Position numbers and translations under genes: made by a program
Notes under the pieces: generated by a model
What the model was told of the DNA's origin: nothing
The model's database searches: none
What the model saw: only the letters and a program-made list of their open reading frames with translations
NCBI RefSeq assembly: GCF_033095865.1
Contig: NZ_AP019365.1
Coordinates: forward strand, 2,577,501-2,641,500
Reading direction: 5' to 3'
From: Pseudomonas sp. KU43P
GTDB lineage: Bacteria > Pseudomonadota > Gammaproteobacteria > Pseudomonadales > Pseudomonadaceae
DNA: 64,000 bases
Shown: positions 1 to 64,000 of the stretch, one piece after another
Numbering within the stretch: position 1 is the first letter of the stretch
Layout: the number at the start of each line of letters is the position of its first letter

Positions 1-928
1 GAACAAGCTATCGATAGTGGGTGCCGGGCTGGTGGGCGAGGCGGCGGCGCAGATCATCGCCCGGGAAGAGTTGTGCCATGAACTGGTGATGCTCGATGTG
101 CAGGGCGAGCTGGCCAAGGGCAAGGCGCTGGATGTTTGGCAGGCGGCCATCGAGTCGGGGTCCGATACCCGGGTTGTGGGCGGGGCCGATGCGCAGATGC
201 TGCAAGGTTCCGATCTGGTGGTGATTACTGCCGGTGTGCCGCGCAAACCCGGCCAGTCGCGCCAGGACGTGTTGAGCATCAACCTGCCCATTCTCGACGG
301 CATCCTGGCGGATGTCAGGCGCCATGCGCCGGCTGCGACGCTGCTGGTGGTGTCGAACCCGGTCGATGTGCTGACTTACCGGGCCTGGTCCGTCAGCGGG
401 CTGGGGCGCGACAAGGTGTTCGGCCAGGCCGGGGTGCTGGATACCGCGCGCATGAAGTGCTTCATCGCCGAGGAAACGGGATTTTCCGCTCGCGATATCA
501 CCGCCCTGGTGCTGGGCGGGCATGGCGACAGCATGGTGCCGCTGATGCGCTACTGCGCGGTCGGTTCGGTGCCGCTGGCGCACTTCCTGTCCAGCGAGCA
601 GATCGAGCGGATCGTGCAGCGCACCCGCCAGGGTGGCGGCGAGATCCTGGGCTTGAAGAAGGTTGGCAGCGCCTGCGATGCACCCGGTGTGGCGATTGCG
701 CAGATGGTCGATGCCATCGCCCATGGGCGCAACCGCATCTTGCCGACGGTGGCGATCCTGGAGGGCGAATACGGGCGCACGGATATCGCCATGGGTGTGC
801 CTTGCGTGCTGGCGGAGCAGGGTATTGCCCGGGTCATCGAAATGCCTCTGGATGCACAGGAGCAGGCCATGTTCGATCACTCGGCCGACCAGGTGGCGCG
901 TGATATTGCAGAGATGAAGGCGCTATAG
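1..928 (+). CDS. mdh: Malate dehydrogenase (5' end two bases outside the window)
   Basis: NAD-dependent malate/lactate dehydrogenase family, interconverting malate and oxaloacetate in the cytosol. Reading back from the in-frame GTG at 17 gives N-K-L-S-I-V before the Rossmann glycine motif GAGLVG. The first base of the window is G followed by AAC, so the true ATG almost certainly straddles the edge and the protein is about 309 residues. Visible signatures are the PRKPGQSR substrate-loop motif, whose arginine favours malate over lactate, the VSNPVDVLT motif, and GGHGDSM with the catalytic histidine. Length and motifs match the LDH-like MDH group. Family assignment is firm; the exact start lies off-window. 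Confidence 0.93.
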   Translation, partial: NKLSIVGAGLVGEAAAQIIAREELCHELVMLDVQGELAKGKALDVWQAAIESGSDTRVVGGADAQMLQGSDLVVITAGVPRKPGQSRQDVLSINLPILDGILADVRRHAPAATLLVVSNPVDVLTYRAWSVSGLGRDKVFGQAGVLDTARMKCFIAEETGFSARDITALVLGGHGDSMVPLMRYCAVGSVPLAHFLSSEQIERIVQRTRQGGGEILGLKKVGSACDAPGVAIAQMVDAIAHGRNRILPTVAILEGEYGRTDIAMGVPCVLAEQGIARVIEMPLDAQEQAMFDHSADQVARDIAEMKAL

Positions 929-930
929 GC

Positions 931-980
931 ATCGCCGCAAGCCGACACCCGCTCCTGTGGGAGCCGGCTTGCCGGCGATG
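931..980. repeat. P. putida-type REP element with degenerate inverted partner
   Basis: CTGTGGGAGCCGGCTTGCCG at 955-974, continuing CGATGAGG, is the common REP core of P. putida-group genomes. A degenerate inverted copy, ATCGCCGCAAGCCGAC, sits just before it at 931-946. The pair lies right after the mdh stop and can form a stem-loop, so it may also stabilise or end the mdh transcript. The same core recurs at about 6.1 kb and as a pair at 37.6-37.7 kb. Confidence 0.85.
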
Positions 981-1065
981 AGGCCAACAGGGTCTCAATG
1001 CCTTTCTCTGCCCCGTCTATGCTTGATACCTCACCGTGCCAGCCGCTGCGCAAGAGGGGCAAATC

Positions 1066-1704
1066 ATGAGCAAGGTATTCGTGAACATTGGGCTTACCCT
1101 CGACGGGTACATGGCGCCGGAAGGCATGAGCATCGAGCATTGGGACAACCCCGAGTACAAAGACTGGGGGGCCAGGTGGGGCGCGCTGATGAGCTGGATT
1201 CTCAAACAGCAGTATTTTCGTGAAAACCTCCTGTTCGGCTCCGGAGGCGAAACCGGCGCGGTCAACGACATGCTGCGCCACACCATGGAACGCTCCGGCG
1301 CCAACATCATGGGCAAGCGCATGTTCGACGCCGGCGAGCGAAGCTGGCCGGAAGAAGCGCCTTTTCACGCGCCGGTGCTGGTGCTCACCCACGAGAAGCG
1401 CGCACCTTGGGTAAGGCCCGGCGGGACGACGTTCCATTTCTTCAACGACGGGCCAGCCAAAGCCCTGGAGAAAGCCCGGGTGCTTGCAGGCGGGCGGGAC
1501 ATTCGCATCTCGGGCGGCGCCGAGGTGATCCAGCAGTACTTGAACCTGAATGCCATCGACGAACTGGAGATCGCCCTGGCCCCGATCCTGTTCGGCAGCG
1601 GCAGACGCCTGTTCGAGAACCTGCACGAACCCGCGCCGCAATTTCGCGTCCAGAGGGTCCTCGATACACCCGACGCCACGCACCTGCGCTACGTGCGTGC
1701 CTGA
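1066..1704 (+). CDS. Dihydrofolate reductase-like (RibD C-terminal domain) protein
   Basis: 212-residue stand-alone RibD-C/DHFR-fold protein. The N-terminus SKVFVNIGLTLDGYMAPEG is the family's opening strand and loop (S-x-D-G-x), and ISGGAEVIQQYL followed by DELEIALAPILFGSGRRLF are the C-terminal nucleotide-binding elements. The ATG at 1066 is preceded by a good Shine-Dalgarno sequence (GAGGGG, 8 bases upstream) and is preferred to the in-frame GTG at 1036. Members are presumed NADPH-dependent reductases, but most have no known substrate. There is no obvious operon partner; the REP element separates it from mdh. Confidence 0.85.
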   Translation: MSKVFVNIGLTLDGYMAPEGMSIEHWDNPEYKDWGARWGALMSWILKQQYFRENLLFGSGGETGAVNDMLRHTMERSGANIMGKRMFDAGERSWPEEAPFHAPVLVLTHEKRAPWVRPGGTTFHFFNDGPAKALEKARVLAGGRDIRISGGAEVIQQYLNLNAIDELEIALAPILFGSGRRLFENLHEPAPQFRVQRVLDTPDATHLRYVRA

Positions 1705-1781
1705 ACCTTCGATCATCAATCGCAGCCAGTTTCTGGCATCATGCGTCAGCCCTTTTTCGAATGCTGAACGAGCCTGGAACG

Positions 1782-2420
1782 ATGGACCCACATACTTTAT
1801 TGGCCTTTACCCTGGTTGCCGCGATTGCCATCGCCAGCCCCGGGCCTGCGACATTGATGGCGATCAACAATAGCCTCGCCCATGGCCAAAGCAGCACGAT
1901 CTGGTCCTCGCTGGGCAATGCCAGTGGCCTGTTCTGCCTATCGGCGGCGGCGATGCTGGGGTTGGGCGCATTGCTTGCCAGCTCCGAATGGCTGTTCAAC
2001 ATGGTCAAGATCGCCGGTGCCGGTTACCTGTTCTACCTGGGCGTCAAGCAGCTGCTCAACAAGCGGCCGTTGCTGGCAGGCAGCATTGAGCAAGGGCAAA
2101 GCCGCAGGCCCACCCGTCGCAAGCTGTACCGCTCGGCGTTCTTTACTGCGCTGTCCAACCCCAAGGCGACGCTGTTCTTCACCGCACTGTTTCCGCAGTT
2201 CATCGATCAAGGCGCCGCCTTGTTTCCGCAATTCCTGATCCTGACGGCGATTTTCATGCTGCTTTCGGTGTCGTCGTTGAGCCTCTACGCCGCACTCGCT
2301 TCACGCGCCAAGGGCATTCTGCAGCGCCCCGAGTGGTCGCGCTGGGTCAGCCGGGGCGTGGGTGTCACCTTCATCGGCTTTGCCGCCGGGATCCTCGCCA
2401 TGCGCCGGCAGACGGCCTGA
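1782..2420 (+). CDS. LysE/RhtB family amino-acid exporter
   Basis: 212-residue inner-membrane protein of the LysE translocator family, which exports amino acids or related small molecules. The diagnostic N-terminal SPGPATLMAI motif follows the first membrane helix, and about six hydrophobic segments are visible, including one ending SNPKATLFFTALFPQFI. ATG 1782 fits the conserved family N-terminus (MDPHTLLAFT); an in-frame ATG at 1761 would add seven residues. A LysR gene starts 3 bases after the stop, so the two are probably co-transcribed and the regulator may control export. Substrate unknown. Confidence 0.88.
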   Translation: MDPHTLLAFTLVAAIAIASPGPATLMAINNSLAHGQSSTIWSSLGNASGLFCLSAAAMLGLGALLASSEWLFNMVKIAGAGYLFYLGVKQLLNKRPLLAGSIEQGQSRRPTRRKLYRSAFFTALSNPKATLFFTALFPQFIDQGAALFPQFLILTAIFMLLSVSSLSLYAALASRAKGILQRPEWSRWVSRGVGVTFIGFAAGILAMRRQTA

Positions 2421-2423
2421 ATC

Positions 2424-3302
2424 ATGACCGACACTGCAAAACCCAACCGCGCCATCTACGACCTGGACATGCTCCGCGCCGTGGTGATGGTGGCCGACTG
2501 CGGCAGCTTCACCACGGCCGCCGCACGCCTGCATTCGACCCAGTCCACGGTCAGCCAGAAGGTTCGTCGCCTGGAAGAAATGGTCGGGCACCAGTTGCTC
2601 GACCGCAGCAACCGCGAAGTGCACCCGACGGATGCCGGTGAGACCTTGCTGGGCTATGCGCGGCACCTGCTGGCGGTGAGCAACCAGTTGAGCGAAGCGC
2701 TGTCGGGCGGGGTGACGGTCACCGTGCGCATCGGGCTGCCGGACGATTTCGTCGCGGGCAAGACCATGCAGGCGCTGGCGGCCTTCAACCGGCGCAATCC
2801 GAAGGTCAAGCTGGAGATCACCGGTGGCCTGAGCCGCGACCTGATGAGCGCCTACGACCGTGGCGAACTGGACCTGGTGCTGGTCAAACAGCGCCGCCAC
2901 AGCCGTGAAGCCAATGCCTGCCAGCCCGAGCGCATCGAGTGGTTCGACAGCGCCCAGTATCCGTGCTTCGCCCAGGATCCGATCCCGCTGGTGACCTTTC
3001 CGCCACGCGGCTTGTACCGCGACGACATGATCAACGCCATCGAGGCCATGGGCCGCAGTTGGCGCATCGGCTTCACCAGTTCCAGCCTGGCGGGCATCCA
3101 GGAAGCCGTGGCCAATGGCTTGGGCGTGAGCCTGCTGCCCCTGCGTGTGGTGACGCCGGAACATCGCATATTGGGCGCAAAGGAAGGTTTCAAGCCGATC
3201 AAGGTGTTCGAGGCAGCGATCTTCCATGGGCCGACGGCAGACCCCGTGGTCCAGGAACTGGCCGATATCCTGATCGCCATCCTCAAGGCCGAGGCCGAGT
3301 AG
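2424..3302 (+). CDS. LysR-family transcriptional regulator
   Basis: 292-residue LysR-type regulator: winged helix-turn-helix at about residues 12-70 (LDMLRAVVMVADCGSFTTAA ... STVSQKVRRLEE) and a periplasmic-binding-like effector domain from about residue 95. It begins 3 bases after the LysE exporter gene and is convergent with the amidohydrolase gene, with a GC hairpin between them. Tight linkage to the exporter is the best hint of its target. Effector not predictable from sequence. Confidence 0.88.
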   Translation: MTDTAKPNRAIYDLDMLRAVVMVADCGSFTTAAARLHSTQSTVSQKVRRLEEMVGHQLLDRSNREVHPTDAGETLLGYARHLLAVSNQLSEALSGGVTVTVRIGLPDDFVAGKTMQALAAFNRRNPKVKLEITGGLSRDLMSAYDRGELDLVLVKQRRHSREANACQPERIEWFDSAQYPCFAQDPIPLVTFPPRGLYRDDMINAIEAMGRSWRIGFTSSSLAGIQEAVANGLGVSLLPLRVVTPEHRILGAKEGFKPIKVFEAAIFHGPTADPVVQELADILIAILKAEAE

Positions 3303-3307
3303 GAGGC

Positions 3308-3323
3308 GGGGCCAGACGGCCCC
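3308..3323. terminator. Bidirectional hairpin between convergent genes
   Basis: GGGGCC-AGAC-GGCCCC, a perfect 6-bp stem with a 4-base loop, lies in the 34-bp gap between the convergent LysR and amidohydrolase genes. There is no clear U-tract on either strand, so this is a probable but weak terminator. Confidence 0.5.
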
Positions 3324-3336
3324 CCGAGGCAGGTAT

Positions 3337-4554
3337 TCAGCGAGGCAGTGCTTCGGCGAACTGCGCAGCTTTCAACTGCAACACCGCAGGCCCGCCCCAG
3401 AACGCACCTCGGCGCACGATCACCCGTTCATGCAGCGCTGCGGCCACCGCCGCCGCCGCGTTCGGCGCCTTGAACAGCACGAAGCTCGCTTCGTTGCCGA
3501 CCTTCAGCCCGTAGCCCTGCTTGCCTATCACCCCGGCACTGGCTTCGGTGGCCATGTGCAACGCCACGCGCAGCTCTTCATCGGTGTTGAAGCCCGAGCG
3601 ATAGCTGACCAGCATGGCCCGTTGCAACATGTCGCCGTTGCCGTAGGGCCACCAGGCATCCTGGATGTTGTCATTGCCCGTGAACACCCGTACGCCGCCG
3701 GCACGCAGGCGCAGCACCGGCGGGAAGGCGTGCTCGCCGGGGGCGTTGGTCATGATCGACACGCCGGCCTTGGCCAGCACCTGGGCCGTGCGGTCGACCA
3801 CGCTGTCGCTGACGTCGCCCAGGCCGTAGGCATGGCTGACCGCAACCAGGCCCTGCATGCCCAGCGCCTGGGTGCGTGCAGCGATGCGTTCGAGCTGGGC
3901 GATGCAGATGTCGCCGGGTTCGTGCAGGTGGATGTCGACCTTCACGCCATGCCGGTCGGCGATGCCGAAGACGATATCGAGCTGTGCGTCGGCGTCGCCG
4001 TCCAGGGTGGTCGGGTCGATGCCGCCGACCACCTGGACGCCTTCACGTACTGCGGCTTCCATCACTTGGGCAGTGCCGGGGCAGGTGACCACGCCGGCCT
4101 GAGGGAAGGCCACCAACTCGATGTCGACCAGATCCTTGCAGGCTTCACGCGCTTCGAGGATCGCCTGCAGGTTGGTAAGGCCCGTGGTGGCGTCCACGTC
4201 CACGTGGCAGCGCATGGCGATGGTGCCGAACGATGCGCACTGGCGAATCAGGGCCTGGGCGCGCTCGACGATGGGCGGGGCACCCGCCAGTTCGCGCTTT
4301 TCCACGGCCAGGCGTTCACGCAGGGTGGCCACGGCCTGGTGCGGGTGCCAGCGGTCACCGACGAAGCTCTTGTCCAAGTGAATATGGCCGTCGACGAAGC
4401 CTGGCAGCACCAGCAGGCCCTCGAGGTCGATGGTCTCGCGGGCGGCTTGGGCGGCACGTTGCGGGCCGATATGGCTGATGCGCCCGTTCTTCACGGCGAT
4501 GTACAGCGGCAGGCCATCGGCGTCGATGGCATTGATGAACTCACGGTCGTTCAT
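3337..4554 (-). CDS. Cytosine deaminase-like metal-dependent amidohydrolase
   Basis: 405-residue amidohydrolase-superfamily enzyme of the CodA/AtzC-like branch, hydrolysing ring C-N bonds of cytosine-like or triazine-like substrates. Metal-site motifs in order are DGHIHLDKS (H57, H59), MRCHVDVDA, VDIHLHEPGD, VSHAYGLGD and FTGNDNIQDAW with the catalytic Asp. The start at 4554 has a strong upstream AGGAAGG; a longer open frame upstream looks non-coding. It is divergent from an MFS carrier, a usual pairing for uptake plus hydrolysis of a nucleobase-like compound. The exact substrate is not predictable. Confidence 0.87.
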   Translation of the reverse strand: MNDREFINAIDADGLPLYIAVKNGRISHIGPQRAAQAARETIDLEGLLVLPGFVDGHIHLDKSFVGDRWHPHQAVATLRERLAVEKRELAGAPPIVERAQALIRQCASFGTIAMRCHVDVDATTGLTNLQAILEAREACKDLVDIELVAFPQAGVVTCPGTAQVMEAAVREGVQVVGGIDPTTLDGDADAQLDIVFGIADRHGVKVDIHLHEPGDICIAQLERIAARTQALGMQGLVAVSHAYGLGDVSDSVVDRTAQVLAKAGVSIMTNAPGEHAFPPVLRLRAGGVRVFTGNDNIQDAWWPYGNGDMLQRAMLVSYRSGFNTDEELRVALHMATEASAGVIGKQGYGLKVGNEASFVLFKAPNAAAAVAAALHERVIVRRGAFWGGPAVLQLKAAQFAEALPR

Positions 4555-4796
4555 GAAAGGCCTTCCTGGAGCAGGGCCGGATCGACAGAACGCACGCAGG
4601 CGGGTGATGGCCCTTTTGGTTGTGGGTAGCGACACACGGTAGGGAAGAAGCGGGTGCCTCACAAATTAAATATCAGGATCGACCGTAGTGCGTTTATGGA
4701 TGCACGCAAGCCAACTTCTCCTGCATTAAAAACCCCACTGAAGTCGATTCCGATTTTTAACTTTCCAAGCTTTCCAACAGGGGCCAGGATTGAGCG

Positions 4797-4818
4797 CGAA
4801 CACGTTCGAACGTGCTCG
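4797..4818. promoter_or_regulatory. Palindromic operator candidate upstream of the MFS carrier
   Basis: The 14-bp perfect palindrome CACGTTCGAACGTG at 4801-4814 extends to 22 bp with one mismatched pair. It lies in the 351-bp gap between the divergent amidohydrolase and MFS genes, about 90 bp before the MFS start. The rest of that gap is relatively AT-rich, as expected for two promoters, and holds no convincing gene. The size and symmetry fit a dimeric repressor site; the cognate regulator is unknown. Confidence 0.5.
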
Positions 4819-4905
4819 ATACGGGCCTGCACGCCGTCTGCCACGGCACTTCGGCGCCCGGTCACCCCACACAATAAAAACAACAGCTGTATCGGAGATC
4901 TGTTC

Positions 4906-6060
4906 ATGATCAATGATTCCAGGCGACTGCGTGCCGCCCTCATTTTCATTGCCTGCACCTCTTTCATCGTCTGTGGTGTGCAGCCCATCTTCATGGGCTT
5001 GCTGACGGAACGGCTCAACCTGTCACTGGACCTGCAAGGCTGGGTGGTGTCGGTCGAGATGATCGGCATGACCCTCGGCACGCTGTTGTGCCCGGTCATG
5101 ATGAAACGCCATGGCGGGCGCAGCCTGTGCCTGCTGGTCGGCCTGCTGTGCGTGGCCTTGAGCATCGCCACCGCCTTCGCCACCACCCACACCCTGCTGT
5201 TGATCGTACGCCTGGCCGCCGGCACCTGCGCCGGGCTGGTCTATGCCTACGCCGTTTGCACGCTGGGCCGCCTGCCCAACCAGGACCGCTCGTTCGGCCT
5301 GATGCTGTTGCTGCAGACGCCAGAATACTCGCTGTTTTCCGCGGCATTGCCGCTGCTTGCCGCCCAGAGCGGCGCGGTGACTGCCCTGTGTTCGTTCGGC
5401 CTGTGGTACCTGCTGATCTGCGGTGCCAGCCTGGTGCTGCCACGCCGCCCGGCAGTGATGCTGGCCAGCGGTGAGGGCTCACCTGCCCAAGGTGGTTCGG
5501 CGCGCACCGGGCGCACGGCGCTGGTCGGCATGCTGTTCATGCAGATCGCCATCTACTGCGTGTGGGGTTTCATCGACCAGTTGGCGCGTGACCAGGGCAT
5601 CGACGGCGTCGACATCGGCTGGGCGTTCGGCCTGTCGGCGCTGGGCGGCTTGCCGGGGGCAGGGCTGCCGAGCTTGCTGGGCGCGCGGGTCAACCGCCAG
5701 TTCATGATCGCCGTGGGCTTGGCGGCGGTGTTCATCTCCATCGCCATGCTCACCGGCCACACCCGCACGCCCACGCAGCTGTGCGTTGCGCTGCTGCTGA
5801 TCAACTTCGGCTGGGTGCTGTCGCTGTCGTACTACATGGCACTGATCACCACCAACGACCCGACCGGCAAGCTCACGCCCTTGGTCAGCATCACCCTGAT
5901 GGGGGCGGCGGCGGTGACACCGGCGCTGATTGCCATGCTGGTGGAAGGCTCCAACCAGCAACTGATCTTCGTGCTGGGCACTGCGGCGCTGGTGGTTGCC
6001 TTCGCCGTCACCTGCCTGGGGGCAGGGCCGAAGGAAATGCGTGACAAGGCGGCTTGTTGA
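4906..6060 (+). CDS. MFS transporter
   Basis: 384-residue major facilitator with about 12 hydrophobic segments. The cytoplasmic loop MMKRHGGRSLCLLVGLLC between helices 2 and 3 is a degenerate version of the MFS G-x-x-x-D-R-x-G-R-R motif. ATG 4906 follows GGAG; the open frame upstream reads low-complexity non-coding sequence. It is divergent from the cytosine-deaminase-like gene, so import of that enzyme's substrate, or export of its product, is plausible. Substrate unknown. Confidence 0.85.
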   Translation: MINDSRRLRAALIFIACTSFIVCGVQPIFMGLLTERLNLSLDLQGWVVSVEMIGMTLGTLLCPVMMKRHGGRSLCLLVGLLCVALSIATAFATTHTLLLIVRLAAGTCAGLVYAYAVCTLGRLPNQDRSFGLMLLLQTPEYSLFSAALPLLAAQSGAVTALCSFGLWYLLICGASLVLPRRPAVMLASGEGSPAQGGSARTGRTALVGMLFMQIAIYCVWGFIDQLARDQGIDGVDIGWAFGLSALGGLPGAGLPSLLGARVNRQFMIAVGLAAVFISIAMLTGHTRTPTQLCVALLLINFGWVLSLSYYMALITTNDPTGKLTPLVSITLMGAAAVTPALIAMLVEGSNQQLIFVLGTAALVVAFAVTCLGAGPKEMRDKAAC

Positions 6061-6098
6061 GCTGTTTCATCCACCACCCTCCAGGCCGGCGCAGCACC

Positions 6099-6142
6099 CT
6101 GTGGGAGCCGCGCTTGCCGGCGATGGGCCGCAAAGCGGCCCC
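6099..6142. repeat. REP element with embedded GGGCCGC-AAA-GCGGCCC hairpin
   Basis: A REP core variant (CTGTGGGAGCCGCGCTTGCC) at 6099-6118 runs directly into a perfect 7-bp stem with AAA loop at 6125-6141. It sits after the MFS gene and before the L,D-transpeptidase. The hairpin could act as a transcription terminator. Confidence 0.8.
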
Positions 6143-6205
6143 ACATTTGCCCGATGGCAAACGTTCCGACTAAGCTGGCGACATTGCGCCGTGAGGATGG
6201 ATTCG

Positions 6206-7240
6206 ATGTTGCACATACCCTTGGGAATGGGACTGTTACTCGCTGTCGCGTGGGTGGACGCGGCGCCGTTGCAGGTGCCCACACCGGCCGAGCTCAGAAC
6301 CCAGCTCGACAGCCTCAAACCGGGTCAGTTTCTCTGGTACCCGCAGGTTTCGCCAGTGGGGCCGGTGACTGTGGTGGTCAGCCTCACCGAGCAGCGTGCC
6401 TACGTCTATCGCAACGGCATCGCCATCGGCGTCAGTACCGTCAGCAGTGGCAAGGCCGGCCGGGAAACCCCCACCGGGGTGTTCAGCATCCTGCAGAAGA
6501 AGGTCGAGCATAAATCCAGCCTCTACAACAGCGCACCCATGCCCTACATGGAGCGGCTGACGTGGGACGGCATTGCCCTGCACGCAGGCCATTTGCCAGG
6601 GTACCCGGCCTCGCATGGTTGCGTGCGCCTGCCGATGGAGTTCGCCAAGAAGCTGTATGAAGTCACCGGCTTCAGTTCGACCACCGTCATCGTGTCCGAT
6701 ACCCACAGCGCTCCGGTGGAGGTTTATCACCCTGGCGTGTTGGCGCCCACGGTCAGCGACGGCAAGGCCCAGGGCCCGCTGGTACTGAGCAACCAGCAGT
6801 TCTGGAACGACCCGAACCCGACGGCGGGGCCACTGTCGATCCTGATCAGCCGCGCCGACCTGCGTGCCTATGTTTATCGCGGGGGCCAGCTGATCGGCTC
6901 GGCGCCCGCGCTGTCGGTTGAAAGCGGTCCGCATCGACGTGGCATGGCGGTGTATTCCCTGCTGCAAAAACCCTCCGCCCTGGCCCTCGATGCCACGCTA
7001 CCGTTGCGCTGGTCGGTGGTGGGCCTGAGCAACCCGGAGTACGGGGATTCTCCCTATGATCAGCTGGGGCAGTTGACCCTGAACGCGGAATTCCGCCGTC
7101 ATCTGCGCGCGGCAATGGACGTCGGCACCATGCTGGTGATTACCGACTGGGCGTCCACCCGGGATACCCGCAGCGACGGAAAATTCACGGTAATCAGCAC
7201 CGAAGACCATGAAGAAGTTAAGCCATTGGTCAAGAAATGA
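6206..7240 (+). CDS. L,D-transpeptidase (YkuD domain) family protein
   Basis: 344-residue exported protein with an N-terminal signal-like segment (LHIPLGMGLLLAVAWVDAA). The YkuD catalytic signature HAGHLPGYPASHGCVRLP gives the nucleophile C139, which forms 3-3 peptidoglycan cross-links or attaches lipoproteins to murein. The C-terminal half, from about residue 190, looks like a second strand-rich YkuD-like region (LSILISRADLRAYVYRGG) without a visible SHGC motif, so it is probably non-catalytic. GTGAGG lies 9 bases before ATG 6206; ATG 6197 is also in frame but too close to that site. Confidence 0.85.
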   Translation: MLHIPLGMGLLLAVAWVDAAPLQVPTPAELRTQLDSLKPGQFLWYPQVSPVGPVTVVVSLTEQRAYVYRNGIAIGVSTVSSGKAGRETPTGVFSILQKKVEHKSSLYNSAPMPYMERLTWDGIALHAGHLPGYPASHGCVRLPMEFAKKLYEVTGFSSTTVIVSDTHSAPVEVYHPGVLAPTVSDGKAQGPLVLSNQQFWNDPNPTAGPLSILISRADLRAYVYRGGQLIGSAPALSVESGPHRRGMAVYSLLQKPSALALDATLPLRWSVVGLSNPEYGDSPYDQLGQLTLNAEFRRHLRAAMDVGTMLVITDWASTRDTRSDGKFTVISTEDHEEVKPLVKK

Positions 7241-7350
7241 TCGGCAAGCCGGCTAGAATCAAGCAAAGTAGTGGCTTTTGGCTTCGTTCAGGCTGTCGCC
7301 TGGACGGCGGACCTGCTGCGGATTGCAGGCCGTCTTCAACAGGGTAATCC

Positions 7351-8067
7351 ATGTCGATGTTCGAATCCTTGCGCGGGGCCTTCCGGCTCTCGGCGGCCAG
7401 TGTTGGCCTGTTTTTCCTCAGCGCCTGGCATACCGCCCTCGCGCAACCCCTGCCCAGCGCTGCCGAGCTGCAGCAATTGGCCCCGGGCGCCAGCCTTTCG
7501 ACCCTGGCCCTGGCCCTCACTGCCTATGCCTGCGCCAGCCACAGCGACGAGGGCAAGTTGCTGACCGTGATCGATTACTCCAAGGCATCGCGGGACAAGC
7601 GTCTGTGGGTGTTCGACTTGCGCGCCCGAAAACTGTTGTTCGAGGAATGGGTTGCCCATGGCAAGAACAGTGGCGCCGATGTGCCGACAGCCTTCTCCAA
7701 CACCCCGAACAGCTACCAGTCTTCCATCGGCCTTTACGAAACCGGCCAGACCTACAGCGGCAAGCACGGCCGTTCGCTGCGCCTGCAGGGACTGGAACCG
7801 GGGTTCAACGACAACAGCATGTCGCGGGCGATTGTCATGCATGCGGCCGCGTATGCCGACCCCAAGGTCGTTCCCGGCCTCGGTCGCCTGGGGCGCAGTC
7901 AAGGCTGTCCTGCCGTGCGCCCGGCCATTGCCGGCAAGCTGATCGATACACTGCAACGCGGCAGCTACGTGTTTGCCTATTACCCGCAGCAAGACTGGCT
8001 GAAAAAGTCGCGTTTCCTTGACGCCCAACGCTGTCCGCTGACCCATCAATCGATCGCCAGCAAGTAG
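7351..8067 (+). CDS. Murein L,D-transpeptidase catalytic domain (YkuD_2-type) protein
   Basis: 238-residue exported protein with signal peptide (about residues 1-30, ending near WHTALAQP). The C-terminal YkuD_2-type signature MHAAAYADP ... GRLGRSQGCPAVRP places the catalytic cysteine at residue 186. This family differs from the YkuD protein encoded just upstream (SQGCPAV instead of SHGCVRL), so the two are neighbours but not simple duplicates. A short gap of about 110 bp separates them. Probable role: periplasmic peptidoglycan remodelling. Confidence 0.87.
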   Translation: MSMFESLRGAFRLSAASVGLFFLSAWHTALAQPLPSAAELQQLAPGASLSTLALALTAYACASHSDEGKLLTVIDYSKASRDKRLWVFDLRARKLLFEEWVAHGKNSGADVPTAFSNTPNSYQSSIGLYETGQTYSGKHGRSLRLQGLEPGFNDNSMSRAIVMHAAAYADPKVVPGLGRLGRSQGCPAVRPAIAGKLIDTLQRGSYVFAYYPQQDWLKKSRFLDAQRCPLTHQSIASK

Positions 8068-8133
8068 GTGCTTGCGTCTGAGGGGGAAATCCCGCATTCC
8101 TGCGCACTCGCCGACAAGACGATCGCCGGCAGA

Positions 8134-8856
8134 TCAGCCCGGTAAGGCGGCGCCCTTGGCCTGCTGTTCCAGGTGCAGCTGCAAGCTCGGATCGATCTGC
8201 AATGCACTGGCCAGTTCGTCGAGGTAGGCCCGCTCTGCGTCCTGCTGGTCATCCACCAGCATCACGCTGGCCAGGTACATTTCAGCGGCCATGGCCGGGT
8301 CCTGAGCCGACTGCGCCACTTGCGCAGCATCCAGTGGCTTGCTGACTTCCTCGTCCAGCCATTGCTGCAGTTGCGGGTCGTCGGTATGACGTTTGATTTC
8401 GGCGTAGATCAATGTCTCTTCCTGCTCATCGATGCGGCCGTCAGCCTTGGCTGCGGCAATCAGCGCGCGCAGGATGGCATGGCTGTGATCCTCGGCTTCC
8501 GGGCCGGACAACTGATCGACCGTGCGCACCGCCTGCTGAGGGGCTGCCGCCTGGCTACGCTGCCAGGCCTGGTAGGCCTGGAATGCCATCATGCCCAAAG
8601 ACGCCAGGGCCGCGTAGCGGTTGCCACCCGTGGCGCGCCCTTGGGTATAGCCGCCGGCGCTGCTGCCGCCACCGCCACCCAACAGACCGCCCAGTAGCCC
8701 ACCCAGCCCACCGCCGCCCCCGGCACTGCCGCCGCCAAGCAGACCGCCCAGCAAGTCGCCCAGGCCGCCTTGCGAAGACAGGCCGCCGCTCCCTTGTTGT
8801 GCTTGCGAGCCTTGTCCGGCCCGCAGTAACTGTTCGAGTAGATCACTGGTGTTCAT
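8134..8856 (-). CDS. DUF533 (TerB-like) family protein
   Basis: 240-residue protein. The N-terminus MNTSDLLEQLLRAGQG is followed by a very glycine-rich stretch (about residues 22-75, GGLLGG repeats) and a short hydrophobic segment, then an acidic helical TerB-like DUF533 domain from about residue 105 (SHAILRALIAAAKADGRIDE ... DPAMAAEMYLASVMLVD). Homologues resemble E. coli YebE, an inner-membrane stress-associated protein of unknown function. The start at 8856 has GAGGGCGAT upstream and is preferred to an in-frame ATG 12 codons earlier. Confidence 0.85.
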   Translation of the reverse strand: MNTSDLLEQLLRAGQGSQAQQGSGGLSSQGGLGDLLGGLLGGGSAGGGGGLGGLLGGLLGGGGGSSAGGYTQGRATGGNRYAALASLGMMAFQAYQAWQRSQAAAPQQAVRTVDQLSGPEAEDHSHAILRALIAAAKADGRIDEQEETLIYAEIKRHTDDPQLQQWLDEEVSKPLDAAQVAQSAQDPAMAAEMYLASVMLVDDQQDAERAYLDELASALQIDPSLQLHLEQQAKGAALPG

Positions 8857-9129
8857 GGCATCGCCCTCGGTCGGTAGCCGTTGCCCAGACAAGCAACGAT
8901 AGCCCCCTCAAGGCGATCTGCCATGACCGTCTGGCCGTTCGCCCGGTACTCCCGAACGCTCACCCGCCTGATCACGCACAGATCAGAGGGGCGAGGCGGA
9001 TTGCAGGGGTTGCCCACACTGCCCGTCATGAAGTGAAAAACGGCTGTCGTGGGAAGAGAAGAGGCCAGGGCCATTGCTGCCGTACAGTCGGTGCACAACA
9101 AAACCGTGCCCGGAGTCACGAAAGCTGCC

Positions 9130-10923
9130 ATGAGCCGACCAACCCGCACCCGCGAGACCGCTACCCCCACCCAGCGCCCCCCTGCAACTGGCCGCAAGCG
9201 TCGCGTGCGCAAGCAGGTCGATCTGCCGGCCAGCACCCCTGAGCAGGAACTGATCGGCACCGCTGCCAACCAGACACTGGCGGGCAACCCACTGGTCAGT
9301 GTGCGCCCGGTCGACCTGGCCAGCTCGGCCGGCTACCTGCTCAAGGCCGTGGGCAAGTCGCCGCTCAAGGCGGGTGCGCATGTGGGGGGGTATCTGAAGG
9401 CGTTGCGTGGCATCGTCGCAGGCGACTGCAGCATTGCGCCCGACCCCAAGGACAAGCGCTTCGCCGACCCGGCCTGGCAATCCAATGCCTTCCTGCGGGC
9501 ACTGTTGCAGAGCTACCTGGCCGGCCAGACCGAGCTGTCTCGCTTCATCGAGGCCACCGACCTCGCGCCGCTGGAAAAGAGCCGCGCCCGCTTCGTGGTA
9601 GCGCTGTTGGCCGATGCCGTGGCGCCGAGCAACTCACCACTGACCAATCCGGCGGCGCTGCGCAAGCTGGTGGACACCGGTGGCATGAGCCTGGCCAGGG
9701 GCCTGCGCCAGTTCGGTGACGACATGCTGAACAACCGCGGCCTGCCGCGGCAGGTCGACAGTGCGCCGTTCAAGGTGGGGGAAAACATCGCCACGGCCAA
9801 GGGCGCAGTGGTATTTCGCAACGAGATGTTCGAGTTGCTGCAATTCGCACCCACCACCGAAAACGTTTTCGCCAGGCCCTTGGTGATGTCGCCGCCGCAA
9901 ATCAACAAGTACTACGCCATCGACCTGTCGCCGGAGAAGAGCTTGATCAAATGGATTCAGGACAGCGGCGTGAGCCTGTTCGTCATCAGTTGGCGCAACC
10001 CCACCTGCGAGCATCGCGACTGGGGCCTGGCCGATTATGCGCTGTGCCTGGACCAGGCGGTGGACATAGCGCGCAAGGTGACCGGTAGCGCGGATGTGAA
10101 CATGTGGGGCTCCTGCTCGGGCGGCATCACCCTGGCGGCCTACCTGGGCTGGCTGGCGGCCCGTGGCGAAGGCCACAAGGTGGCCAATACCAGCTGGGCC
10201 GTGTGCGTGCTCGACATGCCCTCGGCGCTGGACGACACCACTCTGGGGCTGTTCACCACCCCATCCGCCTTGCGCGCTGCCAAGGCCAGCTCCCGGCGCA
10301 AGGGCGTGCTGAGCGGGCAGGGCATGGCACGCATGTTCGCCTGGATGCGCCCCAACGACCTGATCTGGAACTACTGGGTCAACAATTACCTGCTAGGCAA
10401 CAAGCCGCCTGCGTTCGACATCCTGGCCTGGAACAACGACACCACGCGGCTACCTGCCCAGCTTCACGCCGACTACCTCGACCTGATCCAGCAAAACCCC
10501 TACAGCAACCCGTGTACCCTGGAGATTGCCGGCGAGTCGATCGACATGAGCCAGGTGAACGTGGGTGCCTATGTGGTGGGCGGCACCACTGACCACATCA
10601 CCCCCTGGCAGGGCTGCTACGGCACCGCCCGGCTGTTTGGCGAGCACACCACCTACGTGCTGTCCAATGCTGGCCACCTGCAGAGCCTGGTGAACCCGCC
10701 GGGCAACCCCAAGTCGTTCTATTATGCGGCGCCTGCCGCCGCCCAAGCCCCGGAAACCTGGCTGCAGAACGCCGGAGAGCGCCAGCAGGGCAGCTGGTGG
10801 CCGCATTGGCGCGAATGGATCGGGCAGCGCTCGGGCGACAGCCGGGCGGCGCCCAAGAAGCTCGGTTCGCGCAAGTACCCACCGCTCTGCCCGGCACCGG
10901 GCACCTATGTGATGGAGCCTTGA
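9130..10923 (+). CDS. phaC: Class II-like polyhydroxyalkanoate synthase, outside any pha operon
   Basis: 597-residue PHA synthase polymerising (R)-3-hydroxyacyl-CoA into medium-chain polyester on granules. The lipase-like box G-S-C-S-G-G supplies nucleophile C329. The general-base region NAGHLQSLVNPPGNP and the Asp motif GGTTDHITPW complete the triad, and the tail has the PHA-synthase tryptophan-rich WWPHWREWIGQRSG. A basic extension of about 40 residues precedes the conserved domain. There is no phaZ, second phaC, phaD or phasin beside it. An acyl-CoA ligase gene follows, so it may have belonged to a local fatty-acid module. Start is moderately uncertain. Confidence 0.9.
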   Translation: MSRPTRTRETATPTQRPPATGRKRRVRKQVDLPASTPEQELIGTAANQTLAGNPLVSVRPVDLASSAGYLLKAVGKSPLKAGAHVGGYLKALRGIVAGDCSIAPDPKDKRFADPAWQSNAFLRALLQSYLAGQTELSRFIEATDLAPLEKSRARFVVALLADAVAPSNSPLTNPAALRKLVDTGGMSLARGLRQFGDDMLNNRGLPRQVDSAPFKVGENIATAKGAVVFRNEMFELLQFAPTTENVFARPLVMSPPQINKYYAIDLSPEKSLIKWIQDSGVSLFVISWRNPTCEHRDWGLADYALCLDQAVDIARKVTGSADVNMWGSCSGGITLAAYLGWLAARGEGHKVANTSWAVCVLDMPSALDDTTLGLFTTPSALRAAKASSRRKGVLSGQGMARMFAWMRPNDLIWNYWVNNYLLGNKPPAFDILAWNNDTTRLPAQLHADYLDLIQQNPYSNPCTLEIAGESIDMSQVNVGAYVVGGTTDHITPWQGCYGTARLFGEHTTYVLSNAGHLQSLVNPPGNPKSFYYAAPAAAQAPETWLQNAGERQQGSWWPHWREWIGQRSGDSRAAPKKLGSRKYPPLCPAPGTYVMEP

Positions 10924-11076
10924 GGCCGCCATCTGCCGCGCAAGCCTGGCAGCACGCAGCGCGCTGCGATGACGCCAGGCAATATCGTTATGGCCGGCAT
11001 CTGAAACTGGTATTACGTCCGCCCGCGCACGGCTGTTTAGCATCGTCGATGTCTTCCTGTCGACGAGAACAACAAC

Positions 11077-12504
11077 GTGAACCTTGGAACGATCATTACC
11101 CGAAGTGCCCGCTACTGGCCTGACCGCCTCGCGGTGGTAGACAGCCAGACACGCCTGAGCTACACGGAGCTTGAGCGACGCAGCAACCGCCTGGCGTCGG
11201 GGCTGGCCGCAGTGGGCGTGGCCCCTGGTGAGCACGTGGCGATCCTCGCGGCCAACCGCGTGGAGCTGGTGGAGGCGGAGGTGGCGCTGTACAAGGCGGC
11301 AATGGTCAAGGTGCCGATCAATGCGCGGCTGTCGCTGGATGAAGTGGTACGGGTGCTGGAAGACTCCTGCAGCGTTGCGTTGATCACCGATGCCAGTTTT
11401 GCCGCGGCATTGGCCGAGCGGCGCGCGGCATTACCCTTGCTGCGCCAGGTGATCGTGTTGGAGGGCGAGGGCGGCGACCTGGCCTATGCCGCATTGCTGG
11501 CACGCGGCAGCGAAGCACCGCTGGCCTTGGACCCGGCCGACGATGCCCTGGCAGTGCTGCACTACACCTCCGGTAGCTCGGGTGTGCTCAAGGCCGCCAT
11601 GCTGTCGTTCGGCAACCGCAAGGCGCTTGTCCGCAAAAGCATCGCCAGCCCCACGCGGCGCTCAGGGCCGGACGATGTCATGGCCCATGTCGGGCCCATC
11701 ACCCATGCCAGCGGCATGCAGGTCATGCCACTGCTGGCAGTGGGCGCCTGCAACTTGCTGCTCGATCGCTACGACGATCACCTGTTGCTCGAGACCATCC
11801 AGCGCGAACGGGTGACGCGGCTGTTCCTGGTGCCGGCGATGATCAACCGTCTGGTCAATCATCCCGGTGTCGAGTGTTTCGACCTGTCGAGCCTGAAGCT
11901 GGTCATGTACGGCGCTGCGCCGATGGCGCCTGCCCTGGTGAAAAAGGCCATCGAATTGTTCGGGCCGATCCTGGCGCAAGGTTATGGCGCCGGCGAGACC
12001 TGCTCGCTGGTCACAGTGCTGACAGAGCAGGACCACCTGGTCGAAGACGGCAATTACCAGCGCCTGGCCTCGTGCGGACGGTGCTATTTCGAAACCGACC
12101 TGCGCGTGGTGAACGCAGCGTTCGACGATGTCGCGCCCGGAGAGGTCGGCGAGATCGTGGTCAAGGGGCCGGACATCATGCAGGGCTACTGGCGCGCCCC
12201 GGCCCTCACTGCCGAGGTGATGCGTGACGGCTACTACCTCACCGGCGACCTGGCGACGGTCGATGCCCAGGGTTACGTGTTCATCGTCGACCGCAAGAAG
12301 GAAATGATCATTTCCGGCGGTTTCAATGTGTACCCCAGCGAAGTGGAACAGGTGATCTACGGCTTCCCCGAAGTGTTCGAGGCTGCGGTGGTCGGCGTGC
12401 CCGAACCCTCGACCAGGTTGCGCAGCCCAGTTGCTCCAGGGCATCGGCCTGCAGTTCGCGCGCGGCGCGGTTGTCTGCTTGGGCGAACACCAGGTGCCGG
12501 GTAA
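11077..12504 (+). pseudogene. AMP-binding acyl-CoA ligase, C-terminally truncated by deletion
   Basis: ANL-superfamily acyl-CoA synthetase from GTG 11077. The core adenylation motif YTSGSSGVLKAAM, the ATP motif YGAGE, the hinge motif YYLTGDLATVDAQGYVFIVD and RKKEMIISGGFNVYPSEVEQ are all present. Homology stops at GVPEP (about 12411). From there the frame runs into antisense sequence of the convergent alkylsulfatase gene and ends at 12504 with about 30 unrelated residues. The C-terminal subdomain with the catalytic A10 lysine is therefore missing and adenylation should be abolished. The neighbouring PHA synthase suggests an original fatty-acid role. Confidence 0.85.
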
Positions 12505-13918
12505 GCTCCGCTACCCAGCGGTAGTCGCCCTTGGCATAGGCCTCGCGGGCCAGTGCCAGCACCCGCTCGGCACCACCCAGGGCCTGGACGTAATGCGCGC
12601 CGGCCGCGCTCGGCGGCAGCGGGTCGAGGGTCGCCGGGTTACCGTCGTAGAAGCCCATGTAGCGTTGATACACCGCCCGCACGTTGTGGCTGAGCGAGCC
12701 GTAGTAGTCTCGGCTGTACCATTTGCTGGCGAGCCTGGGCGGCAACGACGTCAGTTCGGCAGCGATTTCGGTGGGGCCGAGGCCGCGGTTGATCAGGCGC
12801 AGGGTCTGGCTGTCGATGAAGGCATACAGGTCGCGTTGCTCGGCCAGGTACTCGCGGATCGCTGCACTGCCCCAGGTCGGCCAGTGGTGCTGGGCGAACA
12901 CCACCTCGGCCTGGCCACCATAGCGCAGCAGCGCCTGGTCCAGGTAATGCGCCCAGACCTTGGCATCGCGCACCTGGGCGCCGCGCAGGGTGAGCACGTT
13001 ATGCTGCACATGGGTGGCGTTCTCGGCCATGCGCAGGGCTTTGAAGGCGGGTAGCCAGAGGTTCATCTCGGCCGGCGCTTCGGTGCCGGGGGTGAGCTGG
13101 AACTCGATGTCGATGCCGTCGATGCGCAGGGTCTCGATCGGTTGCTCGATCAGCCGGGTCGGGGCGATCAGGCTGACCGTGGCATCGGCCGGCACGCCCT
13201 TGCCCAGGCCGGCATCCACCTGGCCGCGCGGCCCTCGGGGCAAGGGGGCGCCGTACATGTACTGGGCGCGGCGCTTCATCGCCGGCCCGGCCAGTACGTT
13301 CTCACTGATGGCATGCTCGAAGAAGCCTTGCGGCGCGATGACCTCCACCTTGCCGGCCTTGACGTCGGCTTCGTCGATCACCCCGCGCACGCCACCGAAG
13401 TGGTCGACGTGGGGGTGGGTGTAGATCACTGCTACCACGGGGCGTTGCGGGCGATGCCGGAAGTACATCGCAAGGCCGGCCCTGGCGGTTTCGACCGACA
13501 GCAGCGGGTCCATCACGATCAGGCCGTGTTCGCCTTCGATCAAGGTCATGTTGGCCAGATCCAGCCCGCGTACCTGGTAGATGCCATCGGTGACCTTGAA
13601 CAGCCCAGCGACAGTATTGAGTTGGGCGATGCGCCACAGGCTCGGGTTGACCGTCGCCGGTGCCTCGCCCTGCAGAAAGGCATAGCGCTGCAGGTCCCAG
13701 ACGGTCTTGCCATCGGCGTTGACCACGGATTGCTCGACGCTCTCGAGCAGGCCACGGCGGGCATTGTCGAAGTCGGTACGGTCGGCGAATGGCAGGCGCT
13801 GCAGCCATTGCTGGTTGCTCTGGCGGGTCAGCACGGTGGCGTCCTTGCCCGGCGGGTCGGCCAGCACGGCAACGGGCAGGGCGAGGGCCAGCAGGCAAGG
13901 CAGTGATCGTAGGCGCAT
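12323..13918 (-). pseudogene. Alkylsulfatase / SdsA-type metallo-beta-lactamase, C-terminally truncated
   Basis: Exported zinc hydrolase of the SDS-hydrolase (SdsA1) type: signal peptide MRLRSLPCLLALALPVAVLA, zinc motif THPHVDHFGG, the AENATHVQHNVLTLRGAQVR helix region and FAQHHWPTWG. Such enzymes cleave primary alkyl sulfates to alcohols. The recognisable sequence ends at LQADALEQLG (about 12429); the last 36 or so codons are antisense of the ligase gene. The C-terminal SCP2-like substrate domain (over 100 residues in the family) is absent. The dimerisation domain and active site remain, so residual activity is possible but unlikely. Confidence 0.84.
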
Positions 13919-14019
13919 GGAGTAGTCCTTGTTGTTCTGAGGCCGATCACTCTAAGGACTGAGGTTGCCGGCCAACCAATACCACTCTTGCATGGTTGGC
14001 CATGCCGGGATGCGATGGC

Positions 14020-14919
14020 TCAACCGGCATGGATATCCATGATGCGCGCAACCAGCCAGGCCAGTGCCGGGTCGTGCTGGCGGTGGGCAAGGTACACCAG
14101 CTCCAGCTGGAACGGCTGCAGCGCGAAGGGCAGGTCGAACACCTGCAACGGCAGCAGGCGGGCGAAGTGACGGGCCAGTGCAGTGGGCAGCACTACGCAC
14201 AGGTCGGAACTGGCTGCCAGGTGCGCGGCCTGGAGGTAGTTCGGCGTGGTGTAGGCGATGCGCCGGGCCAGGCCTTGCTCGCCCAGCCACTGGTCGACCA
14301 TGCCACGGGTCTGGCCGCCGTGCACCCAGAGATGGCGCATGCCGAGGAAGGTCTGCAGATCGAGGGTGCCATCGACTTGCGGATGGCCCTGGCGTACCGC
14401 CACGTGCAGGGTTTCGCTGCGCCAGTGGCGTCGCTCGTAGCGCGCCGGCACTTCGTCGAAGCGGCCCAGCACCAAGTCGAGTTCGCCGCGATCGAGGGCG
14501 TCGGCCGGCAGGTTGGGCGCCAGGTGCACGACATCCACGCGCAGGTGGGGTGCCTGGGCTTGCAAGGTGGTCAGCAACCTGGGCATGCAGAGTTGTTCGG
14601 CGAAGTCCGTCAGGGCGATGCGCAACTGCCGGTGGCTACGCGCGGGGTCGAAGCTGTCACCTGCGCCGAGGGTCTGCTCGATCTGCTGCAGTGCTGCGCG
14701 TATCGGGCCTTCCAGGGCCAGGGCACGTGGGGTCGGGCGCATGCGTCGACCCACCCGTACCAGCAACGGGTCATCGAGCAGGTCACGCAGGCGCGCCAGG
14801 GCGTTGCTCACCGTGGGCTGGGTCAGGGCCAGGCGCTCGGCGGCGCGTGACACGTTCTGCTCACGCAACAGCATGTCCAGCACACGTAGCAGGTTGAGGT
14901 CGAAGTTGGCGATATTCAT
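14020..14919 (-). CDS. LysR-family regulator divergent from Fe-alcohol dehydrogenase
   Basis: 299-residue LysR-type regulator. N-terminal HTH (FDLNLLRVLDMLLREQNVSR ... PTVSNALARLRDL) belongs to the NodD-like subgroup by its DLNLL opening, followed by an effector domain. The start at 14919 is chosen because the upstream extension reads as non-coding and the family begins about MNIANFDLNLL. It is divergent from the alcohol dehydrogenase gene 125 bp away, which it probably regulates together with the thioesterase gene behind it. Confidence 0.87.
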   Translation of the reverse strand: MNIANFDLNLLRVLDMLLREQNVSRAAERLALTQPTVSNALARLRDLLDDPLLVRVGRRMRPTPRALALEGPIRAALQQIEQTLGAGDSFDPARSHRQLRIALTDFAEQLCMPRLLTTLQAQAPHLRVDVVHLAPNLPADALDRGELDLVLGRFDEVPARYERRHWRSETLHVAVRQGHPQVDGTLDLQTFLGMRHLWVHGGQTRGMVDQWLGEQGLARRIAYTTPNYLQAAHLAASSDLCVVLPTALARHFARLLPLQVFDLPFALQPFQLELVYLAHRQHDPALAWLVARIMDIHAG

Positions 14920-15044
14920 GCCGAAAATACATGGGATGGAAAATGAGAATTTCAAAAATAGTAGGCGCCTGACTAGGGTGAGGGCAATGCCTGCAAGCAC
15001 AGAGGCTCCGCTACTGCCCCTACAAGAACAAAAGGAACACGCAC

Positions 15045-16208
15045 ATGCAGCCATTCAGTTTTGCCACCACCCCCCACCTGCTGTGCGAGGTGGGCGCCGC
15101 TGTGCGCCTGGCGCAGCTGTGTCAGCAACGCGGTGTGCGCCGCGTGCTCATCGTGAGCGACCCGGGCCTGGTCAGGCTGGGCATGTTCGATGACCTGCTG
15201 CCCGGCTTCACCCAGGCGCGCTTGAGTGTGGCGATCTTCAGTGAGGTCAGCGCCGACCCCAGCCACGCCTGTGTGCTGGCGGCCGTCGCCCGCGCCCGGC
15301 ACATCGGCGCCGAGCTGATCGTCGGCTTTGGTGGCGGCAGCTCCATGGATGTCGCCAAACTGGTGGCCTTGCTGGCACACCCCGACTGTGATCAGACCCT
15401 GGAGGCGGTCTACGGCATCGACCAGGCCAAGGGCAGGCGCCTGCCCCTGATCCAGGTGCCGACGACTGCCGGCACCGGCTCGGAAGTCACCCCCATTGCC
15501 GTGATCACCACCGGCGACAACGCCAAGATGGCGGTGATCTCGCCGTTGCTGCTGCCGGACCTGGCGCTGCTTGACGCCGAGCGCACGCTGGGCCTGCCAC
15601 CGGCGATCACCGCCGCCACGGGCATCGACGCCATGGTCCATGCCATCGAAGCCAGCACCAGCCAGTTCAAGCGCAACCCCCTGTCCAGCCTGCTGGCCCG
15701 GGAGGCCCTGGCACTGCTGGCCGGCAACCTCGACCAGGCGGTGCACAATGGCGGCAACCTGCAAGCGCGCCAGGCCATGCTGCTGGGCGCCTGCCTGGCC
15801 GGCCAGGCGTTCGCCAATGCGCCCGTGGCGGCGGTGCACGCGCTGGCCTACCCGTTGGGGGCGCGTTATCACGTGCCGCATGGGCTGGCCAACGCCCTGG
15901 TGCTGCCTCACGTCATGCGTTTCAACCGTCGCGAAGCGTTTGCCGACTATGCGGCGCTGGCGCCGGCACTGCTGGGTGAGCGGCTGGTACCCGGTGCTCC
16001 CCATGAGCTTTGCGAGCAGTTTATCGACGAGCTGGAACAGCTGGCGCCGCGCTGCGGCTTGCCCAACCGGCTGCGCGATGTGGGGGTGCCCCGGCACTGT
16101 CTGCAGCAACTCGCCGAGGACGCGATGCAACAACAGCGGCTGCTGGTCAACAACCCGCGCAAAGTCAACCTGGCCGATGCCATGGCCCTCTACCAGGCGG
16201 CGTTCTGA
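15045..16208 (+). CDS. Iron-containing alcohol dehydrogenase
   Basis: 387-residue group III (Fe-dependent) alcohol dehydrogenase. The NAD-binding motif GFGGGSSMDVAKL, the TTAGTGSEVTP loop, and the metal ligands in HAIEAST, ALAYPLGARYHVPHGLANA and VNNPRKV are all visible. Relatives oxidise alcohols, 4-hydroxybutyrate or maleylacetate; the motifs here do not single out one. It is the first gene after the divergent LysR and is followed 1 base later by a thioesterase, so the pair is an operon. Next to an alkylsulfatase remnant, oxidation of a released alcohol is a reasonable inference. Confidence 0.88.
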   Translation: MQPFSFATTPHLLCEVGAAVRLAQLCQQRGVRRVLIVSDPGLVRLGMFDDLLPGFTQARLSVAIFSEVSADPSHACVLAAVARARHIGAELIVGFGGGSSMDVAKLVALLAHPDCDQTLEAVYGIDQAKGRRLPLIQVPTTAGTGSEVTPIAVITTGDNAKMAVISPLLLPDLALLDAERTLGLPPAITAATGIDAMVHAIEASTSQFKRNPLSSLLAREALALLAGNLDQAVHNGGNLQARQAMLLGACLAGQAFANAPVAAVHALAYPLGARYHVPHGLANALVLPHVMRFNRREAFADYAALAPALLGERLVPGAPHELCEQFIDELEQLAPRCGLPNRLRDVGVPRHCLQQLAEDAMQQQRLLVNNPRKVNLADAMALYQAAF

Positions 16209-16209
16209 C

Positions 16210-16653
16210 ATGGCCCGGGAGCGGCCGCTACGCGGCGCCTATCGCCACTTCCAGCCGATCAACACGCGCTGGCATGACAACGACCTGTATGGGCATGTGA
16301 ACAACGTGGTGTATTACGGCTTCTTCGACAGCGCCGTGAACACCTGGCTGATCGAGCAGGCGGGCCTGGATATCCACCGCGACCCGGTGGTGGCCTACGT
16401 GGCCAGTTCGGCGTGCGACTATTTTGCCGCTGTTGCCTTTCCGCAACGCATCGAAGTGGGCATTGCAATCGCCCGGCTGGGCAACAGCTCGGTGCGCTAC
16501 AGCCTGGCCGTGTTCGTCGAGGGCGAGCCCGAAGCGTGCGCGGCCGGCCACTTCACCCACGTCTTCGTCGACCGCCGCGACAACCGCCCGGTCGCCATTC
16601 CCACCCGGTTGCGCAGCGCCTTCGAACGCCTGCTGCCGGTGGCCGAGCCATAA
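16210..16653 (+). CDS. 4HBT-family acyl-CoA thioesterase (YbgC/FadM-like)
   Basis: 147-residue hot-dog-fold thioesterase. The signature TRWHDNDLYGHVNNVVYYGFF contains the active-site Asp of the YbgC family, and the protein ends with the typical FTHVFVDRRDNRPVAIPTRLR strand region. It hydrolyses acyl-CoA thioesters, here likely of fatty or hydroxy acids. It starts 1 base after the alcohol dehydrogenase stop, indicating translational coupling. Confidence 0.87.
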   Translation: MARERPLRGAYRHFQPINTRWHDNDLYGHVNNVVYYGFFDSAVNTWLIEQAGLDIHRDPVVAYVASSACDYFAAVAFPQRIEVGIAIARLGNSSVRYSLAVFVEGEPEACAAGHFTHVFVDRRDNRPVAIPTRLRSAFERLLPVAEP

Positions 16654-16731
16654 CGAACCGGCATGGCACTGATCCAAACACGCTATTTGTGACCGTGGTT
16701 CAACCTCCTCGATAATCCTGTTACCGACAGC

Positions 16732-16750
16732 GCCGGCCCTCGCGGCCGGC
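16732..16750. terminator. GC-rich hairpin upstream of the DUF1302 gene
   Basis: GCCGGCC-CTCGC-GGCCGGC, a 7-bp perfect stem in the 153-bp gap between the thioesterase and DUF1302 genes. No U-tract follows. It may separate the two transcription units. Confidence 0.35.
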
Positions 16751-16806
16751 ACGCCCAGCGTTGCATCCCTCAATTCACTCTCGAATACAACAACAAGAGG
16801 TTAAGA

Positions 16807-18660
16807 GTGAGCGCATACCTCCTTATCTGCCGGCGCCGTGCGCCGCTGGCGGCACTGTGCTGCCTGTTCGCCGCTCCCGTGGCTGCCGAGCAATTCGAAC
16901 TTGGCCCGCTCGAAGGGCGCTTCGACTCGGCGTTGTCGTTTGGCTCCGCCGTCAGCACTGCCAACCCCGACAAGCAGCAACTGCAGTCTGCCAACAGTAA
17001 CGACGGGCGGCGCAACTACCGATCGGGCGATGTCTTTTCAGCAATCTTCAAAGGGACCCACGACCTTGAGTTGCGACGCGATAACCTCGGCGTGTTCCTG
17101 CGTGGCAGCTATTGGTATGACACCGCGCAGCGTGACCACAGCCAGCGCGCTGTCGACATCGACGACCATGGCCGCCAGGTATCGGCCAAGACGGCAGGCG
17201 CGGAGCTGCTCGATGCGTTTGTCTATGCCCTGTACGACATCGACGGCGAGCCGGGGTCCGTGCGCCTGGGCAAGCAGGTGGTGAACTGGGGGGAGAGCCT
17301 GTTCATACAGGGCAGCCTCAATGTGATCAACCCCTTCAACCAGGCCGCGCTGCGCCGGCCCGGCTCGGAGGTGAAGGACGCGTTGGCGCCGGTCAACCTG
17401 TTGTATGTCACCCAGAACCTCAACCAGGCGCTCTCGGTCGATGCCTTCTACCAGCTGGACTGGGAGCAGACCCGGTTGGACAACTGCGCCACGTTCTTTT
17501 CCGGCAACGACTTCATGCCCGAAGGTTGCCGCGGCCTGGATGTCGGCGGGCAGATGGTCACCAACCCGGCGGTTGCCCAGGCGTTGCTGCCATTCGATGT
17601 GATGTTGACCGAAGAGGGCGTGCGCATACCGCGTGGCGCCGACCAGCACGCACGCAATGGCGGCCAATGGGGCATGTCGCTGCACGGGTACGTGGAAGTG
17701 CTGGATACCGAGTTCGGCCTGTTCGCGGCCAACTACCACAGCCGCTCCCCCTACCTGGGCACGGTGAGCAGCCGCTACTACGCCAACACCGGCTTTGCCA
17801 GGCAATTATGCGGCAACATCGGTGTGCCCTTGGCCCGCTGCGGCGCCTTCCTGGCCTCCAGCAGTGGCCAGACCCTGGCCGGTGCATTGCGCATGGGTAC
17901 CTCGCAGTACCTGGCGCAATACCCCGAGGATATCCGCCTGTACGGCATCACCTTTGCCACCACCCTGCGCGGTGGCGCCGCCGTGCAGGGCGAATTGAGC
18001 TACCGGCCCAACATGCCGGTGCAGCTCAATGGCAACGATGTGCTGCAGTCGCTGCTCAATGCCCCTGGCCGTAGCCCGCTCAACGCCGAAGGCCTGCGCC
18101 CTGCGACCGACAACACGCTGTTCGAGGGCTATCGGCGCAAGGAAGTGACCCAGGCCCAGGTTTCGGCCGTGCAAGCCTTCAGCCAGGTGATGGGCGCCAA
18201 CCAGCTACTGCTGATGGGGGAGGTGGGCGCCACCTATGTCGGCGGGCTCGAAGGGCGTTTCGGGCCGCGCTATGGCCGCTCTGGTGCCTATGGCAACGGT
18301 GAGCTGGCTGACAACAGCATCTGCCTGGAGATCTCGAAAAGCCCCGGCGACTGCAACGGTAAAGGCTTCGTCACAGCGTTTTCATGGGGCTACCGGCTGC
18401 GGGCGACCTGGAGCTACAGCAATTTGATCCAGGGCGTGGACATCCGCCCCAACCTGGCCTGGGCCCATGACGTGAAAGGCTTTTCGCCCGCCGACGGTTC
18501 GGCCTTCAACGAAGGATCACGCTCGATCAGCGTGGGGGTGGACGCCACGTTGGCCAACACGTATTGGGCCAGCCTGGCCTACACCGATTACCTCGATGGC
18601 GATTATGGCACCCGTGGCGACCGCGACTATGTCGCGATCAGCGTGGGCGCCAATTTCTAG
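16807..18660 (+). CDS. DUF1302 outer-membrane beta-barrel protein
   Basis: 617-residue DUF1302 protein starting at GTG 16807 behind AAGAGGTTAAGA. Signal peptide to about residue 27 (cleavage near AAPVAAEQF). The family strings VRLGKQVVNWGESLFIQGSLN and INPFNQAALRRPG are clear, and the chain ends in F (VGANF) as expected for a BAM-inserted barrel. Such proteins sit in the outer membrane beside DUF1329 partners in pathways for hydrophobic substrates. No DUF1329 gene is present here; a broken serine hydrolase follows instead. Confidence 0.88.
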   Translation: MSAYLLICRRRAPLAALCCLFAAPVAAEQFELGPLEGRFDSALSFGSAVSTANPDKQQLQSANSNDGRRNYRSGDVFSAIFKGTHDLELRRDNLGVFLRGSYWYDTAQRDHSQRAVDIDDHGRQVSAKTAGAELLDAFVYALYDIDGEPGSVRLGKQVVNWGESLFIQGSLNVINPFNQAALRRPGSEVKDALAPVNLLYVTQNLNQALSVDAFYQLDWEQTRLDNCATFFSGNDFMPEGCRGLDVGGQMVTNPAVAQALLPFDVMLTEEGVRIPRGADQHARNGGQWGMSLHGYVEVLDTEFGLFAANYHSRSPYLGTVSSRYYANTGFARQLCGNIGVPLARCGAFLASSSGQTLAGALRMGTSQYLAQYPEDIRLYGITFATTLRGGAAVQGELSYRPNMPVQLNGNDVLQSLLNAPGRSPLNAEGLRPATDNTLFEGYRRKEVTQAQVSAVQAFSQVMGANQLLLMGEVGATYVGGLEGRFGPRYGRSGAYGNGELADNSICLEISKSPGDCNGKGFVTAFSWGYRLRATWSYSNLIQGVDIRPNLAWAHDVKGFSPADGSAFNEGSRSISVGVDATLANTYWASLAYTDYLDGDYGTRGDRDYVAISVGANF

Positions 18661-18680
18661 AGCAACCCAGGAGCAAGACC

Positions 18681-18970
18681 ATGACCAAACGCAGCATGCA
18701 ATCTCCACCGGCCAACTTGCCAGGCATTGCCTTGATGCTGGCCGGTGCACTGGCCCCGGGCCTGGCGGTCGGGCAGGGGGTGATGCAAGGGTTTCACCGC
18801 CACCGGAGCTGCGGGTGAACCCAGCCAATGCCTTCCAGCCACCGTATCTTCGCTGGTCCATGCGCCACGCCCGCGCCGATGGCGAGGCGAAAGCCAGCGC
18901 GCGGGCGGTGGGTTCGACGGCTGCGTTCAGCGCCATGGCCAGTGCGGTGCTGGCTGCCTTGCCGGGTTGA
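18681..18970 (+). pseudogene. Remnant of a class C beta-lactamase-like serine hydrolase
   Basis: ATG 18681 follows CAGGAG and encodes a signal-like leader ending GLAVGQGVMQGF, then stops after about 45 codons. Adding one base after 18794 restores MQGF-PPPPELRVNPANAF and then QPPYLRWSMRHAR. That is the N-terminal hallmark of secreted serine hydrolases of the 6-aminohexanoate-dimer-hydrolase type as I know them. The sequence then jumps to a short helical tail (FSAMASAVLAALPG) and a stop at 18970, so most of the roughly 400-residue gene is gone. The family call is inference from motif memory; the frameshift itself is visible. Confidence 0.6.
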
Positions 18971-19040
18971 GCGACTGTCTCGGGTCGTATGTGAGTCCTG
19001 CCCAGCGCCGGGTTACCGAGTCAATGGCGCTGCCCGCAGT

Positions 19041-20012
19041 TCAATCCGGGCGAACGTAGCGCTTGCGGTACTCCGCAGGCGTCACACCGATGTGCCGGAA
19101 GAACGCACGGCGCAAGGTATCGGCATTGGCAAAGCCGCAGGCGGCCGCCACCTGCTTGGGTGCCTCTCGGCCCGCTTCCAGCCGTGCCCGGGCGGCATTC
19201 ACCCGGGCCAGTTCCACCCAGGCGGCCGGGGTCATGCCTACATCGTGGTGGAACACGCGGGCGAAATGCCGCGGGCTCAGGCCCACGCGGGCGGCGAGGG
19301 CGGCAATGCCATGGTCGTGGGCAGGGTTGGCCGCGATGTAGCGTTGCAGGCTTTGCAAGGCTGAGCGGCCGGCAGGTGAACTGCTGCCTTGGCGGCTGAA
19401 CTGCAGTTGCCCGCCGGGGCGCTTGAAGTACATCACCAGGTGCCCCGCAACCTGTTTGGCGATGTCACGGCCCAGGTCTTCTTCCACCAGGGCCAACGCC
19501 AGGTCCAACCCTGCCGTCACCCCGGCGGCGGTGCGCAGGTTGCCGTCATGCACCTGGATCGCATCGGCGTCGACCTGCACCTCTGGGTAGCGCTCTGCCA
19601 GCGGGGCAGCTACCGCCCAGTGGGTGGTCACGCGACGCCCGTCCAGCAGGCCTGCGGCTGCCAGCGCAAAGGCGCCGGTGCACACCGAACCGTAGCGCCG
19701 GCAGGTGCCAGCGCGTTGGCGCAGCCACTCGAGAATCCCTGGGCGCAGATACAGGTCGGCAGCTTGTGGCGTGCCCGCTACCAGCAAGGTGTCGATCGCT
19801 TGCAGTTCCTCGCCTATCCAGCCATCTGCGAGCAGTCGTGTCCCTGACGAACTCACCAAGGGACCTGGCTCGCAGGCCAGCAACAGCAGGCGGTAAGCCT
19901 CATGGCCGACCTGGCGGTTGGCCTCGGCGAAAACATCGAGCGGGCCACAGGCATCGAGCAACTGAACGCCCGGCAGCGCCAGGATGGCGAGGGTGACCGG
20001 TGGCTTTGGCAT
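19041..20012 (-). CDS. GlxA-family AraC-type transcriptional regulator
   Basis: 323-residue regulator with an N-terminal DJ-1/PfpI-like amidotransferase-fold sensor domain (residues 1-190, including YGSVCTGAFALAAAGLLDGR with the nucleophile-elbow cysteine) and a C-terminal AraC double HTH (about 215-320, GIAALAARVGLSPRHFARVF ... GFANADTLRRAFFRHIGVTP). The start at 20012 fits the family N-terminus (PKPPVTLAILALPGVQLLDA). It is divergent from an HD-domain gene 141 bp away, its most likely target. Confidence 0.88.
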   Translation of the reverse strand: MPKPPVTLAILALPGVQLLDACGPLDVFAEANRQVGHEAYRLLLLACEPGPLVSSSGTRLLADGWIGEELQAIDTLLVAGTPQAADLYLRPGILEWLRQRAGTCRRYGSVCTGAFALAAAGLLDGRRVTTHWAVAAPLAERYPEVQVDADAIQVHDGNLRTAAGVTAGLDLALALVEEDLGRDIAKQVAGHLVMYFKRPGGQLQFSRQGSSSPAGRSALQSLQRYIAANPAHDHGIAALAARVGLSPRHFARVFHHDVGMTPAAWVELARVNAARARLEAGREAPKQVAAACGFANADTLRRAFFRHIGVTPAEYRKRYVRPD

Positions 20013-20153
20013 GGCGGCTCGTGGGGTGGCTGGAGGGTTTGAGGGCAAGTCCGTCTGGCACCGACAATGGCAGTATCTGGCGTTTAAAGTCAATTGAGGA
20101 CATGGCTTCCGGTCAGCAGACTGGTGGCGTCTTCCATCAACCCAGGTACGACC

Positions 20154-20795
20154 ATGTCCACATCCATTGCAGGTATCCAGATCCCTGATAGCGCCATGGC
20201 GCGGGAAATCACCGAGCTCGTGCGCGATACGGCTTCGCCGCTGCTCTTTCACCATTCCAGCAGGGTGTTCTATTTTGCCGCCCTGGCCGGCCAGCGCCTG
20301 GGCCTGACCTACGACAGCGAACTGCTGTACGCCGGCTGCATGTTCCATGACCTGGGCCTGACCCAGGTGCACAGCAGCGAGTGCTGCCGCTTCGAGGTCG
20401 ACGGGGCCAATGCGGCACGCGATTTCCTGCAACGCCATGGTATCGACGAGCGCGATGTCGAGCGCGTCTGGACGGCTATCGCGTTGCACACAACGCCCGG
20501 CATTCCAGAACATATGCACCCGCTGATCGCGCTGGTGACCGCGGGTGTCGAAACCGATGTGCTGGGCCTGCACCACGAAGGGCTCGGTATTGCACAACGC
20601 GATGCCGTGGTGCAGGCGCATCCGCGTGGGGAGCATTTCAAGGAAGCGATCATCCAGGCGTTTTACGAGGGCATCCGGCACAAACCGCAGACCACGTTCG
20701 GCAACGTCAAGGCCGATGTGATCGCCGACAAGGAGCCTGGGTTCCTGGCCGGCAATTTCTGCAGTGTGATTCGCCAGTCGTGCTGGGCTGGTTGA
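20154..20795 (+). CDS. HD-domain metal-dependent hydrolase
   Basis: 213-residue HD-domain protein. The metal-binding histidines appear in LFHHSSRVFYFA, the canonical CMFHDLGLT and IALHTTPGIPEHMHP. The architecture resembles the Ddi2/cyanamide-hydratase-like HD group more than c-di-GMP or dGTP hydrolases. ATG 20154 follows CCCAGG. Divergent from the GlxA-type regulator, suggesting an inducible enzyme for a small nitrogenous compound; the substrate is not known. Confidence 0.82.
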   Translation: MSTSIAGIQIPDSAMAREITELVRDTASPLLFHHSSRVFYFAALAGQRLGLTYDSELLYAGCMFHDLGLTQVHSSECCRFEVDGANAARDFLQRHGIDERDVERVWTAIALHTTPGIPEHMHPLIALVTAGVETDVLGLHHEGLGIAQRDAVVQAHPRGEHFKEAIIQAFYEGIRHKPQTTFGNVKADVIADKEPGFLAGNFCSVIRQSCWAG

Positions 20796-20817
20796 GTGGG
20801 TGAACCGTTGCATATCC

Positions 20818-20878
20818 TTGTACAAATAAAGGGTGGAAGTTGTACAAGAAGCTATTCTTGTATAGTAATTCTGTACAA
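20818..20878. promoter_or_regulatory. Four TTGTACA-type palindromic boxes before the plus-strand light-type operon
   Basis: TTGTACAA at 20818-20825 and 20840-20847, TTGTATAG at 20858-20865 and CTGTACAA at 20871-20878, all in the short gap before the chalcone-isomerase-like gene. Box 3 overlaps a possible -10 (TATAGT, 20861-20866). The same boxes occur before the facing operon at 27.1 kb. Arrays of this palindrome fit a MerR-family LitR/CarH-like repressor, by analogy to LitR-controlled light regulons in Pseudomonas. Confidence 0.72.
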
Positions 20879-20889
20879 GGATGAGGCAC

Positions 20890-21426
20890 ATGGCGCGCAT
20901 GCTTCGCTGGGTAGCGCTGTGCGCGGTGCTGGTGGCTGCGCCGCTGCTGGCCGGCGACTGGCGCGCTGCGCTGCCATCGGCACAGGCACTGGGCAGTGGC
21001 GACTTCACCTGGTTCGGCTTTCGGCTGTATACCGCCCGGCTGTGGGTCGACGGTCATGGGCAAGACTGGGGGCGGCCATTTGCTCTGGAGCTGCTGTACC
21101 ACCGCTCGCTGTCCCGCGACGACCTGGTACAGGCCAGTTTGGAGGAGATGCGCCGCTTGAATGACGGCAGCCTGAGCCCTCGGCAACTTGCAAGCTGGGC
21201 GAAGATCATGGAAGCGGCCTTCACCGACGTGCGCCCCGGCCTGCGCATCGCCGGCTTGTACCTGCCCCAGGCCGGGTGCCGTTTCTATGTGGATGGCAAG
21301 CTCACCGCAGAAACGCGCGATGCCACCTTTGCCAAGGCGTTTTTCGCCATCTGGCTGGACCCACGGGCCCGCGACCCTCAACTACGCCTGCGCCTGCTTG
21401 GTCAGGCGGCTGACAAAGGACCATGA
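20890..21426 (+). CDS. Chalcone isomerase-like family protein, exported
   Basis: 178-residue secreted protein with signal peptide (to about residue 22, VAAPLLAGDW) and a chalcone-isomerase-like fold region (TWFGFRLYTARLWVDG, KIMEAAFTDVRPGLRIAGLY, FAKAFFAIWLDP). Bacterial members are not flavonoid enzymes; they probably bind lipids. The start at 20890 is preferred to ATG 20881 because AAGGATGAGG then lies at proper spacing. First gene of a three-gene operon controlled by the TTGTACA boxes; its stop overlaps the next start (ATGA). Confidence 0.83.
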   Translation: MARMLRWVALCAVLVAAPLLAGDWRAALPSAQALGSGDFTWFGFRLYTARLWVDGHGQDWGRPFALELLYHRSLSRDDLVQASLEEMRRLNDGSLSPRQLASWAKIMEAAFTDVRPGLRIAGLYLPQAGCRFYVDGKLTAETRDATFAKAFFAIWLDPRARDPQLRLRLLGQAADKGP

Positions 21427-21971
21427 GCATGAACAAGGCACCTTTGCTGGCGGCCTGCCTGCTGCTTGGCAGCTGCGGCAATGTCGGCGTCGAGCATTAC
21501 GCCGCTGAGCAACCCAAACTCGACCTGGCGGCGTTCTTTTCGCGCCCGGTCCAGGCTTGGGGAATCTTCCAGAAGCGCTCCGGGGAGGTGGCCAGGCGAT
21601 TTGATGTGTGTATCGCCAGCCACCGTGAAGGCGAGCGATTGATCCTCGACGAGCGCTTCGTCTACAACGACGGTGAACAGCAGCGACGGGTCTGGACCCT
21701 GGTGCCGGACGGCCCCGGCCGCTGGCGCGGCACGGCCGGTGACGTGATAGGTGAGGCCCGCGGTGAAATTGCCGGCAATGCGCTGCGTTGGCGCTACAAA
21801 CTGGACCTGCCTGTCGATGGGCGGCACTGGCAAATGGACATGGACGACTGGATGTACCTGATGGACGACGACACCCTCATCAACCGCACGAGCATGCGCA
21901 AACTGGGTGTGGAAGTCGGCCAGATATCACTGTTCTTCCGCCGGCTGCCGGCGGGTGCATCCTGTAACTGA
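21423..21971 (+). CDS. DUF3833 lipoprotein
   Basis: 182-residue DUF3833 protein. The N-terminal lipobox LLLGSC predicts a lipoprotein. Conserved features include the [20 protein letters not shown] segment and [20 protein letters not shown] near the end. Start overlaps the chalcone-isomerase-like stop by ATGA, and AAAGGA precedes it. DUF3833, the chalcone-isomerase-like protein and the Cfa/DUF1365/FAD/SDR genes travel together across proteobacteria in light- or singlet-oxygen-induced regulons. Confidence 0.87.
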
Positions 21972-22006
21972 GCCTGCTCGCGCACGGCGCAATACCGGGA
22001 GGCGCT

Positions 22007-22285
22007 ATGCACAGGAAACCATTGCCTACCAAAGTGTGCGCGGTTTGTGGTCTTGCGTTCACCTGGCGCAAGCGTTGGGCGCAATGCTGGGAGCAGGTGC
22101 GTTACTGTTCCGAACGTTGCCGCCGTTCACGGCCGCGCAGCGAGGCGCACCAACAGCGGGAAGGCGAGGGCCCAGAGCGGCACCAGCAGCACGCCGGTTG
22201 CCAGCGGCCCCAAGGGCAGGGCGACATCGGCCAGCCGTGCTCCGCCCAGATACGCCAGTGGGCCGCCCACTGCCCCAAGCAGTGA
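22007..22285 (+). CDS. DUF2256 small zinc-ribbon-like protein with antisense-overlapping tail
   Basis: The first 42 or so residues match DUF2256: two paired cysteines in [20 protein letters not shown] and [12 protein letters not shown]. The family is usually only about 45-60 residues and is often linked to photolyase or cryptochrome genes. Here the frame continues to 92 residues with a low-complexity Q/R/G-rich tail that lies entirely antisense to the 3' part of the DUF2878 gene. GGGAGGCGCT precedes the ATG. Last gene of the plus-strand operon. Confidence 0.83.
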
Positions 22286-22618
22286 TCCTCGCCAGAACGG
22301 CCGGCCCGCCCAGGCCAGGCTGTGTCGCAAGCCACTGGCCAGCACCAGCCACAACAGCGCCAGCCACAGCGGCAGTGGCCAGGCAGTGAAGGCGAATAGT
22401 CCGATCGTGCCCAGCACGCCGTCCAGCAGGCACCCGGCCATGGTGACGCGGCACAGCGCCTTGGCCTCGGCCCGGGGCGACGTGCACCAGCCCACATGCA
22501 CGGCGAGGCCGATCGGCACCAGCCACAACAGCCAGGGACGCTGTGCGCCCAACACGCATAGCCACCAGCCGGCCTGCAGCCACAGGGCGTTGACGAGCCG
22601 CCAGGTGCTGGTGCTCAT
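22127..22618 (-). CDS. DUF2878 integral membrane protein
   Basis: 163-residue inner-membrane protein with about five hydrophobic helices ([93 protein letters not shown]). It matches DUF2878 in length and motifs. ATG 22618 overlaps the Cfa-like stop (ATGA), so the two are translationally coupled. It is the distal gene of the minus-strand operon, and its 3' part overlaps DUF2256 on the other strand for 159 bp. Confidence 0.85.
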
Positions 22619-23877
22619 CACGCTGGCGGTAACGGCGCACGACGTGCCTGGGGCGCTGCCCACAGTAGCTGGGCCACACCGATGGCGCGCTCCTCGAAAC
22701 CACCCTTGCAGTAACACAAGTAGAACTCCCACAGGCGCTGGAACGCTTCGTCATAACCCAAGGCAGCAAGCACCGGTCGCGCCTGCCGCAGGTTGTCGCG
22801 CCAGTGGCCCAGGGTGCGTGCGTAGTCCCCGGCGAAGTCTTCCAGGTGCACCAGGTTGAGCGCGGTCTGCCGGCTGGCGGTTTCGAGCATCACGCTCAGC
22901 GAAGGCAGCGCACCGCCCGGGAAGATGTAGCGTTGGATGAAATCCACCGAGCGGCGGGCCTGAGCATAGCGTTGGTCGCGAATGGTGATGGCTTGCAGCA
23001 GCATCAGCCCATCGGCCTTGAGCAGCGCAGCACATTGGCGGAAGTAGGCCGGCAGGTAGCGATGGCCCACGGCCTCGATCATCTCGATGGACACCAGCTT
23101 GTCGTAAGTACCGCGCAGGTCGCGATAGTCATCGCGCAGGACTGTCACCTGGCCTTCCAGCCCCAGGGCCTGCACCCGCTGCCGGGTATAGGCGTATTGC
23201 GCTTCGGACAGCGTGGTGGTGGTGACCCGGCAACCATGCTGGGTGGCCGCATGGATGGCCAGGCTGCCCCAGCCGCAGCCGATCTCCAGCAGATGGTCGC
23301 TGGGGCCGAGTTCGAGCTTCCTGCAGATGCACGCCAGCTTGTTCAGCTGAGCCCGCTCCAGGGGCTGGTCGGGGTGCTCGAACTGGGCCGCGGAGTACAT
23401 CATGGTGGGGTCGAGCAATTGTTCGAACAGGGTATTGCCCAGGTCGTAGTGGGCCAGGATGTTGCGTCGGGCGCCGCCCCGGGTGTTACGGTTGAGCCAG
23501 TGCAGCAGGCGCAGGGCAGGGCGCCCCAGGCGCGCCAAGCCGCCCTCGAGGGCATCGAGCACCTCGAGGTTGGCGACGAACAGGCGGGTCACCACGGCCA
23601 GGTCCGGGCTGCGCCAGTAGCCATGGATGTAGGCTTCGCCGGCACCGACCGAGCCATTGCCGGCAATCAGGCCCCAGGCCCCGTCATCGAGCACCTCCAC
23701 CTCGGCCTGCAACGGGCTGGCGGCGTCGCCGAAGCTCCATTGCTGGCCGTGGCTGAGCAGGCGCAGGTGGCCATGACGCAGCTTGCCCAGTTGGGCCAGC
23801 ACGGCGCCACGTGCCAGCGCACCGAGCCAGGGCCCCAGGCCTGCAGACTTCCTAGCGCTCAGCATCGGGTTGGACAT
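22618..23877 (-). CDS. Cfa/UfaM-like S-adenosylmethionine-dependent lipid methyltransferase
   Basis: 419-residue member of the cyclopropane-fatty-acid synthase family. YDLGNTLFEQLLDPTMMYSA and the SAM motif LLEIGCGWGSLAIHAA are clear; EMIEAVGHRYLPAYF corresponds to the family's EMFEHVG region. The usual YSCAYF cysteine is alanine here (YSAAQF), so the reaction may be methylation rather than classical cyclopropanation; relatives in singlet-oxygen regulons (UfaM) make methylated or furan fatty acids. Start 23877 follows GAGGAG and lies 26 bp inside the DUF1365 gene. Fourth from the end of a tightly overlapping operon would be DUF1365's upstream partner; this gene precedes only DUF2878. Confidence 0.87.
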   Translation of the reverse strand: MSNPMLSARKSAGLGPWLGALARGAVLAQLGKLRHGHLRLLSHGQQWSFGDAASPLQAEVEVLDDGAWGLIAGNGSVGAGEAYIHGYWRSPDLAVVTRLFVANLEVLDALEGGLARLGRPALRLLHWLNRNTRGGARRNILAHYDLGNTLFEQLLDPTMMYSAAQFEHPDQPLERAQLNKLACICRKLELGPSDHLLEIGCGWGSLAIHAATQHGCRVTTTTLSEAQYAYTRQRVQALGLEGQVTVLRDDYRDLRGTYDKLVSIEMIEAVGHRYLPAYFRQCAALLKADGLMLLQAITIRDQRYAQARRSVDFIQRYIFPGGALPSLSVMLETASRQTALNLVHLEDFAGDYARTLGHWRDNLRQARPVLAALGYDEAFQRLWEFYLCYCKGGFEERAIGVAQLLWAAPQARRAPLPPA

Positions 23878-24661
23878 GGTCGGGCTCCTCGCAGGGTTGG
23901 CCAAGTACCAGGTCGCCCTGATGCTTGGTGTGGTCATGGATGGGGGTGCGTTTGAGCAGCAGGCGCAAGGCTTGCCAATAGATGGCCGCGACCGTGCGCA
24001 GGCTCGTCCACGGGAAGGCCAGGATGTAGCCGTGCAGCGCGCTGCGATCGAGCGGCCTGCGGCGCAGGGCGAGGTCGGCCTCGAATACCTGCTGGCCGCC
24101 TTGCCAGTTCTGCATGTGGATGCGCAGGTGTGCCGCGTCCAGGCGCAATTGCAGCCGGTAGTCCATGTCGATGGGCATGAACGGCGAGACGTGAAAGGCC
24201 TTGGTCATGCTGAACGGCCTGGTCAGGTCGCCCTGTACCGGGAGCACGTAATGAAAGCGCTCCCGCCAGGGGGTGTTGCGCACCTCTAGCAGGACGGCGG
24301 CCAACTGCCCATCGGCGTCATGGCAGAAGTAGAAACTCACGGGGTTGAACGACAAGCCCCAGCAGCGCAGCTGCGTTAGCAGGCGTACCGGCCCGCGAGG
24401 CAGATCGCCCGTGGCCCTGGCGACCAAGGTGCGTGCGGCCTGTGCCAGCGGCATGCCTTGGCCAGTCAGGGCCGGCAGGTAGTCAGTCTCGCGCCAGCAC
24501 AGCGGCGCCAGGCGCCAGCGCCCCAGCCAGCGTGACAAGCCCAGCCACTGGGCTTGCTCGTCCAGGTCCAACTCGAACATGCCGACCCGGTAGCGAAACG
24601 CGTGGGCGCGCGGCGTCAGGCGCCGGTGGTGGAGCCAGCCGAGGCACAGGGTGCTGTTCAT
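23852..24661 (-). CDS. DUF1365 family protein
   Basis: 269-residue DUF1365 protein. Characteristic stretches are GWLHHRRLTPRAHAFRYRVG, LLTQLRCWGLSFNPVSFYFC and KAFHVSPFMPIDMDYRL. Function is unproven; the family always accompanies a Cfa-like methyltransferase and an FAD amine-oxidase-like protein, and a role in furan or modified fatty-acid synthesis has been proposed. Start overlaps the FAD-gene stop (ATGA at 24658-24661) and its 3' end overlaps the next start, indicating coupled translation. Confidence 0.88.
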   Translation of the reverse strand: MNSTLCLGWLHHRRLTPRAHAFRYRVGMFELDLDEQAQWLGLSRWLGRWRLAPLCWRETDYLPALTGQGMPLAQAARTLVARATGDLPRGPVRLLTQLRCWGLSFNPVSFYFCHDADGQLAAVLLEVRNTPWRERFHYVLPVQGDLTRPFSMTKAFHVSPFMPIDMDYRLQLRLDAAHLRIHMQNWQGGQQVFEADLALRRRPLDRSALHGYILAFPWTSLRTVAAIYWQALRLLLKRTPIHDHTKHQGDLVLGQPCEEPDHVQPDAER

Positions 24662-25905
24662 AGCTGCTCACCGAAGTGGCGTGCCACCTGGAGGGCGCTG
24701 ACCACGCCGTCTTCGTGGAACCCGTTGCCCCAATAGGCGCCGCAGAAGTAACTGTGCGCCTGCCCCTGTAGCGGCTGTTGCTGCGCTTGCGCCGCAGCAG
24801 CGGCGACGCTGTATTGCGGATGGGCATAGCGAAAGCGTGCGAGGATCTGCGCTGGGTCTATCAGTGCCGTCTGGTTCAGGCTGACGCAGAAGGTCACCTC
24901 GGCCTTCAGACCCTGCAGGATGTTCATGTTGTAGGTGACGGCGGCCGGGGCCTGGGCGCTGGCGCCGAGGCGATAGTTCCAGCTGGCCCAGGCGTGCCTG
25001 CGTTGCGGCAACAGGCGGGTGTCGGTATGCAGCACGACGTCATTGTCGGCGTAGCCGATCGCCCCCAGCACAGCTCGCTCCTCGGTGCTGGGAGCCACCA
25101 GCAGCTTCAGGGCCTGATCGCTGTGGCAGGCGAACACCACCTTGTCGAAGCGCTCGCTGCCAGCGTCGCTGAGCATGGCCACACCTGCCTCATCGCGGCT
25201 GACCCGCTGCACTTTGCAACCCAGGCGAATGCTGCCGGCGAATGACCGGCAAAGGGGCTCGACATAGCTGCGCGAACCGCCCTCGACCACTCGCCACTGT
25301 GGGCGGTCATTCACCGACAGCAGGCCATGGTTGCGGCAGAAGGTCAGGAAAAAGCGCAGCGGGAAGGCGAGCATGTCGGCGCGAGACATCGACCAGATCG
25401 CCGACCCCATCGGCACGATGTAGTGGGCGACAAAGCGTTGCCCATAGCCGTGGCGTTCGAGGTAGGCGCCGAGGGTGGTTTCGTGGCTGATGCGCTGGGC
25501 GTCCAGGTCGGCGGGCGCCTGGCGGTTGAAGCGCAGGATATCACGCAGCATGCCCCAGAAGCCTGGCGACAGCAGGTTGCTGCGTTGGGCGAACATCGTG
25601 TTCAGGCTGTGGCCGTTGTACTCCAGGCCGCTGTGCGGCTCATGCACGGAAAAGCTCATCTCGGTTGGCCGCCAAGCAACCCCGAGCTGCCCCAGCAGGC
25701 GGATGAAGTTGGGGTAGGTCCAGTCGTTGAAGACGATGAAGCCGGTGTCGACGGCATAGCGCTGCCCACCCCAGGCCACGTCGACAGTATGGGTATGGCC
25801 GCCAATCCACTGCTCGGCTTCGAACACCGTCACCGCGTGCTTGCGCGACAGCAGGTAGGCGCAGGTCAGGCCGGCGATGCCGCTGCCGATGATGGCGATA
25901 CGCAT
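24658..25905 (-). CDS. FAD-dependent oxidoreductase (amine-oxidase-like)
   Basis: 415-residue flavoprotein with the dinucleotide-binding motif IIGSGIAGLTCAYLLSRKH at the N-terminus, the GGHTHTVDV flavin contact and a C-terminal FAD motif near YFCGAYWGNGFHEDGV. It belongs to the amine-oxidase/desaturase-like branch found with DUF1365 and Cfa-like proteins, inferred to oxidise acyl chains or intermediates. The gap to the SDR gene upstream is 6 bp. Confidence 0.88.
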   Translation of the reverse strand: MRIAIIGSGIAGLTCAYLLSRKHAVTVFEAEQWIGGHTHTVDVAWGGQRYAVDTGFIVFNDWTYPNFIRLLGQLGVAWRPTEMSFSVHEPHSGLEYNGHSLNTMFAQRSNLLSPGFWGMLRDILRFNRQAPADLDAQRISHETTLGAYLERHGYGQRFVAHYIVPMGSAIWSMSRADMLAFPLRFFLTFCRNHGLLSVNDRPQWRVVEGGSRSYVEPLCRSFAGSIRLGCKVQRVSRDEAGVAMLSDAGSERFDKVVFACHSDQALKLLVAPSTEERAVLGAIGYADNDVVLHTDTRLLPQRRHAWASWNYRLGASAQAPAAVTYNMNILQGLKAEVTFCVSLNQTALIDPAQILARFRYAHPQYSVAAAAAQAQQQPLQGQAHSYFCGAYWGNGFHEDGVVSALQVARHFGEQL

Positions 25906-25911
25906 GGGGGG

Positions 25912-26664
25912 TCATTCCTGTTCATGGCGGGCCAGGCGTTGCCCCAGGGCCAGGCGCAGGCGCACTGGCAGGGCCGCGAGAAGCCGCAAGACAAAGATGA
26001 AAGGGAAGGGGAAGTTGATTTCCAAGGGGCGCCGAGGCAGCCGCTTGGCGATGTGCTCGGCCGCACGCTGCGCAGGCCACAGCTGCGGCATGGGAAAGTC
26101 GTTGCGGCGTGTCAGCGGCGTGTCGACGAAACCGGGGCTGACCAGGGTGGTGTCGATGCCTTCATGGTCAAGGTCGATCCGCAGGGACTCCACCAGGTAG
26201 CGCACGGCCGCCTTGGATGCGCCGTACGCACCGGCGCGGGGCAGGGCCAGCCAGCTAACCGAGCTGCCCATCACCACCAGGTGCGGCTGCCGGCCGGCGC
26301 GCAGCAAGGGCAGGGCGGCTGCGAGGCAATGGCTGAGTGCGAGGACGTTGGTGCGCATTACCCGCTCGATGAGCGCAGGGTCGAAGTGGCCCGGTTCGAG
26401 GTACTCGCAGGTGCCCGCGTTGAGGATCACCGTATCCAGTGCGCCCCATGCCAGCTGGATGCGCGTCGCGATGTCCGTTACCTGAGCCGGGTCGTCGAGA
26501 TCGCCTATGGCCAACAGCGCCTGCCCGGGGAAGCGTTCGACCAGCGCTGTCAGGCGCTCGGCGTCGCGGGCACCCAAGGCCACTTGGTGACCTTGTTCGA
26601 GCAGGCGTTGCGCCAGGGCCGCGCCGATACCACTGCTTGCACCGGTCAGCCAGTAGCGGCTCAT
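25912..26664 (-). CDS. Short-chain dehydrogenase/reductase
   Basis: 250-residue SDR: cofactor motif TGASSGIGAALA at the N-terminus, NAG motif (VILNAGTC), catalytic Ser in GSSVSWL and YGASK with catalytic Tyr/Lys. The C-terminus has an extra hydrophobic segment (INFPFPFIFVLRLLAALPV) suggesting membrane association. ATG 26664 overlaps the SnoaL-like stop by ATGA. Part of the TTGTACA-box operon. Confidence 0.88.
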   Translation of the reverse strand: MSRYWLTGASSGIGAALAQRLLEQGHQVALGARDAERLTALVERFPGQALLAIGDLDDPAQVTDIATRIQLAWGALDTVILNAGTCEYLEPGHFDPALIERVMRTNVLALSHCLAAALPLLRAGRQPHLVVMGSSVSWLALPRAGAYGASKAAVRYLVESLRIDLDHEGIDTTLVSPGFVDTPLTRRNDFPMPQLWPAQRAAEHIAKRLPRRPLEINFPFPFIFVLRLLAALPVRLRLALGQRLARHEQE

Positions 26665-27083
26665 GCCAGGCGGCCCTTGAGCCAGCGGATGGCACTGCCC
26701 ATGACGGGAATGTTTTCGTAGAGCAGGGCACCCGCGTCGAAGTAGTCCTGGTGCAGATACACACGTTCTCGCCATTGCAAGTAGCTGCAGCCTTGCAGGT
26801 TGACTGGCCGGCCAGCGGCCAGGCGCGGGTGGCGGAACCGCAGGGCCCAGCGTAGATAGCCCTGGCCGGGCGCCACCTCGTCGGCACCGATGAAGGTGTA
26901 GCGGATATCCTGGGCGTTGGCGTACAACTGAGCGAAATAGGCCGTCAAAGACGGTAGCCCCTCGACCTGGTGCAGGGGGTCGCGAAAGATGATGTCTTCG
27001 CTGTACAGGTTTTGCAGGCTGTCGAGTCGGTCCGCATCAAGGTCGGCAAAGCGTTCGGCGAACTGCTGCAGAAAGGCTGACAT
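26661..27083 (-). CDS. SnoaL/NTF2-like protein, first gene of the minus-strand operon
   Basis: 140-residue nuclear-transport-factor-2-like fold protein (FAERFADLDADRLDSLQNLY ... IIFRDPLHQVEG ... YLRWALRF). Members are cyclases, isomerases or ligand-binding subunits; in this operon a role with the lipid-modifying enzymes is inferred. It is the promoter-proximal gene, 18 bases downstream of the nearest TTGTACA-type box, with CAGGAG before the start. Confidence 0.83.
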   Translation of the reverse strand: MSAFLQQFAERFADLDADRLDSLQNLYSEDIIFRDPLHQVEGLPSLTAYFAQLYANAQDIRYTFIGADEVAPGQGYLRWALRFRHPRLAAGRPVNLQGCSYLQWRERVYLHQDYFDAGALLYENIPVMGSAIRWLKGRLA

Positions 27084-27101
27084 GGCGGGCTCCTGGCATG
27101 C

Positions 27102-27178
27102 CTGTACAGCATGATATTTTTGTACAGGTATAGCTGAAGCCTATGCCTAAATTTGTACAAGTCAAAAATCTTGTACAG
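27102..27178. promoter_or_regulatory. Four TTGTACA-type palindromic boxes before the minus-strand operon
   Basis: CTGTACAG 27102-27109, TTGTACAG 27120-27127, TTGTACAA 27153-27160 and TTGTACAG 27171-27178. Start-to-start spacing is 18, 33 and 18 bp, i.e. two pairs with the same 18-bp period, one of which also occurs in the array at 20.8 kb. They face the SnoaL-like gene. The remaining gap to 27324 holds no convincing gene, only a short minus-strand open tail ending at 27179. Confidence 0.72.
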
Positions 27179-27324
27179 TTATTTTGTCTCAGATCTGGCC
27201 AGTTCGCCCACTTCCATTTCCAGTTCACGCACCTGCGCCGTGAAGCCAGTACCCGGGCGTGCCGGGAAGCGGGTGAGCCTGCTGAAATTTCTCCTGGGCT
27301 GGAAAGTCCACCATGGGCTATCTG

Positions 27325-28137
27325 TCAATGAGGGAACAGCAAGGTGACTGCGACGCGCACGCCCCAGCCTTGGGGCCCGTCGCCTGATCTGTCCAGCCAA
27401 TACCTCGGGCCTGCCTGGATTGTCAGGGGCTGGCCTGCGATTTTCAGCAGTTGGGTGACTGTCAGGTTGATGGGTACCGACCACTCGCGTGCATGCCAAT
27501 CATAGGTTGATTCGGAGTTGATACCGTATGTGGTGTGTGTATTGGTGGTGTACGACAGAAAGGGTTGCAGGAAGGTCTGGTCTACTTTTTCCTTCTCATC
27601 CGGTGGGCTGCCATCAAGTCCCCAGATGTGGTTGGCGAGTATGCCGCGGGTCCAGCCATTCGATTGTTTGAGCGCCACTGCGGTCGGCCCCAAACCCCAT
27701 TGCTCGTTACTCAGTAGTTCATCACTGCCGGTTGGAATCAATAAAGCCGGACCAGCGCCAACAATCCAACCACTGTCGGTAGGTTTGCTGGGGGAGAAGA
27801 AAAAGCTTTGCGTGATATCCCCTGCACCCGTTTTATCCGCCGCGCCATTCGGGGCCAAGCCATGCTGGTCGATGAAAGGCAAGATGGTGCGGGAAATCAG
27901 GTTCCAGTCCTCGTTCAATGTGAACGGCAGCACCGGCTGAATGTTGGTAACACTGTGCATGCCCTCACCGGTTGACCCCATCTTCTGGTCCCAGTTGTAC
28001 TGCACCGGCAGGCTGTACATGGCAGCCACAGGGTTTAGCGCTGCCTTGGCCAGTTCAGCAGAGTCATCGGCTTGGGCAGTACTGAACTGTATGACAGGCA
28101 CCATGACTAACAAGCGCATGAGTTGGACTCTTTGCAT
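27325..28137 (-). CDS. Exported outer-membrane transporter-like protein
   Basis: 270-residue protein with a signal peptide (cleavage about STAQA-DDSAELA). The body is strand-rich and resembles the phenol-degradation MetA/transporter barrel family (LPVQYNWDQKMG, FLSYTTNTHTTYGINSESTY, RYWLDRSGDGPQGWGVRVAV) with a C-terminal LLFPH. GGAAGAG precedes the ATG. Base composition is less GC-rich than its neighbours. It stands alone, with about 780 bp of non-coding sequence upstream. Substrate unknown. Confidence 0.75.
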   Translation of the reverse strand: MQRVQLMRLLVMVPVIQFSTAQADDSAELAKAALNPVAAMYSLPVQYNWDQKMGSTGEGMHSVTNIQPVLPFTLNEDWNLISRTILPFIDQHGLAPNGAADKTGAGDITQSFFFSPSKPTDSGWIVGAGPALLIPTGSDELLSNEQWGLGPTAVALKQSNGWTRGILANHIWGLDGSPPDEKEKVDQTFLQPFLSYTTNTHTTYGINSESTYDWHAREWSVPINLTVTQLLKIAGQPLTIQAGPRYWLDRSGDGPQGWGVRVAVTLLFPH

Positions 28138-28918
28138 GTGCTCTTCCTTTTCACGGATATCGAGTGCAAGCGCAACGGAGGTTGCTGACGCCGCCCTGAA
28201 CGATAGTCGTTATTTGGTTGCTGGGTTGTACCAGGAAAGCAGATCGAAGCCTGCAAGTGGGTAGAGTGGAGTCAGTTGAGCCCGACCATGCTCAAGCCAG
28301 CAGCAGTTGCCTTGCTCTCGCCCGATAGCTGTGGGTGAGCCTTCTATTTGACTGCCTGTGTCGTTACAATTCGCAGGTTCCATCAGAACACTCCCCCAAT
28401 GCGTCGTCTGGCAATAGCGACGACGCCAACCCTGGCGATGTTCCCTACCCAGGGCTTTCACCTCAACTGAGCCAAGGCTCAGTTGAAACGCTTGATAGGC
28501 ACTGCGGGCTTGAACTGCGGAGTATCTAGCTGACACGCGTGGTACCCCTGCGCTGTCTGCCTTTCGCCCGGCCAACGGAGCCGTGTCCAGAATCGGCAAT
28601 CCTGCCCCGCACGATCCGTGTGGTCGCCGTTATCAGGCCCTTTCGTGGCTGGGCGTTTCATCAGCTGGACTGAGCTACCAAAAAGGTGGTTCGAGTCAAC
28701 GCATTTCAAATGCGCTTTCCATGGCGTCAGCACGCTTGGCCACCCCAACCCACGCACTTGCGCCGGCGCCGGGCGAGCCTGCCTTGGGGGGCTGCTGTCC
28801 CAGCGCGCACATGTGCGCGTGCAATCGCATGAAACAACCGAATGGATGGAATTCGCTCCCCCTGTGACGCAGGCCTGATCAGGCGGAGTTGAATGAAGTA
28901 CGCAACAGGAGAAAGCTC
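28138..28918. other. 780-bp gene-poor interval
   Basis: No open frame here has a ribosome-binding site together with recognisable protein content. It separates the divergent transporter-like and BetT genes, is lower in GC than most of the window, and contains one striking palindrome (28463-28486). It probably holds two promoters plus decayed sequence; no insertion-sequence ends were recognised. Confidence 0.6.
28463..28486. repeat. 24-bp perfect palindrome
   Basis: Arms TCAACTGAGCC and GGCTCAGTTGA flank a central AA, an 11-bp perfect inverted repeat. With only a 2-base centre it is better suited to protein binding or recombination than to an RNA hairpin. It lies alone in the gene-poor interval. 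Confidence 0.55.
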
Positions 28919-31144
28919 ATGCCCTTCGTACCTCCCAAGGATCAACACTGCAACGGTGACGATCCGACCACTTCAACGACTGCTGGGCCATGCGTGAAGC
29001 CGATGCCAGCACTCGAGCGCAGCAGATTCGGCGGCACGACTCGCCGCCCTGGGCGACCAGGCGACGCTGACGATCCTCCCGTATCTCGCAGTGACCTCAG
29101 CAAAGGTCACGACCAATTGGTCGTACATCAGGAGGCGCGCATCAACTGGCGCGTCCTGCTGATTTCGTCAATCGTGATCCTGGTGTTTTCCATTACCACG
29201 ATGCTCATGCCTGATGCAGCACGCTCGGCCATGAAGCGGACCACCGACTGGATTGCGACGAACCTGGGTTGGTACTACGTGCTGACGATGACCCTGGTCA
29301 TCGGCTTCGTGCTGTGGGTCGCGTTTTCCAAGGAAGGGGACGTGCGCATCGGCCCTGACCACTCGCGGCCGCAGTACAAGCTAGTGACCTGGGTCGCCAT
29401 GCTGTTCGCCGCAGGGGTCGGCATAGACATGCTGTTCTATTCGGTCACCGGCCCGGTCGTACAGTACTTGCACCCGCCCAGCGGCGAAGGCGGTACTGCC
29501 CAGGCCATGCAGGACGCGGTCATCTGGACCATGTTTCACTATGGCATCGCAGGGTGGGCGATGTATGCCCTGCTAGGTATGGCAATGGGTTACTTCGCCT
29601 ATCGGTGGGACATGCCGCTGTCGATTCGCGCCGCGCTCTACCCGCTGTTTGGCAAACGCGTGCGTGGCCCCTTGGGTGATGGCATCAGCATCATTGCGCT
29701 GGTCGGCACCGTGTTTGGAGTCGCCACGTCGATGGGTATCGGTGTGGTACTGCTGAGTGTTGGTTTCTCGCTGCTATTCGCCCTGGAACAAGGCCTCTCA
29801 TTACAGATCGCATTGGTGATGGGTGCTGTAGCGCTTACCATCGCGGCCACCACCTCCGGGGTTGACCGAGGCATCCGCTGGATCGCCGAGTTGAACCTTT
29901 GGAGCGCCGTGGCGATGATGCTGTACATCCTGATAACAGGGCAGACGGCGTTCTTGTTGAATGCACTGGTGTCGAACATCGGTCAGTTTCTCGTCACCTT
30001 TCCGGCGCGCACATTCCAGACGTTTGCCTACGAGCCCGACGGGGCCGGCTGGATGGCGGGGTGGACGTTGTTTTTCTGGGCCTTCTGGCTGGCCTGGGGG
30101 CCATTCGTCGGCGTGTTCCTGGCGCGAATCTCGCGAGGTCGCACCTTGCGTGAATTCGTCCTGGCGGCGGTCACTGCGCCGGTGCTGTGCGATTTCATCA
30201 TTGTCTCGCTGTTCGGCAACAGCGCACTTTTTCAGGTGCTTCAGGGCAACACCGAGTTTGCCACGCTGGCGATGGACAGCCCCGAGCGGGGTTGGTATGC
30301 ACTGCTTCAGATGTTCCCGGGCTCAATGTTTCTGATTGGTCTGGCAACGCTGTCAGGCTTGCTGTTCTACCTCACCAGCGCCAACTCCGGGGCGATGGTG
30401 ATGTCGAACTTTTCAGCAACGATTCCCGACCCTTCCCATGACGGCCCGAGCTGGCTGCGGATCTTCTGGGCCTTGCTCACGGCCATGCTCACTGTGGCGA
30501 TGCTGGTCGCAGGCGGGGTCACGACCATGGAGTATGCAACGCTGATTTTCGCGCTACCGGTGACGGTCATCGCTTATCTGGTGATGGCATCTTTCTACAA
30601 GGTATTGCGCATGGAACGTGCCGAGCGTGAAGGGCGGGTGCTGCGACGGCCCTCGATGGCGGCTAGCGGGGGGCATGTTCCGGAGCGCTCGTGGAAGCAA
30701 CGGCTCGAGCACCTGCGGGCGTATCCATCGCTGCACCAGGTCACCCAGTTCCTCAACCGAACAGTCGGGCCAGCGCTGGACGAGGTCGTCGCTGAATTTC
30801 GCCACCAGGGCTATCACGTCACCCGGGAAAGCCTGGTCAATACAAGCGGTATTGGGGAACCGTTGCTGCGGGTATCGATGGACAGATTCCGTGACTTCCA
30901 TTACCACGTCGCCATCGTCGAGGCGCCTGTGCCCGTGTTCAGTGGCCGCATGACGCGCGAGATCGATGTCTATTACCGTTTGGAGGTGTTCACCCAGACG
31001 GGGTCTGGTGGTTATGACTTGATGGGCCTGACCAAACAGCAGGTCATAGATGATGTGCTCAATCGCTATGAGGCCCACTTGGCATTCCTTGTCTTCTCCA
31101 GCGAGAACGCCACCGCCTCTGTGCTGACCCCCAGGCAGTCGTAA
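28919..31144 (+). CDS. betT: BetT-type BCCT choline/betaine transporter
   Basis: 741-residue BCCT carrier with about 12 membrane helices. Signature regions include WTLFFWAFWLAWGPFVGVFLARISRGRT split across helix 8 and its loop. After the last helix (about residue 560) a long hydrophilic C-terminal domain follows, the osmosensing tail typical of BetT. ATG 28919 follows CAGGAG and adds an unusual hydrophilic N-terminus of about 65 residues. Expected role: sodium- or proton-coupled choline import. No bet biosynthesis genes are adjacent. Confidence 0.88.
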   Translation: MPFVPPKDQHCNGDDPTTSTTAGPCVKPMPALERSRFGGTTRRPGRPGDADDPPVSRSDLSKGHDQLVVHQEARINWRVLLISSIVILVFSITTMLMPDAARSAMKRTTDWIATNLGWYYVLTMTLVIGFVLWVAFSKEGDVRIGPDHSRPQYKLVTWVAMLFAAGVGIDMLFYSVTGPVVQYLHPPSGEGGTAQAMQDAVIWTMFHYGIAGWAMYALLGMAMGYFAYRWDMPLSIRAALYPLFGKRVRGPLGDGISIIALVGTVFGVATSMGIGVVLLSVGFSLLFALEQGLSLQIALVMGAVALTIAATTSGVDRGIRWIAELNLWSAVAMMLYILITGQTAFLLNALVSNIGQFLVTFPARTFQTFAYEPDGAGWMAGWTLFFWAFWLAWGPFVGVFLARISRGRTLREFVLAAVTAPVLCDFIIVSLFGNSALFQVLQGNTEFATLAMDSPERGWYALLQMFPGSMFLIGLATLSGLLFYLTSANSGAMVMSNFSATIPDPSHDGPSWLRIFWALLTAMLTVAMLVAGGVTTMEYATLIFALPVTVIAYLVMASFYKVLRMERAEREGRVLRRPSMAASGGHVPERSWKQRLEHLRAYPSLHQVTQFLNRTVGPALDEVVAEFRHQGYHVTRESLVNTSGIGEPLLRVSMDRFRDFHYHVAIVEAPVPVFSGRMTREIDVYYRLEVFTQTGSGGYDLMGLTKQQVIDDVLNRYEAHLAFLVFSSENATASVLTPRQS

Positions 31145-31191
31145 TGCTGTCCTAGGCATCGCGCGCAGCGCTCGATCTAACAGGCATCAAA

Positions 31192-31220
31192 TCAGCGCCC
31201 CGGATGTTGGCGGGCGCTGA
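31192..31220. terminator. Hairpin between convergent betT and aminotransferase
   Basis: TCAGCGCCC and GGGCGCTGA form a perfect 9-bp stem with an 11-base loop in the gap between two convergent genes. There is no U-tract; it is a likely bidirectional terminator by position. Confidence 0.5.
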
Positions 31221-31316
31221 ATTCATCAAACGATGGACGGATCTCTTTCCTGAATGAGCATTGAGATTGATAGCTATGTGTTATCAGTCAGGTATGCACC
31301 GCTCAATCCCGCCCTG

Positions 31317-32465
31317 TCACTTAGCGTTGGACAGGGGGCAGATCACTTCGTCCAATGCCTGTTCAAGGGTGCTGACCGTGCGCTCGATATTGTGCAGTTT
31401 TTCAAGCCCGAACAGACCGATCCGGAAGGTCTGGAAGTCGGCCGGTTCGTCACACTGCAACGGCACTCCTGCGGCTATCTGCAGGCCGTGTTCTGCAAAT
31501 TTCTTACCGTTCTTGATGTCGGCATCATCGGTATAGCTCACCACTACGCCCGGCGCCTGAAAGCCGGCTGCGGCCACGCTTTTGATGCCTTTGCCAGTCA
31601 ACATGGCGCGCACCCGATCGCCCAGAGCCTGTTGTTCATCGCGGACGTTGTCGAAACCGTAGGCTTGCATCTCGTTCATCACGTCGTTGAAGCGCGCGAG
31701 AGCATCGCTGGGCATGGTCGCATGGTAGGCATGTCCGCCTTGTTCGTATGCCTGCATGATCGCAAGCCACTTTTTCAGGTCGCAGGCAAAACTGCTGCTT
31801 TGCGTCTGCTCGATGCGCTCGAGCGCCAACGCACTGAGCATCACCAGCGCGCAGCAAGGGGAAGCGCTCCAACCTTTCTGTGGGGCGCTGATCAGCAGGT
31901 CGACTGCACACTTCTGCATATCAACCCACAGCGTGCCTGAGGCGATGCAATCCAGCACGAACAGGCCCCCCACTGCATGCACGGCGTCGCCAATGGCTCG
32001 CAAATAGTTGTCGGGCAGGATGATGCCGGATGACGTTTCGACGTGGGGGGCGAAGACGATTTGTGGCTTGTGCGCCTCGATGGCCGCCAGCACTTCGTCC
32101 AGAGGCGGGGGCGCGTAGGCTGCCTGGCGGCCCGTCTCGACCGGTCGGGCTTTCAGCACCGTGGTAGCGGCCGGGATGTTGCCCATCTCCAGGATCTGGC
32201 TCCAGCGATAACTGAACCAACCGTTGCGGATCACCAGGCACTGCTGGCCGGTGGCAAACTGTCGCGCTACCGACTCCATACCGAACGTTCCGCTGCCTGG
32301 CACCACTGCAACACCCTGGGCGCTGTAGACCTGTTTCAGGGTCTTGGAAATGTTCTTCATCACGCCTTGAAAGGCCTGCGACATATGATTGAGCGAGCGG
32401 TCGGTGTAGACCACCGAGTACTCGACCAGCCCCTCAGGATCAATACTTGGATAGAGCTTCGACAT
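31317..32465 (-). CDS. Class V PLP-dependent aminotransferase (alanine-glyoxylate type)
   Basis: 382-residue fold-type I aminotransferase of the alanine-glyoxylate/serine-pyruvate group. VVPGSGTFGMESVARQF is the phosphate-binding N-terminal motif, FVLDCIASGTLWVDM holds the PLP-pyridine Asp, and the Schiff-base lysine is in SAPQKGWSASPCCALVM. Conserved tail FRIGLFGLEKLHNIERTV. Probable transfer of an amino group to pyruvate or glyoxylate; the donor is unknown. Monocistronic, convergent with betT. Confidence 0.87.
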   Translation of the reverse strand: MSKLYPSIDPEGLVEYSVVYTDRSLNHMSQAFQGVMKNISKTLKQVYSAQGVAVVPGSGTFGMESVARQFATGQQCLVIRNGWFSYRWSQILEMGNIPAATTVLKARPVETGRQAAYAPPPLDEVLAAIEAHKPQIVFAPHVETSSGIILPDNYLRAIGDAVHAVGGLFVLDCIASGTLWVDMQKCAVDLLISAPQKGWSASPCCALVMLSALALERIEQTQSSSFACDLKKWLAIMQAYEQGGHAYHATMPSDALARFNDVMNEMQAYGFDNVRDEQQALGDRVRAMLTGKGIKSVAAAGFQAPGVVVSYTDDADIKNGKKFAEHGLQIAAGVPLQCDEPADFQTFRIGLFGLEKLHNIERTVSTLEQALDEVICPLSNAK

Positions 32466-32570
32466 GCGGTGACTCCTTTGGCAGAGATGTCATTGGTATG
32501 GACCCTGTCCTATGCCTTGGCAAATGGGCAGATTGATCGGGCCTGTTTGCAGGTATCGAGATAGCCTCTA

Positions 32571-32617
32571 CACCAGCGCTGTACAGATCCGCTCGAAGCC
32601 GAGGGAAAGCGCTGGTG
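32571..32617. repeat. Inverted repeat in the promoter gap
   Basis: CACCAGCGCT (32571-32580) and AGCGCTGGTG (32608-32617) form a perfect 10-bp inverted repeat with a 27-base loop, between the aminotransferase start and the nucleotidyltransferase stop. It may act as the terminator of the latter or as an operator. Confidence 0.4.
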
Positions 32618-32639
32618 ATGCCTTGCACCCAATGAAGTC

Positions 32640-33203
32640 TCAGTTTTCTTGAAGCGTCAACCAGGGCCAACGCGCCCGATAACTGTCGGCCTTGGCCTTG
32701 AACAACTCGGGCTGCGGGTTCAACGCGTTCATCCTGAGCAGGTCACGCTGAAGCTCGTCCAGCCCATGGGTGCTGTACAGCTCACCCGTGCCCACATCGA
32801 TACCCAGGCAGGTTGATCGGATCAGATAGCGATCGATGCCATCCGTGACCTGCTTCAACGCCGGGTAGCCGGCCCCGAATTTCGCCTCATACCACAGGTG
32901 CACGCGGGCCTGATTGCGTATCTCAACGTTGACGCCAAGCTGGGCGCAGGCCTGGTGAACGCTAGTGATCATGCGGTCTTCGGCTTCCCACGATAGGTCT
33001 TGGTCGAAGTAGGCGATGTCGTAGTCCTTGATGCCCCATTCGGCAGGCTGCCCTGATCGATGGTTCCAGTAGGTCTGGAACAGGCAGCCGGCCACGAGCA
33101 TGCAATGGGGTATCTGCAACGTGGGCAAGATGGCCAGCAAGGCTCGGTTGATCGAATTCTCGTGGATGATTGCCCGTAAGCGCTCGCTGCTGAGTGCCTG
33201 CAT
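32640..33203 (-). CDS. Nucleotidyltransferase-fold protein (NTP_transf_6 type)
   Basis: 187-residue protein matching the bacterial nucleotidyltransferase-like family with the strings CMLVAGCLFQTYWN and EWGIKDYDIAYFD; the acidic pair in KDYD is the presumed metal site. Function is unknown; proteins of this family are usually monocistronic. The spacing of 31 bp to the Ada-like mini protein upstream suggests it could be the last gene of that transcript. Confidence 0.83.
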   Translation of the reverse strand: MQALSSERLRAIIHENSINRALLAILPTLQIPHCMLVAGCLFQTYWNHRSGQPAEWGIKDYDIAYFDQDLSWEAEDRMITSVHQACAQLGVNVEIRNQARVHLWYEAKFGAGYPALKQVTDGIDRYLIRSTCLGIDVGTGELYSTHGLDELQRDLLRMNALNPQPELFKAKADSYRARWPWLTLQEN

Positions 33204-33234
33204 CGTCTACCTCCCTGCTGTTGGCTGTGCGCGC

Positions 33235-33510
33235 TCATGCGCGTGGCGGCTGGGTGCGCTTCCACAGCCGATAGGCGTCGGGCATGCAGACAGCACAGGG
33301 TCGATATCCTGCCGCAAGGGCGGAAGGTTCGTCGAGAAAGAACACCCGCTGTTTCACATAGCCACCGCGCGCAATGGCCTGCAAGGCCACACGGCAATCG
33401 AGCCTGCCGTAGCGCTTGCCGCCGCGGTGGCCACCCAGGGTGCCGGGCTGGGCGCTCAGCAGGGGCTTGCCGTCGCTGCCCAGCAAAAACCAGATGCGCG
33501 GCCCGGCCAT
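33235..33510 (-). CDS. Small Ada metal-binding-domain-like protein
   Basis: 91-residue protein resembling the zinc-binding N-domain of Ada. AAGYRPCAVCMPDAYRLW corresponds to the second Cys pair of Ada (C72, C75), and RYGRLDC holds C39. Four metal ligands could be completed by H28 or another residue. Its stop-side neighbour is the full Ada gene 2 bp upstream, whose own zinc cysteines are largely lost. Likely operon. Whether it senses DNA damage is not known. Confidence 0.8.
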   Translation of the reverse strand: MAGPRIWFLLGSDGKPLLSAQPGTLGGHRGGKRYGRLDCRVALQAIARGGYVKQRVFFLDEPSALAAGYRPCAVCMPDAYRLWKRTQPPRA

Positions 33511-33512
33511 AA

Positions 33513-34589
33513 TCAGTGGCCAGACTCGCGCTCGAGCAACTCGCGCTTGCGCTCCACGCCCCAGCGATAGCCGGAGATATCACCGTCGCGGCGTACCACC
33601 CGGTGGCAAGGGATCGCCACCGCGATGTGGTTCGCCGCGCAGGCTTGGGCCACGGCCCGCACGGCTTTAGGTGCGCCGATGCGTTCGGCGATGTCGCTGT
33701 AGCTCGCCGTCGAGCCCGGTGGGATCTCGCGCAGCGCCTGCCAGACGCGCTCCTGAAACGCGGTACCGCGGATGTCCAGCGGCAGGTTGAGGCCCAGAGA
33801 GGGCGCCTCGATGAAGCCCACGATTTGCGCTATCAACGCTTCGAACTGGCGGTCGCCACCGATCAGCTGGGCCTTGGGGAACTGGTCCTGCAGATCGGTC
33901 AGCAGGGCGTCCGGGTGCTCGCCCAGAAGGATTGCGCAGATGCCGCGCTGGCTCTGGGCGACCAGGATCGCGCCCAGGGAACACTCGCCGATGGCGAAGC
34001 GGATCGTGGTGCCCACGCCGCCATCCCGATAGGCCTTCACACGCATGCCCAGCAGTTGCTCGGAGGCGGCATAGAAGCGGCTGTTGGAATTGAAGCCGGC
34101 GCCGTAGATGGCATCCGTCACCGAGGTGTCGGCCTGGCCCAGCTCTTCGCGCAGCTTGCGGGCGCGGGTGGCCGAGGCATAGGCCTTAGGCGTCAGGCCG
34201 GTCTCTGCTTTGAACACGCGGTGAAAGTGGAATGCACTGAGGCCCAGATGTGCCGCCAGCTCGTCGAGCGTGGGCGGTGTCGGCGAGCTATCCATCAGGC
34301 GGCAAGCCTTGGCCACCAGCGCCGCACGCTGTTCGCTCGCGCGGGTTTGGTCCCGCGAGGCGCGTTGGCTAGGGCGAAAACCTGCCGCCTCGGCCTGCTG
34401 CGCATTGGCGAAGAACAGCACGTTTTCGCGCTTGGGGCGGCGGGCCGAAGAGCTGGGGCGGCAGTACACGCCGGTGGTACGCACGGCATACACGAAATGC
34501 TCGTCCGCGGCGGCGTCGCGGGCCTGCACGGCGGCCCAGCGTTGTTCATCTGTGCCAAAAGGGGCGCTGGATGGCTTGGGCTGGATCAT
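33513..34589 (-). CDS. ada: Ada bifunctional methyltransferase/regulator with degenerate zinc site
   Basis: 358-residue Ada. Domains in order: phosphotriester-repair domain (1-80), AraC-like HTH (about 88-185, FHFHRVFKAETGLTPKAYAS), RNase-H-like linker and O6-alkylguanine-DNA methyltransferase (about 195-355) with the acceptor cysteine in IPCHRVVRRDG. In the N-domain only C43 of the four zinc cysteines remains; the others are S47, S74 and A77. The C-terminal repair activity should be intact, but methyl-phosphotriester sensing, and thus autoactivation, is doubtful. In a group with the mini Ada-like protein and an AlkA-type glycosylase. Confidence 0.92.
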   Translation of the reverse strand: MIQPKPSSAPFGTDEQRWAAVQARDAAADEHFVYAVRTTGVYCRPSSSARRPKRENVLFFANAQQAEAAGFRPSQRASRDQTRASEQRAALVAKACRLMDSSPTPPTLDELAAHLGLSAFHFHRVFKAETGLTPKAYASATRARKLREELGQADTSVTDAIYGAGFNSNSRFYAASEQLLGMRVKAYRDGGVGTTIRFAIGECSLGAILVAQSQRGICAILLGEHPDALLTDLQDQFPKAQLIGGDRQFEALIAQIVGFIEAPSLGLNLPLDIRGTAFQERVWQALREIPPGSTASYSDIAERIGAPKAVRAVAQACAANHIAVAIPCHRVVRRDGDISGYRWGVERKRELLERESGH

Positions 34590-34669
34590 GACGCAATCTC
34601 GCTAAGGTCGAAGTGGAGCCAGTGTAGAAACCGCTGGCAGCGCAAGCACTCCGGTTCTTGCGCTCGAAT

Positions 34670-35284
34670 TCACCTGGTTTGCGGCACCCGCCATAGGTAC
34701 CAGGCCGCAGTGGTGCGGTAGGGGCTCCACTGCTCGCCGAGCTCGCGCATCTGCCGCGGCGTCGGTGTTTTTTCCAGGCCTTTCAGGCGACGGTAGCCCT
34801 CGCGTACGCCAAAGTCGTCGACCGGCAGGATATCTGCGCGTTCCAGGCTGTAGATCAGGAACATCTCTACCGTCCAGCGGCCAACTCCTCGCAAGGTCAC
34901 CAGGCGCTCGATGAGTTCGCAATCGTTCATCGTTCGGGCGTCGGCCAGCGATGGCACCACCTCATCCAGGCGCGCCTGGGCGATGGCGCGGATGGTCGCC
35001 AGCTTGCTCGCGGAAAAACCGCAGGCCCTTTGCAATTCGGCGTCCGTGGCCAGCAAGGACTCAGGGCCCGGAAAAGCCTGGCCCGGGTAGAGCGCGAGAA
35101 AACGCCCCAGGATCGCATCCCCGGCCTTGACGTGCAGTTGCTGGTAGGCAATGGCGCGAATCAGCGCCTCGTAGGGTTCACGGGCCGGTTTGGTTTCATG
35201 GCGGCAGGGGCCGATGGCGGCGATGTGGCGAGCCCAGTCGTCGTCCAGGCCCTGCAAGAACGTCGCGGCATTTGCATTAGTCAC
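34670..35284 (-). CDS. DNA-3-methyladenine glycosylase II (AlkA/HhH-GPD type)
   Basis: 204-residue helix-hairpin-helix base-excision glycosylase removing alkylated purines. The HhH is LVTLRGVGRWTVEMFLIYSL, and the catalytic aspartate is in LPVDDFGVREGYRR. It lacks the N-terminal beta domain of E. coli AlkA. GTG 35284 is chosen because GGAG lies 9 bases upstream; an in-frame ATG 37 codons earlier has no ribosome-binding site. Next to ada, consistent with an alkylation-damage cluster. Confidence 0.88.
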   Translation of the reverse strand: MTNANAATFLQGLDDDWARHIAAIGPCRHETKPAREPYEALIRAIAYQQLHVKAGDAILGRFLALYPGQAFPGPESLLATDAELQRACGFSASKLATIRAIAQARLDEVVPSLADARTMNDCELIERLVTLRGVGRWTVEMFLIYSLERADILPVDDFGVREGYRRLKGLEKTPTPRQMRELGEQWSPYRTTAAWYLWRVPQTR

Positions 35285-35353
35285 GGCGGGCGCTCCAACA
35301 GCCAGCGTTAACAGTGTAGGCTGCAAGCGTATCTCTTTTTTACCGAGCACCCC

Positions 35354-35515
35354 ATGAATCGCCGCAAGAAAATCAAACAGCTGATGCAAGCCCACGCCAA
35401 GAAAGCCAGCGCCAAACTAGCCCCGCGCAGCAAGCCCAAGTACATCTGCAAGGCGGACCGCCTGAAAATGGCCGAACAGGCTGCGCTCGAGCCCGCACCC
35501 ACTGAAGAAGCCTGA
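35354..35515 (+). CDS. DUF2986 small basic protein
   Basis: 53-residue lysine-rich protein (MNRRKKIKQLMQAHAKKASA ... SKPKYICKADRLKMAEQ) that matches DUF2986. Its basic, helical nature suggests nucleic-acid or ribosome binding, but no function is established. It is divergent from the AlkA-type gene. Confidence 0.8.
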   Translation: MNRRKKIKQLMQAHAKKASAKLAPRSKPKYICKADRLKMAEQAALEPAPTEEA

Positions 35516-35554
35516 AGTGAAGAAGGGCCGGAAACTTCGTGCCTCGCCGCAAGT

Positions 35555-37141
35555 TCATTGGCCTGAAACCGAGCCCTGCGTTGGGCTCGCTGCCACTACC
35601 CGATTTCGGCCAGTCTGTTTTGCCAGGTACAGGTGCTCATCGGCGCGCTTGAGAATGTCGGCGCTGCTCACCGTGACGGCGTCCTTGCAGGCGACACCGA
35701 TGGAGATCGTCAAGGCACCGACACCGTCAACCGGCGTATCGGCAATACTTTGCCGGATGCGCTCGGCCACCTGAGTGGCGGCTGCCAGGCTGGTATCCGG
35801 CAGCAGTAGCACGAATTCCTCGCCGCCAGCGCGGCAGGCGAGGTCGATGGCCCTGGAGGCGTTCTGGATAAGCTGTGCGATCTGTTGCAAGGCCCGATCG
35901 CCGGCATCATGGCCATGGACGTCGTTGACCCGTTTGAAATGGTCGATGTCCAGCGCCAGCGCGGCATAGGGCCGGTTGCTCCGATCAAGATCTGACAGCG
36001 TTGCATCCATGGCCCGGCGATTGGCAAGGCCGGTCAATGGGTCGCTCAAGGCCACCTGGTTCAACTGGCCCATTTCTTTGTGCATCAGTTGCACGCCTTT
36101 GAGCAGCGCGTGGCGAATCGCTCCGGCCTCGGCGTACCAGCCCCGCACAGCCGCCAGGCGTCTGGGCGTTTCCGGGGCAGAAAGATCAGCGGCGATCCTG
36201 GCGAGCTGACGCAACGGCCGGGTTATCAGGAAGGTGCCCGCCAGAATCAGCAGCAGGCCCAGCGTGCCGGCCGGCACGATCTTGAGCAGCATCTCGCGCA
36301 TCAGTTGGCGCAAGGGGGCCAGTGCCTGCTTTTCAGGTTGCTGGGCCACCACCGCCCAATCGGCTTCAGGCACATAGGCATAGCCGGCAAGCATGGGGAT
36401 GCCCTGGTAATTAGGCGCGGCGAGTTCGCCTGTCTGCCCTTGTAATGCTGCGTTCATCGTCGGGCTGTTGGTGATCACCTGGCCAATCTGCTCGTGGTTG
36501 GGGTGATACAGCAAGCGGTGGTTGCTGTCGGCGATGAACGCATAGGTACCGTCGCTGTAGGCGTGATGGCTGATCAGGCCGTGCATGACGCCATGTTGCT
36601 GCAGGTGGATCGCCCCCCCGATCACGCCGAGAAACTTCCCGTTGCGGTCCAGGATAGGCCTTGAGATGAATACGATCAGCTGCCCTGTTGCGGACGTGTA
36701 GGCCTGGCTGACCATCGGCTGGTGTTCTGCCAGTGCATGCTTGACCTCGCTAGACGTCAGCGTGCTGCCGAGCACGCCGGGTATGTCGGGATGCAGGGCC
36801 AGGACCTGGCCCTGGTCATCGAGGATCATCACCACATCGAGTTCTGAATCCTGGGCCTGCAAACGCAAGGCTTCGTCCTTGAGCACGGCCGGTTCGTCGA
36901 AGCGGTCGGCCACGCGCAGGCTGCTGAATTGCAGGCGGTTCTGCGCCGAACGCAGGAATTCGCCAATGCTCGAGGCGACCTTGGAGGCGTAGGCGCGGTT
37001 CGATGCCAGGGTCGAGCCGATCAGAGCGTCCCGTTGCACGCCGTAGGCGACGGCCAGGCAGATACCGAGCGTGGCCAGCACCGCCAGCAGCACGAAGATC
37101 ATAGTCAGGCCGCGCAGGCCCAGGAATTGGCGATCAGGCAT
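35555..37141 (-). CDS. dCache-sensor diguanylate cyclase
   Basis: 528-residue membrane cyclase: TM1 about 10-32, periplasmic double-Cache domain about 40-280, TM2 about 287-308, HAMP-like linker, GGDEF domain from about 375. The catalytic site is RAGGEEFVLLLPD. An inhibitory I-site RAID lies exactly five residues before it, so feedback control by c-di-GMP is expected. ALDIDHFKRVND is the metal-binding region. It starts 15 bp after the tautomerase gene and may be co-transcribed. Ligand unknown. Confidence 0.9.
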   Translation of the reverse strand: MPDRQFLGLRGLTMIFVLLAVLATLGICLAVAYGVQRDALIGSTLASNRAYASKVASSIGEFLRSAQNRLQFSSLRVADRFDEPAVLKDEALRLQAQDSELDVVMILDDQGQVLALHPDIPGVLGSTLTSSEVKHALAEHQPMVSQAYTSATGQLIVFISRPILDRNGKFLGVIGGAIHLQQHGVMHGLISHHAYSDGTYAFIADSNHRLLYHPNHEQIGQVITNSPTMNAALQGQTGELAAPNYQGIPMLAGYAYVPEADWAVVAQQPEKQALAPLRQLMREMLLKIVPAGTLGLLLILAGTFLITRPLRQLARIAADLSAPETPRRLAAVRGWYAEAGAIRHALLKGVQLMHKEMGQLNQVALSDPLTGLANRRAMDATLSDLDRSNRPYAALALDIDHFKRVNDVHGHDAGDRALQQIAQLIQNASRAIDLACRAGGEEFVLLLPDTSLAAATQVAERIRQSIADTPVDGVGALTISIGVACKDAVTVSSADILKRADEHLYLAKQTGRNRVVAASPTQGSVSGQ

Positions 37142-37156
37142 GTTCGTCCGCCGGGT

Positions 37157-37540
37157 TCAGAGCGCGTACTGCGCGATGCCATTACCGAACGACCAGTTCT
37201 CCTTGCGCACCTCGACCAGGTTGATGAAGACATCTTCCGGGCGTACTCCGGCCTCACGTTCGAGCCCTTGGGCGATGGCCAGGTACAAGGCTTTCTTCTG
37301 ATCGACGGTACGCCCTTCGCTGAGGGTGATCTGGATGAACACCTGGCCATCGGTGCGCTGGATGCCCAGGTATTGCGGGTCATTCACCAGTTTTTCGCTG
37401 TCATGCTCGGTGAGCACCTGGAAGTTGTCGTGTTCGGGCACATTGATGGTTTGGCGCAGCGCACCGTAGACCACCTTGCCGAGGGTTTGCAGGTGAGTGG
37501 GGTTGGGCTGGCGTTTGATGTCGATGCGTACCAGTGGCAT
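37157..37540 (-). CDS. Tautomerase-superfamily protein
   Basis: 127-residue 4-oxalocrotonate-tautomerase-like protein. After initiator removal the conserved Pro-1 (MPLVRIDIKR) is the catalytic base. Twice the length of classical 4-OT, it belongs to the longer cis-CaaD/MSAD-like group (QRTDGQVFIQITLSEGRTVD, PEDVFINLVEVRKENWSFGNG). AAGGAG precedes the start. A REP pair separates it from the RidA operon, so it is probably transcribed independently. Confidence 0.87.
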   Translation of the reverse strand: MPLVRIDIKRQPNPTHLQTLGKVVYGALRQTINVPEHDNFQVLTEHDSEKLVNDPQYLGIQRTDGQVFIQITLSEGRTVDQKKALYLAIAQGLEREAGVRPEDVFINLVEVRKENWSFGNGIAQYAL

Positions 37541-37638
37541 GTCGGGCTCCTTGAAGGGGGACGATGCGAGGTGCGGGGTTGGCATTGCGACAGTAACGAT
37601 AGCTGGGTGAAGCAGAACCCTCCAAAAGCTCGCGATTC

Positions 37639-37728
37639 CTGTGGGAGCCGGCTTGCCGGCGATAGGGCCCGAGCAGACATTCAGCGTGGTCTGCCCCGGC
37701 CTCATCGCCGGCAAGCCGGCTCCCACAA
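37639..37728. repeat. Inverted pair of REP elements (BIME-like)
   Basis: CTGTGGGAGCCGGCTTGCCG (37639-37658, continuing GCGAT) and its exact inverse (37704-37728) are separated by 40 bp. The two 25-base cores are perfectly complementary. Located between the RidA gene and the tautomerase gene, both on the minus strand; likely a transcript boundary or mRNA-stabilising element. Confidence 0.9.
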
Positions 37729-37746
37729 GGGATGTGTGTGTAATGT

Positions 37747-38133
37747 TTAGTTTGCGCGGCAGGGCACACAGGCATAGACCACCAGTTCCACCAGCATCTC
37801 TTCCCGGGCCAAACCGGCCACCACCACTGCGGCGCGGTTGGGGTAGGGCGCCTGGAAGTACTGGCCATAAAGGCTGTTGACTGTCGCCAGGTAGCTGCGG
37901 TCGGTCACATAGATCAGCACCTGGGTCACATCGTCCAGCGACGCGCCCGCCGCCTCCAGGGTATGGCACAGGTTGTCGAGGGTCTGGCGGGTCTGGGCCT
38001 CGATGCCGCCGGCCACCACCTGGCCCTGGGCATCGATGGGGATCTGCGCGGTGTACAGCGTGCCGTTGCCGACGACGGCCCATTCCAGAGGCGCCTTGGA
38101 GGCATACAAGTCGGTCTTGATGGCATGTTTCAT
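37747..38133 (-). CDS. RidA-family protein
   Basis: 128-residue YjgF/YER057c/UK114 protein. Typical stretches are TLYTAQIPIDAQGQVVAGGI, TRQTLDNLCHTLEAAGASLD and the strand VELVVYACVP at the end. In place of the canonical arginine motif near the C-terminus it reads PNRAAVVVAGLAREEMLVE, which keeps the Arg. RidA enzymes hydrolyse reactive enamines and imines. As last gene of the dipeptidase/BCCT operon it may act on a pathway intermediate. Confidence 0.88.
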   Translation of the reverse strand: MKHAIKTDLYASKAPLEWAVVGNGTLYTAQIPIDAQGQVVAGGIEAQTRQTLDNLCHTLEAAGASLDDVTQVLIYVTDRSYLATVNSLYGQYFQAPYPNRAAVVVAGLAREEMLVELVVYACVPCRAN

Positions 38134-38157
38134 TGAAAGGTTCCTGACAAGGGGCAT

Positions 38158-38844
38158 TCAGTCGACATCGCTACCACCGCCGGCGCCATGGCGGCGCGAG
38201 GCTTCGGTGCTTTCGACCAGGATCTGTTCGGCGAACTGCTTCAACCGCTGCCAGGTCTGCTCGTGCACCTCGAAGCCCTGGTTCAGCGTGGCCAGGTTGG
38301 TGGCGGCAGTCGCTGCAGGTTGTGTCGGCTGGCTGAACAGCACCGTGATGCTCTGCTCTGCGCCGGTTTCGGTGTCTTCGCTGTACAAGCCGGGGCAGGT
38401 GGCGCCAGCGGCAAACGTTGCCACGTGCCGCTGGCGTGCATCGCCCCATTGGGCCCGCACGTCCAGGCCACGTTCGGCCGCCTGGCTCAGGTAGCCGAGC
38501 AACAGCAGGCGGTTATGGCAATGCTGGATACGCAGCACCGCCTGGCCGTCGCGCAGGGCCTTGCCCAGCGCCAGTTCCACCACGGTCGCGGCGCAGCGCA
38601 GCACGCTCTGGCCCTGGGCGTCGATCACCAGCAGTGCGCTGTCTTCATGGCTCAGGGTGTAGGGCCGCTCTGCCTCGCTCTGCAGGTAGTCCAGTGCCTT
38701 GGCCAACGTGCCCGTGCCGTCCAGCCCCTGCTGGTGCAGCCAGCCGACCAGTTCGGCGGCGTCTTCGCAGTCGCCGACGGCAAAGCCCATGCCCTCGAAG
38801 GCCTTGCGGCACATCACCTGGATTTCGTTGAGGGATACGCGCAT
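38158..38844 (-). CDS. DUF3726 family protein
   Basis: 228-residue protein opening MRVSLNEIQVMCRKAFEGMG, which matches the start of DUF3726. No catalytic motif is apparent. It starts 2 bases after the stop of the 564-residue orphan and is followed 24 bp later by RidA. Tight placement in the operon suggests a subunit or assembly partner of one of the enzymes. Function unknown. Confidence 0.8.
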   Translation of the reverse strand: MRVSLNEIQVMCRKAFEGMGFAVGDCEDAAELVGWLHQQGLDGTGTLAKALDYLQSEAERPYTLSHEDSALLVIDAQGQSVLRCAATVVELALGKALRDGQAVLRIQHCHNRLLLLGYLSQAAERGLDVRAQWGDARQRHVATFAAGATCPGLYSEDTETGAEQSITVLFSQPTQPAATAATNLATLNQGFEVHEQTWQRLKQFAEQILVESTEASRRHGAGGGSDVD

Positions 38845-38846
38845 GT

Positions 38847-40541
38847 TCAGAAGCCTCCCTGCGGCATGACCGCGAAGTTCCAGTCGTCGTCGAACGGCAG
38901 GCCGATCTCACCGACCAGGGGCGCGCCCTGGAACAGCGTGATGCGCACCCAGCGGCTGGATTTGGGGTCGAACTTGCCGGCACCGAAAAACGCCAGTTTG
39001 CAGCGCAACAGGTGGATCGGCAGCATGTCCTCGGCCAGCAGGTTGGCGCGGATCTCGCCATAGCCGGTGCGGGCCATGCCTTGCAGGCGGCGGACCGTGC
39101 CCTTGAACCCCGGCTGGGCAATCAGGAAGTGCGCCGTCAGCGCATGGGGCTGCGTGCGCAAGTGGGTGATCAGGGCGCTGTGACAGCGCTGGATATTACG
39201 CGCAATGCCCAGCTGCATTTCCTTCTCGGCACCTGGCTCGGTGCGGCGCATGCCCAGGCGCGGTTCTTCTTTTTCCGCAGAGCGGTACCAGAAGAAATGC
39301 TCGGCCTCGCCCTCGGCGAAGTCGTAGGCCAGGGCCCAGGCGTAATGCTGTTCGATCAGCTCACACAGCTGCCCCAGGGGCATCTGCGCATCCAGTTGGC
39401 AGCCTTCGACCACCCCCATCTGCTCGGCCAGCGGCGTGACCTGCTCGGGGTACAGCTCCAGCAGCAGGCTCACCAGCAGTTCCTGGCAACCCACCCCGGC
39501 ATGGGCTTCGCTCCACGCCTGCAGGCGCTGCCAGAGGCCAGCGTTGCAGGGTTGGCTGTCGAGCCAGGCGGTCAGCCGGGCAAGCTCGGCCAGGGTGTGC
39601 TGGTCCTGGTCATGCTGACGCTGATCCTCGGTACAGGTCTGTTCGAGGTGCGCGTGGGCCCTGGAAAGCAGCGAGCGCAGCCGGGCGAGTCGTTCAAGCG
39701 TGGGGGCTTGCGCGAGCACCTGGGCCAACGCGGTTTCCCGCGTGGCGATCCAGCGCTCGACCAGTTGCGGGTGGTTGATCAGAAAGGGCGCCATACCCAG
39801 CCCGGTGGCATTGCCCACCCCCAGGTAACGCTGCAGCGCAGGCGCCAGCGGCACCGCCCGTTGCGGGGCGAGTGCGCGGGCCATGTGCTCGATCTGCTCG
39901 ATGCTGAAGTGGCGCAGCAGGTAGACCGTGAACATCTGCGCGCTGAACGGCTGATCGAAGTCCGAGTTGCCTTGCAGGCAGGCGAAGTCGGCGATGCCGA
40001 ACTTGCCGTTGCCATACACCGCAGTGGTGCGGTAGAGGTAGCCGACCTCGGCGAGCTGGCGCGGGTCGGGCTGGTTGCCCTCGGCCAGTGCCGCCAGGAA
40101 GCGGTCGAAATTGCGCAGGCTGCGGTTGGCCCGAGACAGCACCAGCACCCGGGCATCGAAGCGGCCGGCCTCCTGCAGCGGCACATTGCGCTGCAGGTCG
40201 GCCAGTTGCGCCTCGTCCACGTCGCCTGCCACCAGCACGAAGGCCACGTCCCACTGGTCGGCGATCACTCGGTCGCTGCGCTTTTCCGGCGGTAGGTAGG
40301 CCGAGAAGATCACGCAGTGGTAGTGCGCGTTGGGCGTGTCGATACGGTAGATGGCGGTGCCGAAGCCGTTGCCGTCCAGGTCGAAGCGGCTGCGGCTGAT
40401 CTGCCAGCGTTGGTTCATCATCCGCCGCATGCTGCTGCGCACGAAGCTCAACGGGCTCTGGAAGTGGCTGCCCAGGCGGGCCAGGTCCATCACCTGGCTG
40501 GCCGGGCGCAGCCCGGAGGGTGCGAACGCGGGGTTGCTCAT
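38847..40541 (-). CDS. 564-residue protein of unknown function in the BCCT/dipeptidase operon
   Basis: I do not recognise a family. The protein is soluble, without signal peptide or membrane helix, and rich in helices. Stretches that look conserved include DGNGFGTAIYRIDTPNAHYH, TTAVYGNGKFGIADFACLQG, LGVGNATGLGMAPFLINHPQ and a tryptophan-bearing end (SSRWVRITLFQGAPLVGEIG). Glycine-rich motifs such as GNATGLGMAPF could bind a nucleotide or phosphate. ATG 40541 is preferred; another at 40565 adds eight residues. It lies between the BCCT and DUF3726 genes with minimal gaps, so it is integral to the pathway. Confidence 0.75.
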   Translation of the reverse strand: MSNPAFAPSGLRPASQVMDLARLGSHFQSPLSFVRSSMRRMMNQRWQISRSRFDLDGNGFGTAIYRIDTPNAHYHCVIFSAYLPPEKRSDRVIADQWDVAFVLVAGDVDEAQLADLQRNVPLQEAGRFDARVLVLSRANRSLRNFDRFLAALAEGNQPDPRQLAEVGYLYRTTAVYGNGKFGIADFACLQGNSDFDQPFSAQMFTVYLLRHFSIEQIEHMARALAPQRAVPLAPALQRYLGVGNATGLGMAPFLINHPQLVERWIATRETALAQVLAQAPTLERLARLRSLLSRAHAHLEQTCTEDQRQHDQDQHTLAELARLTAWLDSQPCNAGLWQRLQAWSEAHAGVGCQELLVSLLLELYPEQVTPLAEQMGVVEGCQLDAQMPLGQLCELIEQHYAWALAYDFAEGEAEHFFWYRSAEKEEPRLGMRRTEPGAEKEMQLGIARNIQRCHSALITHLRTQPHALTAHFLIAQPGFKGTVRRLQGMARTGYGEIRANLLAEDMLPIHLLRCKLAFFGAGKFDPKSSRWVRITLFQGAPLVGEIGLPFDDDWNFAVMPQGGF

Positions 40542-40568
40542 TGTTGTTGTACCTGCATGCATCATGGT

Positions 40569-42119
40569 TCAGACGCCTTGTTCGCGGGCCATGTGCCGGG
40601 CGATGCGCACGGCATCCCACAACGCTGGCAGGATCACCAGCGACACCGGCACCGCGGTGATGACGATAAAGGATTGCAAGGCCGTGACACCGCCCGCGCC
40701 GATGGTGATCAGCACCACCGCCGCCAGGCCCATGCCGATGGCCCAGAAGCCGCACAGCCATTTCTTCGGTTTGTCGTTGCTGGACATCGCCAGGGCCACG
40801 GTGAAGGCCATGGCGTCGCCGTTGGTGGCCACCGATATGAAACTGAGGAACAGGAACAGCGCGCTGATCAGGCCGCCCAGCGGCAGGTTCTGGGTCACGC
40901 CCAGCAGCAGGTCCTCAGGCTGGGTGCCATGGGCGGTGACGATCCCTGGCGTATGCAGCTCCAGGCCGATACCCGTGCCGCCGACCACGGTGAACCAGAA
41001 CATGGTCACCAGCGGGGCGATGATCGACAACGTCATGATGATCTCGCGAATGGTGCGGCCCCGCGAGATCCGTGCGACGTACAGCGCCACCATGGGGGCG
41101 TAGCCGATGAACCAGCCCCAGTAGAACACCGTCCACCAGTCCAGCCATTTCGGGTCGGCGCGGAACAGCGTCATCGGGATGAACTGCTCCACGTGCAGGG
41201 CAAAGGCCGCCGGGAAGCCGCCGAGGATGAACAGCGTCGGCCCGCACACCACCATGAACAGCGCCAGGCCGATCATCAGCCACACGTTGATCTCGCTGAC
41301 GAAACGGATGCCCTTGAGGCCCACCAGGCAGGACACGGTGTACATCGCCGTGACCAGCACGATGGTCAGCGATTGGGTGACGATGCCATTGGGCACCCCC
41401 CACACCGCGTGCATCGCGCTGCTGATCTGCAGGCCGAGGAAGCCGATCGGGCCGATGGTGCCGGCGACCACCGCGATGATCGAGGTGGCATCGGCCAGGG
41501 TGCCGATCGGCCCCTTCAGCGCTCGTTCGCCGAACAGCGGGTAGAGCAGGGTGCGCGGAGCCAGGGGCAGGCCCTTGTCATAGTGCAGGTGCATCAGCAC
41601 GATCGCCAGCAGGCTGCCGAGCACCGCCCAGGCGAGGAAGCCCCAGTGCACGAAGGACTGCGCCAGCGCTGCGGTGGCCGCCGCCTCGCTGTGCGGCTGC
41701 ACACCGACGAACAGTGGCGGTGGGCTGGCGAAGTGCATCAGCGGCTCGGCCGCCGCCCAGAACGCCCCGCCACCGGCGAGCAGTGCGCACATGATCACCG
41801 CGATCCAGTTGAAGGTGCTGATGTCCGGGCGCTGGTCGACGCCGCCCAGGCGCACCCGCCCGCAGCGGGAAAAGCCAATCACCAGGCTGACCGCGAAGGT
41901 CGCCAGCATCAGCACCTGCCAGTACAGGCCAAAGAACTTGGTCGACCAGGCGAACAGCGTGTTCACCAGCGCCGATACCGCCTCGATATCGACCAGCGCC
42001 GCCAGCAGGAACGCTGCCAGGAAACCGCCGCTGATCACGAACAGCGGCCAGTCGATGTCCCGCGCCAGGGGCAGGCCCATGGCCTGGCCTTCAGCCTGCA
42101 GGGTGGTTGGGTTTTTCAT
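40569..42119 (-). CDS. BCCT-family quaternary-ammonium transporter
   Basis: 516-residue betaine/choline/carnitine transporter with 12 helices and short termini (no BetT-like regulatory tail). WWTVFYWGWFIGYAPMVALY and VARISRGRTIREI are the helix-8 signature with the aromatic box tryptophans. The lack of an osmosensory tail favours catabolic uptake over osmoprotection. It sits in an operon with an aldehyde dehydrogenase and an M19-like peptidase. Confidence 0.9.
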   Translation of the reverse strand: MKNPTTLQAEGQAMGLPLARDIDWPLFVISGGFLAAFLLAALVDIEAVSALVNTLFAWSTKFFGLYWQVLMLATFAVSLVIGFSRCGRVRLGGVDQRPDISTFNWIAVIMCALLAGGGAFWAAAEPLMHFASPPPLFVGVQPHSEAAATAALAQSFVHWGFLAWAVLGSLLAIVLMHLHYDKGLPLAPRTLLYPLFGERALKGPIGTLADATSIIAVVAGTIGPIGFLGLQISSAMHAVWGVPNGIVTQSLTIVLVTAMYTVSCLVGLKGIRFVSEINVWLMIGLALFMVVCGPTLFILGGFPAAFALHVEQFIPMTLFRADPKWLDWWTVFYWGWFIGYAPMVALYVARISRGRTIREIIMTLSIIAPLVTMFWFTVVGGTGIGLELHTPGIVTAHGTQPEDLLLGVTQNLPLGGLISALFLFLSFISVATNGDAMAFTVALAMSSNDKPKKWLCGFWAIGMGLAAVVLITIGAGGVTALQSFIVITAVPVSLVILPALWDAVRIARHMAREQGV

Positions 42120-42171
42120 GAAGCCTCCGGAACCTGCGTTGTTGTTATTGTTGATGCTGTCCGTGCGGGGC

Positions 42172-43158
42172 TCAGGCTTGCGGCGTGCTGGTGGTTTCCA
42201 GCAGGCGCAGCCAGTTCAGCCCCATGATCCTGCGTACATCGTCTTCGGCAAAGCCCCGGGCACGCAGGCCCCGGGCGATGTTGGGGAAGTCGCGGCTGTC
42301 GCGGAACCACTGCAGCGGTTCCGGCCAGTTGGCGTTGTCCTTGGAACCTTCGCCGTAGTCCTTGTCCTTGCTCCAGCGGCCGTTGCGCATCCATTCCAGC
42401 ACCGCCAGCGGTTGTGCCTGGCACAGGTCGGTGCCGATGCCGATGTGCTCCACGCCCATCAGGTCGGCCGTGCGTGCGACCATGTCGCAGAAGCTCTCCA
42501 GGCTGCACGCCGAGGCGTCCTTGAGGTGGAAGGGGTAGGTGCTGAAGCCCAGCAGGCCACCGGATTCGGCGATGCCGCGCAGCACTGCGTCGGACTTGTT
42601 GCGCTTGGCGGCATGGAAGCTCGACGGGTTGGCATGCGAGACGATCACCGGCCGGCTGGACAGCTCGATGGCCTCCAGGGTGCTGCGCTCGGCGCTGTGG
42701 GACATGTCGATCAGCATGCCGACCCGGTTCATCTCGGCGATCACCTGGCGGCCGAAGCGGCTGATGCCGTTGTCCTCGCGCTCGTAGCAACCGCTGGCGA
42801 GCAGGCTCTGGTTGTTGTAGGTGAGCTGCATGACGAACACGCCCAGCTGGCGGAATACCTCGACCAGGGCAATGTCGTCCTCGATCGGCGAGCAGTTCTG
42901 GAAGCCGAAGAAGATGCCCACCCGGCCTTCCTGCTGGGCCAGGCGGATATCGCCGGCGCTGCGCACCGGGCGAATAAGCTCGGGCCAGGTTTCGAAGCGC
43001 CGGTTCCACTCGCCCAGGCGTGACAGGGTTTCGCGGGCGTTCTCGTGGTAGGCGATGGTGGCGTGCACTGCGCTCAGGCCACCGGCCTGCATCTGCTGGA
43101 AAATTTCCGGGCTCCAGTTGGAGTACTGCAGGCCGTCGATCATCAGGAGGTCGTTCAT
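42172..43158 (-). CDS. M19 (renal dipeptidase-like) protein with altered metal site
   Basis: 328-residue membrane-dipeptidase family protein. The fold markers IDMSHS, VIVSHANPSSFHA and HIGIGTDL are present. The first metal motif of the family, D-G-H-N-D, reads D-G-L-Q-Y (residues 8-12), and the bridging glutamate position reads FGFQN. The classical binuclear zinc centre is therefore incomplete, so the enzyme may be mononuclear or have another activity. Similar non-canonical M19 proteins accompany glycine-betaine catabolic genes in Pseudomonas. An in-frame ATG at 43167 is an alternative start with poor spacing to AAGG. Confidence 0.85.
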   Translation of the reverse strand: MNDLLMIDGLQYSNWSPEIFQQMQAGGLSAVHATIAYHENARETLSRLGEWNRRFETWPELIRPVRSAGDIRLAQQEGRVGIFFGFQNCSPIEDDIALVEVFRQLGVFVMQLTYNNQSLLASGCYEREDNGISRFGRQVIAEMNRVGMLIDMSHSAERSTLEAIELSSRPVIVSHANPSSFHAAKRNKSDAVLRGIAESGGLLGFSTYPFHLKDASACSLESFCDMVARTADLMGVEHIGIGTDLCQAQPLAVLEWMRNGRWSKDKDYGEGSKDNANWPEPLQWFRDSRDFPNIARGLRARGFAEDDVRRIMGLNWLRLLETTSTPQA

Positions 43159-43170
43159 GGTGCTCATCCT

Positions 43171-44613
43171 TCAAGGCCGCAGGTAGGTGGTCTTGACCAC
43201 GGTGTAGAAGTCACGGGCGTACTGGCCCTGTTCGCGGGGGCCGAAGCTGGAGGCTTTGCGGCCGCCGAACGGTACGTGGTAGTCGGTGCCGGCGGTGGGC
43301 AGGTTGACCATCACGCAGCCGGTCTGGGCGCGGCGCTTGAACTCGCTGGCATGGCGCAGGGACTGGGTGATGATGCCGGCGGTAAGGCCGTAGACGGTGT
43401 CGTTGAGCGTGGCCAGGGCTTCTTCGAAGCCGCTGACGCGGATCACGCAGGCGATCGGGCCGAACACTTCCTCGCGGTTGATGCGCATGTCGTTGCGGGT
43501 ACCTGTGAACAGCGCCGGGCGCATGTAGTAGCCGTCGCTGTCCAGTTGCAGGCGCTCGCCGCCTTCGATCAGGGTGGCGCCTTCGGCCTGGGCCAGGCGC
43601 AGGTACTCCAGGTTCTGCTCCAGTTGGCGTGCCTCGGCCACCGGGCCGATCTGCACCCCGGCGTGCAGGGCGTGGCCGACCTTGAGCTGGCGCATGCGCA
43701 GGCGCAGGGCTTCGACGAAGCGATCGTGGATGCCGTCGCAGACGATCAGCCGCGACGACGCTGTGCACTTCTGCCCGGTGCCGAAGAAGGCGCCGTTGAG
43801 TGCGCATTCCACCGCCAGGTCGAGGTCGGCATCGTCCATCACTACCAGGGCGTTCTTGCTGCCCATTTCCAGTTGGCAGCGCACCAGGTTGCCGGCTGTG
43901 GCGACCGCCACGTGGCGGCCGGTCTGCAGCGAACCGGTGAAGGTCAGGGCATCGATGTCGGGTGATTGCACCAGGGTTTCGCCGACGCTGGCGCCGCTGC
44001 CCATGACCAGGTTGAAGGTGCCGTCCGGCAGGCCCTGGCGGCTGATGATCTCGGTCAGCGCCCAGGCGCTGGCAGGCACCAGGTTGGCCGGCTTGAACAC
44101 CACGGCGTTGCCGAAGGCCAGTGCCGGGGCGATCTTCCAGGCGGCGGTGGCCATGGGGAAGTTCCACGGGGTGATGATGCCGACCACGCCCACCGGTTCG
44201 CGGTGCACCTCGATGTCGATGCCGGGGCGCACGGATGCGGCGGTTTCGCCCAACTGGCGCAGCACTTCGGCGGCGTAGTAGTGGAAGAACTGGCCGCTGC
44301 GGTGCACTTCGCCGATGCCTTCGGCCAGCGGTTTGCCTTCTTCACGCGAGAGCAGTTCGCCGAGTTCCGCCTTGCGAGCGATCAGCTCGTCGCCGATGGC
44401 CATCAGCACGTGCTGGCGGGCTTCCAGGCCGCTGGCGGCCCATTGCGGTTGTGCGGCGCGAGCGGCCTGGATGGCGTGCAAGGTCTGGTCGGCGCAGGCC
44501 TGATGGTATTCGCCGATCAGGTCGCGGGTGTCCGAGGGGCTGTGGTTGGCGACGGTGGCCTGGCCTTCGCACCACTGGCCATCGATGTAGTTCTTGTAGG
44601 TGTTGTGTGACAT
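43171..44613 (-). CDS. NAD(P)-dependent aldehyde dehydrogenase (2,5-dioxovalerate-like)
   Basis: 480-residue ALDH. TPWNFPMATAAWKIAPALA is the cofactor loop, LEMGSKNALVVMDDADLD carries the catalytic Glu (ELGGKN variant), and FGTGQKCTASSRLIV the nucleophilic Cys. The last motif and NALVV-D-DADLD pattern resemble alpha-ketoglutarate-semialdehyde dehydrogenases, so a 2,5-dioxovalerate-like aldehyde is possible; this is inference. First gene of the operon, 95 bp from a divergent LysR gene. Confidence 0.88.
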   Translation of the reverse strand: MSHNTYKNYIDGQWCEGQATVANHSPSDTRDLIGEYHQACADQTLHAIQAARAAQPQWAASGLEARQHVLMAIGDELIARKAELGELLSREEGKPLAEGIGEVHRSGQFFHYYAAEVLRQLGETAASVRPGIDIEVHREPVGVVGIITPWNFPMATAAWKIAPALAFGNAVVFKPANLVPASAWALTEIISRQGLPDGTFNLVMGSGASVGETLVQSPDIDALTFTGSLQTGRHVAVATAGNLVRCQLEMGSKNALVVMDDADLDLAVECALNGAFFGTGQKCTASSRLIVCDGIHDRFVEALRLRMRQLKVGHALHAGVQIGPVAEARQLEQNLEYLRLAQAEGATLIEGGERLQLDSDGYYMRPALFTGTRNDMRINREEVFGPIACVIRVSGFEEALATLNDTVYGLTAGIITQSLRHASEFKRRAQTGCVMVNLPTAGTDYHVPFGGRKASSFGPREQGQYARDFYTVVKTTYLRP

Positions 44614-44708
44614 GGATGAAAGCCTCTGTTTGCCTGGCCTTCATCTTGCGAGCAATATGGGTCAAATAAAAATTAATAAAAAAAATGCTTTGATAAGGAA
44701 CGCTAACC
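44614..44708. promoter_or_regulatory. Divergent promoter region, ALDH operon / LysR
   Basis: 95-bp AT-rich gap, unlike the rest of the window, with a run reading CAAATAAAAATTAATAAAAA. It must contain both the operon and LysR promoters and the LysR site; I could not assign -35/-10 elements confidently. Confidence 0.5.
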
Positions 44709-45602
44709 ATGTTGCCCGAGTTGAAGATCGCCCAGTTGCGCTACTTCGTCCTGGTCGCCGAACTCAAAAGCTTTCATGCCGCCGCCCGCCAAGCTTGCCG
44801 CACCCAGCCCGCGATCTCCCTGGCGGTGCGCGAGCTTGAGCAGAAACTCGACCAGGCGCTGGTCGAAAAGGGTGGGGGCAGGGTGGAGCTGACGCCGTTC
44901 GGCGAGCACTGCCTGCCGCTGTTTCGCGGTTTGCTCGAACAGCACGACCGCATCGCCCGCGAAGTGACCCTGCTGGCCCACCATGAAATCGGCCAGGTCA
45001 GCATTGCCACCGTGCCTTCGGTGGCCAGCCGCCTGCTGCCCGGGCCACTGGCGCGCTTCGTGGCCGAGCACCCGAACGTGCAGGTCAGCATTCAGGATGC
45101 TACCGCCGAACGGGTGCAGCAACTGCTGGCTCAGGGGCAGGTGGATTTCGGCATCAGCAGCCTGTGGCTGGCCGATGAACAGGTCGATTTCGCGCCGATC
45201 CTGCACGACCAGGTCGGCGTGGTGTGCCGCGCCGACCACCCGCTGGCGCAGGCCGGCGAGGCCTTGCACTGGTCGCAGCTGAAGGGGCTGGCGATGGTGC
45301 GCAACGGCACCTCGCGGCTGCTGGAGGGCAGCGAAGCCGAGACGCTGCTGGCACACAGCCGCTTGTTCGTGTCCAACATGATCTCGCTGATCGCCATGTT
45401 GGAGCAGGGTGTGGGAATCAGTACCCTGCCTTACCTGGCGTTTCCCCTGGAAAACGAAAAACTCGCCTTCCTGCCGCTGGCGGCGCCGAAGGTCGAGCGC
45501 CAGATCGGCCTACTCACGCGCAGAGGGCGCAGCCTGTCACCGGCGGCGCAGGCCTTGCGGGTGTTCTTGCAGGCGCAAATGGGCCAGCAGGGTCTGGGCT
45601 GA
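44709..45602 (+). CDS. LysR-family regulator of the ALDH/BCCT operon
   Basis: 297-residue LysR-type regulator. HTH in residues about 5-65 (LRYFVLVAELKSFHAAARQA ... PAISLAVRELEQKL), effector-binding domain from about 90. CynR/OxyR-like opening. Divergent from the aldehyde dehydrogenase gene, and therefore the probable substrate-responsive activator of the six-gene operon. Effector unknown. Confidence 0.88.
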   Translation: MLPELKIAQLRYFVLVAELKSFHAAARQACRTQPAISLAVRELEQKLDQALVEKGGGRVELTPFGEHCLPLFRGLLEQHDRIAREVTLLAHHEIGQVSIATVPSVASRLLPGPLARFVAEHPNVQVSIQDATAERVQQLLAQGQVDFGISSLWLADEQVDFAPILHDQVGVVCRADHPLAQAGEALHWSQLKGLAMVRNGTSRLLEGSEAETLLAHSRLFVSNMISLIAMLEQGVGISTLPYLAFPLENEKLAFLPLAAPKVERQIGLLTRRGRSLSPAAQALRVFLQAQMGQQGLG

Positions 45603-45607
45603 GCAGG

Positions 45608-46459
45608 TCAGCCGTTAGCGGAGCGTCGCTTTTTCTGCCGGTACATGGCGCCGTCGGCATGGCTGAGCAAGGTGTCGGCATCCTGGCCGTCGACCGGGTA
45701 GCAGGCAATGCCGATGCTGCAGGACGGCATGGGCAGGCCGCCGCAGTCTTCGTCCAGGGGCGGCGCCATGGCGGCGAGAATCTGCGCGGTCTTCTCGGCA
45801 ATGGCGCCGGGCGACTCCATCTCGGTGAGCAGCAGGGTGAATTCGTCACCGCCCATGCGCGCCACCGTGTCGTGCTCACCCATGCAGGTCTCCAGGCGCC
45901 GGGCCACCGCGCAGAGCACGCGGTCGCCCATGGCATGGCCATGTTCGTCATTGATGGCCTTGAAGTCGTTGATATCGAGAAACAGCAGCGCCAGTGGGCG
46001 TTGCCGCTGCAGCGCCCTGTTCAGGCGCTGGTTGAACAGCGAGCGGTTGCTCAGGCGGGTCAGCGGGTCGTGATGGGCGAGAAAACGCAGTTCTTCCTCG
46101 GCCTTGGCCTGGGCCGTGACGTTGCGCGCCACGCCGATGCGTGCGCCGACTTCCTCGGACCAGAAGGCTGACCAGAGAATGTGCACGATACCGCCGTCCT
46201 TGCGCAGGTAGCGATTGCGGAAATCGCAGTGGGGTTGGCCGTTCATCACCCGGATGATCGAGGCCCGCGTGGCCTCCAGGTCGTCGGGGTGCATGTAATG
46301 GGTGATCGGGGGGCCGATCAGTTCCTCGGCCTGGTAGCCAAGCAAGGCTTCGCAGGCGTTGCTGACGAACACGATCGTGTTGTCCCGGTCGACCACGAAC
46401 ACCGTGTCCAGCATCAGGTGGATCAGCTTGGGGTAGAGGGCTTGCAGGTCAACGGCCAT
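45608..46459 (-). CDS. PAS-GGDEF diguanylate cyclase
   Basis: 283-residue cytosolic cyclase: PAS domain about 8-120 (HLMLDTVFVVDRDNTIVFVS ... MHPDDLEATRASI) and GGDEF domain about 130-280 with active site ARMGGDEFTLLL. The position five residues before the motif reads GEHD, so the RxxD inhibitory site is absent and no product feedback is expected there. Start at 46459 is not strongly supported by a Shine-Dalgarno sequence; upstream in-frame ATGs exist. Convergent with LysR. Confidence 0.87.
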   Translation of the reverse strand: MAVDLQALYPKLIHLMLDTVFVVDRDNTIVFVSNACEALLGYQAEELIGPPITHYMHPDDLEATRASIIRVMNGQPHCDFRNRYLRKDGGIVHILWSAFWSEEVGARIGVARNVTAQAKAEEELRFLAHHDPLTRLSNRSLFNQRLNRALQRQRPLALLFLDINDFKAINDEHGHAMGDRVLCAVARRLETCMGEHDTVARMGGDEFTLLLTEMESPGAIAEKTAQILAAMAPPLDEDCGGLPMPSCSIGIACYPVDGQDADTLLSHADGAMYRQKKRRSANG

Positions 46460-46580
46460 GGGCGGGGGAGTCCGATAGCGAGGCTCGGTCGACGGCAGCA
46501 TACACAGGGCTCGGCCCGCGCCACCAGCGGCTGACAGCAATTTTGTTCGGGGGCCTTCGCTGGGGCAGTGCTGAGGTATC

Positions 46581-47381
46581 ATGCCAAACCTTGTCCCAGA
46601 GCCTGCCGTGCCTTTCATGACTGTCTTCTACCTGAAATTTCTCATCACCCCTACGCTGATGCTGGCCATTTCACTGGCGGCCAGGCGCTGGGGCACCAAG
46701 ATTGGCGGCCTGCTCTCCGGCCTGCCGGTCACCTCGGCCCTGGTGATTCTGTTTCTCAGCCTGGAGCAAGGCGCCGAGTTTGCCCTGCAGGCGGTGCCGG
46801 GGGCGTTGGCGGGGCTGGCTGCGGTTCAGGCGACCTACTTGTTCTACTTCCTGGTCACCCGTCGGGTTTCAGCCTTGATCGGTTGCCTGGCAGCGTTGGC
46901 GGTGTACGCCGCCTGTGCCTGGCTGATGAGCCGCCTGGGCCTGGTGGCCGCGTCGGTGGCGGTAACGCTGGCGCTGCTCAGCGTGATCATCCTGGTCACC
47001 CGGCCAAAGGCAGAAAGTGCCCCGGCCAAGGTCGTGGCGTTGCCACGCTGGGTCATCCCCATGCGTATGCTCACCGCCACCTTGCTGCTGGTGGCGATCA
47101 CGGCCAGCGCCGAGTGGCTGGGGCCGGTAGCCAGCGGCTTGCTGGCACCGATCCCGGTAATCGCCTGGCCTCTGGCCGTGTTCGCCCATGTTCAGGGCGG
47201 GCATCAGGAACTCGGGGCGATCGTGCGGGGCAATGCCATCGGCGCGGTAGGGGTACTGGGCTTCTACCTTGCCGTGAAAGCTTCGATCGAGCAGTGGGGC
47301 ACGCTGCCGTCGGTTGCCACCGCCGTGGTGTTGGCGGTGGCGGCGACATTCTTGTTGGCGCGCTGGCTGGATAAGCGCTGA
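46581..47381 (+). CDS. Hydrophobic membrane protein of unknown function
   Basis: 266-residue inner-membrane protein with about eight helices. The N-terminal part FLITPTLMLAISLAARRWGTK followed by GGLLSGLPVTSALVILFLSL is seen in a family of uncharacterised bacterial membrane proteins. TGAGG precedes ATG 46581; ATG 46617 is an alternative that would place the first helix nearer the N-terminus. Monocistronic. Confidence 0.75.
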   Translation: MPNLVPEPAVPFMTVFYLKFLITPTLMLAISLAARRWGTKIGGLLSGLPVTSALVILFLSLEQGAEFALQAVPGALAGLAAVQATYLFYFLVTRRVSALIGCLAALAVYAACAWLMSRLGLVAASVAVTLALLSVIILVTRPKAESAPAKVVALPRWVIPMRMLTATLLLVAITASAEWLGPVASGLLAPIPVIAWPLAVFAHVQGGHQELGAIVRGNAIGAVGVLGFYLAVKASIEQWGTLPSVATAVVLAVAATFLLARWLDKR

Positions 47382-47393
47382 GGGCTGTGTCGT

Positions 47394-47423
47394 CAGGCGC
47401 CGGCGGCCCGTGCCGCGCGCCTG
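47394..47423. terminator. Hairpin between convergent membrane-protein genes
   Basis: CAGGCGC and GCGCCTG pair as outer arms (7 bp) with further GGC/GCC pairing inside, in the 50-bp gap between two convergent genes. Likely bidirectional terminator. Confidence 0.5.
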
Positions 47424-47431
47424 GCGGTCAC

Positions 47432-48742
47432 TCAGGCGAAACTGGGCTGCAGCAGCGTGCTGCGCCGGCGTATCAGCACCATCACACAGGCGAACGAGAT
47501 GAACGCCAGCAGTGAGTAGAACACCGCCAGGGGCCACCACTGGCCTGCTGCCTGGCCGGCGATCAACGTGCCCACCATCGGCGTGGTGCCGCCGATCAGC
47601 GCACCGCATGCCTGGTACGCCAGGGAGATGCCCGAATAGCGCTGGTACACCGGGAACACGTTGACGATATAGCCCGCGATCACGGCGTAGAAGGCCGAGG
47701 AGAACACCTTGGCCAGTGAGATGCCGAGGATGATCATCGTGTTCTGCCCACTGGATACCAGGCTGAACATCGCATAGGGCACCAGCATGCTGGCGCCGGA
47801 GGTCAAGAGCAGGAAGCGGCCGGCACCGACCTTGTCTGCCAGCCACGCCGCGATGGGCTGGTTGATCAGTTGAACGATGGCTACCACCGACAGGCACTCA
47901 AGGATCACCGAACTCTTGATGCCCAGGTACTGGGTGGCGTAGGCAATCATGAAGGTATTGGTGAAATAGGCCGAGGCAATGCCGATGCTGCAGGCGCCCA
48001 TCACCAGCAGTATCAACGGCCAGGCATCGCGAACCACTGCCTTGACCGGCGATCGTGCGGGTTTTTCTTGTTTGGCCAGGGCCTCGAACTCCGGTGACTC
48101 ATGCACGCCACGGCGGATCACGAAGGCCAGCAGCAACAGCAGCACGCTGCCCAGGAACGGCAGGCGCCAGCCCCAGGCATACAAATCGGCATCCGGCAGT
48201 TCGGTGATGAAGCGGAACACCATCAGCGACAGCACCAGGCCCGCTGGGCTGCCGAGCTGGGCGAACGAGGCGTAGAAGCTCTTCTTGCCTTCGGGTGCGT
48301 GCTCGCTGGCCAGCAGCACCGCGCCGCCCCATTCGCCACCCACCGCAATGCCCTGCAGGATGCGCAGAGCGACCAGCAGCACCGGTGCCAGCAAGCCGAC
48401 CTGCTCAAAGGATGGCAGCAGGCCGATGCCCACCGTCGACGCGCCCATCAGCACCAGGGTGATAATCAGCGAATACTTGCGACCGAAGCGGTCGCCCAGG
48501 TGGCCGAAGATGACCCCACCCAGCGGCCGGGCGAGAAACCCCACCGCCAGGGTGGCGAACGACGACAAGGTGCCCACCAGTTGGCTGCTGCCAGGGAAGA
48601 ACACATGGCTGAAGATCAGTGCCGACGCCGTGGCGTAGATATAGAAATCGAACCACTCGATCAGGGTGCCGAGAAACGATCCGGCGGCGGCGCGGATCGG
48701 TTGCCGCGCCCGGGTGGGCGACGCAGGGAGTGAGGTGGACAT
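47432..48742 (-). CDS. MHS-type MFS transporter
   Basis: 436-residue metabolite:H+ symporter. The family signature GTLIEWFDFYIYATASALIF lies in helix 1, GHLGDRFGRKYSL after helix 2, and RILQGIAVGGEWGGAVLLAS in helix 4. These carriers import carboxylates, betaines or aromatic acids. AAGGAAG precedes ATG 48742. An amidase gene lies upstream on the same strand after about 90 bp, so the pair may take up and hydrolyse an amide or export the product. Confidence 0.88.
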   Translation of the reverse strand: MSTSLPASPTRARQPIRAAAGSFLGTLIEWFDFYIYATASALIFSHVFFPGSSQLVGTLSSFATLAVGFLARPLGGVIFGHLGDRFGRKYSLIITLVLMGASTVGIGLLPSFEQVGLLAPVLLVALRILQGIAVGGEWGGAVLLASEHAPEGKKSFYASFAQLGSPAGLVLSLMVFRFITELPDADLYAWGWRLPFLGSVLLLLLAFVIRRGVHESPEFEALAKQEKPARSPVKAVVRDAWPLILLVMGACSIGIASAYFTNTFMIAYATQYLGIKSSVILECLSVVAIVQLINQPIAAWLADKVGAGRFLLLTSGASMLVPYAMFSLVSSGQNTMIILGISLAKVFSSAFYAVIAGYIVNVFPVYQRYSGISLAYQACGALIGGTTPMVGTLIAGQAAGQWWPLAVFYSLLAFISFACVMVLIRRRSTLLQPSFA

Positions 48743-48831
48743 AGGGCTTCCTTTGACTGTTATTGGCATTGTTCAAAAGGCATCAAGCCGGCGTTGTGTC
48801 TGCGTCTGTCGCGCTTTGCCAGCGTTGCTGT

Positions 48832-50256
48832 TCAGCCCGCCAGCGGGCGGTCGACATAGGGTCGGTTGAGCGTTTCCAGCGCCTGGGCAAAGGCCAGCAG
48901 CCGTTGCTCGTCGCGATAGCGGCCGACGATTTGCAGCCCCACCGGCAGGCCCTGCTCGCTGAAGCCGCAGGGCAGCGACAGGCACGGGTGGCCGCTGAGG
49001 GTGATCAGCGAGCAACTGGTCATCCAGTCGATGTAGGTGTCCATCGGCTGGTCGCCGATCTGCCTGACGTAAGGCTGCTCCACCGGGAACGGCAGAACCT
49101 GGCTGACCGGGGCCACGAGAAAATCGTACTGCTCCAACAACGCCTGGGTGTCGCGGAACAGGCGGGCGCGCACGGCTTCGGCGTCGATCACGTCAACGGC
49201 AGTGAACTGCCTGGCTTGCTCGATGTTCCACACCACGGTGTCCTTGAGCAGGTGGCGGTGGGTGTCGAGCAGGTGGCGATAACCACTGGCGTAGGTCAGT
49301 GCGCGCAGCACCTGGAAGGCGCGGGCGCCGCCGCTGAAGTCCGGCTCGGCCAGCTCCACGCTGCAGCCCAGGTCGGCCAGACGCTGCACGCCGGCCTCGG
49401 TCACGGCGCGCACGGCCGGCTCCACGGGCAGGCCGCCCAGGTCCGGGCTGTAGGCGATGCGTGCGCCGCGGAAGTCGCCTTGCAACGCGGCGCTCAGGGG
49501 GGACGCAGCGGATTGCAGGGACAATGGATCGCGGCGGTCTTCACCGGCGATCACGCTGAGCAGCAGGGCCACGTCGGCCACGCAGCGGCCCATGGGGCCG
49601 GCCACCGTCAATTGGCCGAAGCTGTTGTTGTTGGGCCAGTTGGGCACGCGGCCGATGGAGGGGCGCAGGCCGACGATGTTGCAGAAACTCGCCGGGTTGC
49701 GCAGCGAGCCGCCCATGTCGCTACCGTCGGCCAGGGCCACCATGCCTGAGGCCAGGGCCACCGCCGCGCCGCCACTGCTGCCGCCGCAGGTCATGGCCGG
49801 GGCGTAGGGGTTGCGGGTGGCGCCGAACACTTCATTGAAGGTCTGCGAGCCGGCACCGAATTCCGGCAGGTTGCTCTTGCCCAGCAGGATCGAGCCGGCT
49901 TCCGCCTGGCGGCTGACGATCAGCGAGTCCTGCTTGGGTACATGCTCGGCATACACCTGCGAACCCCAGGTGGTGCGCATGCCGGCGGTGAGGAACGAGT
50001 CCTTGTGCGCCACCGGCAAGCCATGCAGCGGGCCGAGTGGGCCGCCCTGGGCCTGGTGGTCATCGGCGGCTGCGGCCTTGGCCAGGGCACCTTCTGCATC
50101 GACGGTGACCAGGGCGTTGAGTTGGGGGTTGTGCCGTTCGACTTGGGCCAGGCATGCCTCGGTCAGTTCACGGGCCGACAAATGCCCTGCGCGTATTTCA
50201 GCGGCCAGTTCCCAGGCGGGGCGTGTGGCCAGGTTGCAGGAGGGTTGACCGGGCAT
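48832..50256 (-). CDS. Amidase-signature-family hydrolase
   Basis: 474-residue amidase. The Ser-cisSer-Lys triad is visible: Lys in LPVAHKDSFLTAGM, the cis-Ser and nucleophile region in MTCGGSSGGAAVALASGM. Hydrolyses amide or aryl-amide bonds in the cytosol. It is divergent from an IclR regulator and upstream of an MHS carrier, together forming a small catabolic unit. Substrate not predictable from these motifs. Confidence 0.88.
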   Translation of the reverse strand: MPGQPSCNLATRPAWELAAEIRAGHLSARELTEACLAQVERHNPQLNALVTVDAEGALAKAAAADDHQAQGGPLGPLHGLPVAHKDSFLTAGMRTTWGSQVYAEHVPKQDSLIVSRQAEAGSILLGKSNLPEFGAGSQTFNEVFGATRNPYAPAMTCGGSSGGAAVALASGMVALADGSDMGGSLRNPASFCNIVGLRPSIGRVPNWPNNNSFGQLTVAGPMGRCVADVALLLSVIAGEDRRDPLSLQSAASPLSAALQGDFRGARIAYSPDLGGLPVEPAVRAVTEAGVQRLADLGCSVELAEPDFSGGARAFQVLRALTYASGYRHLLDTHRHLLKDTVVWNIEQARQFTAVDVIDAEAVRARLFRDTQALLEQYDFLVAPVSQVLPFPVEQPYVRQIGDQPMDTYIDWMTSCSLITLSGHPCLSLPCGFSEQGLPVGLQIVGRYRDEQRLLAFAQALETLNRPYVDRPLAG

Positions 50257-50282
50257 TCGAATCTCCTTAAAGTATCGCTCTG

Positions 50283-50297
50283 CAATACTAATTATTG
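50283..50297. promoter_or_regulatory. Quasi-palindrome, candidate IclR operator
   Basis: CAATACTAATTATTG (arms CAATA/TATTG) lies in the short AT-rich gap between the divergent amidase and IclR genes. A 15-bp partial palindrome here fits IclR-family operators. Confidence 0.5.
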
Positions 50298-50381
50298 TTT
50301 GGTGGTACTATGTATATGCCAGGTCGCGGGGCGCGGTCAAGATGGCCTATGCTTGGCTACCCGAATGGAGGCAAATCGAAC

Positions 50382-51158
50382 GTGAGCGAAAAAGACGCGC
50401 GGCAGCAGCATCCGCAGTTCATCGAGACCCTGGAAAAAGGTATCCGCGTGCTGGAGATCTTCCGCGACGGCCAGCCTTCGCTGGGCCTGACCGAGCTGGC
50501 CGACGCCTGCGAGATGACCAAGAGCGCGGCCCAACGCTTCACCCATACCTGGTGCGAGCTGGGTTACCTGGCCAAGGACGAACGCTCACGGCGCTACAGC
50601 CTGACCCACAAGGCGCTGGAGCTGGGCTTTCTGTACCTCAACGCCTCGCCGCTGATCAGCCGCGCATTGCCCGCGCTCAAGCTGATCCGCGAGCGCTGCA
50701 ACCTCACCGTCAACCTGTCGGTCCTCAGCGGGCACGACATCGTCTATGTCATGCGCATTCCAGGCCCCAACCAGACCCACGCCGAGATGTTGCCAGGCCG
50801 CCGTATGCCAGCCTGGTGTACCTCGGCAGGCCGCGTGCTGCTGGCCGACCTGCCGCCCAGCCGGGTGCAGACGAGCTTGGCGCAGGTGACGCCGGTGGCC
50901 TACACCGCGCAGACAGAAGTGGACCGCGAAGTGTTGTTCGAGCGGGTGCAGGAGGCTGGCCGCAACGGCTACGCGCTCACCCGCGACCAGGTACTGGTAG
51001 GGCAGGTGGGCATCGCTGCGCCGATTCGCAACGTGCACTTCCAGGTCGTGGCGGCGATCAACATCACCGCCCAGCTCAGTGCCTGGCCGGTGGAGAAGGT
51101 GGAACAGGAGCTGGTGCCCCTGCTGATGGAAGTGAGCCAGGCGGTGAGCATCGGCTGA
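50382..51158 (+). CDS. IclR-family transcriptional regulator
   Basis: 258-residue IclR-type regulator: winged HTH about 12-75 (IETLEKGIRVLEIFRDGQPS ... MTKSAAQRFTHTW) and an effector GAF-like domain with ALTRDQVLVGQVGIAAPIRN. GTG 50382 is preferred because GGAGGC lies about 10 bases upstream and the family N-terminus fits. Divergent from the amidase gene, which it probably controls. Confidence 0.87.
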   Translation: MSEKDARQQHPQFIETLEKGIRVLEIFRDGQPSLGLTELADACEMTKSAAQRFTHTWCELGYLAKDERSRRYSLTHKALELGFLYLNASPLISRALPALKLIRERCNLTVNLSVLSGHDIVYVMRIPGPNQTHAEMLPGRRMPAWCTSAGRVLLADLPPSRVQTSLAQVTPVAYTAQTEVDREVLFERVQEAGRNGYALTRDQVLVGQVGIAAPIRNVHFQVVAAINITAQLSAWPVEKVEQELVPLLMEVSQAVSIG

Positions 51159-51344
51159 GCCGCTGTATCACTGTGTATCTCGCATCCTGCAAGACCGCTT
51201 CGCTTACAAATCCCCCAGCCTCCTGATACGCCCCGGATACAGGCCTGAGGCCAAATGAGCCAGCCCGAACGAACAGCCAGACGGCGACGTTCCCTGGCGC
51301 ATTTTGCCCTCGCGGCATGACCGTACCCATTCAGGAGCAGCACC

Positions 51345-51809
51345 ATGACCCGTACCCAACGTACCAACAAGACCCGCCTCGGCCTGCTGGGCATCGCTTT
51401 GCTCGGTGGCATCAACCTCACCGCGTCTGCCTTCGCGGTCGAGCCACTGCCTCAGGGCTATCAGCTCGCCGCCGCGGAAAAAACCGGCGAGGGCAAATGT
51501 GGCGAAGGCAAATGCGGCGCCAGTGGCGCCTCGGCCAAGGCCACCCAGGCCGAGGGCAAGTGCGGTGAAGGCAAGTGCGGCGACGCTTCGTTCGCACGGA
51601 CCGACAGCGACCATGATGGCCGGGTGTCCCGCACCGAACTGCTGGCGGTCGCCCCAGGCGCCAATGCCGAATTCGACGCGATCGACGCCGATCACGATGG
51701 CTACCTCTCCGAGGCCGAGGTGTACCAGTTCCGCAAGCATCAGTTCGATGCCAACGGCAAGCCGTTCCCCAGCGACCTCTACAGCAAGCTGAGCCAGGCC
51801 AGGAACTGA
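51345..51809 (+). CDS. hvfA: HvfA/bufferin-type copper-RiPP precursor fused to an EF-hand pair
   Basis: 154-residue secreted precursor. Signal peptide to about residue 31 ([11 protein letters not shown]). The core holds four EGKCG motifs as two tandem doublets, with C52/C57 and C73/C78, the only cysteines. They are joined by an Ala/Ser/Lys linker. In HvfA and related bufferins such cysteines become thiooxazoles that bind copper. Downstream lie two perfect EF-hand loops: D87-x-D89-x-D91-G...E98 and D114-x-D116-x-D118-G...E125. Modification genes follow directly. The EF-hand fusion is unusual for the family as I know it. CAGGAG precedes the ATG. Confidence 0.88.
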
Positions 51810-51822
51810 CGCTCGCCGGCAT

Positions 51823-51847
51823 CCTCCCCGGCGCCATGCCGGGGAGG
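51823..51847. terminator. Strong hairpin between RiPP precursor and modification genes
   Basis: CCTCCCCGGC-GCCAT-GCCGGGGAGG, a perfect 10-bp GC stem with a 5-base loop and no U-tract, in the 64-bp gap after the precursor gene. It probably attenuates read-through and stabilises the 5' mRNA so that precursor is made in excess over enzymes. Confidence 0.65.
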
Positions 51848-51873
51848 GCACCTCACCCCAAGGAGCCTGCTCC

Positions 51874-52713
51874 ATGACCACACCTTCCACCCTGCAGGGC
51901 GCCGGCCTTGGCCTTCGCCGTGCACTGCTGCCCGAACTGCTGGCCCTGGACACAGGGGCCGTGGATTTTCTCGAATGCGCCCCGGAAAACTGGATCGGTG
52001 TCGGTGGTGCCCATGGCCAAGGCCTGGCGCAGCTGGCCGAGCGCTTTACGCTGGCCTGCCACGGCTTGTCGCTTTCGTTGGGCGGCCCGGCACCGCTCGA
52101 TCACGGCTTTGTGCGGCAGATTCGAGGGTTTCTCGACCGTCATCGGGTGGCGCTGTTCAGCGAACACCTGAGCTACTGCACCGATGACGGCCACCTCTAC
52201 GACCTGATCCCCATGCCGTTCACCGACGAAGCCGTGCGCCATACCGCCCGACGCATCGGCGAAGTGCAAGACGCCCTGGGCCGGCGTATCGCCGTGGAAA
52301 ACATTTCCTACTACGCCGCGCCCTATCAGGCGATGAGCGAGATCGACTTTCTCCGCGCGGTGTTGAGCGAAGCAGACTGCGACCTGCTGCTGGACATCAA
52401 CAACCTGGTGGTCAACGCCTGTAACCACCGTTACGACGCCAGCCGGTTCCTCGTCCAGTTACCGCCTGAACGGGTAGCATGCCTGCACGTGGCCGGGCAT
52501 TACGACGAAGCACCGGGGCTGAAGATCGACACCCATGGCGCGAGCGTCCAGGCCGATGTCTGGGCCTTGCTTGCCGATGCCTACCAGTACCTGGGACCGC
52601 GCCCGACCTTGCTGGAGCGCGACTTCAATCTGCCGCCGCTGCCCGATTTGCTAGAAGAGGTGCAACACATTCGCAACCTGCAAACCCCGGTAAAGGCGCT
52701 GCGCCATGGCTGA
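51874..52713 (+). CDS. hvfB: DUF692 metalloenzyme (HvfB/MbnB-like)
   Basis: 279-residue DUF692 TIM-barrel iron enzyme. Metal-site and substrate motifs include [55 protein letters not shown] and [10 protein letters not shown]. Family members MbnB, TglH and HvfB oxidatively modify peptidyl cysteines with mixed-valent iron. Here the substrate should be the EGKCG cysteines of the preceding gene. AAGGAG precedes the start. The 3' end overlaps the partner gene by 8 bases. Confidence 0.9.
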
Positions 52714-53440
52714 CACCCTGCAAGCACAGTTGTTGTGCATGAGCCGCCATATCCGCGACCCTCAGGCCAACCCGCCGCCGCCAGGGGTAGAGGCACGGCG
52801 CCTGGCGGTTTACCGGCAGTTGTTCTTCGGCAACCTGCAGTCGATGCTGGCGGGGAGTTTTCCGGTGTTGAGGGCCTGCCTTGGGCCCGAGCAATGGCGG
52901 GCGCTGATCGAAGACTTCTACGCCCATCATCGTTGCCAAACCCCGTTGTTCACCGAATTGGCAGGGGAGTTGGTGGACTATCTGCACGCCCGTGCTGATC
53001 CACCGGGCTGGGTGGCGGAACTGGCCCATTACGAGTGGATCGAGACGGTGTTGCTGCTGAGCGACGCGTGCGACCCGGAAGACGAGACCACTGCCGACGT
53101 GCTGAATGACGTGCCGATGCTGTCCGGGCTGGCCATCCCGTTGGCCTATGCCTGGCCGGTCAGCCAGATCGGGCCGGGGCGCATCCCACCAGAGGTGCCG
53201 CAGGCGCCGACACGGGTGCTGGCTTACCGAGGCGCGGACCTGAAGGTGCACTTCTCGCGTTTGGCGCCATTGGCCCATGCGTTACTGGTGTCGCTGCAAG
53301 AGCAGCGCTGCAGCGGGCGTGACCATCTTGCTGCTCTGGCGCAGAGGGCAGGTGTCGAAGAGACGCAGATCGAGCCGCAAGGGCGGGCTTTGTTGAATGC
53401 CTTGCGGGCCCAAGGTGTGGTGATTGCGTTGGCGGGGTAG
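52706..53440 (+). CDS. hvfC: DUF2063 partner protein (HvfC/BufC-like)
   Basis: 244-residue protein. The N-terminal DUF2063 helical domain (about 5-95, [20 protein letters not shown] ... [16 protein letters not shown]) is labelled DNA-binding in databases, but in RiPP systems it recognises the precursor. A C-terminal partner domain follows ([18 protein letters not shown]). It overlaps hvfB, as expected for an obligate HvfBC complex. No DoxX-like hvfD gene follows; the next gene is convergent. Confidence 0.87.
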
Positions 53441-53459
53441 CCAATGTGGTCTGTTGCCC

Positions 53460-53939
53460 TTACCCCTGAGCAAACTGCCGCAGCTTCTCGCCATCGAGCC
53501 GATAGCGAATCCACTCATCCTGTGGCTCGGCCCCCAGCGACTGGTAGAAACCGATGGCCGGTTCATTCCAGTCCAGCACGCTCCACTCCAAGCGCCCACA
53601 GCCGTTCTCGACCGCCTCGCGAGCAATGTGCTGCAGCACCCTGCGCCCGGCACCGCCACCGCGTTGCTCGGGGGTGATGTACACGTCTTCCAGGTAGATG
53701 CCATTGCGCCCCAGCCAGGTCGAGTAGCTGTAGAAGTACACGGCAAACCCAATTGGCTGCCCATCGCGCTCGCAGATCAGGCTGTGCACCGTGCTGCCTT
53801 CCTCGAACAGGGTGCGTTCGATATCGTTGACGCTGGCGATCACTTCATGGCGGGCACGCTCGTACTCGGCCAGCTCGGTGATGAACGCCAGGATCTGCGC
53901 GGCGTCGGTGCGTACCGCAGGGCGAATGTTGAGGCTCAT
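53460..53939 (-). CDS. GNAT-family N-acetyltransferase
   Basis: 159-residue GNAT enzyme. The acetyl-CoA motif is EQRGGGAGRRVLQHIAREAV, and WNEPAIGFYQSLGAEPQDEW is the C-terminal signature shared with the diamine/thialysine acetyltransferases (SSAT-like: LAEYERARHEVIAS, YLEDVYITPEQRG). It probably acetylates a polyamine or thialysine-like amine. Divergent from a LysE exporter with a palindromic operator between them. Confidence 0.87.
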   Translation of the reverse strand: MSLNIRPAVRTDAAQILAFITELAEYERARHEVIASVNDIERTLFEEGSTVHSLICERDGQPIGFAVYFYSYSTWLGRNGIYLEDVYITPEQRGGGAGRRVLQHIAREAVENGCGRLEWSVLDWNEPAIGFYQSLGAEPQDEWIRYRLDGEKLRQFAQG

Positions 53940-53968
53940 GCGTCTGTTCCTTGTGCTTCAGGGTTTAG

Positions 53969-54012
53969 CGGTACAGTAAGGTGTATCTACATATTTAACT
54001 ATAACTGTACCG
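53969..54012. promoter_or_regulatory. Inverted repeat operator between GNAT and LysE genes
   Basis: CGGTACAGT (53969-53977) and ACTGTACCG (54004-54012) are perfect inverted arms around a 26-bp AT-rich spacer. The layout resembles operators of MocR/GntR-type regulators overlapping a -35 element. No such regulator gene lies beside it. Confidence 0.6.
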
Positions 54013-54065
54013 GTCGCAGGGCAGAGCGACTGCGCTAGTGTGACAGCACTTACAAGGATACTGGA

Positions 54066-54692
54066 ATGCCTGCCATGCTTGCCTCTGCCGACCTGCTCAC
54101 CGCCTTCGTGCTGTTCGCCTTCGTTTCTTCGATCACGCCAGGGCCCAACAACACCATGTTGCTGGCCTCGGGCGTGAATTTCGGCGTGCGCCGCTCGATC
54201 CCCCATGCCATGGGCATCAGTATCGGCTTCATGGTCATGGTACTGGCGGTCGGCCTGGGCCTGGGCGAGCTGTTCAAGGCCTGGCCGGTGCTCTACACCG
54301 TGCTGCGCTACGTGGGAGCTGCCTATCTGCTGTACCTGGCGTGGAAGATAGCCACGGCCGGGCCGCTCGGGGCCGACTCGCCCAACGCACGCAAGCCGAT
54401 GGGGTTCTGGGGCGCAGCGGCGTTCCAGTGGGTCAACCCGAAGGCCTGGGTCATGGCGGTGGGCGCCATCACAACCTATACCCCGGCCCAGGGATACGTG
54501 ACGAACGTGATCGTCATCGCCGCGCTGTTCGCGCTGGTCAACCTGCCCAGTGTCGGCATCTGGGTGATGTTCGGCAGTGCGCTGCGCCGGCTGCTGCAGA
54601 ACCCGCGCAGGCTGATGCTGTTCAATGTCCTGATGGCCTTGCTGCTGGTGATTTCGCTTTATCCACTGCTCTTTGTAGAATCGGCGCCTTGA
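54066..54692 (+). CDS. LysE/RhtB family exporter
   Basis: 208-residue amino-acid exporter. The SSITPGPNNTMLLASGVNFG signature follows helix 1, and five to six helices are visible (PHAMGISIGFMVMVLAVGLG, ALRRLLQNPRRLM, LMALLLVISLYPLLF). A second copy of this family in the window (first at 1.8 kb) but only moderately similar. Divergent from the acetyltransferase gene; likely shares its regulator. Confidence 0.88.
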   Translation: MPAMLASADLLTAFVLFAFVSSITPGPNNTMLLASGVNFGVRRSIPHAMGISIGFMVMVLAVGLGLGELFKAWPVLYTVLRYVGAAYLLYLAWKIATAGPLGADSPNARKPMGFWGAAAFQWVNPKAWVMAVGAITTYTPAQGYVTNVIVIAALFALVNLPSVGIWVMFGSALRRLLQNPRRLMLFNVLMALLLVISLYPLLFVESAP

Positions 54693-54716
54693 TAAACCGC
54701 CGAGTACAGCAAGCCG

Positions 54717-55589
54717 ATGCAGTTGATTCCCTGGTCCCACGAATGCTCCGAAGGCTTCACCCTGCGCGGCTGGCGCTCCGAGGCCAGCGGCAAGCCGTTG
54801 TTGCACTTCCTGCACGGTAACGGCTTCTGCTGCCTGGCCTATCAACCCATGCTGATGGACCTCGCCGAGCATTTCGACCTGTGGCTGTGCGATGCCCAGG
54901 GCCATGGTGACAGTGACCACGGCGGTGAGTTTTGCGGCTGGAACCGCACGGCGGCGCTGGCGCTGGAAGCCTTCGAAAGTGGCCGGGGAGCGTACGGCGA
55001 GGTGCCGCGTTACGCTCTGGGGCACAGCTTCGGTGGCGTGCTCACCGGGCTGATACTGGCTAGCGCTCCCGACCTGTTTACGCGTGCCGTGCTGCTCGAC
55101 CCGGTGCTGTTCAGCCGGCGCATGATCGGCGCCATGGGCATTGCTGCACGCCTAGGCCTGCACCGCCGGCATGCACTGGCGCGCAAGGCCGCCACTCGGC
55201 GAACCCACTGGCCGGACCGCGAAGCCGCGCTGGCTTCGCTGCAGGGGCGGGGGATTTTCAAGGGTTGGACCGACGCCGCACTGCGTGCCTATATCGAGCA
55301 TGCGCTGGGCGATTGTGGTGAAGGCGTGGTGCTCAAATGCCGGCCCAGCCGCGAGGCGGACATCTTCAGCTCATTTCCAAAGGCCATGTGGTCGCAGCTC
55401 GCAGCCATTCGGGTGCACACGCTGGTGCTGTATGGCCAGCACACCTATCCCTTCGTGCCACGTTCGGTGCTACGGCTGGCGCGCATCAATCCACGGGTGA
55501 AGGCCCGTGAGGTGGCCGGTGGGCACTGCTTCATGCAAGAAGACCCGGCCATGGCAGCGCAACAGGTGGTCGACTTCCTGCAAGGCTGA
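54717..55589 (+). CDS. Alpha/beta hydrolase
   Basis: 290-residue alpha/beta hydrolase. The oxyanion region is HGNGFCC, the nucleophile elbow ALGHSFGGVLTGL, with a late Asp region and the catalytic His in VAGGHCFMQED. HGNGF in place of HG-G resembles a lipase/esterase subgroup. Starts 24 bp after the LysE exporter and may be co-transcribed. Substrate unknown. Confidence 0.87.
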   Translation: MQLIPWSHECSEGFTLRGWRSEASGKPLLHFLHGNGFCCLAYQPMLMDLAEHFDLWLCDAQGHGDSDHGGEFCGWNRTAALALEAFESGRGAYGEVPRYALGHSFGGVLTGLILASAPDLFTRAVLLDPVLFSRRMIGAMGIAARLGLHRRHALARKAATRRTHWPDREAALASLQGRGIFKGWTDAALRAYIEHALGDCGEGVVLKCRPSREADIFSSFPKAMWSQLAAIRVHTLVLYGQHTYPFVPRSVLRLARINPRVKAREVAGGHCFMQEDPAMAAQQVVDFLQG

Positions 55590-55689
55590 ACAACTGTTCC
55601 ATAGCTGGAACGATCAGTGCTATTTCAGCCGGCTACTGGCAGATTGTGCGCACTGGTAAGGTGAACCCAGCCAAGAGAGGAGACTTCTC

Positions 55690-56553
55690 ATGAAAAAGAT
55701 CCTGGGTATCCACCGCAGCCCGCACGCCCACTGGGTGGGCGACGGCTTCCCGGTGCGCAGCCTGTTCACCTATGACAACCTGGCCAGCCAGATCAGCCCG
55801 TTCCTGCTGCTGGACTACGCCGGCCCCTATGATTTCACCCCGACCAGCGCCCGCCGCGGCGTCGGCCAGCACCCGCATCGCGGCTTCGAGACCGTGACCA
55901 TCGTCTACCAAGGCGAGCTGGAGCACCGTGACTCCACGGGCGCCGGCGGCTTGATCGGCCCGGGTGATGTGCAGTGGATGACCGCCGCCAACGGCATCAT
56001 CCATGAAGAATTCCATGCACCGGCCTTCGCCCGCAGCGGCGGCACGCTGGAAATGGTGCAGCTGTGGGTCAACCTGCCGGCCCGCGACAAGCGCGCGGCG
56101 GCGGGCTACCAGACGTTGCTGGCCGGGGACATCCCAGTCATTTCGCTGGACGGTGATGCCGGCAGCCTGCGGGTGGTCGCCGGCAGCTACGGTGGGCAGC
56201 CGGGGCCTGCGCGTACCTTCACTGCCATGGATGTCTGGGACATGCGCCTCAAGGCCGGGGCCGGCCTGCAACTGCCGGCCGCCGAAGGGCGCAATGCCGC
56301 GCTGGTCGTGTTGCGCGGCAAGCTGCGGGTCAATGCCGAGCGTGACGCCGGGCCGGCGAGCCTGGTGCTGCTGGACCGAGCGGGCGAGGGTGTGGCGCTG
56401 GAGGTGCTGGAAGACACCAGCGTGCTGCTGCTCAGCGGTGAGCCCATCGATGAGCCCATCGTCGGTTACGGCCCGTTCGTCATGAACAGCCAGGCGGAAA
56501 TCGCCGAGTCGTTCGACGATTTCCACGCCGGCCGCTTCGGCCAGATGGCATGA
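55690..56553 (+). CDS. Pirin-family protein
   Basis: 287-residue bicupin of the pirin family. The N-terminal metal motif is RRGVGQHPHRGFETVTIVYQGELEHRD, with GPGDVQWMTAANGIIHEEF following. Bacterial pirins can be quercetinase-like dioxygenases or regulators. AGAGGAG precedes the ATG. The AlkA gene starts 7 bp after its stop, so they probably form one transcript. Confidence 0.9.
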   Translation: MKKILGIHRSPHAHWVGDGFPVRSLFTYDNLASQISPFLLLDYAGPYDFTPTSARRGVGQHPHRGFETVTIVYQGELEHRDSTGAGGLIGPGDVQWMTAANGIIHEEFHAPAFARSGGTLEMVQLWVNLPARDKRAAAGYQTLLAGDIPVISLDGDAGSLRVVAGSYGGQPGPARTFTAMDVWDMRLKAGAGLQLPAAEGRNAALVVLRGKLRVNAERDAGPASLVLLDRAGEGVALEVLEDTSVLLLSGEPIDEPIVGYGPFVMNSQAEIAESFDDFHAGRFGQMA

Positions 56554-56560
56554 TGGGCCG

Positions 56561-57493
56561 ATGAGCCCTTTGCACGCGGTACGACGCACGAGTCGCAGCA
56601 ACGACCAGCACACCCTATGGCTGCGCTACCGTGCGCCGTACCATTGGCCGTCGGCCCTGGCCTTTCTTGCAGCGCGCTGCATCCCAGGCATCGAAACCTT
56701 TGACGAAGGCGTGTACCGACGCACCCTGGTGATCGCCGGCCGACACGCTGTGCTGCAAGCCAGGCCTGCCTGCGGGCAACGTCTGTACGTTCGCGTTGAC
56801 GGCGTACCCAGCGCGGCAATCCCCGGCTTGATCGCGCGCGTGCGCCGCGTCTTCGACCTGGACGCCAATCCCGCGCAGATCGCCCAGGCCTTGATGGCAG
56901 ATCCCCTATTGGCCAAATTGCTTGCCGCACGCCCCGGCCTGCGCGTGCCGCAGGGGTGGGATGCGTGCGAACAAGCCATGCGCACGGTGCTGGGCCAGCA
57001 GATCAGCGTGGCGGGCGCGATGACCCTGGCTAGCCGCCTGGTGGCGCGCCACGGCCAGAAGCTGCGCGTGCAGGGCTATGGTTTGACCCACGTGTTCCCC
57101 ACGCTCGAAGCGATTGCCTGCGCGCCGCTCGATAACCTCGGTATGCCCCGTTCACGCGCTGCCACGTTGGGTACACTTGCCCGTGCACTGCTCGATCAAC
57201 CTGGCCTGCTGCGCCCGGGGCAGCCTCTTGAAACCGTCATTGAAAACCTCTGCCGCCTCAGGGGCATCGGCCCCTGGAGTGCCCACTACCTGGCCCTGCG
57301 CCAGGTCGGCGCGCAGGATGCATTGCCGTTGGGAGATGTAGCGCTGATCAAGGCATTGCGCCTGCTGGAAGGGGGGGATGCGCAGTTGGGCGAACGTGCT
57401 CTGGCCTGGCGACCCTGGCGGGCCTATGCCGCGCAGCATCTGTGGGCCTCGCTGGCGGACCTCAGCCCGACTGCCGCCACTGCACGTCGCTGA
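56561..57493 (+). CDS. alkA: AlkA-type DNA-3-methyladenine glycosylase II (full length)
   Basis: 310-residue glycosylase with the AlkA N-terminal beta domain (YRAPYHWPSALAFLAARCIP) and the HhH-GPD domain. VLGQQISVAGA and the helix-hairpin-helix LCRLRGIGPWSAHYLALRQV are seen, and the catalytic Asp is in ALPLGDVALIKAL. This is the second AlkA-type enzyme of the window and the more complete one. It removes 3-methyladenine and other alkylated bases. It follows the pirin gene closely. Confidence 0.9.
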   Translation: MSPLHAVRRTSRSNDQHTLWLRYRAPYHWPSALAFLAARCIPGIETFDEGVYRRTLVIAGRHAVLQARPACGQRLYVRVDGVPSAAIPGLIARVRRVFDLDANPAQIAQALMADPLLAKLLAARPGLRVPQGWDACEQAMRTVLGQQISVAGAMTLASRLVARHGQKLRVQGYGLTHVFPTLEAIACAPLDNLGMPRSRAATLGTLARALLDQPGLLRPGQPLETVIENLCRLRGIGPWSAHYLALRQVGAQDALPLGDVALIKALRLLEGGDAQLGERALAWRPWRAYAAQHLWASLADLSPTAATARR

Positions 57494-57689
57494 TGCCGAA
57501 GCGCTCGGCCAGGGGTTTGCTCACCTTGCGGACTTTTTCGTGGCTGTAGCGGCCTATGCGGCCAACGCCTGCGTCACAGCTTGCCCAGTGCCAAGCTTCG
57601 GCGTTGTCCATCCGGTCCGCACGGATGACGAACGATCTGGGCTTGCCATGGAACTGGTAGTCGATCACGTAGAGCTTGGCATCGATCAT
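57462..57689 (-). CDS. DUF6555 small protein
   Basis: 75-residue protein with the motif MDNAEAWHWASCDAGVGRIG and the tail AERFGISDVQW, matching a small Pseudomonas-specific family (DUF6555). The start at 57689 is preferred to longer frames because the family begins with a short MxxAKLYVIDYQ. Overlaps the AlkA 3' end by 32 bp on the opposite strand. Function unknown. Confidence 0.75.
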   Translation of the reverse strand: MIDAKLYVIDYQFHGKPRSFVIRADRMDNAEAWHWASCDAGVGRIGRYSHEKVRKVSKPLAERFGISDVQWRQSG

Positions 57690-58014
57690 CGGGTACCTGG
57701 CGTGCTGGGCGCGGTTAGCGGTGGCGGTGAAAGGCTTGAACATCTGGAGCCATGAAGGCGTCGAAAAGTTTGCTCTGGGCAGATCAACGCGACACGAATG
57801 GTCTGTTACCGACCGCCTGTCGCCAAGTGCCATCATCGGACCGAACGGTCATGGCCTGCGGCGGTTCTTCCACTAAGGTGCTAGATGATCTCCCGCAGTA
57901 CCATTGCCCCGGCGCATGGACGGCCGCTTGGGCATGCGCATTATCAATTGGCACCCTGCCTGCCAAAGGCGTACTCAAACACAACAGGCCATCCAGTACA
58001 GAGAGGGTCGTACC

Positions 58015-58275
58015 ATGTCGTTGATAGGAGTTTCGATGCTGGAAATGCGGCAAATGATCGAACAGGCCTGCCTCCCTGACCGCTGTGAAGTCAGCTGCAC
58101 GGATGGCGTCAGCCTGACCATCCGTCTGGGTCAGGGACAGAACCTGGAGGAGGGTGTTGTGCTCACCGGGGTGTCGTTGCAGAACCTCAACAGTTGCCGC
58201 GACGTGGTGAATCTGGTCGGACAACTGCACGCACTGCGTTCCAGTCATCCGGCGTCGCTCAGGGCGATCGCCTGA
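58015..58275 (+). CDS. DUF1652 small protein
   Basis: 86-residue protein resembling Pseudomonas DUF1652 (LEMRQMIEQACLPDRCEVSC ... LTGVSLQNLNSCRDVVNLVG). GAGAGGG precedes ATG 58015; ATG 58036 is an alternative and may better fit the family N-terminus. Function unknown. The 178 bp before it carry no gene I can support. Confidence 0.78.
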   Translation: MSLIGVSMLEMRQMIEQACLPDRCEVSCTDGVSLTIRLGQGQNLEEGVVLTGVSLQNLNSCRDVVNLVGQLHALRSSHPASLRAIA

Positions 58276-58292
58276 ACGACGCCGTGCCCCGG

Positions 58293-58907
58293 TCAGCCAA
58301 GGCTGGCCGGGCGTACGTATTCGGGCATCAGCCCGTTGGTCCAGAACAGGATCATCGACACCAGGATGGTCACCAACAGCAGCAGCCCCACACCCCATAC
58401 ACACGTGGCGAACAGCATCGCCTGCTCCTTGCGCAGGCGCAGGAAGGTCTGCAAGCCGCCATACAGCAATACGGTGGCATAGGCCGACGCAGCCGCCAGG
58501 GCGATCAAGGTCAACCAGCGGATCGGCACCAGGCCGAACACCCCTGCGAAGAACCACGGCGTGGCGCAATAAGCGGCGAAGCCAATGCACTGGTTGAGGC
58601 TCGGTTGCGCATCGAAGCCGCGTGACATCCATCGAATCATCACCCCCATCAGCATCACGCCCACTACCGTGGTGGCGTACAGCAGCCCTGCCAGTTGTGC
58701 CGCGCTCGCCATGCTCAGGCGCACACGTTCTTCGCCGGCCAGGCTCCAGCCGAAGGTGGTGGTACCGACGAACAGGCACAGTGCCGGAATCAGCGCCAAT
58801 GCCAGCAGGCGCGGCAGGTATTGCTGCGGGTGATCTTCTTCGGCCCGGCGTATCTCGATCCAGGCATCTGAAGGGTGGGTGAAAAGCTTGAGCAACGGAC
58901 TGTTCAT
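58293..58907 (-). CDS. Yip1-family inner-membrane protein
   Basis: 204-residue membrane protein with five helices. The cytoplasmic start MNSPLLKLFTHPSDAWIEIR is typical of bacterial Yip1-domain proteins. CAGGAG precedes the ATG; the upstream extension of the frame is rejected. Function unknown. Convergent with the DUF1652 gene. Confidence 0.83.
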   Translation of the reverse strand: MNSPLLKLFTHPSDAWIEIRRAEEDHPQQYLPRLLALALIPALCLFVGTTTFGWSLAGEERVRLSMASAAQLAGLLYATTVVGVMLMGVMIRWMSRGFDAQPSLNQCIGFAAYCATPWFFAGVFGLVPIRWLTLIALAAASAYATVLLYGGLQTFLRLRKEQAMLFATCVWGVGLLLLVTILVSMILFWTNGLMPEYVRPASLG

Positions 58908-58993
58908 GGCGTTCTCCTGAAGGCAGTGGCCCTCTAGGTATGGAGGTACGCCATTTGCGGCAGGTTCAGCCCGGTTCGCCGCCGTTGATCGGC

Positions 58994-59281
58994 TTATTGC
59001 AGCTCGACCAGCAGGTTGAGGCCACCGTCGCCGCATTTGCCCTGGTCGCGCACGACGCCGTGGTAGCTACGGCCGTCCCAGACAAAGGCAACACTGTGGG
59101 CGCGTTCGACCTTGTCCGGCAACGGCGGGCAGATGTGCAGGCGCAGGGCGGGGCGGCCTTGCAGGCTCAGGGCGGCAAGCTGGCATTGACACTCGACGCT
59201 CTGGGCCACCGGGCCGAACAGGGTGTCGCGCACGTAATCGAGCTGCACGCAGGTATTGGGTGCGCGGCAGGGCATTTTCAT
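58994..59281 (-). CDS. Small cysteine-containing hypothetical protein, start region frameshifted or coupled
   Basis: 95-residue frame from ATG 59281 (MKMPCRAPNTCVQLDYVRDT ... CQCQLAALSLQG ... VVRDQGKCGDGGLNLL). No ribosome-binding site precedes this ATG. A well-placed AGGAG instead precedes an ATG at 59319 in another frame, whose 13-codon reading (MPDLHLTPSASQP) ends in TGA overlapping ATG 59281. Either a coupled leader, or a one-base loss in the CCCC run at about 59296-59300 of one continuous gene. I do not recognise a family. Confidence 0.6.
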   Translation of the reverse strand: MKMPCRAPNTCVQLDYVRDTLFGPVAQSVECQCQLAALSLQGRPALRLHICPPLPDKVERAHSVAFVWDGRSYHGVVRDQGKCGDGGLNLLVELQ

Positions 59282-59433
59282 GGCTGCGAGGCGCTTGGGG
59301 TCAGGTGTAGGTCGGGCATCGACAGGCTCCTGGCAAGAGAGGCGGTATCTCCTTTTTGAGGGCGTGGAACGGCGGATGTTCAAGTGGATCGACAGGGAAT
59401 TTTCTGGATCCCATTCGTTAATGCCTCTCATCC

Positions 59434-59470
59434 CCCCGATTCGGGGAATGGCGCTGGGGAATCCTCCCCA
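59434..59470. promoter_or_regulatory. Two palindromes upstream of the mnxG promoter
   Basis: CCCCGATTCGGGG (59434-59446) and TGGGGAATCCTCCCCA (59455-59470), centres about 22 bp apart, roughly 80-110 bp upstream of the predicted start site. Position and symmetry fit activator sites of a sigma-54 enhancer-binding protein; MnxR would be the known candidate in P. putida GB-1. Confidence 0.55.
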
Positions 59471-59521
59471 ATTCGATTTGCTTTATGCCGCAACGTGCTG
59501 AAAAACAACGTTATTTCTATC

Positions 59522-59537
59522 TGGCATACACCTTGCT
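59522..59537 (+). promoter_or_regulatory. Sigma-54 (-24/-12) promoter of mnxG
   Basis: TGGCATACACCTTGCT matches TGGCAC-N5-TTGCW with exact -24 GG / -12 GC spacing, differing only at the sixth base (T for C). It sits 36 bp before the mnxG ATG. RpoN-dependent activation by a response regulator is established for Mn oxidation in P. putida GB-1. Confidence 0.75.
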
Positions 59538-59573
59538 GACCTACAGGCAGTCCCTGTGTCCCGGAGGTGCAGT

Positions 59574-62500
59574 ATGTCGACCCCGAAAAAAGGCCCCGTC
59601 CTGACATCATTTGTCCTGGCCCTGCTGGGTTGGGAAACGACCAGCGAGGCGGCTGTGCAGTGCCAGCGCACCCTGGTCGCCAACGTTGTGGCACTGGACC
59701 AGCCACTGATGTTCAACCGCCTCGGCGCGCAGAACGCCAATGGCATGATGTTCGCGCTGCGCCAGGATGTGGTGGACGCACATAACGTACCGCTGAGCAA
59801 AGGAGGGGCCGCCGTTCCCGGCAAAGTCACCCTGCGCCCCGACAAGCGCCCACGGCCCATCGTGCTGCGGGTGGCGGCCGGTGAATGCCTGGTGGTCAAC
59901 CTGACCAACCTGCTGGCCTACCAGGCCAACCCCAACAAGCACGGCATCGATCACGACGAGAACGAAGTCGAGAACGAAGTCGAGGGTGAGCAAGAGGGTG
60001 AGCAAGAAGGTGCAGAAGTCGAGAACGAGGGCGGGGAACACGTTGTTGCCGACGAACAGGTGACCGACCGTCATGTGGGCTTCCAGGTCAATGGCCTGCA
60101 AGCGGTCAACAGCATCGGTGACATCGCGGCCAACACCGGGCGCAACGGCAACTTCCTGATCGCACCGGGCAATACCCGCACTTATACCCTCTATGCCGAA
60201 CGCGAAGGCGCCTTCGCCGCTACCAGCCAGGGCGCGACGTTCGGCGGGCAGGGCGGGGCGGGCAACGTCGCCAACGGCCTGTTCGGCCAGGTCGTGGTGG
60301 TTCCCAAGAATGGGCGTACCTACCGCAATACCCTGACCGAGGAAGAAATGCGCCTGGCCAGCACCGCTCGCACGGCCACTGGCCAGCCGGTGATCGACTA
60401 CGAGGCCCGCTATCCACAGGCCGAGCCGTGGGTCAGCGAAGGCAAGGCGGGCAAACCGATCATCGCCATGGTCGACGGCAACGAGATCCTGAGCAGCGAA
60501 ACCGATGCCATCGTCATGGGCCCGAACGCAGACGGCAGCTTCCCCCGTTCGACCTACCCGCTGGAAAGCATCAACAAACGCAACCCGGCCTTGCCCAATC
60601 GCCTCGAAGCGTTCCGCGACTTCGCCTCGCAATTCGCTGACGAAGTGGCGGCGACCCAGGCATTCCCCGGTTACTGGGCAGACCCGGTGATGGGCCATGT
60701 CCTGGAACCCACCCGCGATTCGTTCATGATCAACTACGGCTCTGGCGGCATGGGCGCCGAAGTGGTGGCCAACCGCTTGGGCGTAGGGCCCATGCATGAC
60801 TGCCTGTCCTGCGCCTACGAGGAGTTCTTCCTCAGTGCGCATACCGTGGGTGACATCGGCACGCTGGTGGATGTGCCTGCCAACGTCGGTCTGGAAAACA
60901 TCCGCCCCGGCGAAACACCACCGGCCAGCGCCACGGGCGTCAAGGCCAGTATGGCCTTGTACCCAGCAGAGCCAGCCAACGTGCACCACAGCTACATTGG
61001 CGACTTCACCAAGTTCCGCAACACCCACAACGGCCACGAGCAGCACATCTTCCACCTGCATGGTCACCAGTGGCTGTTCAACCCCAACGACGACAACTCC
61101 GACTACATCGATGCCCAGGGTATCGGGCCGGGTGTCGGCTACACCTATGAAATCGCCAACGGCGGATCGGGCAACCGCAACCGCGTGGCGGGCGATGCTA
61201 TCTACCACTGCCACTTCTATCCGCATTTCGCCCAAGGCATGTGGGCCATGTGGCGGGTGCATGACGTGTTCGAGGAAGGGACCCGGCTGGAGGTCAGCGG
61301 CCAGGGCGAAAATGGCTTCCACAGTACGCCCTTTGCCCTGCGCAGCGGCAAGCCGGCGGTGGGTGCCCGCGCACTGCCGGACGGCGAAATCATTGCAGGC
61401 ACACCGATTCCGGCCATCGTGCCGTTGCCTGGCAAGGCCATGGCGCCGATGCCGGGCAAAGTCGTGGTGGTGCCAAAACTCTCCGAAGCGCTGGTGGCCG
61501 AGCATGGCGACGAAGGCGAGGAGGAGGGCGATGACGAACAGGCTCATGAAACCGTCACACCGAAAGCCGTGGGCTCCCTGGCCTTGGTCGATCGCAGCGA
61601 GACCAACCGCAACGCTGACGGCAGCTTGAAAAACCCTGGCTATCCATTCTGGATCGGCGGCATGGAAAGCAGTGTTGGCCAACGTCCGCCAACGCCACCG
61701 CTGGACATGCTCGACCCGGCCTTGGCTCGCCAGCTCAAGGACAGCGGCAAAGCCCTGTGGGCCAACCTGGACCCCAACCAGGTCGATGGCTGGGACGGTG
61801 GCCTCGGCCGGCACGCGCTGGATGGCGTTTCCGCTGGCGGCGAAGCTGAAACCACCACCACCAAGCTGGACTTCTCCAAAGTGGTACACAAAGCCAAGCC
61901 GATCTACCTGCCCGAAGAAGGCACCGATGTCGAGCAGGCCGCCATGCAATACCACGCCAAGGCCGAGCACCCCAGTTATGCCCTGATCCCCGGCAGCCAG
62001 CCAGTGGCCAAGGCGTTTCGCACCAACGGTGCGCTGCCCACTGCCGGCGCACCGTTCTACGAACCGTGCATGGATGACAGGGGTAAACGCATGACCCAGA
62101 CCTCCGGCGTGGGTGAGTTCTTCAGCGGCGAAAGCCTCACCGGCATGAACTTCCGCGGCTCGTCCACGTTCACCGCCGACCGCCCGCGCATCTATAAAGG
62201 GGCCAACATCCAGTTCGACGCGGTGTACAACAAAGTCGGCTACCACTTCCCGCAGGCGCGCATCCTCGCCCTGTGGGAAGACGCCTGGCCGGTCATCACC
62301 AAGCAGCGGCCGCCAGAGCCCCTGGTGATGCGCATGAACACCTTCGACTGCACCATGTACACACACAGCAACCTGATTCCGTCGTTCTATGAAATGGACG
62401 ACTACCAGGTGCGCACCCCCACCGATGTGATCGGCCAGCACATTCACTTGCCCAAGTGGGACCTGACCGCTGCCGACGGCTCCGCCAACGGCTGGAACTA

Positions 62501-64000
62501 CGAAGATGGCATCCTCTCTCCCGGCAGCGTGGTGGAGCGCGTGCACGCCATTCGTGCTTACAACGGTTGCAGCGAAGGGGATAGCCGCGACGGCACCGCC
62601 GCCTGCCCGAAAGCCAAGCAGCACCCGTACTTCGGCCGCTTCGGCCGGGCCGATTGGCTGGGTGCACGCACGGCCATGCAGCGCTGGTTCGCCGATCCGT
62701 TGGTCAACGTGTATAACGTCGACCGTGGCCTGGGCACCATTTTCACCCATGACCACCTTGGCCCATCGACCCACCAGCAACTTGGCTTGTATGCCACCGT
62801 GCTGGCTGAACCTGCCGGCTCGACCTGGTACCACGCCGAAACCGGCGAGCAGCTGTACAACCCGTCCATGCGCCAGGACGGCGGGCCGACTTCGTGGCAG
62901 GCGGTGATCAAGACCGGTGACCACGATGGTGACGGCAAGAACGACAGTTACCGCGAGTTCTTCCTCGAATACAGCGACTTCCAGCATGCCTACGAGGCGG
63001 GCGTGTACGTGGGCGCGGGCCCCGATGGCGTACCCAATGGCCAGTCCTACCCGGCAACCGCCGACAGCTTCCGCTACGCCATCAACCCGCCCGTGCGGCA
63101 GAAGGCGTCCAACCTGCTGGAATCGGTGGTCGAGTCGCGCGGTGGCCTGAGCCCTGGCTGCCCGAGCCGACCTTGCCCGCAGGCGATCTCGGTGGATGAC
63201 CCTGGCATGTTCGTCGTCAACTACCGCAACGAGCCGCTGGCCCTGCGTGTGTTCGACCCGAACAAGGTCGGCCCGGACGGTAAGCGCGGCATGCAGGCCG
63301 ACGGCCCCGGCGGTGACCTGGGCTATGCCCTGCAGACCCGTACCGACCGTGCCATCCCGGCGATGAACATGGCGCCCTCGGCCATCACCTCGGCCGTTGG
63401 CCCCACTGGCGGTACCACGTTGTTCCCACCGAACATCAACGTTGCCGGGAGTGAACCCGGCGATCCGTTCACCCCGCTGCTGCGCACCTATTCCGGCGAC
63501 AACGTGCGCTTGCGCATGCACGCCGGTGGCCATGAGGAGGAACACAACGTCACCCTGCACGGCGTCAAGTGGCTGCAGAACGGTACCGGTTTCGGCAACA
63601 GCTCCAACTCGGGCTGGAAATCGTCGCAGATGATCGGCATCTCCGAGCAGCTGGGCTTCATGGCGCCGGTGTCGATGATCTCCAGCTCCGCGGCCACCAA
63701 CGGCGATTACCTGTACTCGCTGGACGCAGCCCTGGAAGGCTACTGGAACGGCATCTGGGGCATCATGCGCAACTACACCGCGCAGCGCACCGACCTGTTC
63801 GCGCTGCCGAACAACCCGCAACCGGTGGCCATGCGCAATACCGTCAACTTCGACGGCATCTGCCCGAAAACCACCGCCAACCCCAATGGCATTGGCTCGC
63901 GCACCACGGTCAAGCGCAGCTACGAGATCGTCGCCGCGCTGGCCAACGATATCCTGGAGAACCGTCACGGCGTCAGCATCAACGACCCCGCTGGCGTCGG
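59574..64000 (+). CDS. mnxG: MnxG-type manganese-oxidising multicopper oxidase (3' end outside the window)
   Basis: Starts at ATG 59574 behind CGGAGGTG, and stays open for 1475 codons to the window edge; known MnxG is about 1950 residues. A signal-like segment (VLTSFVLALLGWETTSEAA) precedes multiple cupredoxin domains. Copper motifs: HIFHLHGHQW (491-500), HCHFYPHFAQGMW (from 545), FTHDHLGPSTHQQ (from about 1057) and HAGGHEEEHNVTLHG (from 1316). An acidic repeat (E-V-E-N-E, G-E-Q-E) lies at about residues 128-152 and another near 643. These enzymes oxidise Mn(II) to Mn(IV) oxide at the cell surface. Long antisense frames across it are shadows. Confidence 0.9.
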   Translation, partial: MSTPKKGPVLTSFVLALLGWETTSEAAVQCQRTLVANVVALDQPLMFNRLGAQNANGMMFALRQDVVDAHNVPLSKGGAAVPGKVTLRPDKRPRPIVLRVAAGECLVVNLTNLLAYQANPNKHGIDHDENEVENEVEGEQEGEQEGAEVENEGGEHVVADEQVTDRHVGFQVNGLQAVNSIGDIAANTGRNGNFLIAPGNTRTYTLYAEREGAFAATSQGATFGGQGGAGNVANGLFGQVVVVPKNGRTYRNTLTEEEMRLASTARTATGQPVIDYEARYPQAEPWVSEGKAGKPIIAMVDGNEILSSETDAIVMGPNADGSFPRSTYPLESINKRNPALPNRLEAFRDFASQFADEVAATQAFPGYWADPVMGHVLEPTRDSFMINYGSGGMGAEVVANRLGVGPMHDCLSCAYEEFFLSAHTVGDIGTLVDVPANVGLENIRPGETPPASATGVKASMALYPAEPANVHHSYIGDFTKFRNTHNGHEQHIFHLHGHQWLFNPNDDNSDYIDAQGIGPGVGYTYEIANGGSGNRNRVAGDAIYHCHFYPHFAQGMWAMWRVHDVFEEGTRLEVSGQGENGFHSTPFALRSGKPAVGARALPDGEIIAGTPIPAIVPLPGKAMAPMPGKVVVVPKLSEALVAEHGDEGEEEGDDEQAHETVTPKAVGSLALVDRSETNRNADGSLKNPGYPFWIGGMESSVGQRPPTPPLDMLDPALARQLKDSGKALWANLDPNQVDGWDGGLGRHALDGVSAGGEAETTTTKLDFSKVVHKAKPIYLPEEGTDVEQAAMQYHAKAEHPSYALIPGSQPVAKAFRTNGALPTAGAPFYEPCMDDRGKRMTQTSGVGEFFSGESLTGMNFRGSSTFTADRPRIYKGANIQFDAVYNKVGYHFPQARILALWEDAWPVITKQRPPEPLVMRMNTFDCTMYTHSNLIPSFYEMDDYQVRTPTDVIGQHIHLPKWDLTAADGSANGWNYEDGILSPGSVVERVHAIRAYNGCSEGDSRDGTAACPKAKQHPYFGRFGRADWLGARTAMQRWFADPLVNVYNVDRGLGTIFTHDHLGPSTHQQLGLYATVLAEPAGSTWYHAETGEQLYNPSMRQDGGPTSWQAVIKTGDHDGDGKNDSYREFFLEYSDFQHAYEAGVYVGAGPDGVPNGQSYPATADSFRYAINPPVRQKASNLLESVVESRGGLSPGCPSRPCPQAISVDDPGMFVVNYRNEPLALRVFDPNKVGPDGKRGMQADGPGGDLGYALQTRTDRAIPAMNMAPSAITSAVGPTGGTTLFPPNINVAGSEPGDPFTPLLRTYSGDNVRLRMHAGGHEEEHNVTLHGVKWLQNGTGFGNSSNSGWKSSQMIGISEQLGFMAPVSMISSSAATNGDYLYSLDAALEGYWNGIWGIMRNYTAQRTDLFALPNNPQPVAMRNTVNFDGICPKTTANPNGIGSRTTVKRSYEIVAALANDILENRHGVSINDPAGV

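Follow-up and report, generated by a model that had tools for sequence, protein, structure and literature searches.

The three-gene operon at positions 51345 to 53440 of the window, the 64,000-nucleotide stretch of Pseudomonas sp. KU43P DNA analysed here, probably encodes an EfhP-type HvfABC system, in which modified EGKCG doublets would bind copper and a pair of EF-hands would bind calcium within one folded periplasmic protein switched on by BfmR. It belongs, as an EfhP-type locus, to a subclass that has already been described. The fusion itself was known; what we add is a promoter element found in cis and in trans, a fixed spacing between the last cysteine and the first calcium loop, and EF-hand pairs that are sandwiched between EGKCG motifs.

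Gene content of the operon

The open reading frame listing of the window gives three genes on the + strand. The first (51345–51809), assigned by ORF call and profile matches, encodes a precursor of the HvfA/EfhP type with 154 residues. Its residues 1–31 (51345–51437, ending in ASAFA) read by eye as a Sec-type signal peptide and precede two EGKCG doublets, with C52 and C57 at 51489–51518 and C73 and C78 at 51552–51581, which match the NCBIfam family NF050137 (KCGExKCG_twice) in two stretches (E = 2.7e-10, 39.7 bits, cut-off 19.5). Two canonical EF-hand calcium loops occupy residues 87–98 (51603–51638) and 114–125 (51684–51719) according to the sequence, AlphaFold2 and Pfam, where EF-hand_5 matched two stretches (E = 7.9e-9). 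The score with the full-length HvfA equivalog NF050188 was 36.7 bits, under the 95-bit cut-off. The second gene (51874–52713) encodes an MNIO (DUF692) maturase of the HvfB class (331.5 bits with PF05114; 410.9 bits with the HvfB family NF003818, cut-off 360). The third (52706–53440) overlaps hvfB by 8 bases and encodes HvfC, a DUF2063 partner protein (PF09836 DUF2063 and PF22106; 256.7 bits with NF050145 HvfC, cut-off 142). Reading frames and profiles agree on the layout given in the preliminary description, a three-gene operon with a precursor made of a signal peptide, two EGKCG doublets and two canonical EF-hand loops. We do not regard the combination of EGKCG motifs and EF-hands as a chance arrangement, because two independent profile families match within one ORF and the precursor has 1587 protein matches at E ≤ 0.001. 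Among the best 120 of these matches, several relatives are already named 'HvfA family' in NCBI and UniProt.

Upstream, a gene for an IclR-type regulator ends at 51158 (PcaR-class score 216.8, below the cut-off of 284.75), and downstream lies a convergent GNAT acetyltransferase gene (53460–53939, − strand). The host genome (5.87 Mb, one contig) encodes one further MNIO, about 240 kb away. The cluster around it (L093, 2385500–2396500) contains a secreted-looking peptide of 92 residues with four cysteines, the MNIO, one gene that resembles DUF2063 and others that resemble sigma and anti-sigma genes, and by eye it looks like a Buf1 bufferin cluster.

Relation to EfhP and to described HvfA proteins

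The fusion of EGKCG and EF-hand_5 domains is described in PMC12452194 with P. aeruginosa as an example. The chimaera in that paper has a hydrophobic N-terminal segment, a short EGKCG domain lacking 17-residue repeats, two C-terminal EF-hand_5 domains and associated MNIO genes; the precursor of the window, in which two EF-hand_5 domains likewise lie C-terminal to a short EGKCG domain, shows no difference from it as far as the available text of the paper describes it. That part of the text mentions neither EF-hand pairs between doublets nor BfmR. The preliminary description had put forward EF-tailed HvfA as a new fusion, to be given up if such proteins were already a described, common subclass. 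They are one, as shown by PMC12452194 and by matches to the precursor in 135 of 298 genomes sampled from the genus (E ≤ 0.001; weaker matches include EGKCG-only proteins).

In 2014, PMC4053335 noted the order efhP-DUF692-DUF2063 for P. aeruginosa and for P. putida W619. By published descriptions of PA4107, our precursor corresponds to EfhP in its architecture, the positions of its loops, its operon and its promoter element: EfhP has 155 residues and the precursor 154, both have four EGKCG repeats, and the calcium loops lie at 88–99 and 115–126 in EfhP and at 87–98 and 114–125 here. In both species DUF692 and DUF2063 genes follow (PA4106 and PA4105, called hypothetical in PMC4148453), and in P. 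aeruginosa the operon is under BfmR control. There, bfmRS and PA4103-4104 are neighbours of the efhP locus, whereas the host carries their counterparts elsewhere in the genome. Haemophilus influenzae HvfA/oxazolin and fontiphorin, which are 5-thiooxazole metallophores, share with the window the EGKCG motifs and the HvfB and HvfC families, but the available accounts leave EF-hands unmentioned and the precursor of the window has a pair. EGKCG peptides are converted to 5-thiooxazoles (PMC12668002, journal version PMC13097082), their products generally bind copper (PMC12668002), and HvfBC favours a full-length precursor with its Sec signal (PMC13419390). An MNIO survey mentions EfhP briefly, and the literature, in the parts available, yielded no report that an EF-tailed precursor is modified.

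Distribution and linkage of precursor and maturases

We compared loci in three sets picked from match lists, which are not random samples: a genus set (L094–L171), a named set (L220–L299), which has some species in common with the genus set, and a class sample (L330–L369; 40 loci, taken from the 98 of 369 genomes that matched). Within the best 80 of at least 298 named loci, EF-type precursors occur in Rheinheimera, Stenotrophomonas, Lysobacter, Luteimonas, Pseudoxanthomonas and Steroidobacter. Among the 298 genus genomes, 250 encode an MNIO and 125 a KCGExKCG motif, and an MNIO is present in all 135 genomes with a precursor match (113 expected, kinship ignored).

This distribution bears on a reading close to that of the EfhP authors, in which the protein is a calcium sensor and the EGKCG cysteines stay unmodified, sensing iron or redox. 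Dual Ca2+/Fe sensing was proposed from the four EGKCG repeats of EfhP (PMC11559002), and calcium binding with a Kd of 13.7 μM was measured on a form that lacked the signal peptide and was produced in E. coli, as we read it without co-expressed maturases (PMC9132961). Yet precursor and hvfBC share an operon or, where unlinked, a promoter element (see below), and no precursor genome in the sample is without an MNIO. Unmodified cysteines are hard to reconcile with this linkage and with an MNIO in every precursor genome, and we consider a pure sensor unlikely.

Conservation and placement of the EF-hand pair

We counted as EF-type those precursors with two calcium loops by a loose pattern, which gave 131 in the fetched sets and the window together; L248 and L354, with one loop each, were left out. 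Calcium loop 2 is strictly canonical in all 131 and loop 1 in 119; the 12 departures in loop 1 count against an EfhP-type HvfABC system. The last cysteine ahead of the EF-hand pair, C78 in the window, lies 9 residues before loop 1 in 107 of the 131 precursors, 6 residues in 15 and at other distances in 9, and the spacers between the doublets vary. In 24 precursors, chiefly from Lysobacteraceae and a few Pseudomonas, the pair is sandwiched between EGKCG motifs (L167, L268–L280, L282–L284, L286, L287, L293, L297, L298, L348 and L369). Two of these (L348 and L369, from two class-sample genomes of one family) branch outside the main EF clade in the MNIO tree and have DoxX in cis. On that tree, built by a quick method with 105 rows, the presence of EF-hands requires at least five changes, three of them forced by starred branches. 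The EF-hand pair is dispensable, since L166 (genome G025) and L281 (Pseudomonas shirazensis) have EF-less precursors in operons nested within the EF-tail lineage.

Two genomes hold additional copies: in G025 there is, besides L166, a copy with an EF tail (L094), next to which no hvfBC was found, and L097 (G204) has two near-identical EF-tailed precursor genes in tandem, with no hvfBC in the locus. Near the C-terminus of the precursor, residues 137–145 (51753–51779) form a conserved NGKxxPxxL stretch (columns at least 90%), which in an alignment with the sandwiched form L167 falls opposite that form's C-terminal EGKCG doublet; to judge from this alignment, the EF-tail form may have descended from a sandwiched form.

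AlphaFold2 folded only the EF-hand pair, the sole usable part of two models of low confidence (mean pLDDT 59.7 and 58.9), and left the EGKCG region disordered; the first helix is predicted to start at residue 80, directly after C78-G79. The last EGKCG doublet is probably structurally tied to the calcium site. Kinship with XopAW, lanmodulin or a calmodulin-like fold was rejected, as these comparisons returned general EF-hand similarity only (for the fold, best Foldseek E 0.03, none ≤ 0.001). The two ends of an EF-hand pair are close together, and therefore calcium could bring flanking doublets together.

Two further readings of the EF-hand pair are rivals of the EfhP-type HvfABC explanation. 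The pair may be a passive module that serves folding, periplasmic retention or protease protection of a copper RiPP, with no effect of calcium on copper binding. EF-less EGKCG operons are common, the nested members L166 and L281 do without the pair, and a disordered EGKCG region beside a folded pair fits a passive module, which we hold to be a serious possibility at somewhat below even chances; the conserved 9-residue spacing amid variable inter-doublet spacers, and the sandwiched pairs, including those of the separate lineage with DoxX, speak against it. Alternatively, the pair might be a follower domain that is cleaved off after export to release a free EGKCG peptide, and PMC13097082 calls the processing of EGKCG products unclear. 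This seems quite improbable, given that the last EGKCG motif runs into the predicted helix E1, leaving little linker to cut, and that a cut would split the sandwiched architectures.

A BfmR-type promoter element upstream of EF-type precursors

Upstream of the precursor gene lie a BfmR-type tandem site TGTATC-N4-TGTATC (GATACA-N4-GATACA on the other strand) at 51164–51179, with TGTATC starting at 51164 and 51174, and a third half-site GATACA on the + strand at 51236–51241. The BfmR motif has been published as GATACAnnGC (PMC4148453) or TACAA-N3-GATACA (PMC8025907). The top three BfmR ChIP peaks in P. aeruginosa are at bfmRS, PA4103-4104 and efhP-PA4106-PA4105 (PMC8025907).

GATACA on either strand within 250 bases upstream was found in 59 of the 60 EF-type loci of the genus set, which include the window and one sandwiched locus: in 27/27 with hvfBC linked, 27/28 with hvfBC unlinked and 5/5 with hvfBC upstream. 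These loci contain 171 sites where about 9.5 were expected from the same loci. Only 1 of 15 EGKCG-only linked operons of the genus set has the element. It also precedes all four short unlinked EGKCG peptides of that set (L168–L171), which have 65–73 residues, one doublet and DoxX on the same strand, with no hvfBC found in the locus. With a 300-base window in the named set, GATACA was present in 44/48 EF-tail and 5/21 sandwiched loci, and also in 4/11 EF-less or one-loop loci, which counts against the EfhP-type HvfABC explanation. In the class sample, with the same window, it was present in 1/2 sandwiched and 4/38 EF-less loci (4 sites, 4.5 expected).

Trans partners carrying the same element

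A further comparison covered 32 loci. Unlinked hvfBC pairs whose HvfB is 61–63% identical to that of the window carry the element within 300 bases in 20 of 20 cases; it is absent from all six MNIOs that are more distant (L192, L203, L213, L216, L217 and L219) and come from such genomes. Where the gene order is B-C-A, hvfB is preceded by the element in 1 of 4 loci, which counts against an EfhP-type HvfABC system. Two loci stayed outside these counts: L212, in which hvfB follows a linked EF-less precursor with no site directly before hvfB, and L218, with no HvfB match. That separately located precursors (27/28) and hvfBC pairs (20/20) both carry the element counts in favour of the system.

In 25 genomes chosen for an EGKCG precursor, the exact tandem site was located at 69 places, against 3 for the reversed-pattern control. 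Forty-seven of these places precede an EGKCG precursor (22, one of them, in G025, EF-less), bfmR (16), hvfB (8) or a ferric-reductase-like gene (1); the bfmR-like genes are 84–88% identical and comprise 14 distinct genes. G262 and G211 each have two bfmR-like genes behind exact tandem sites, and there are also genomes that have bfmR-like genes only a few kb away from an EF-type operon. The remaining 22 places (for example L379, L388, L405 and L427) precede genes outside the tested classes, which counts against the EfhP-type HvfABC explanation; these genes are possibly further regulon members.

Allowing up to one mismatch, the tandem site occurs at four places in the host genome, and the reversed control at none. 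Besides the operon itself, it precedes an operon of a ferric-reductase-like gene (PF01794) and a DoxX gene (PF07681), a response-regulator gene (bfmR) followed by a second gene, and, at 845908 and with one mismatch, an MFS gene, where it is likely a chance occurrence. The regulator (L373) is 91% identical over 99% to a P. aeruginosa protein named BfmR. The gene after it looks like its kinase; the part of that gene covered had no Pfam match. From sequence alone, three of the four host sites, those at the precursor operon, bfmR and the ferric-reductase-like operon, correspond to the strongest three ChIP peaks reported for BfmR in P. aeruginosa.

It could be argued that the shared GATACA sites are inherited sequence that has no function, as many loci are close relatives and most rows are not independent. 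However, the element lies upstream of genes that are not homologous to one another (precursor, hvfB, bfmR and ferric-reductase-like) in the same genomes, it is missing from 14 of the 15 EGKCG-only linked operons in the genus set, and the reversed control gave 3 sites against 69, which makes functionless inheritance very improbable. It appears that EfhP, HvfBC and BfmRS belong to a single system, and that its components retain a shared promoter element even where they lie scattered.

DoxX in cis and in trans

The Haemophilus operon includes a DoxX-like gene, HvfX, and the operon of the window does not; no DoxX follows hvfC in cis, a feature of the Haemophilus layout that is not strictly defining. 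The earlier statement that no DoxX-like fourth gene follows is thus true of the locus but falls short for the genome, which carries the ferric-reductase-like and DoxX operon behind the same promoter element. Because the tandem element precedes both operons, the DoxX gene there is a candidate for a trans counterpart of the 'missing' one. As a universal trans part, this operon was rejected: it had a match in 11 of 26 genomes, 8 of them clear, with GATACA upstream in 7 of the 8 and DoxX adjoining in 5 of the 8.

DoxX was counted on the precursor strand from −400 to +4200 bases of the precursor stop. Among EGKCG-only linked operons, 18/20 from the genus and named sets and 17/29 from the class sample (one ended by a contig end) have it, compared with 0/64 and 2/2 EF-type linked operons, respectively. 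We nevertheless reject the causal claim that the EF-hand tail replaces DoxX, because the tree gives only three to five independent pairs and no significance. The whole fetched loci also count against a replacement: among linked EF-tail loci, DoxX is on the other strand in 9/26 from the genus set, and of the 17 from the named set 8 have it on the other strand and 4 on the same strand.

Proposed mechanism and implications

We infer that the EGKCG doublets would be modified in the cytoplasm by HvfB and HvfC, their cysteines most likely becoming 5-thiooxazoles, with the Sec signal as the probable leader. The whole protein would then be exported to the periplasm, where the doublets would bind copper and the EF-hand pair calcium; the product would stay one folded protein, with no small peptides released. 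BfmR, by binding at its sites in this species, would switch the operon on together with bfmRS itself and the ferric-reductase-like/DoxX operon in trans.

BfmRS is known as a biofilm and virulence switch. More tentatively, and with the odds against it, EfhP-type proteins could be calcium-gated copper metallophores, in which a calcium-folded EF-hand pair positions the adjoining thiooxazole doublet or doublets. BfmRS would then be at heart a dedicated envelope-stress or metal regulator of the RiPP, its maturases and, in some species, the ferric-reductase-like/DoxX membrane pair.

Three literatures meet at this one locus, those on the EfhP calcium sensor, on the BfmRS virulence and biofilm switch and on the HvfABC makers of copper RiPPs. 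Should the cysteines be modified, half of the chemistry of EfhP would have been missing from the recombinant protein, which was produced without the signal peptide and, as we read the published work, without maturases; copper, calcium and the product itself would then offer a direct way to test for the signal for BfmS.
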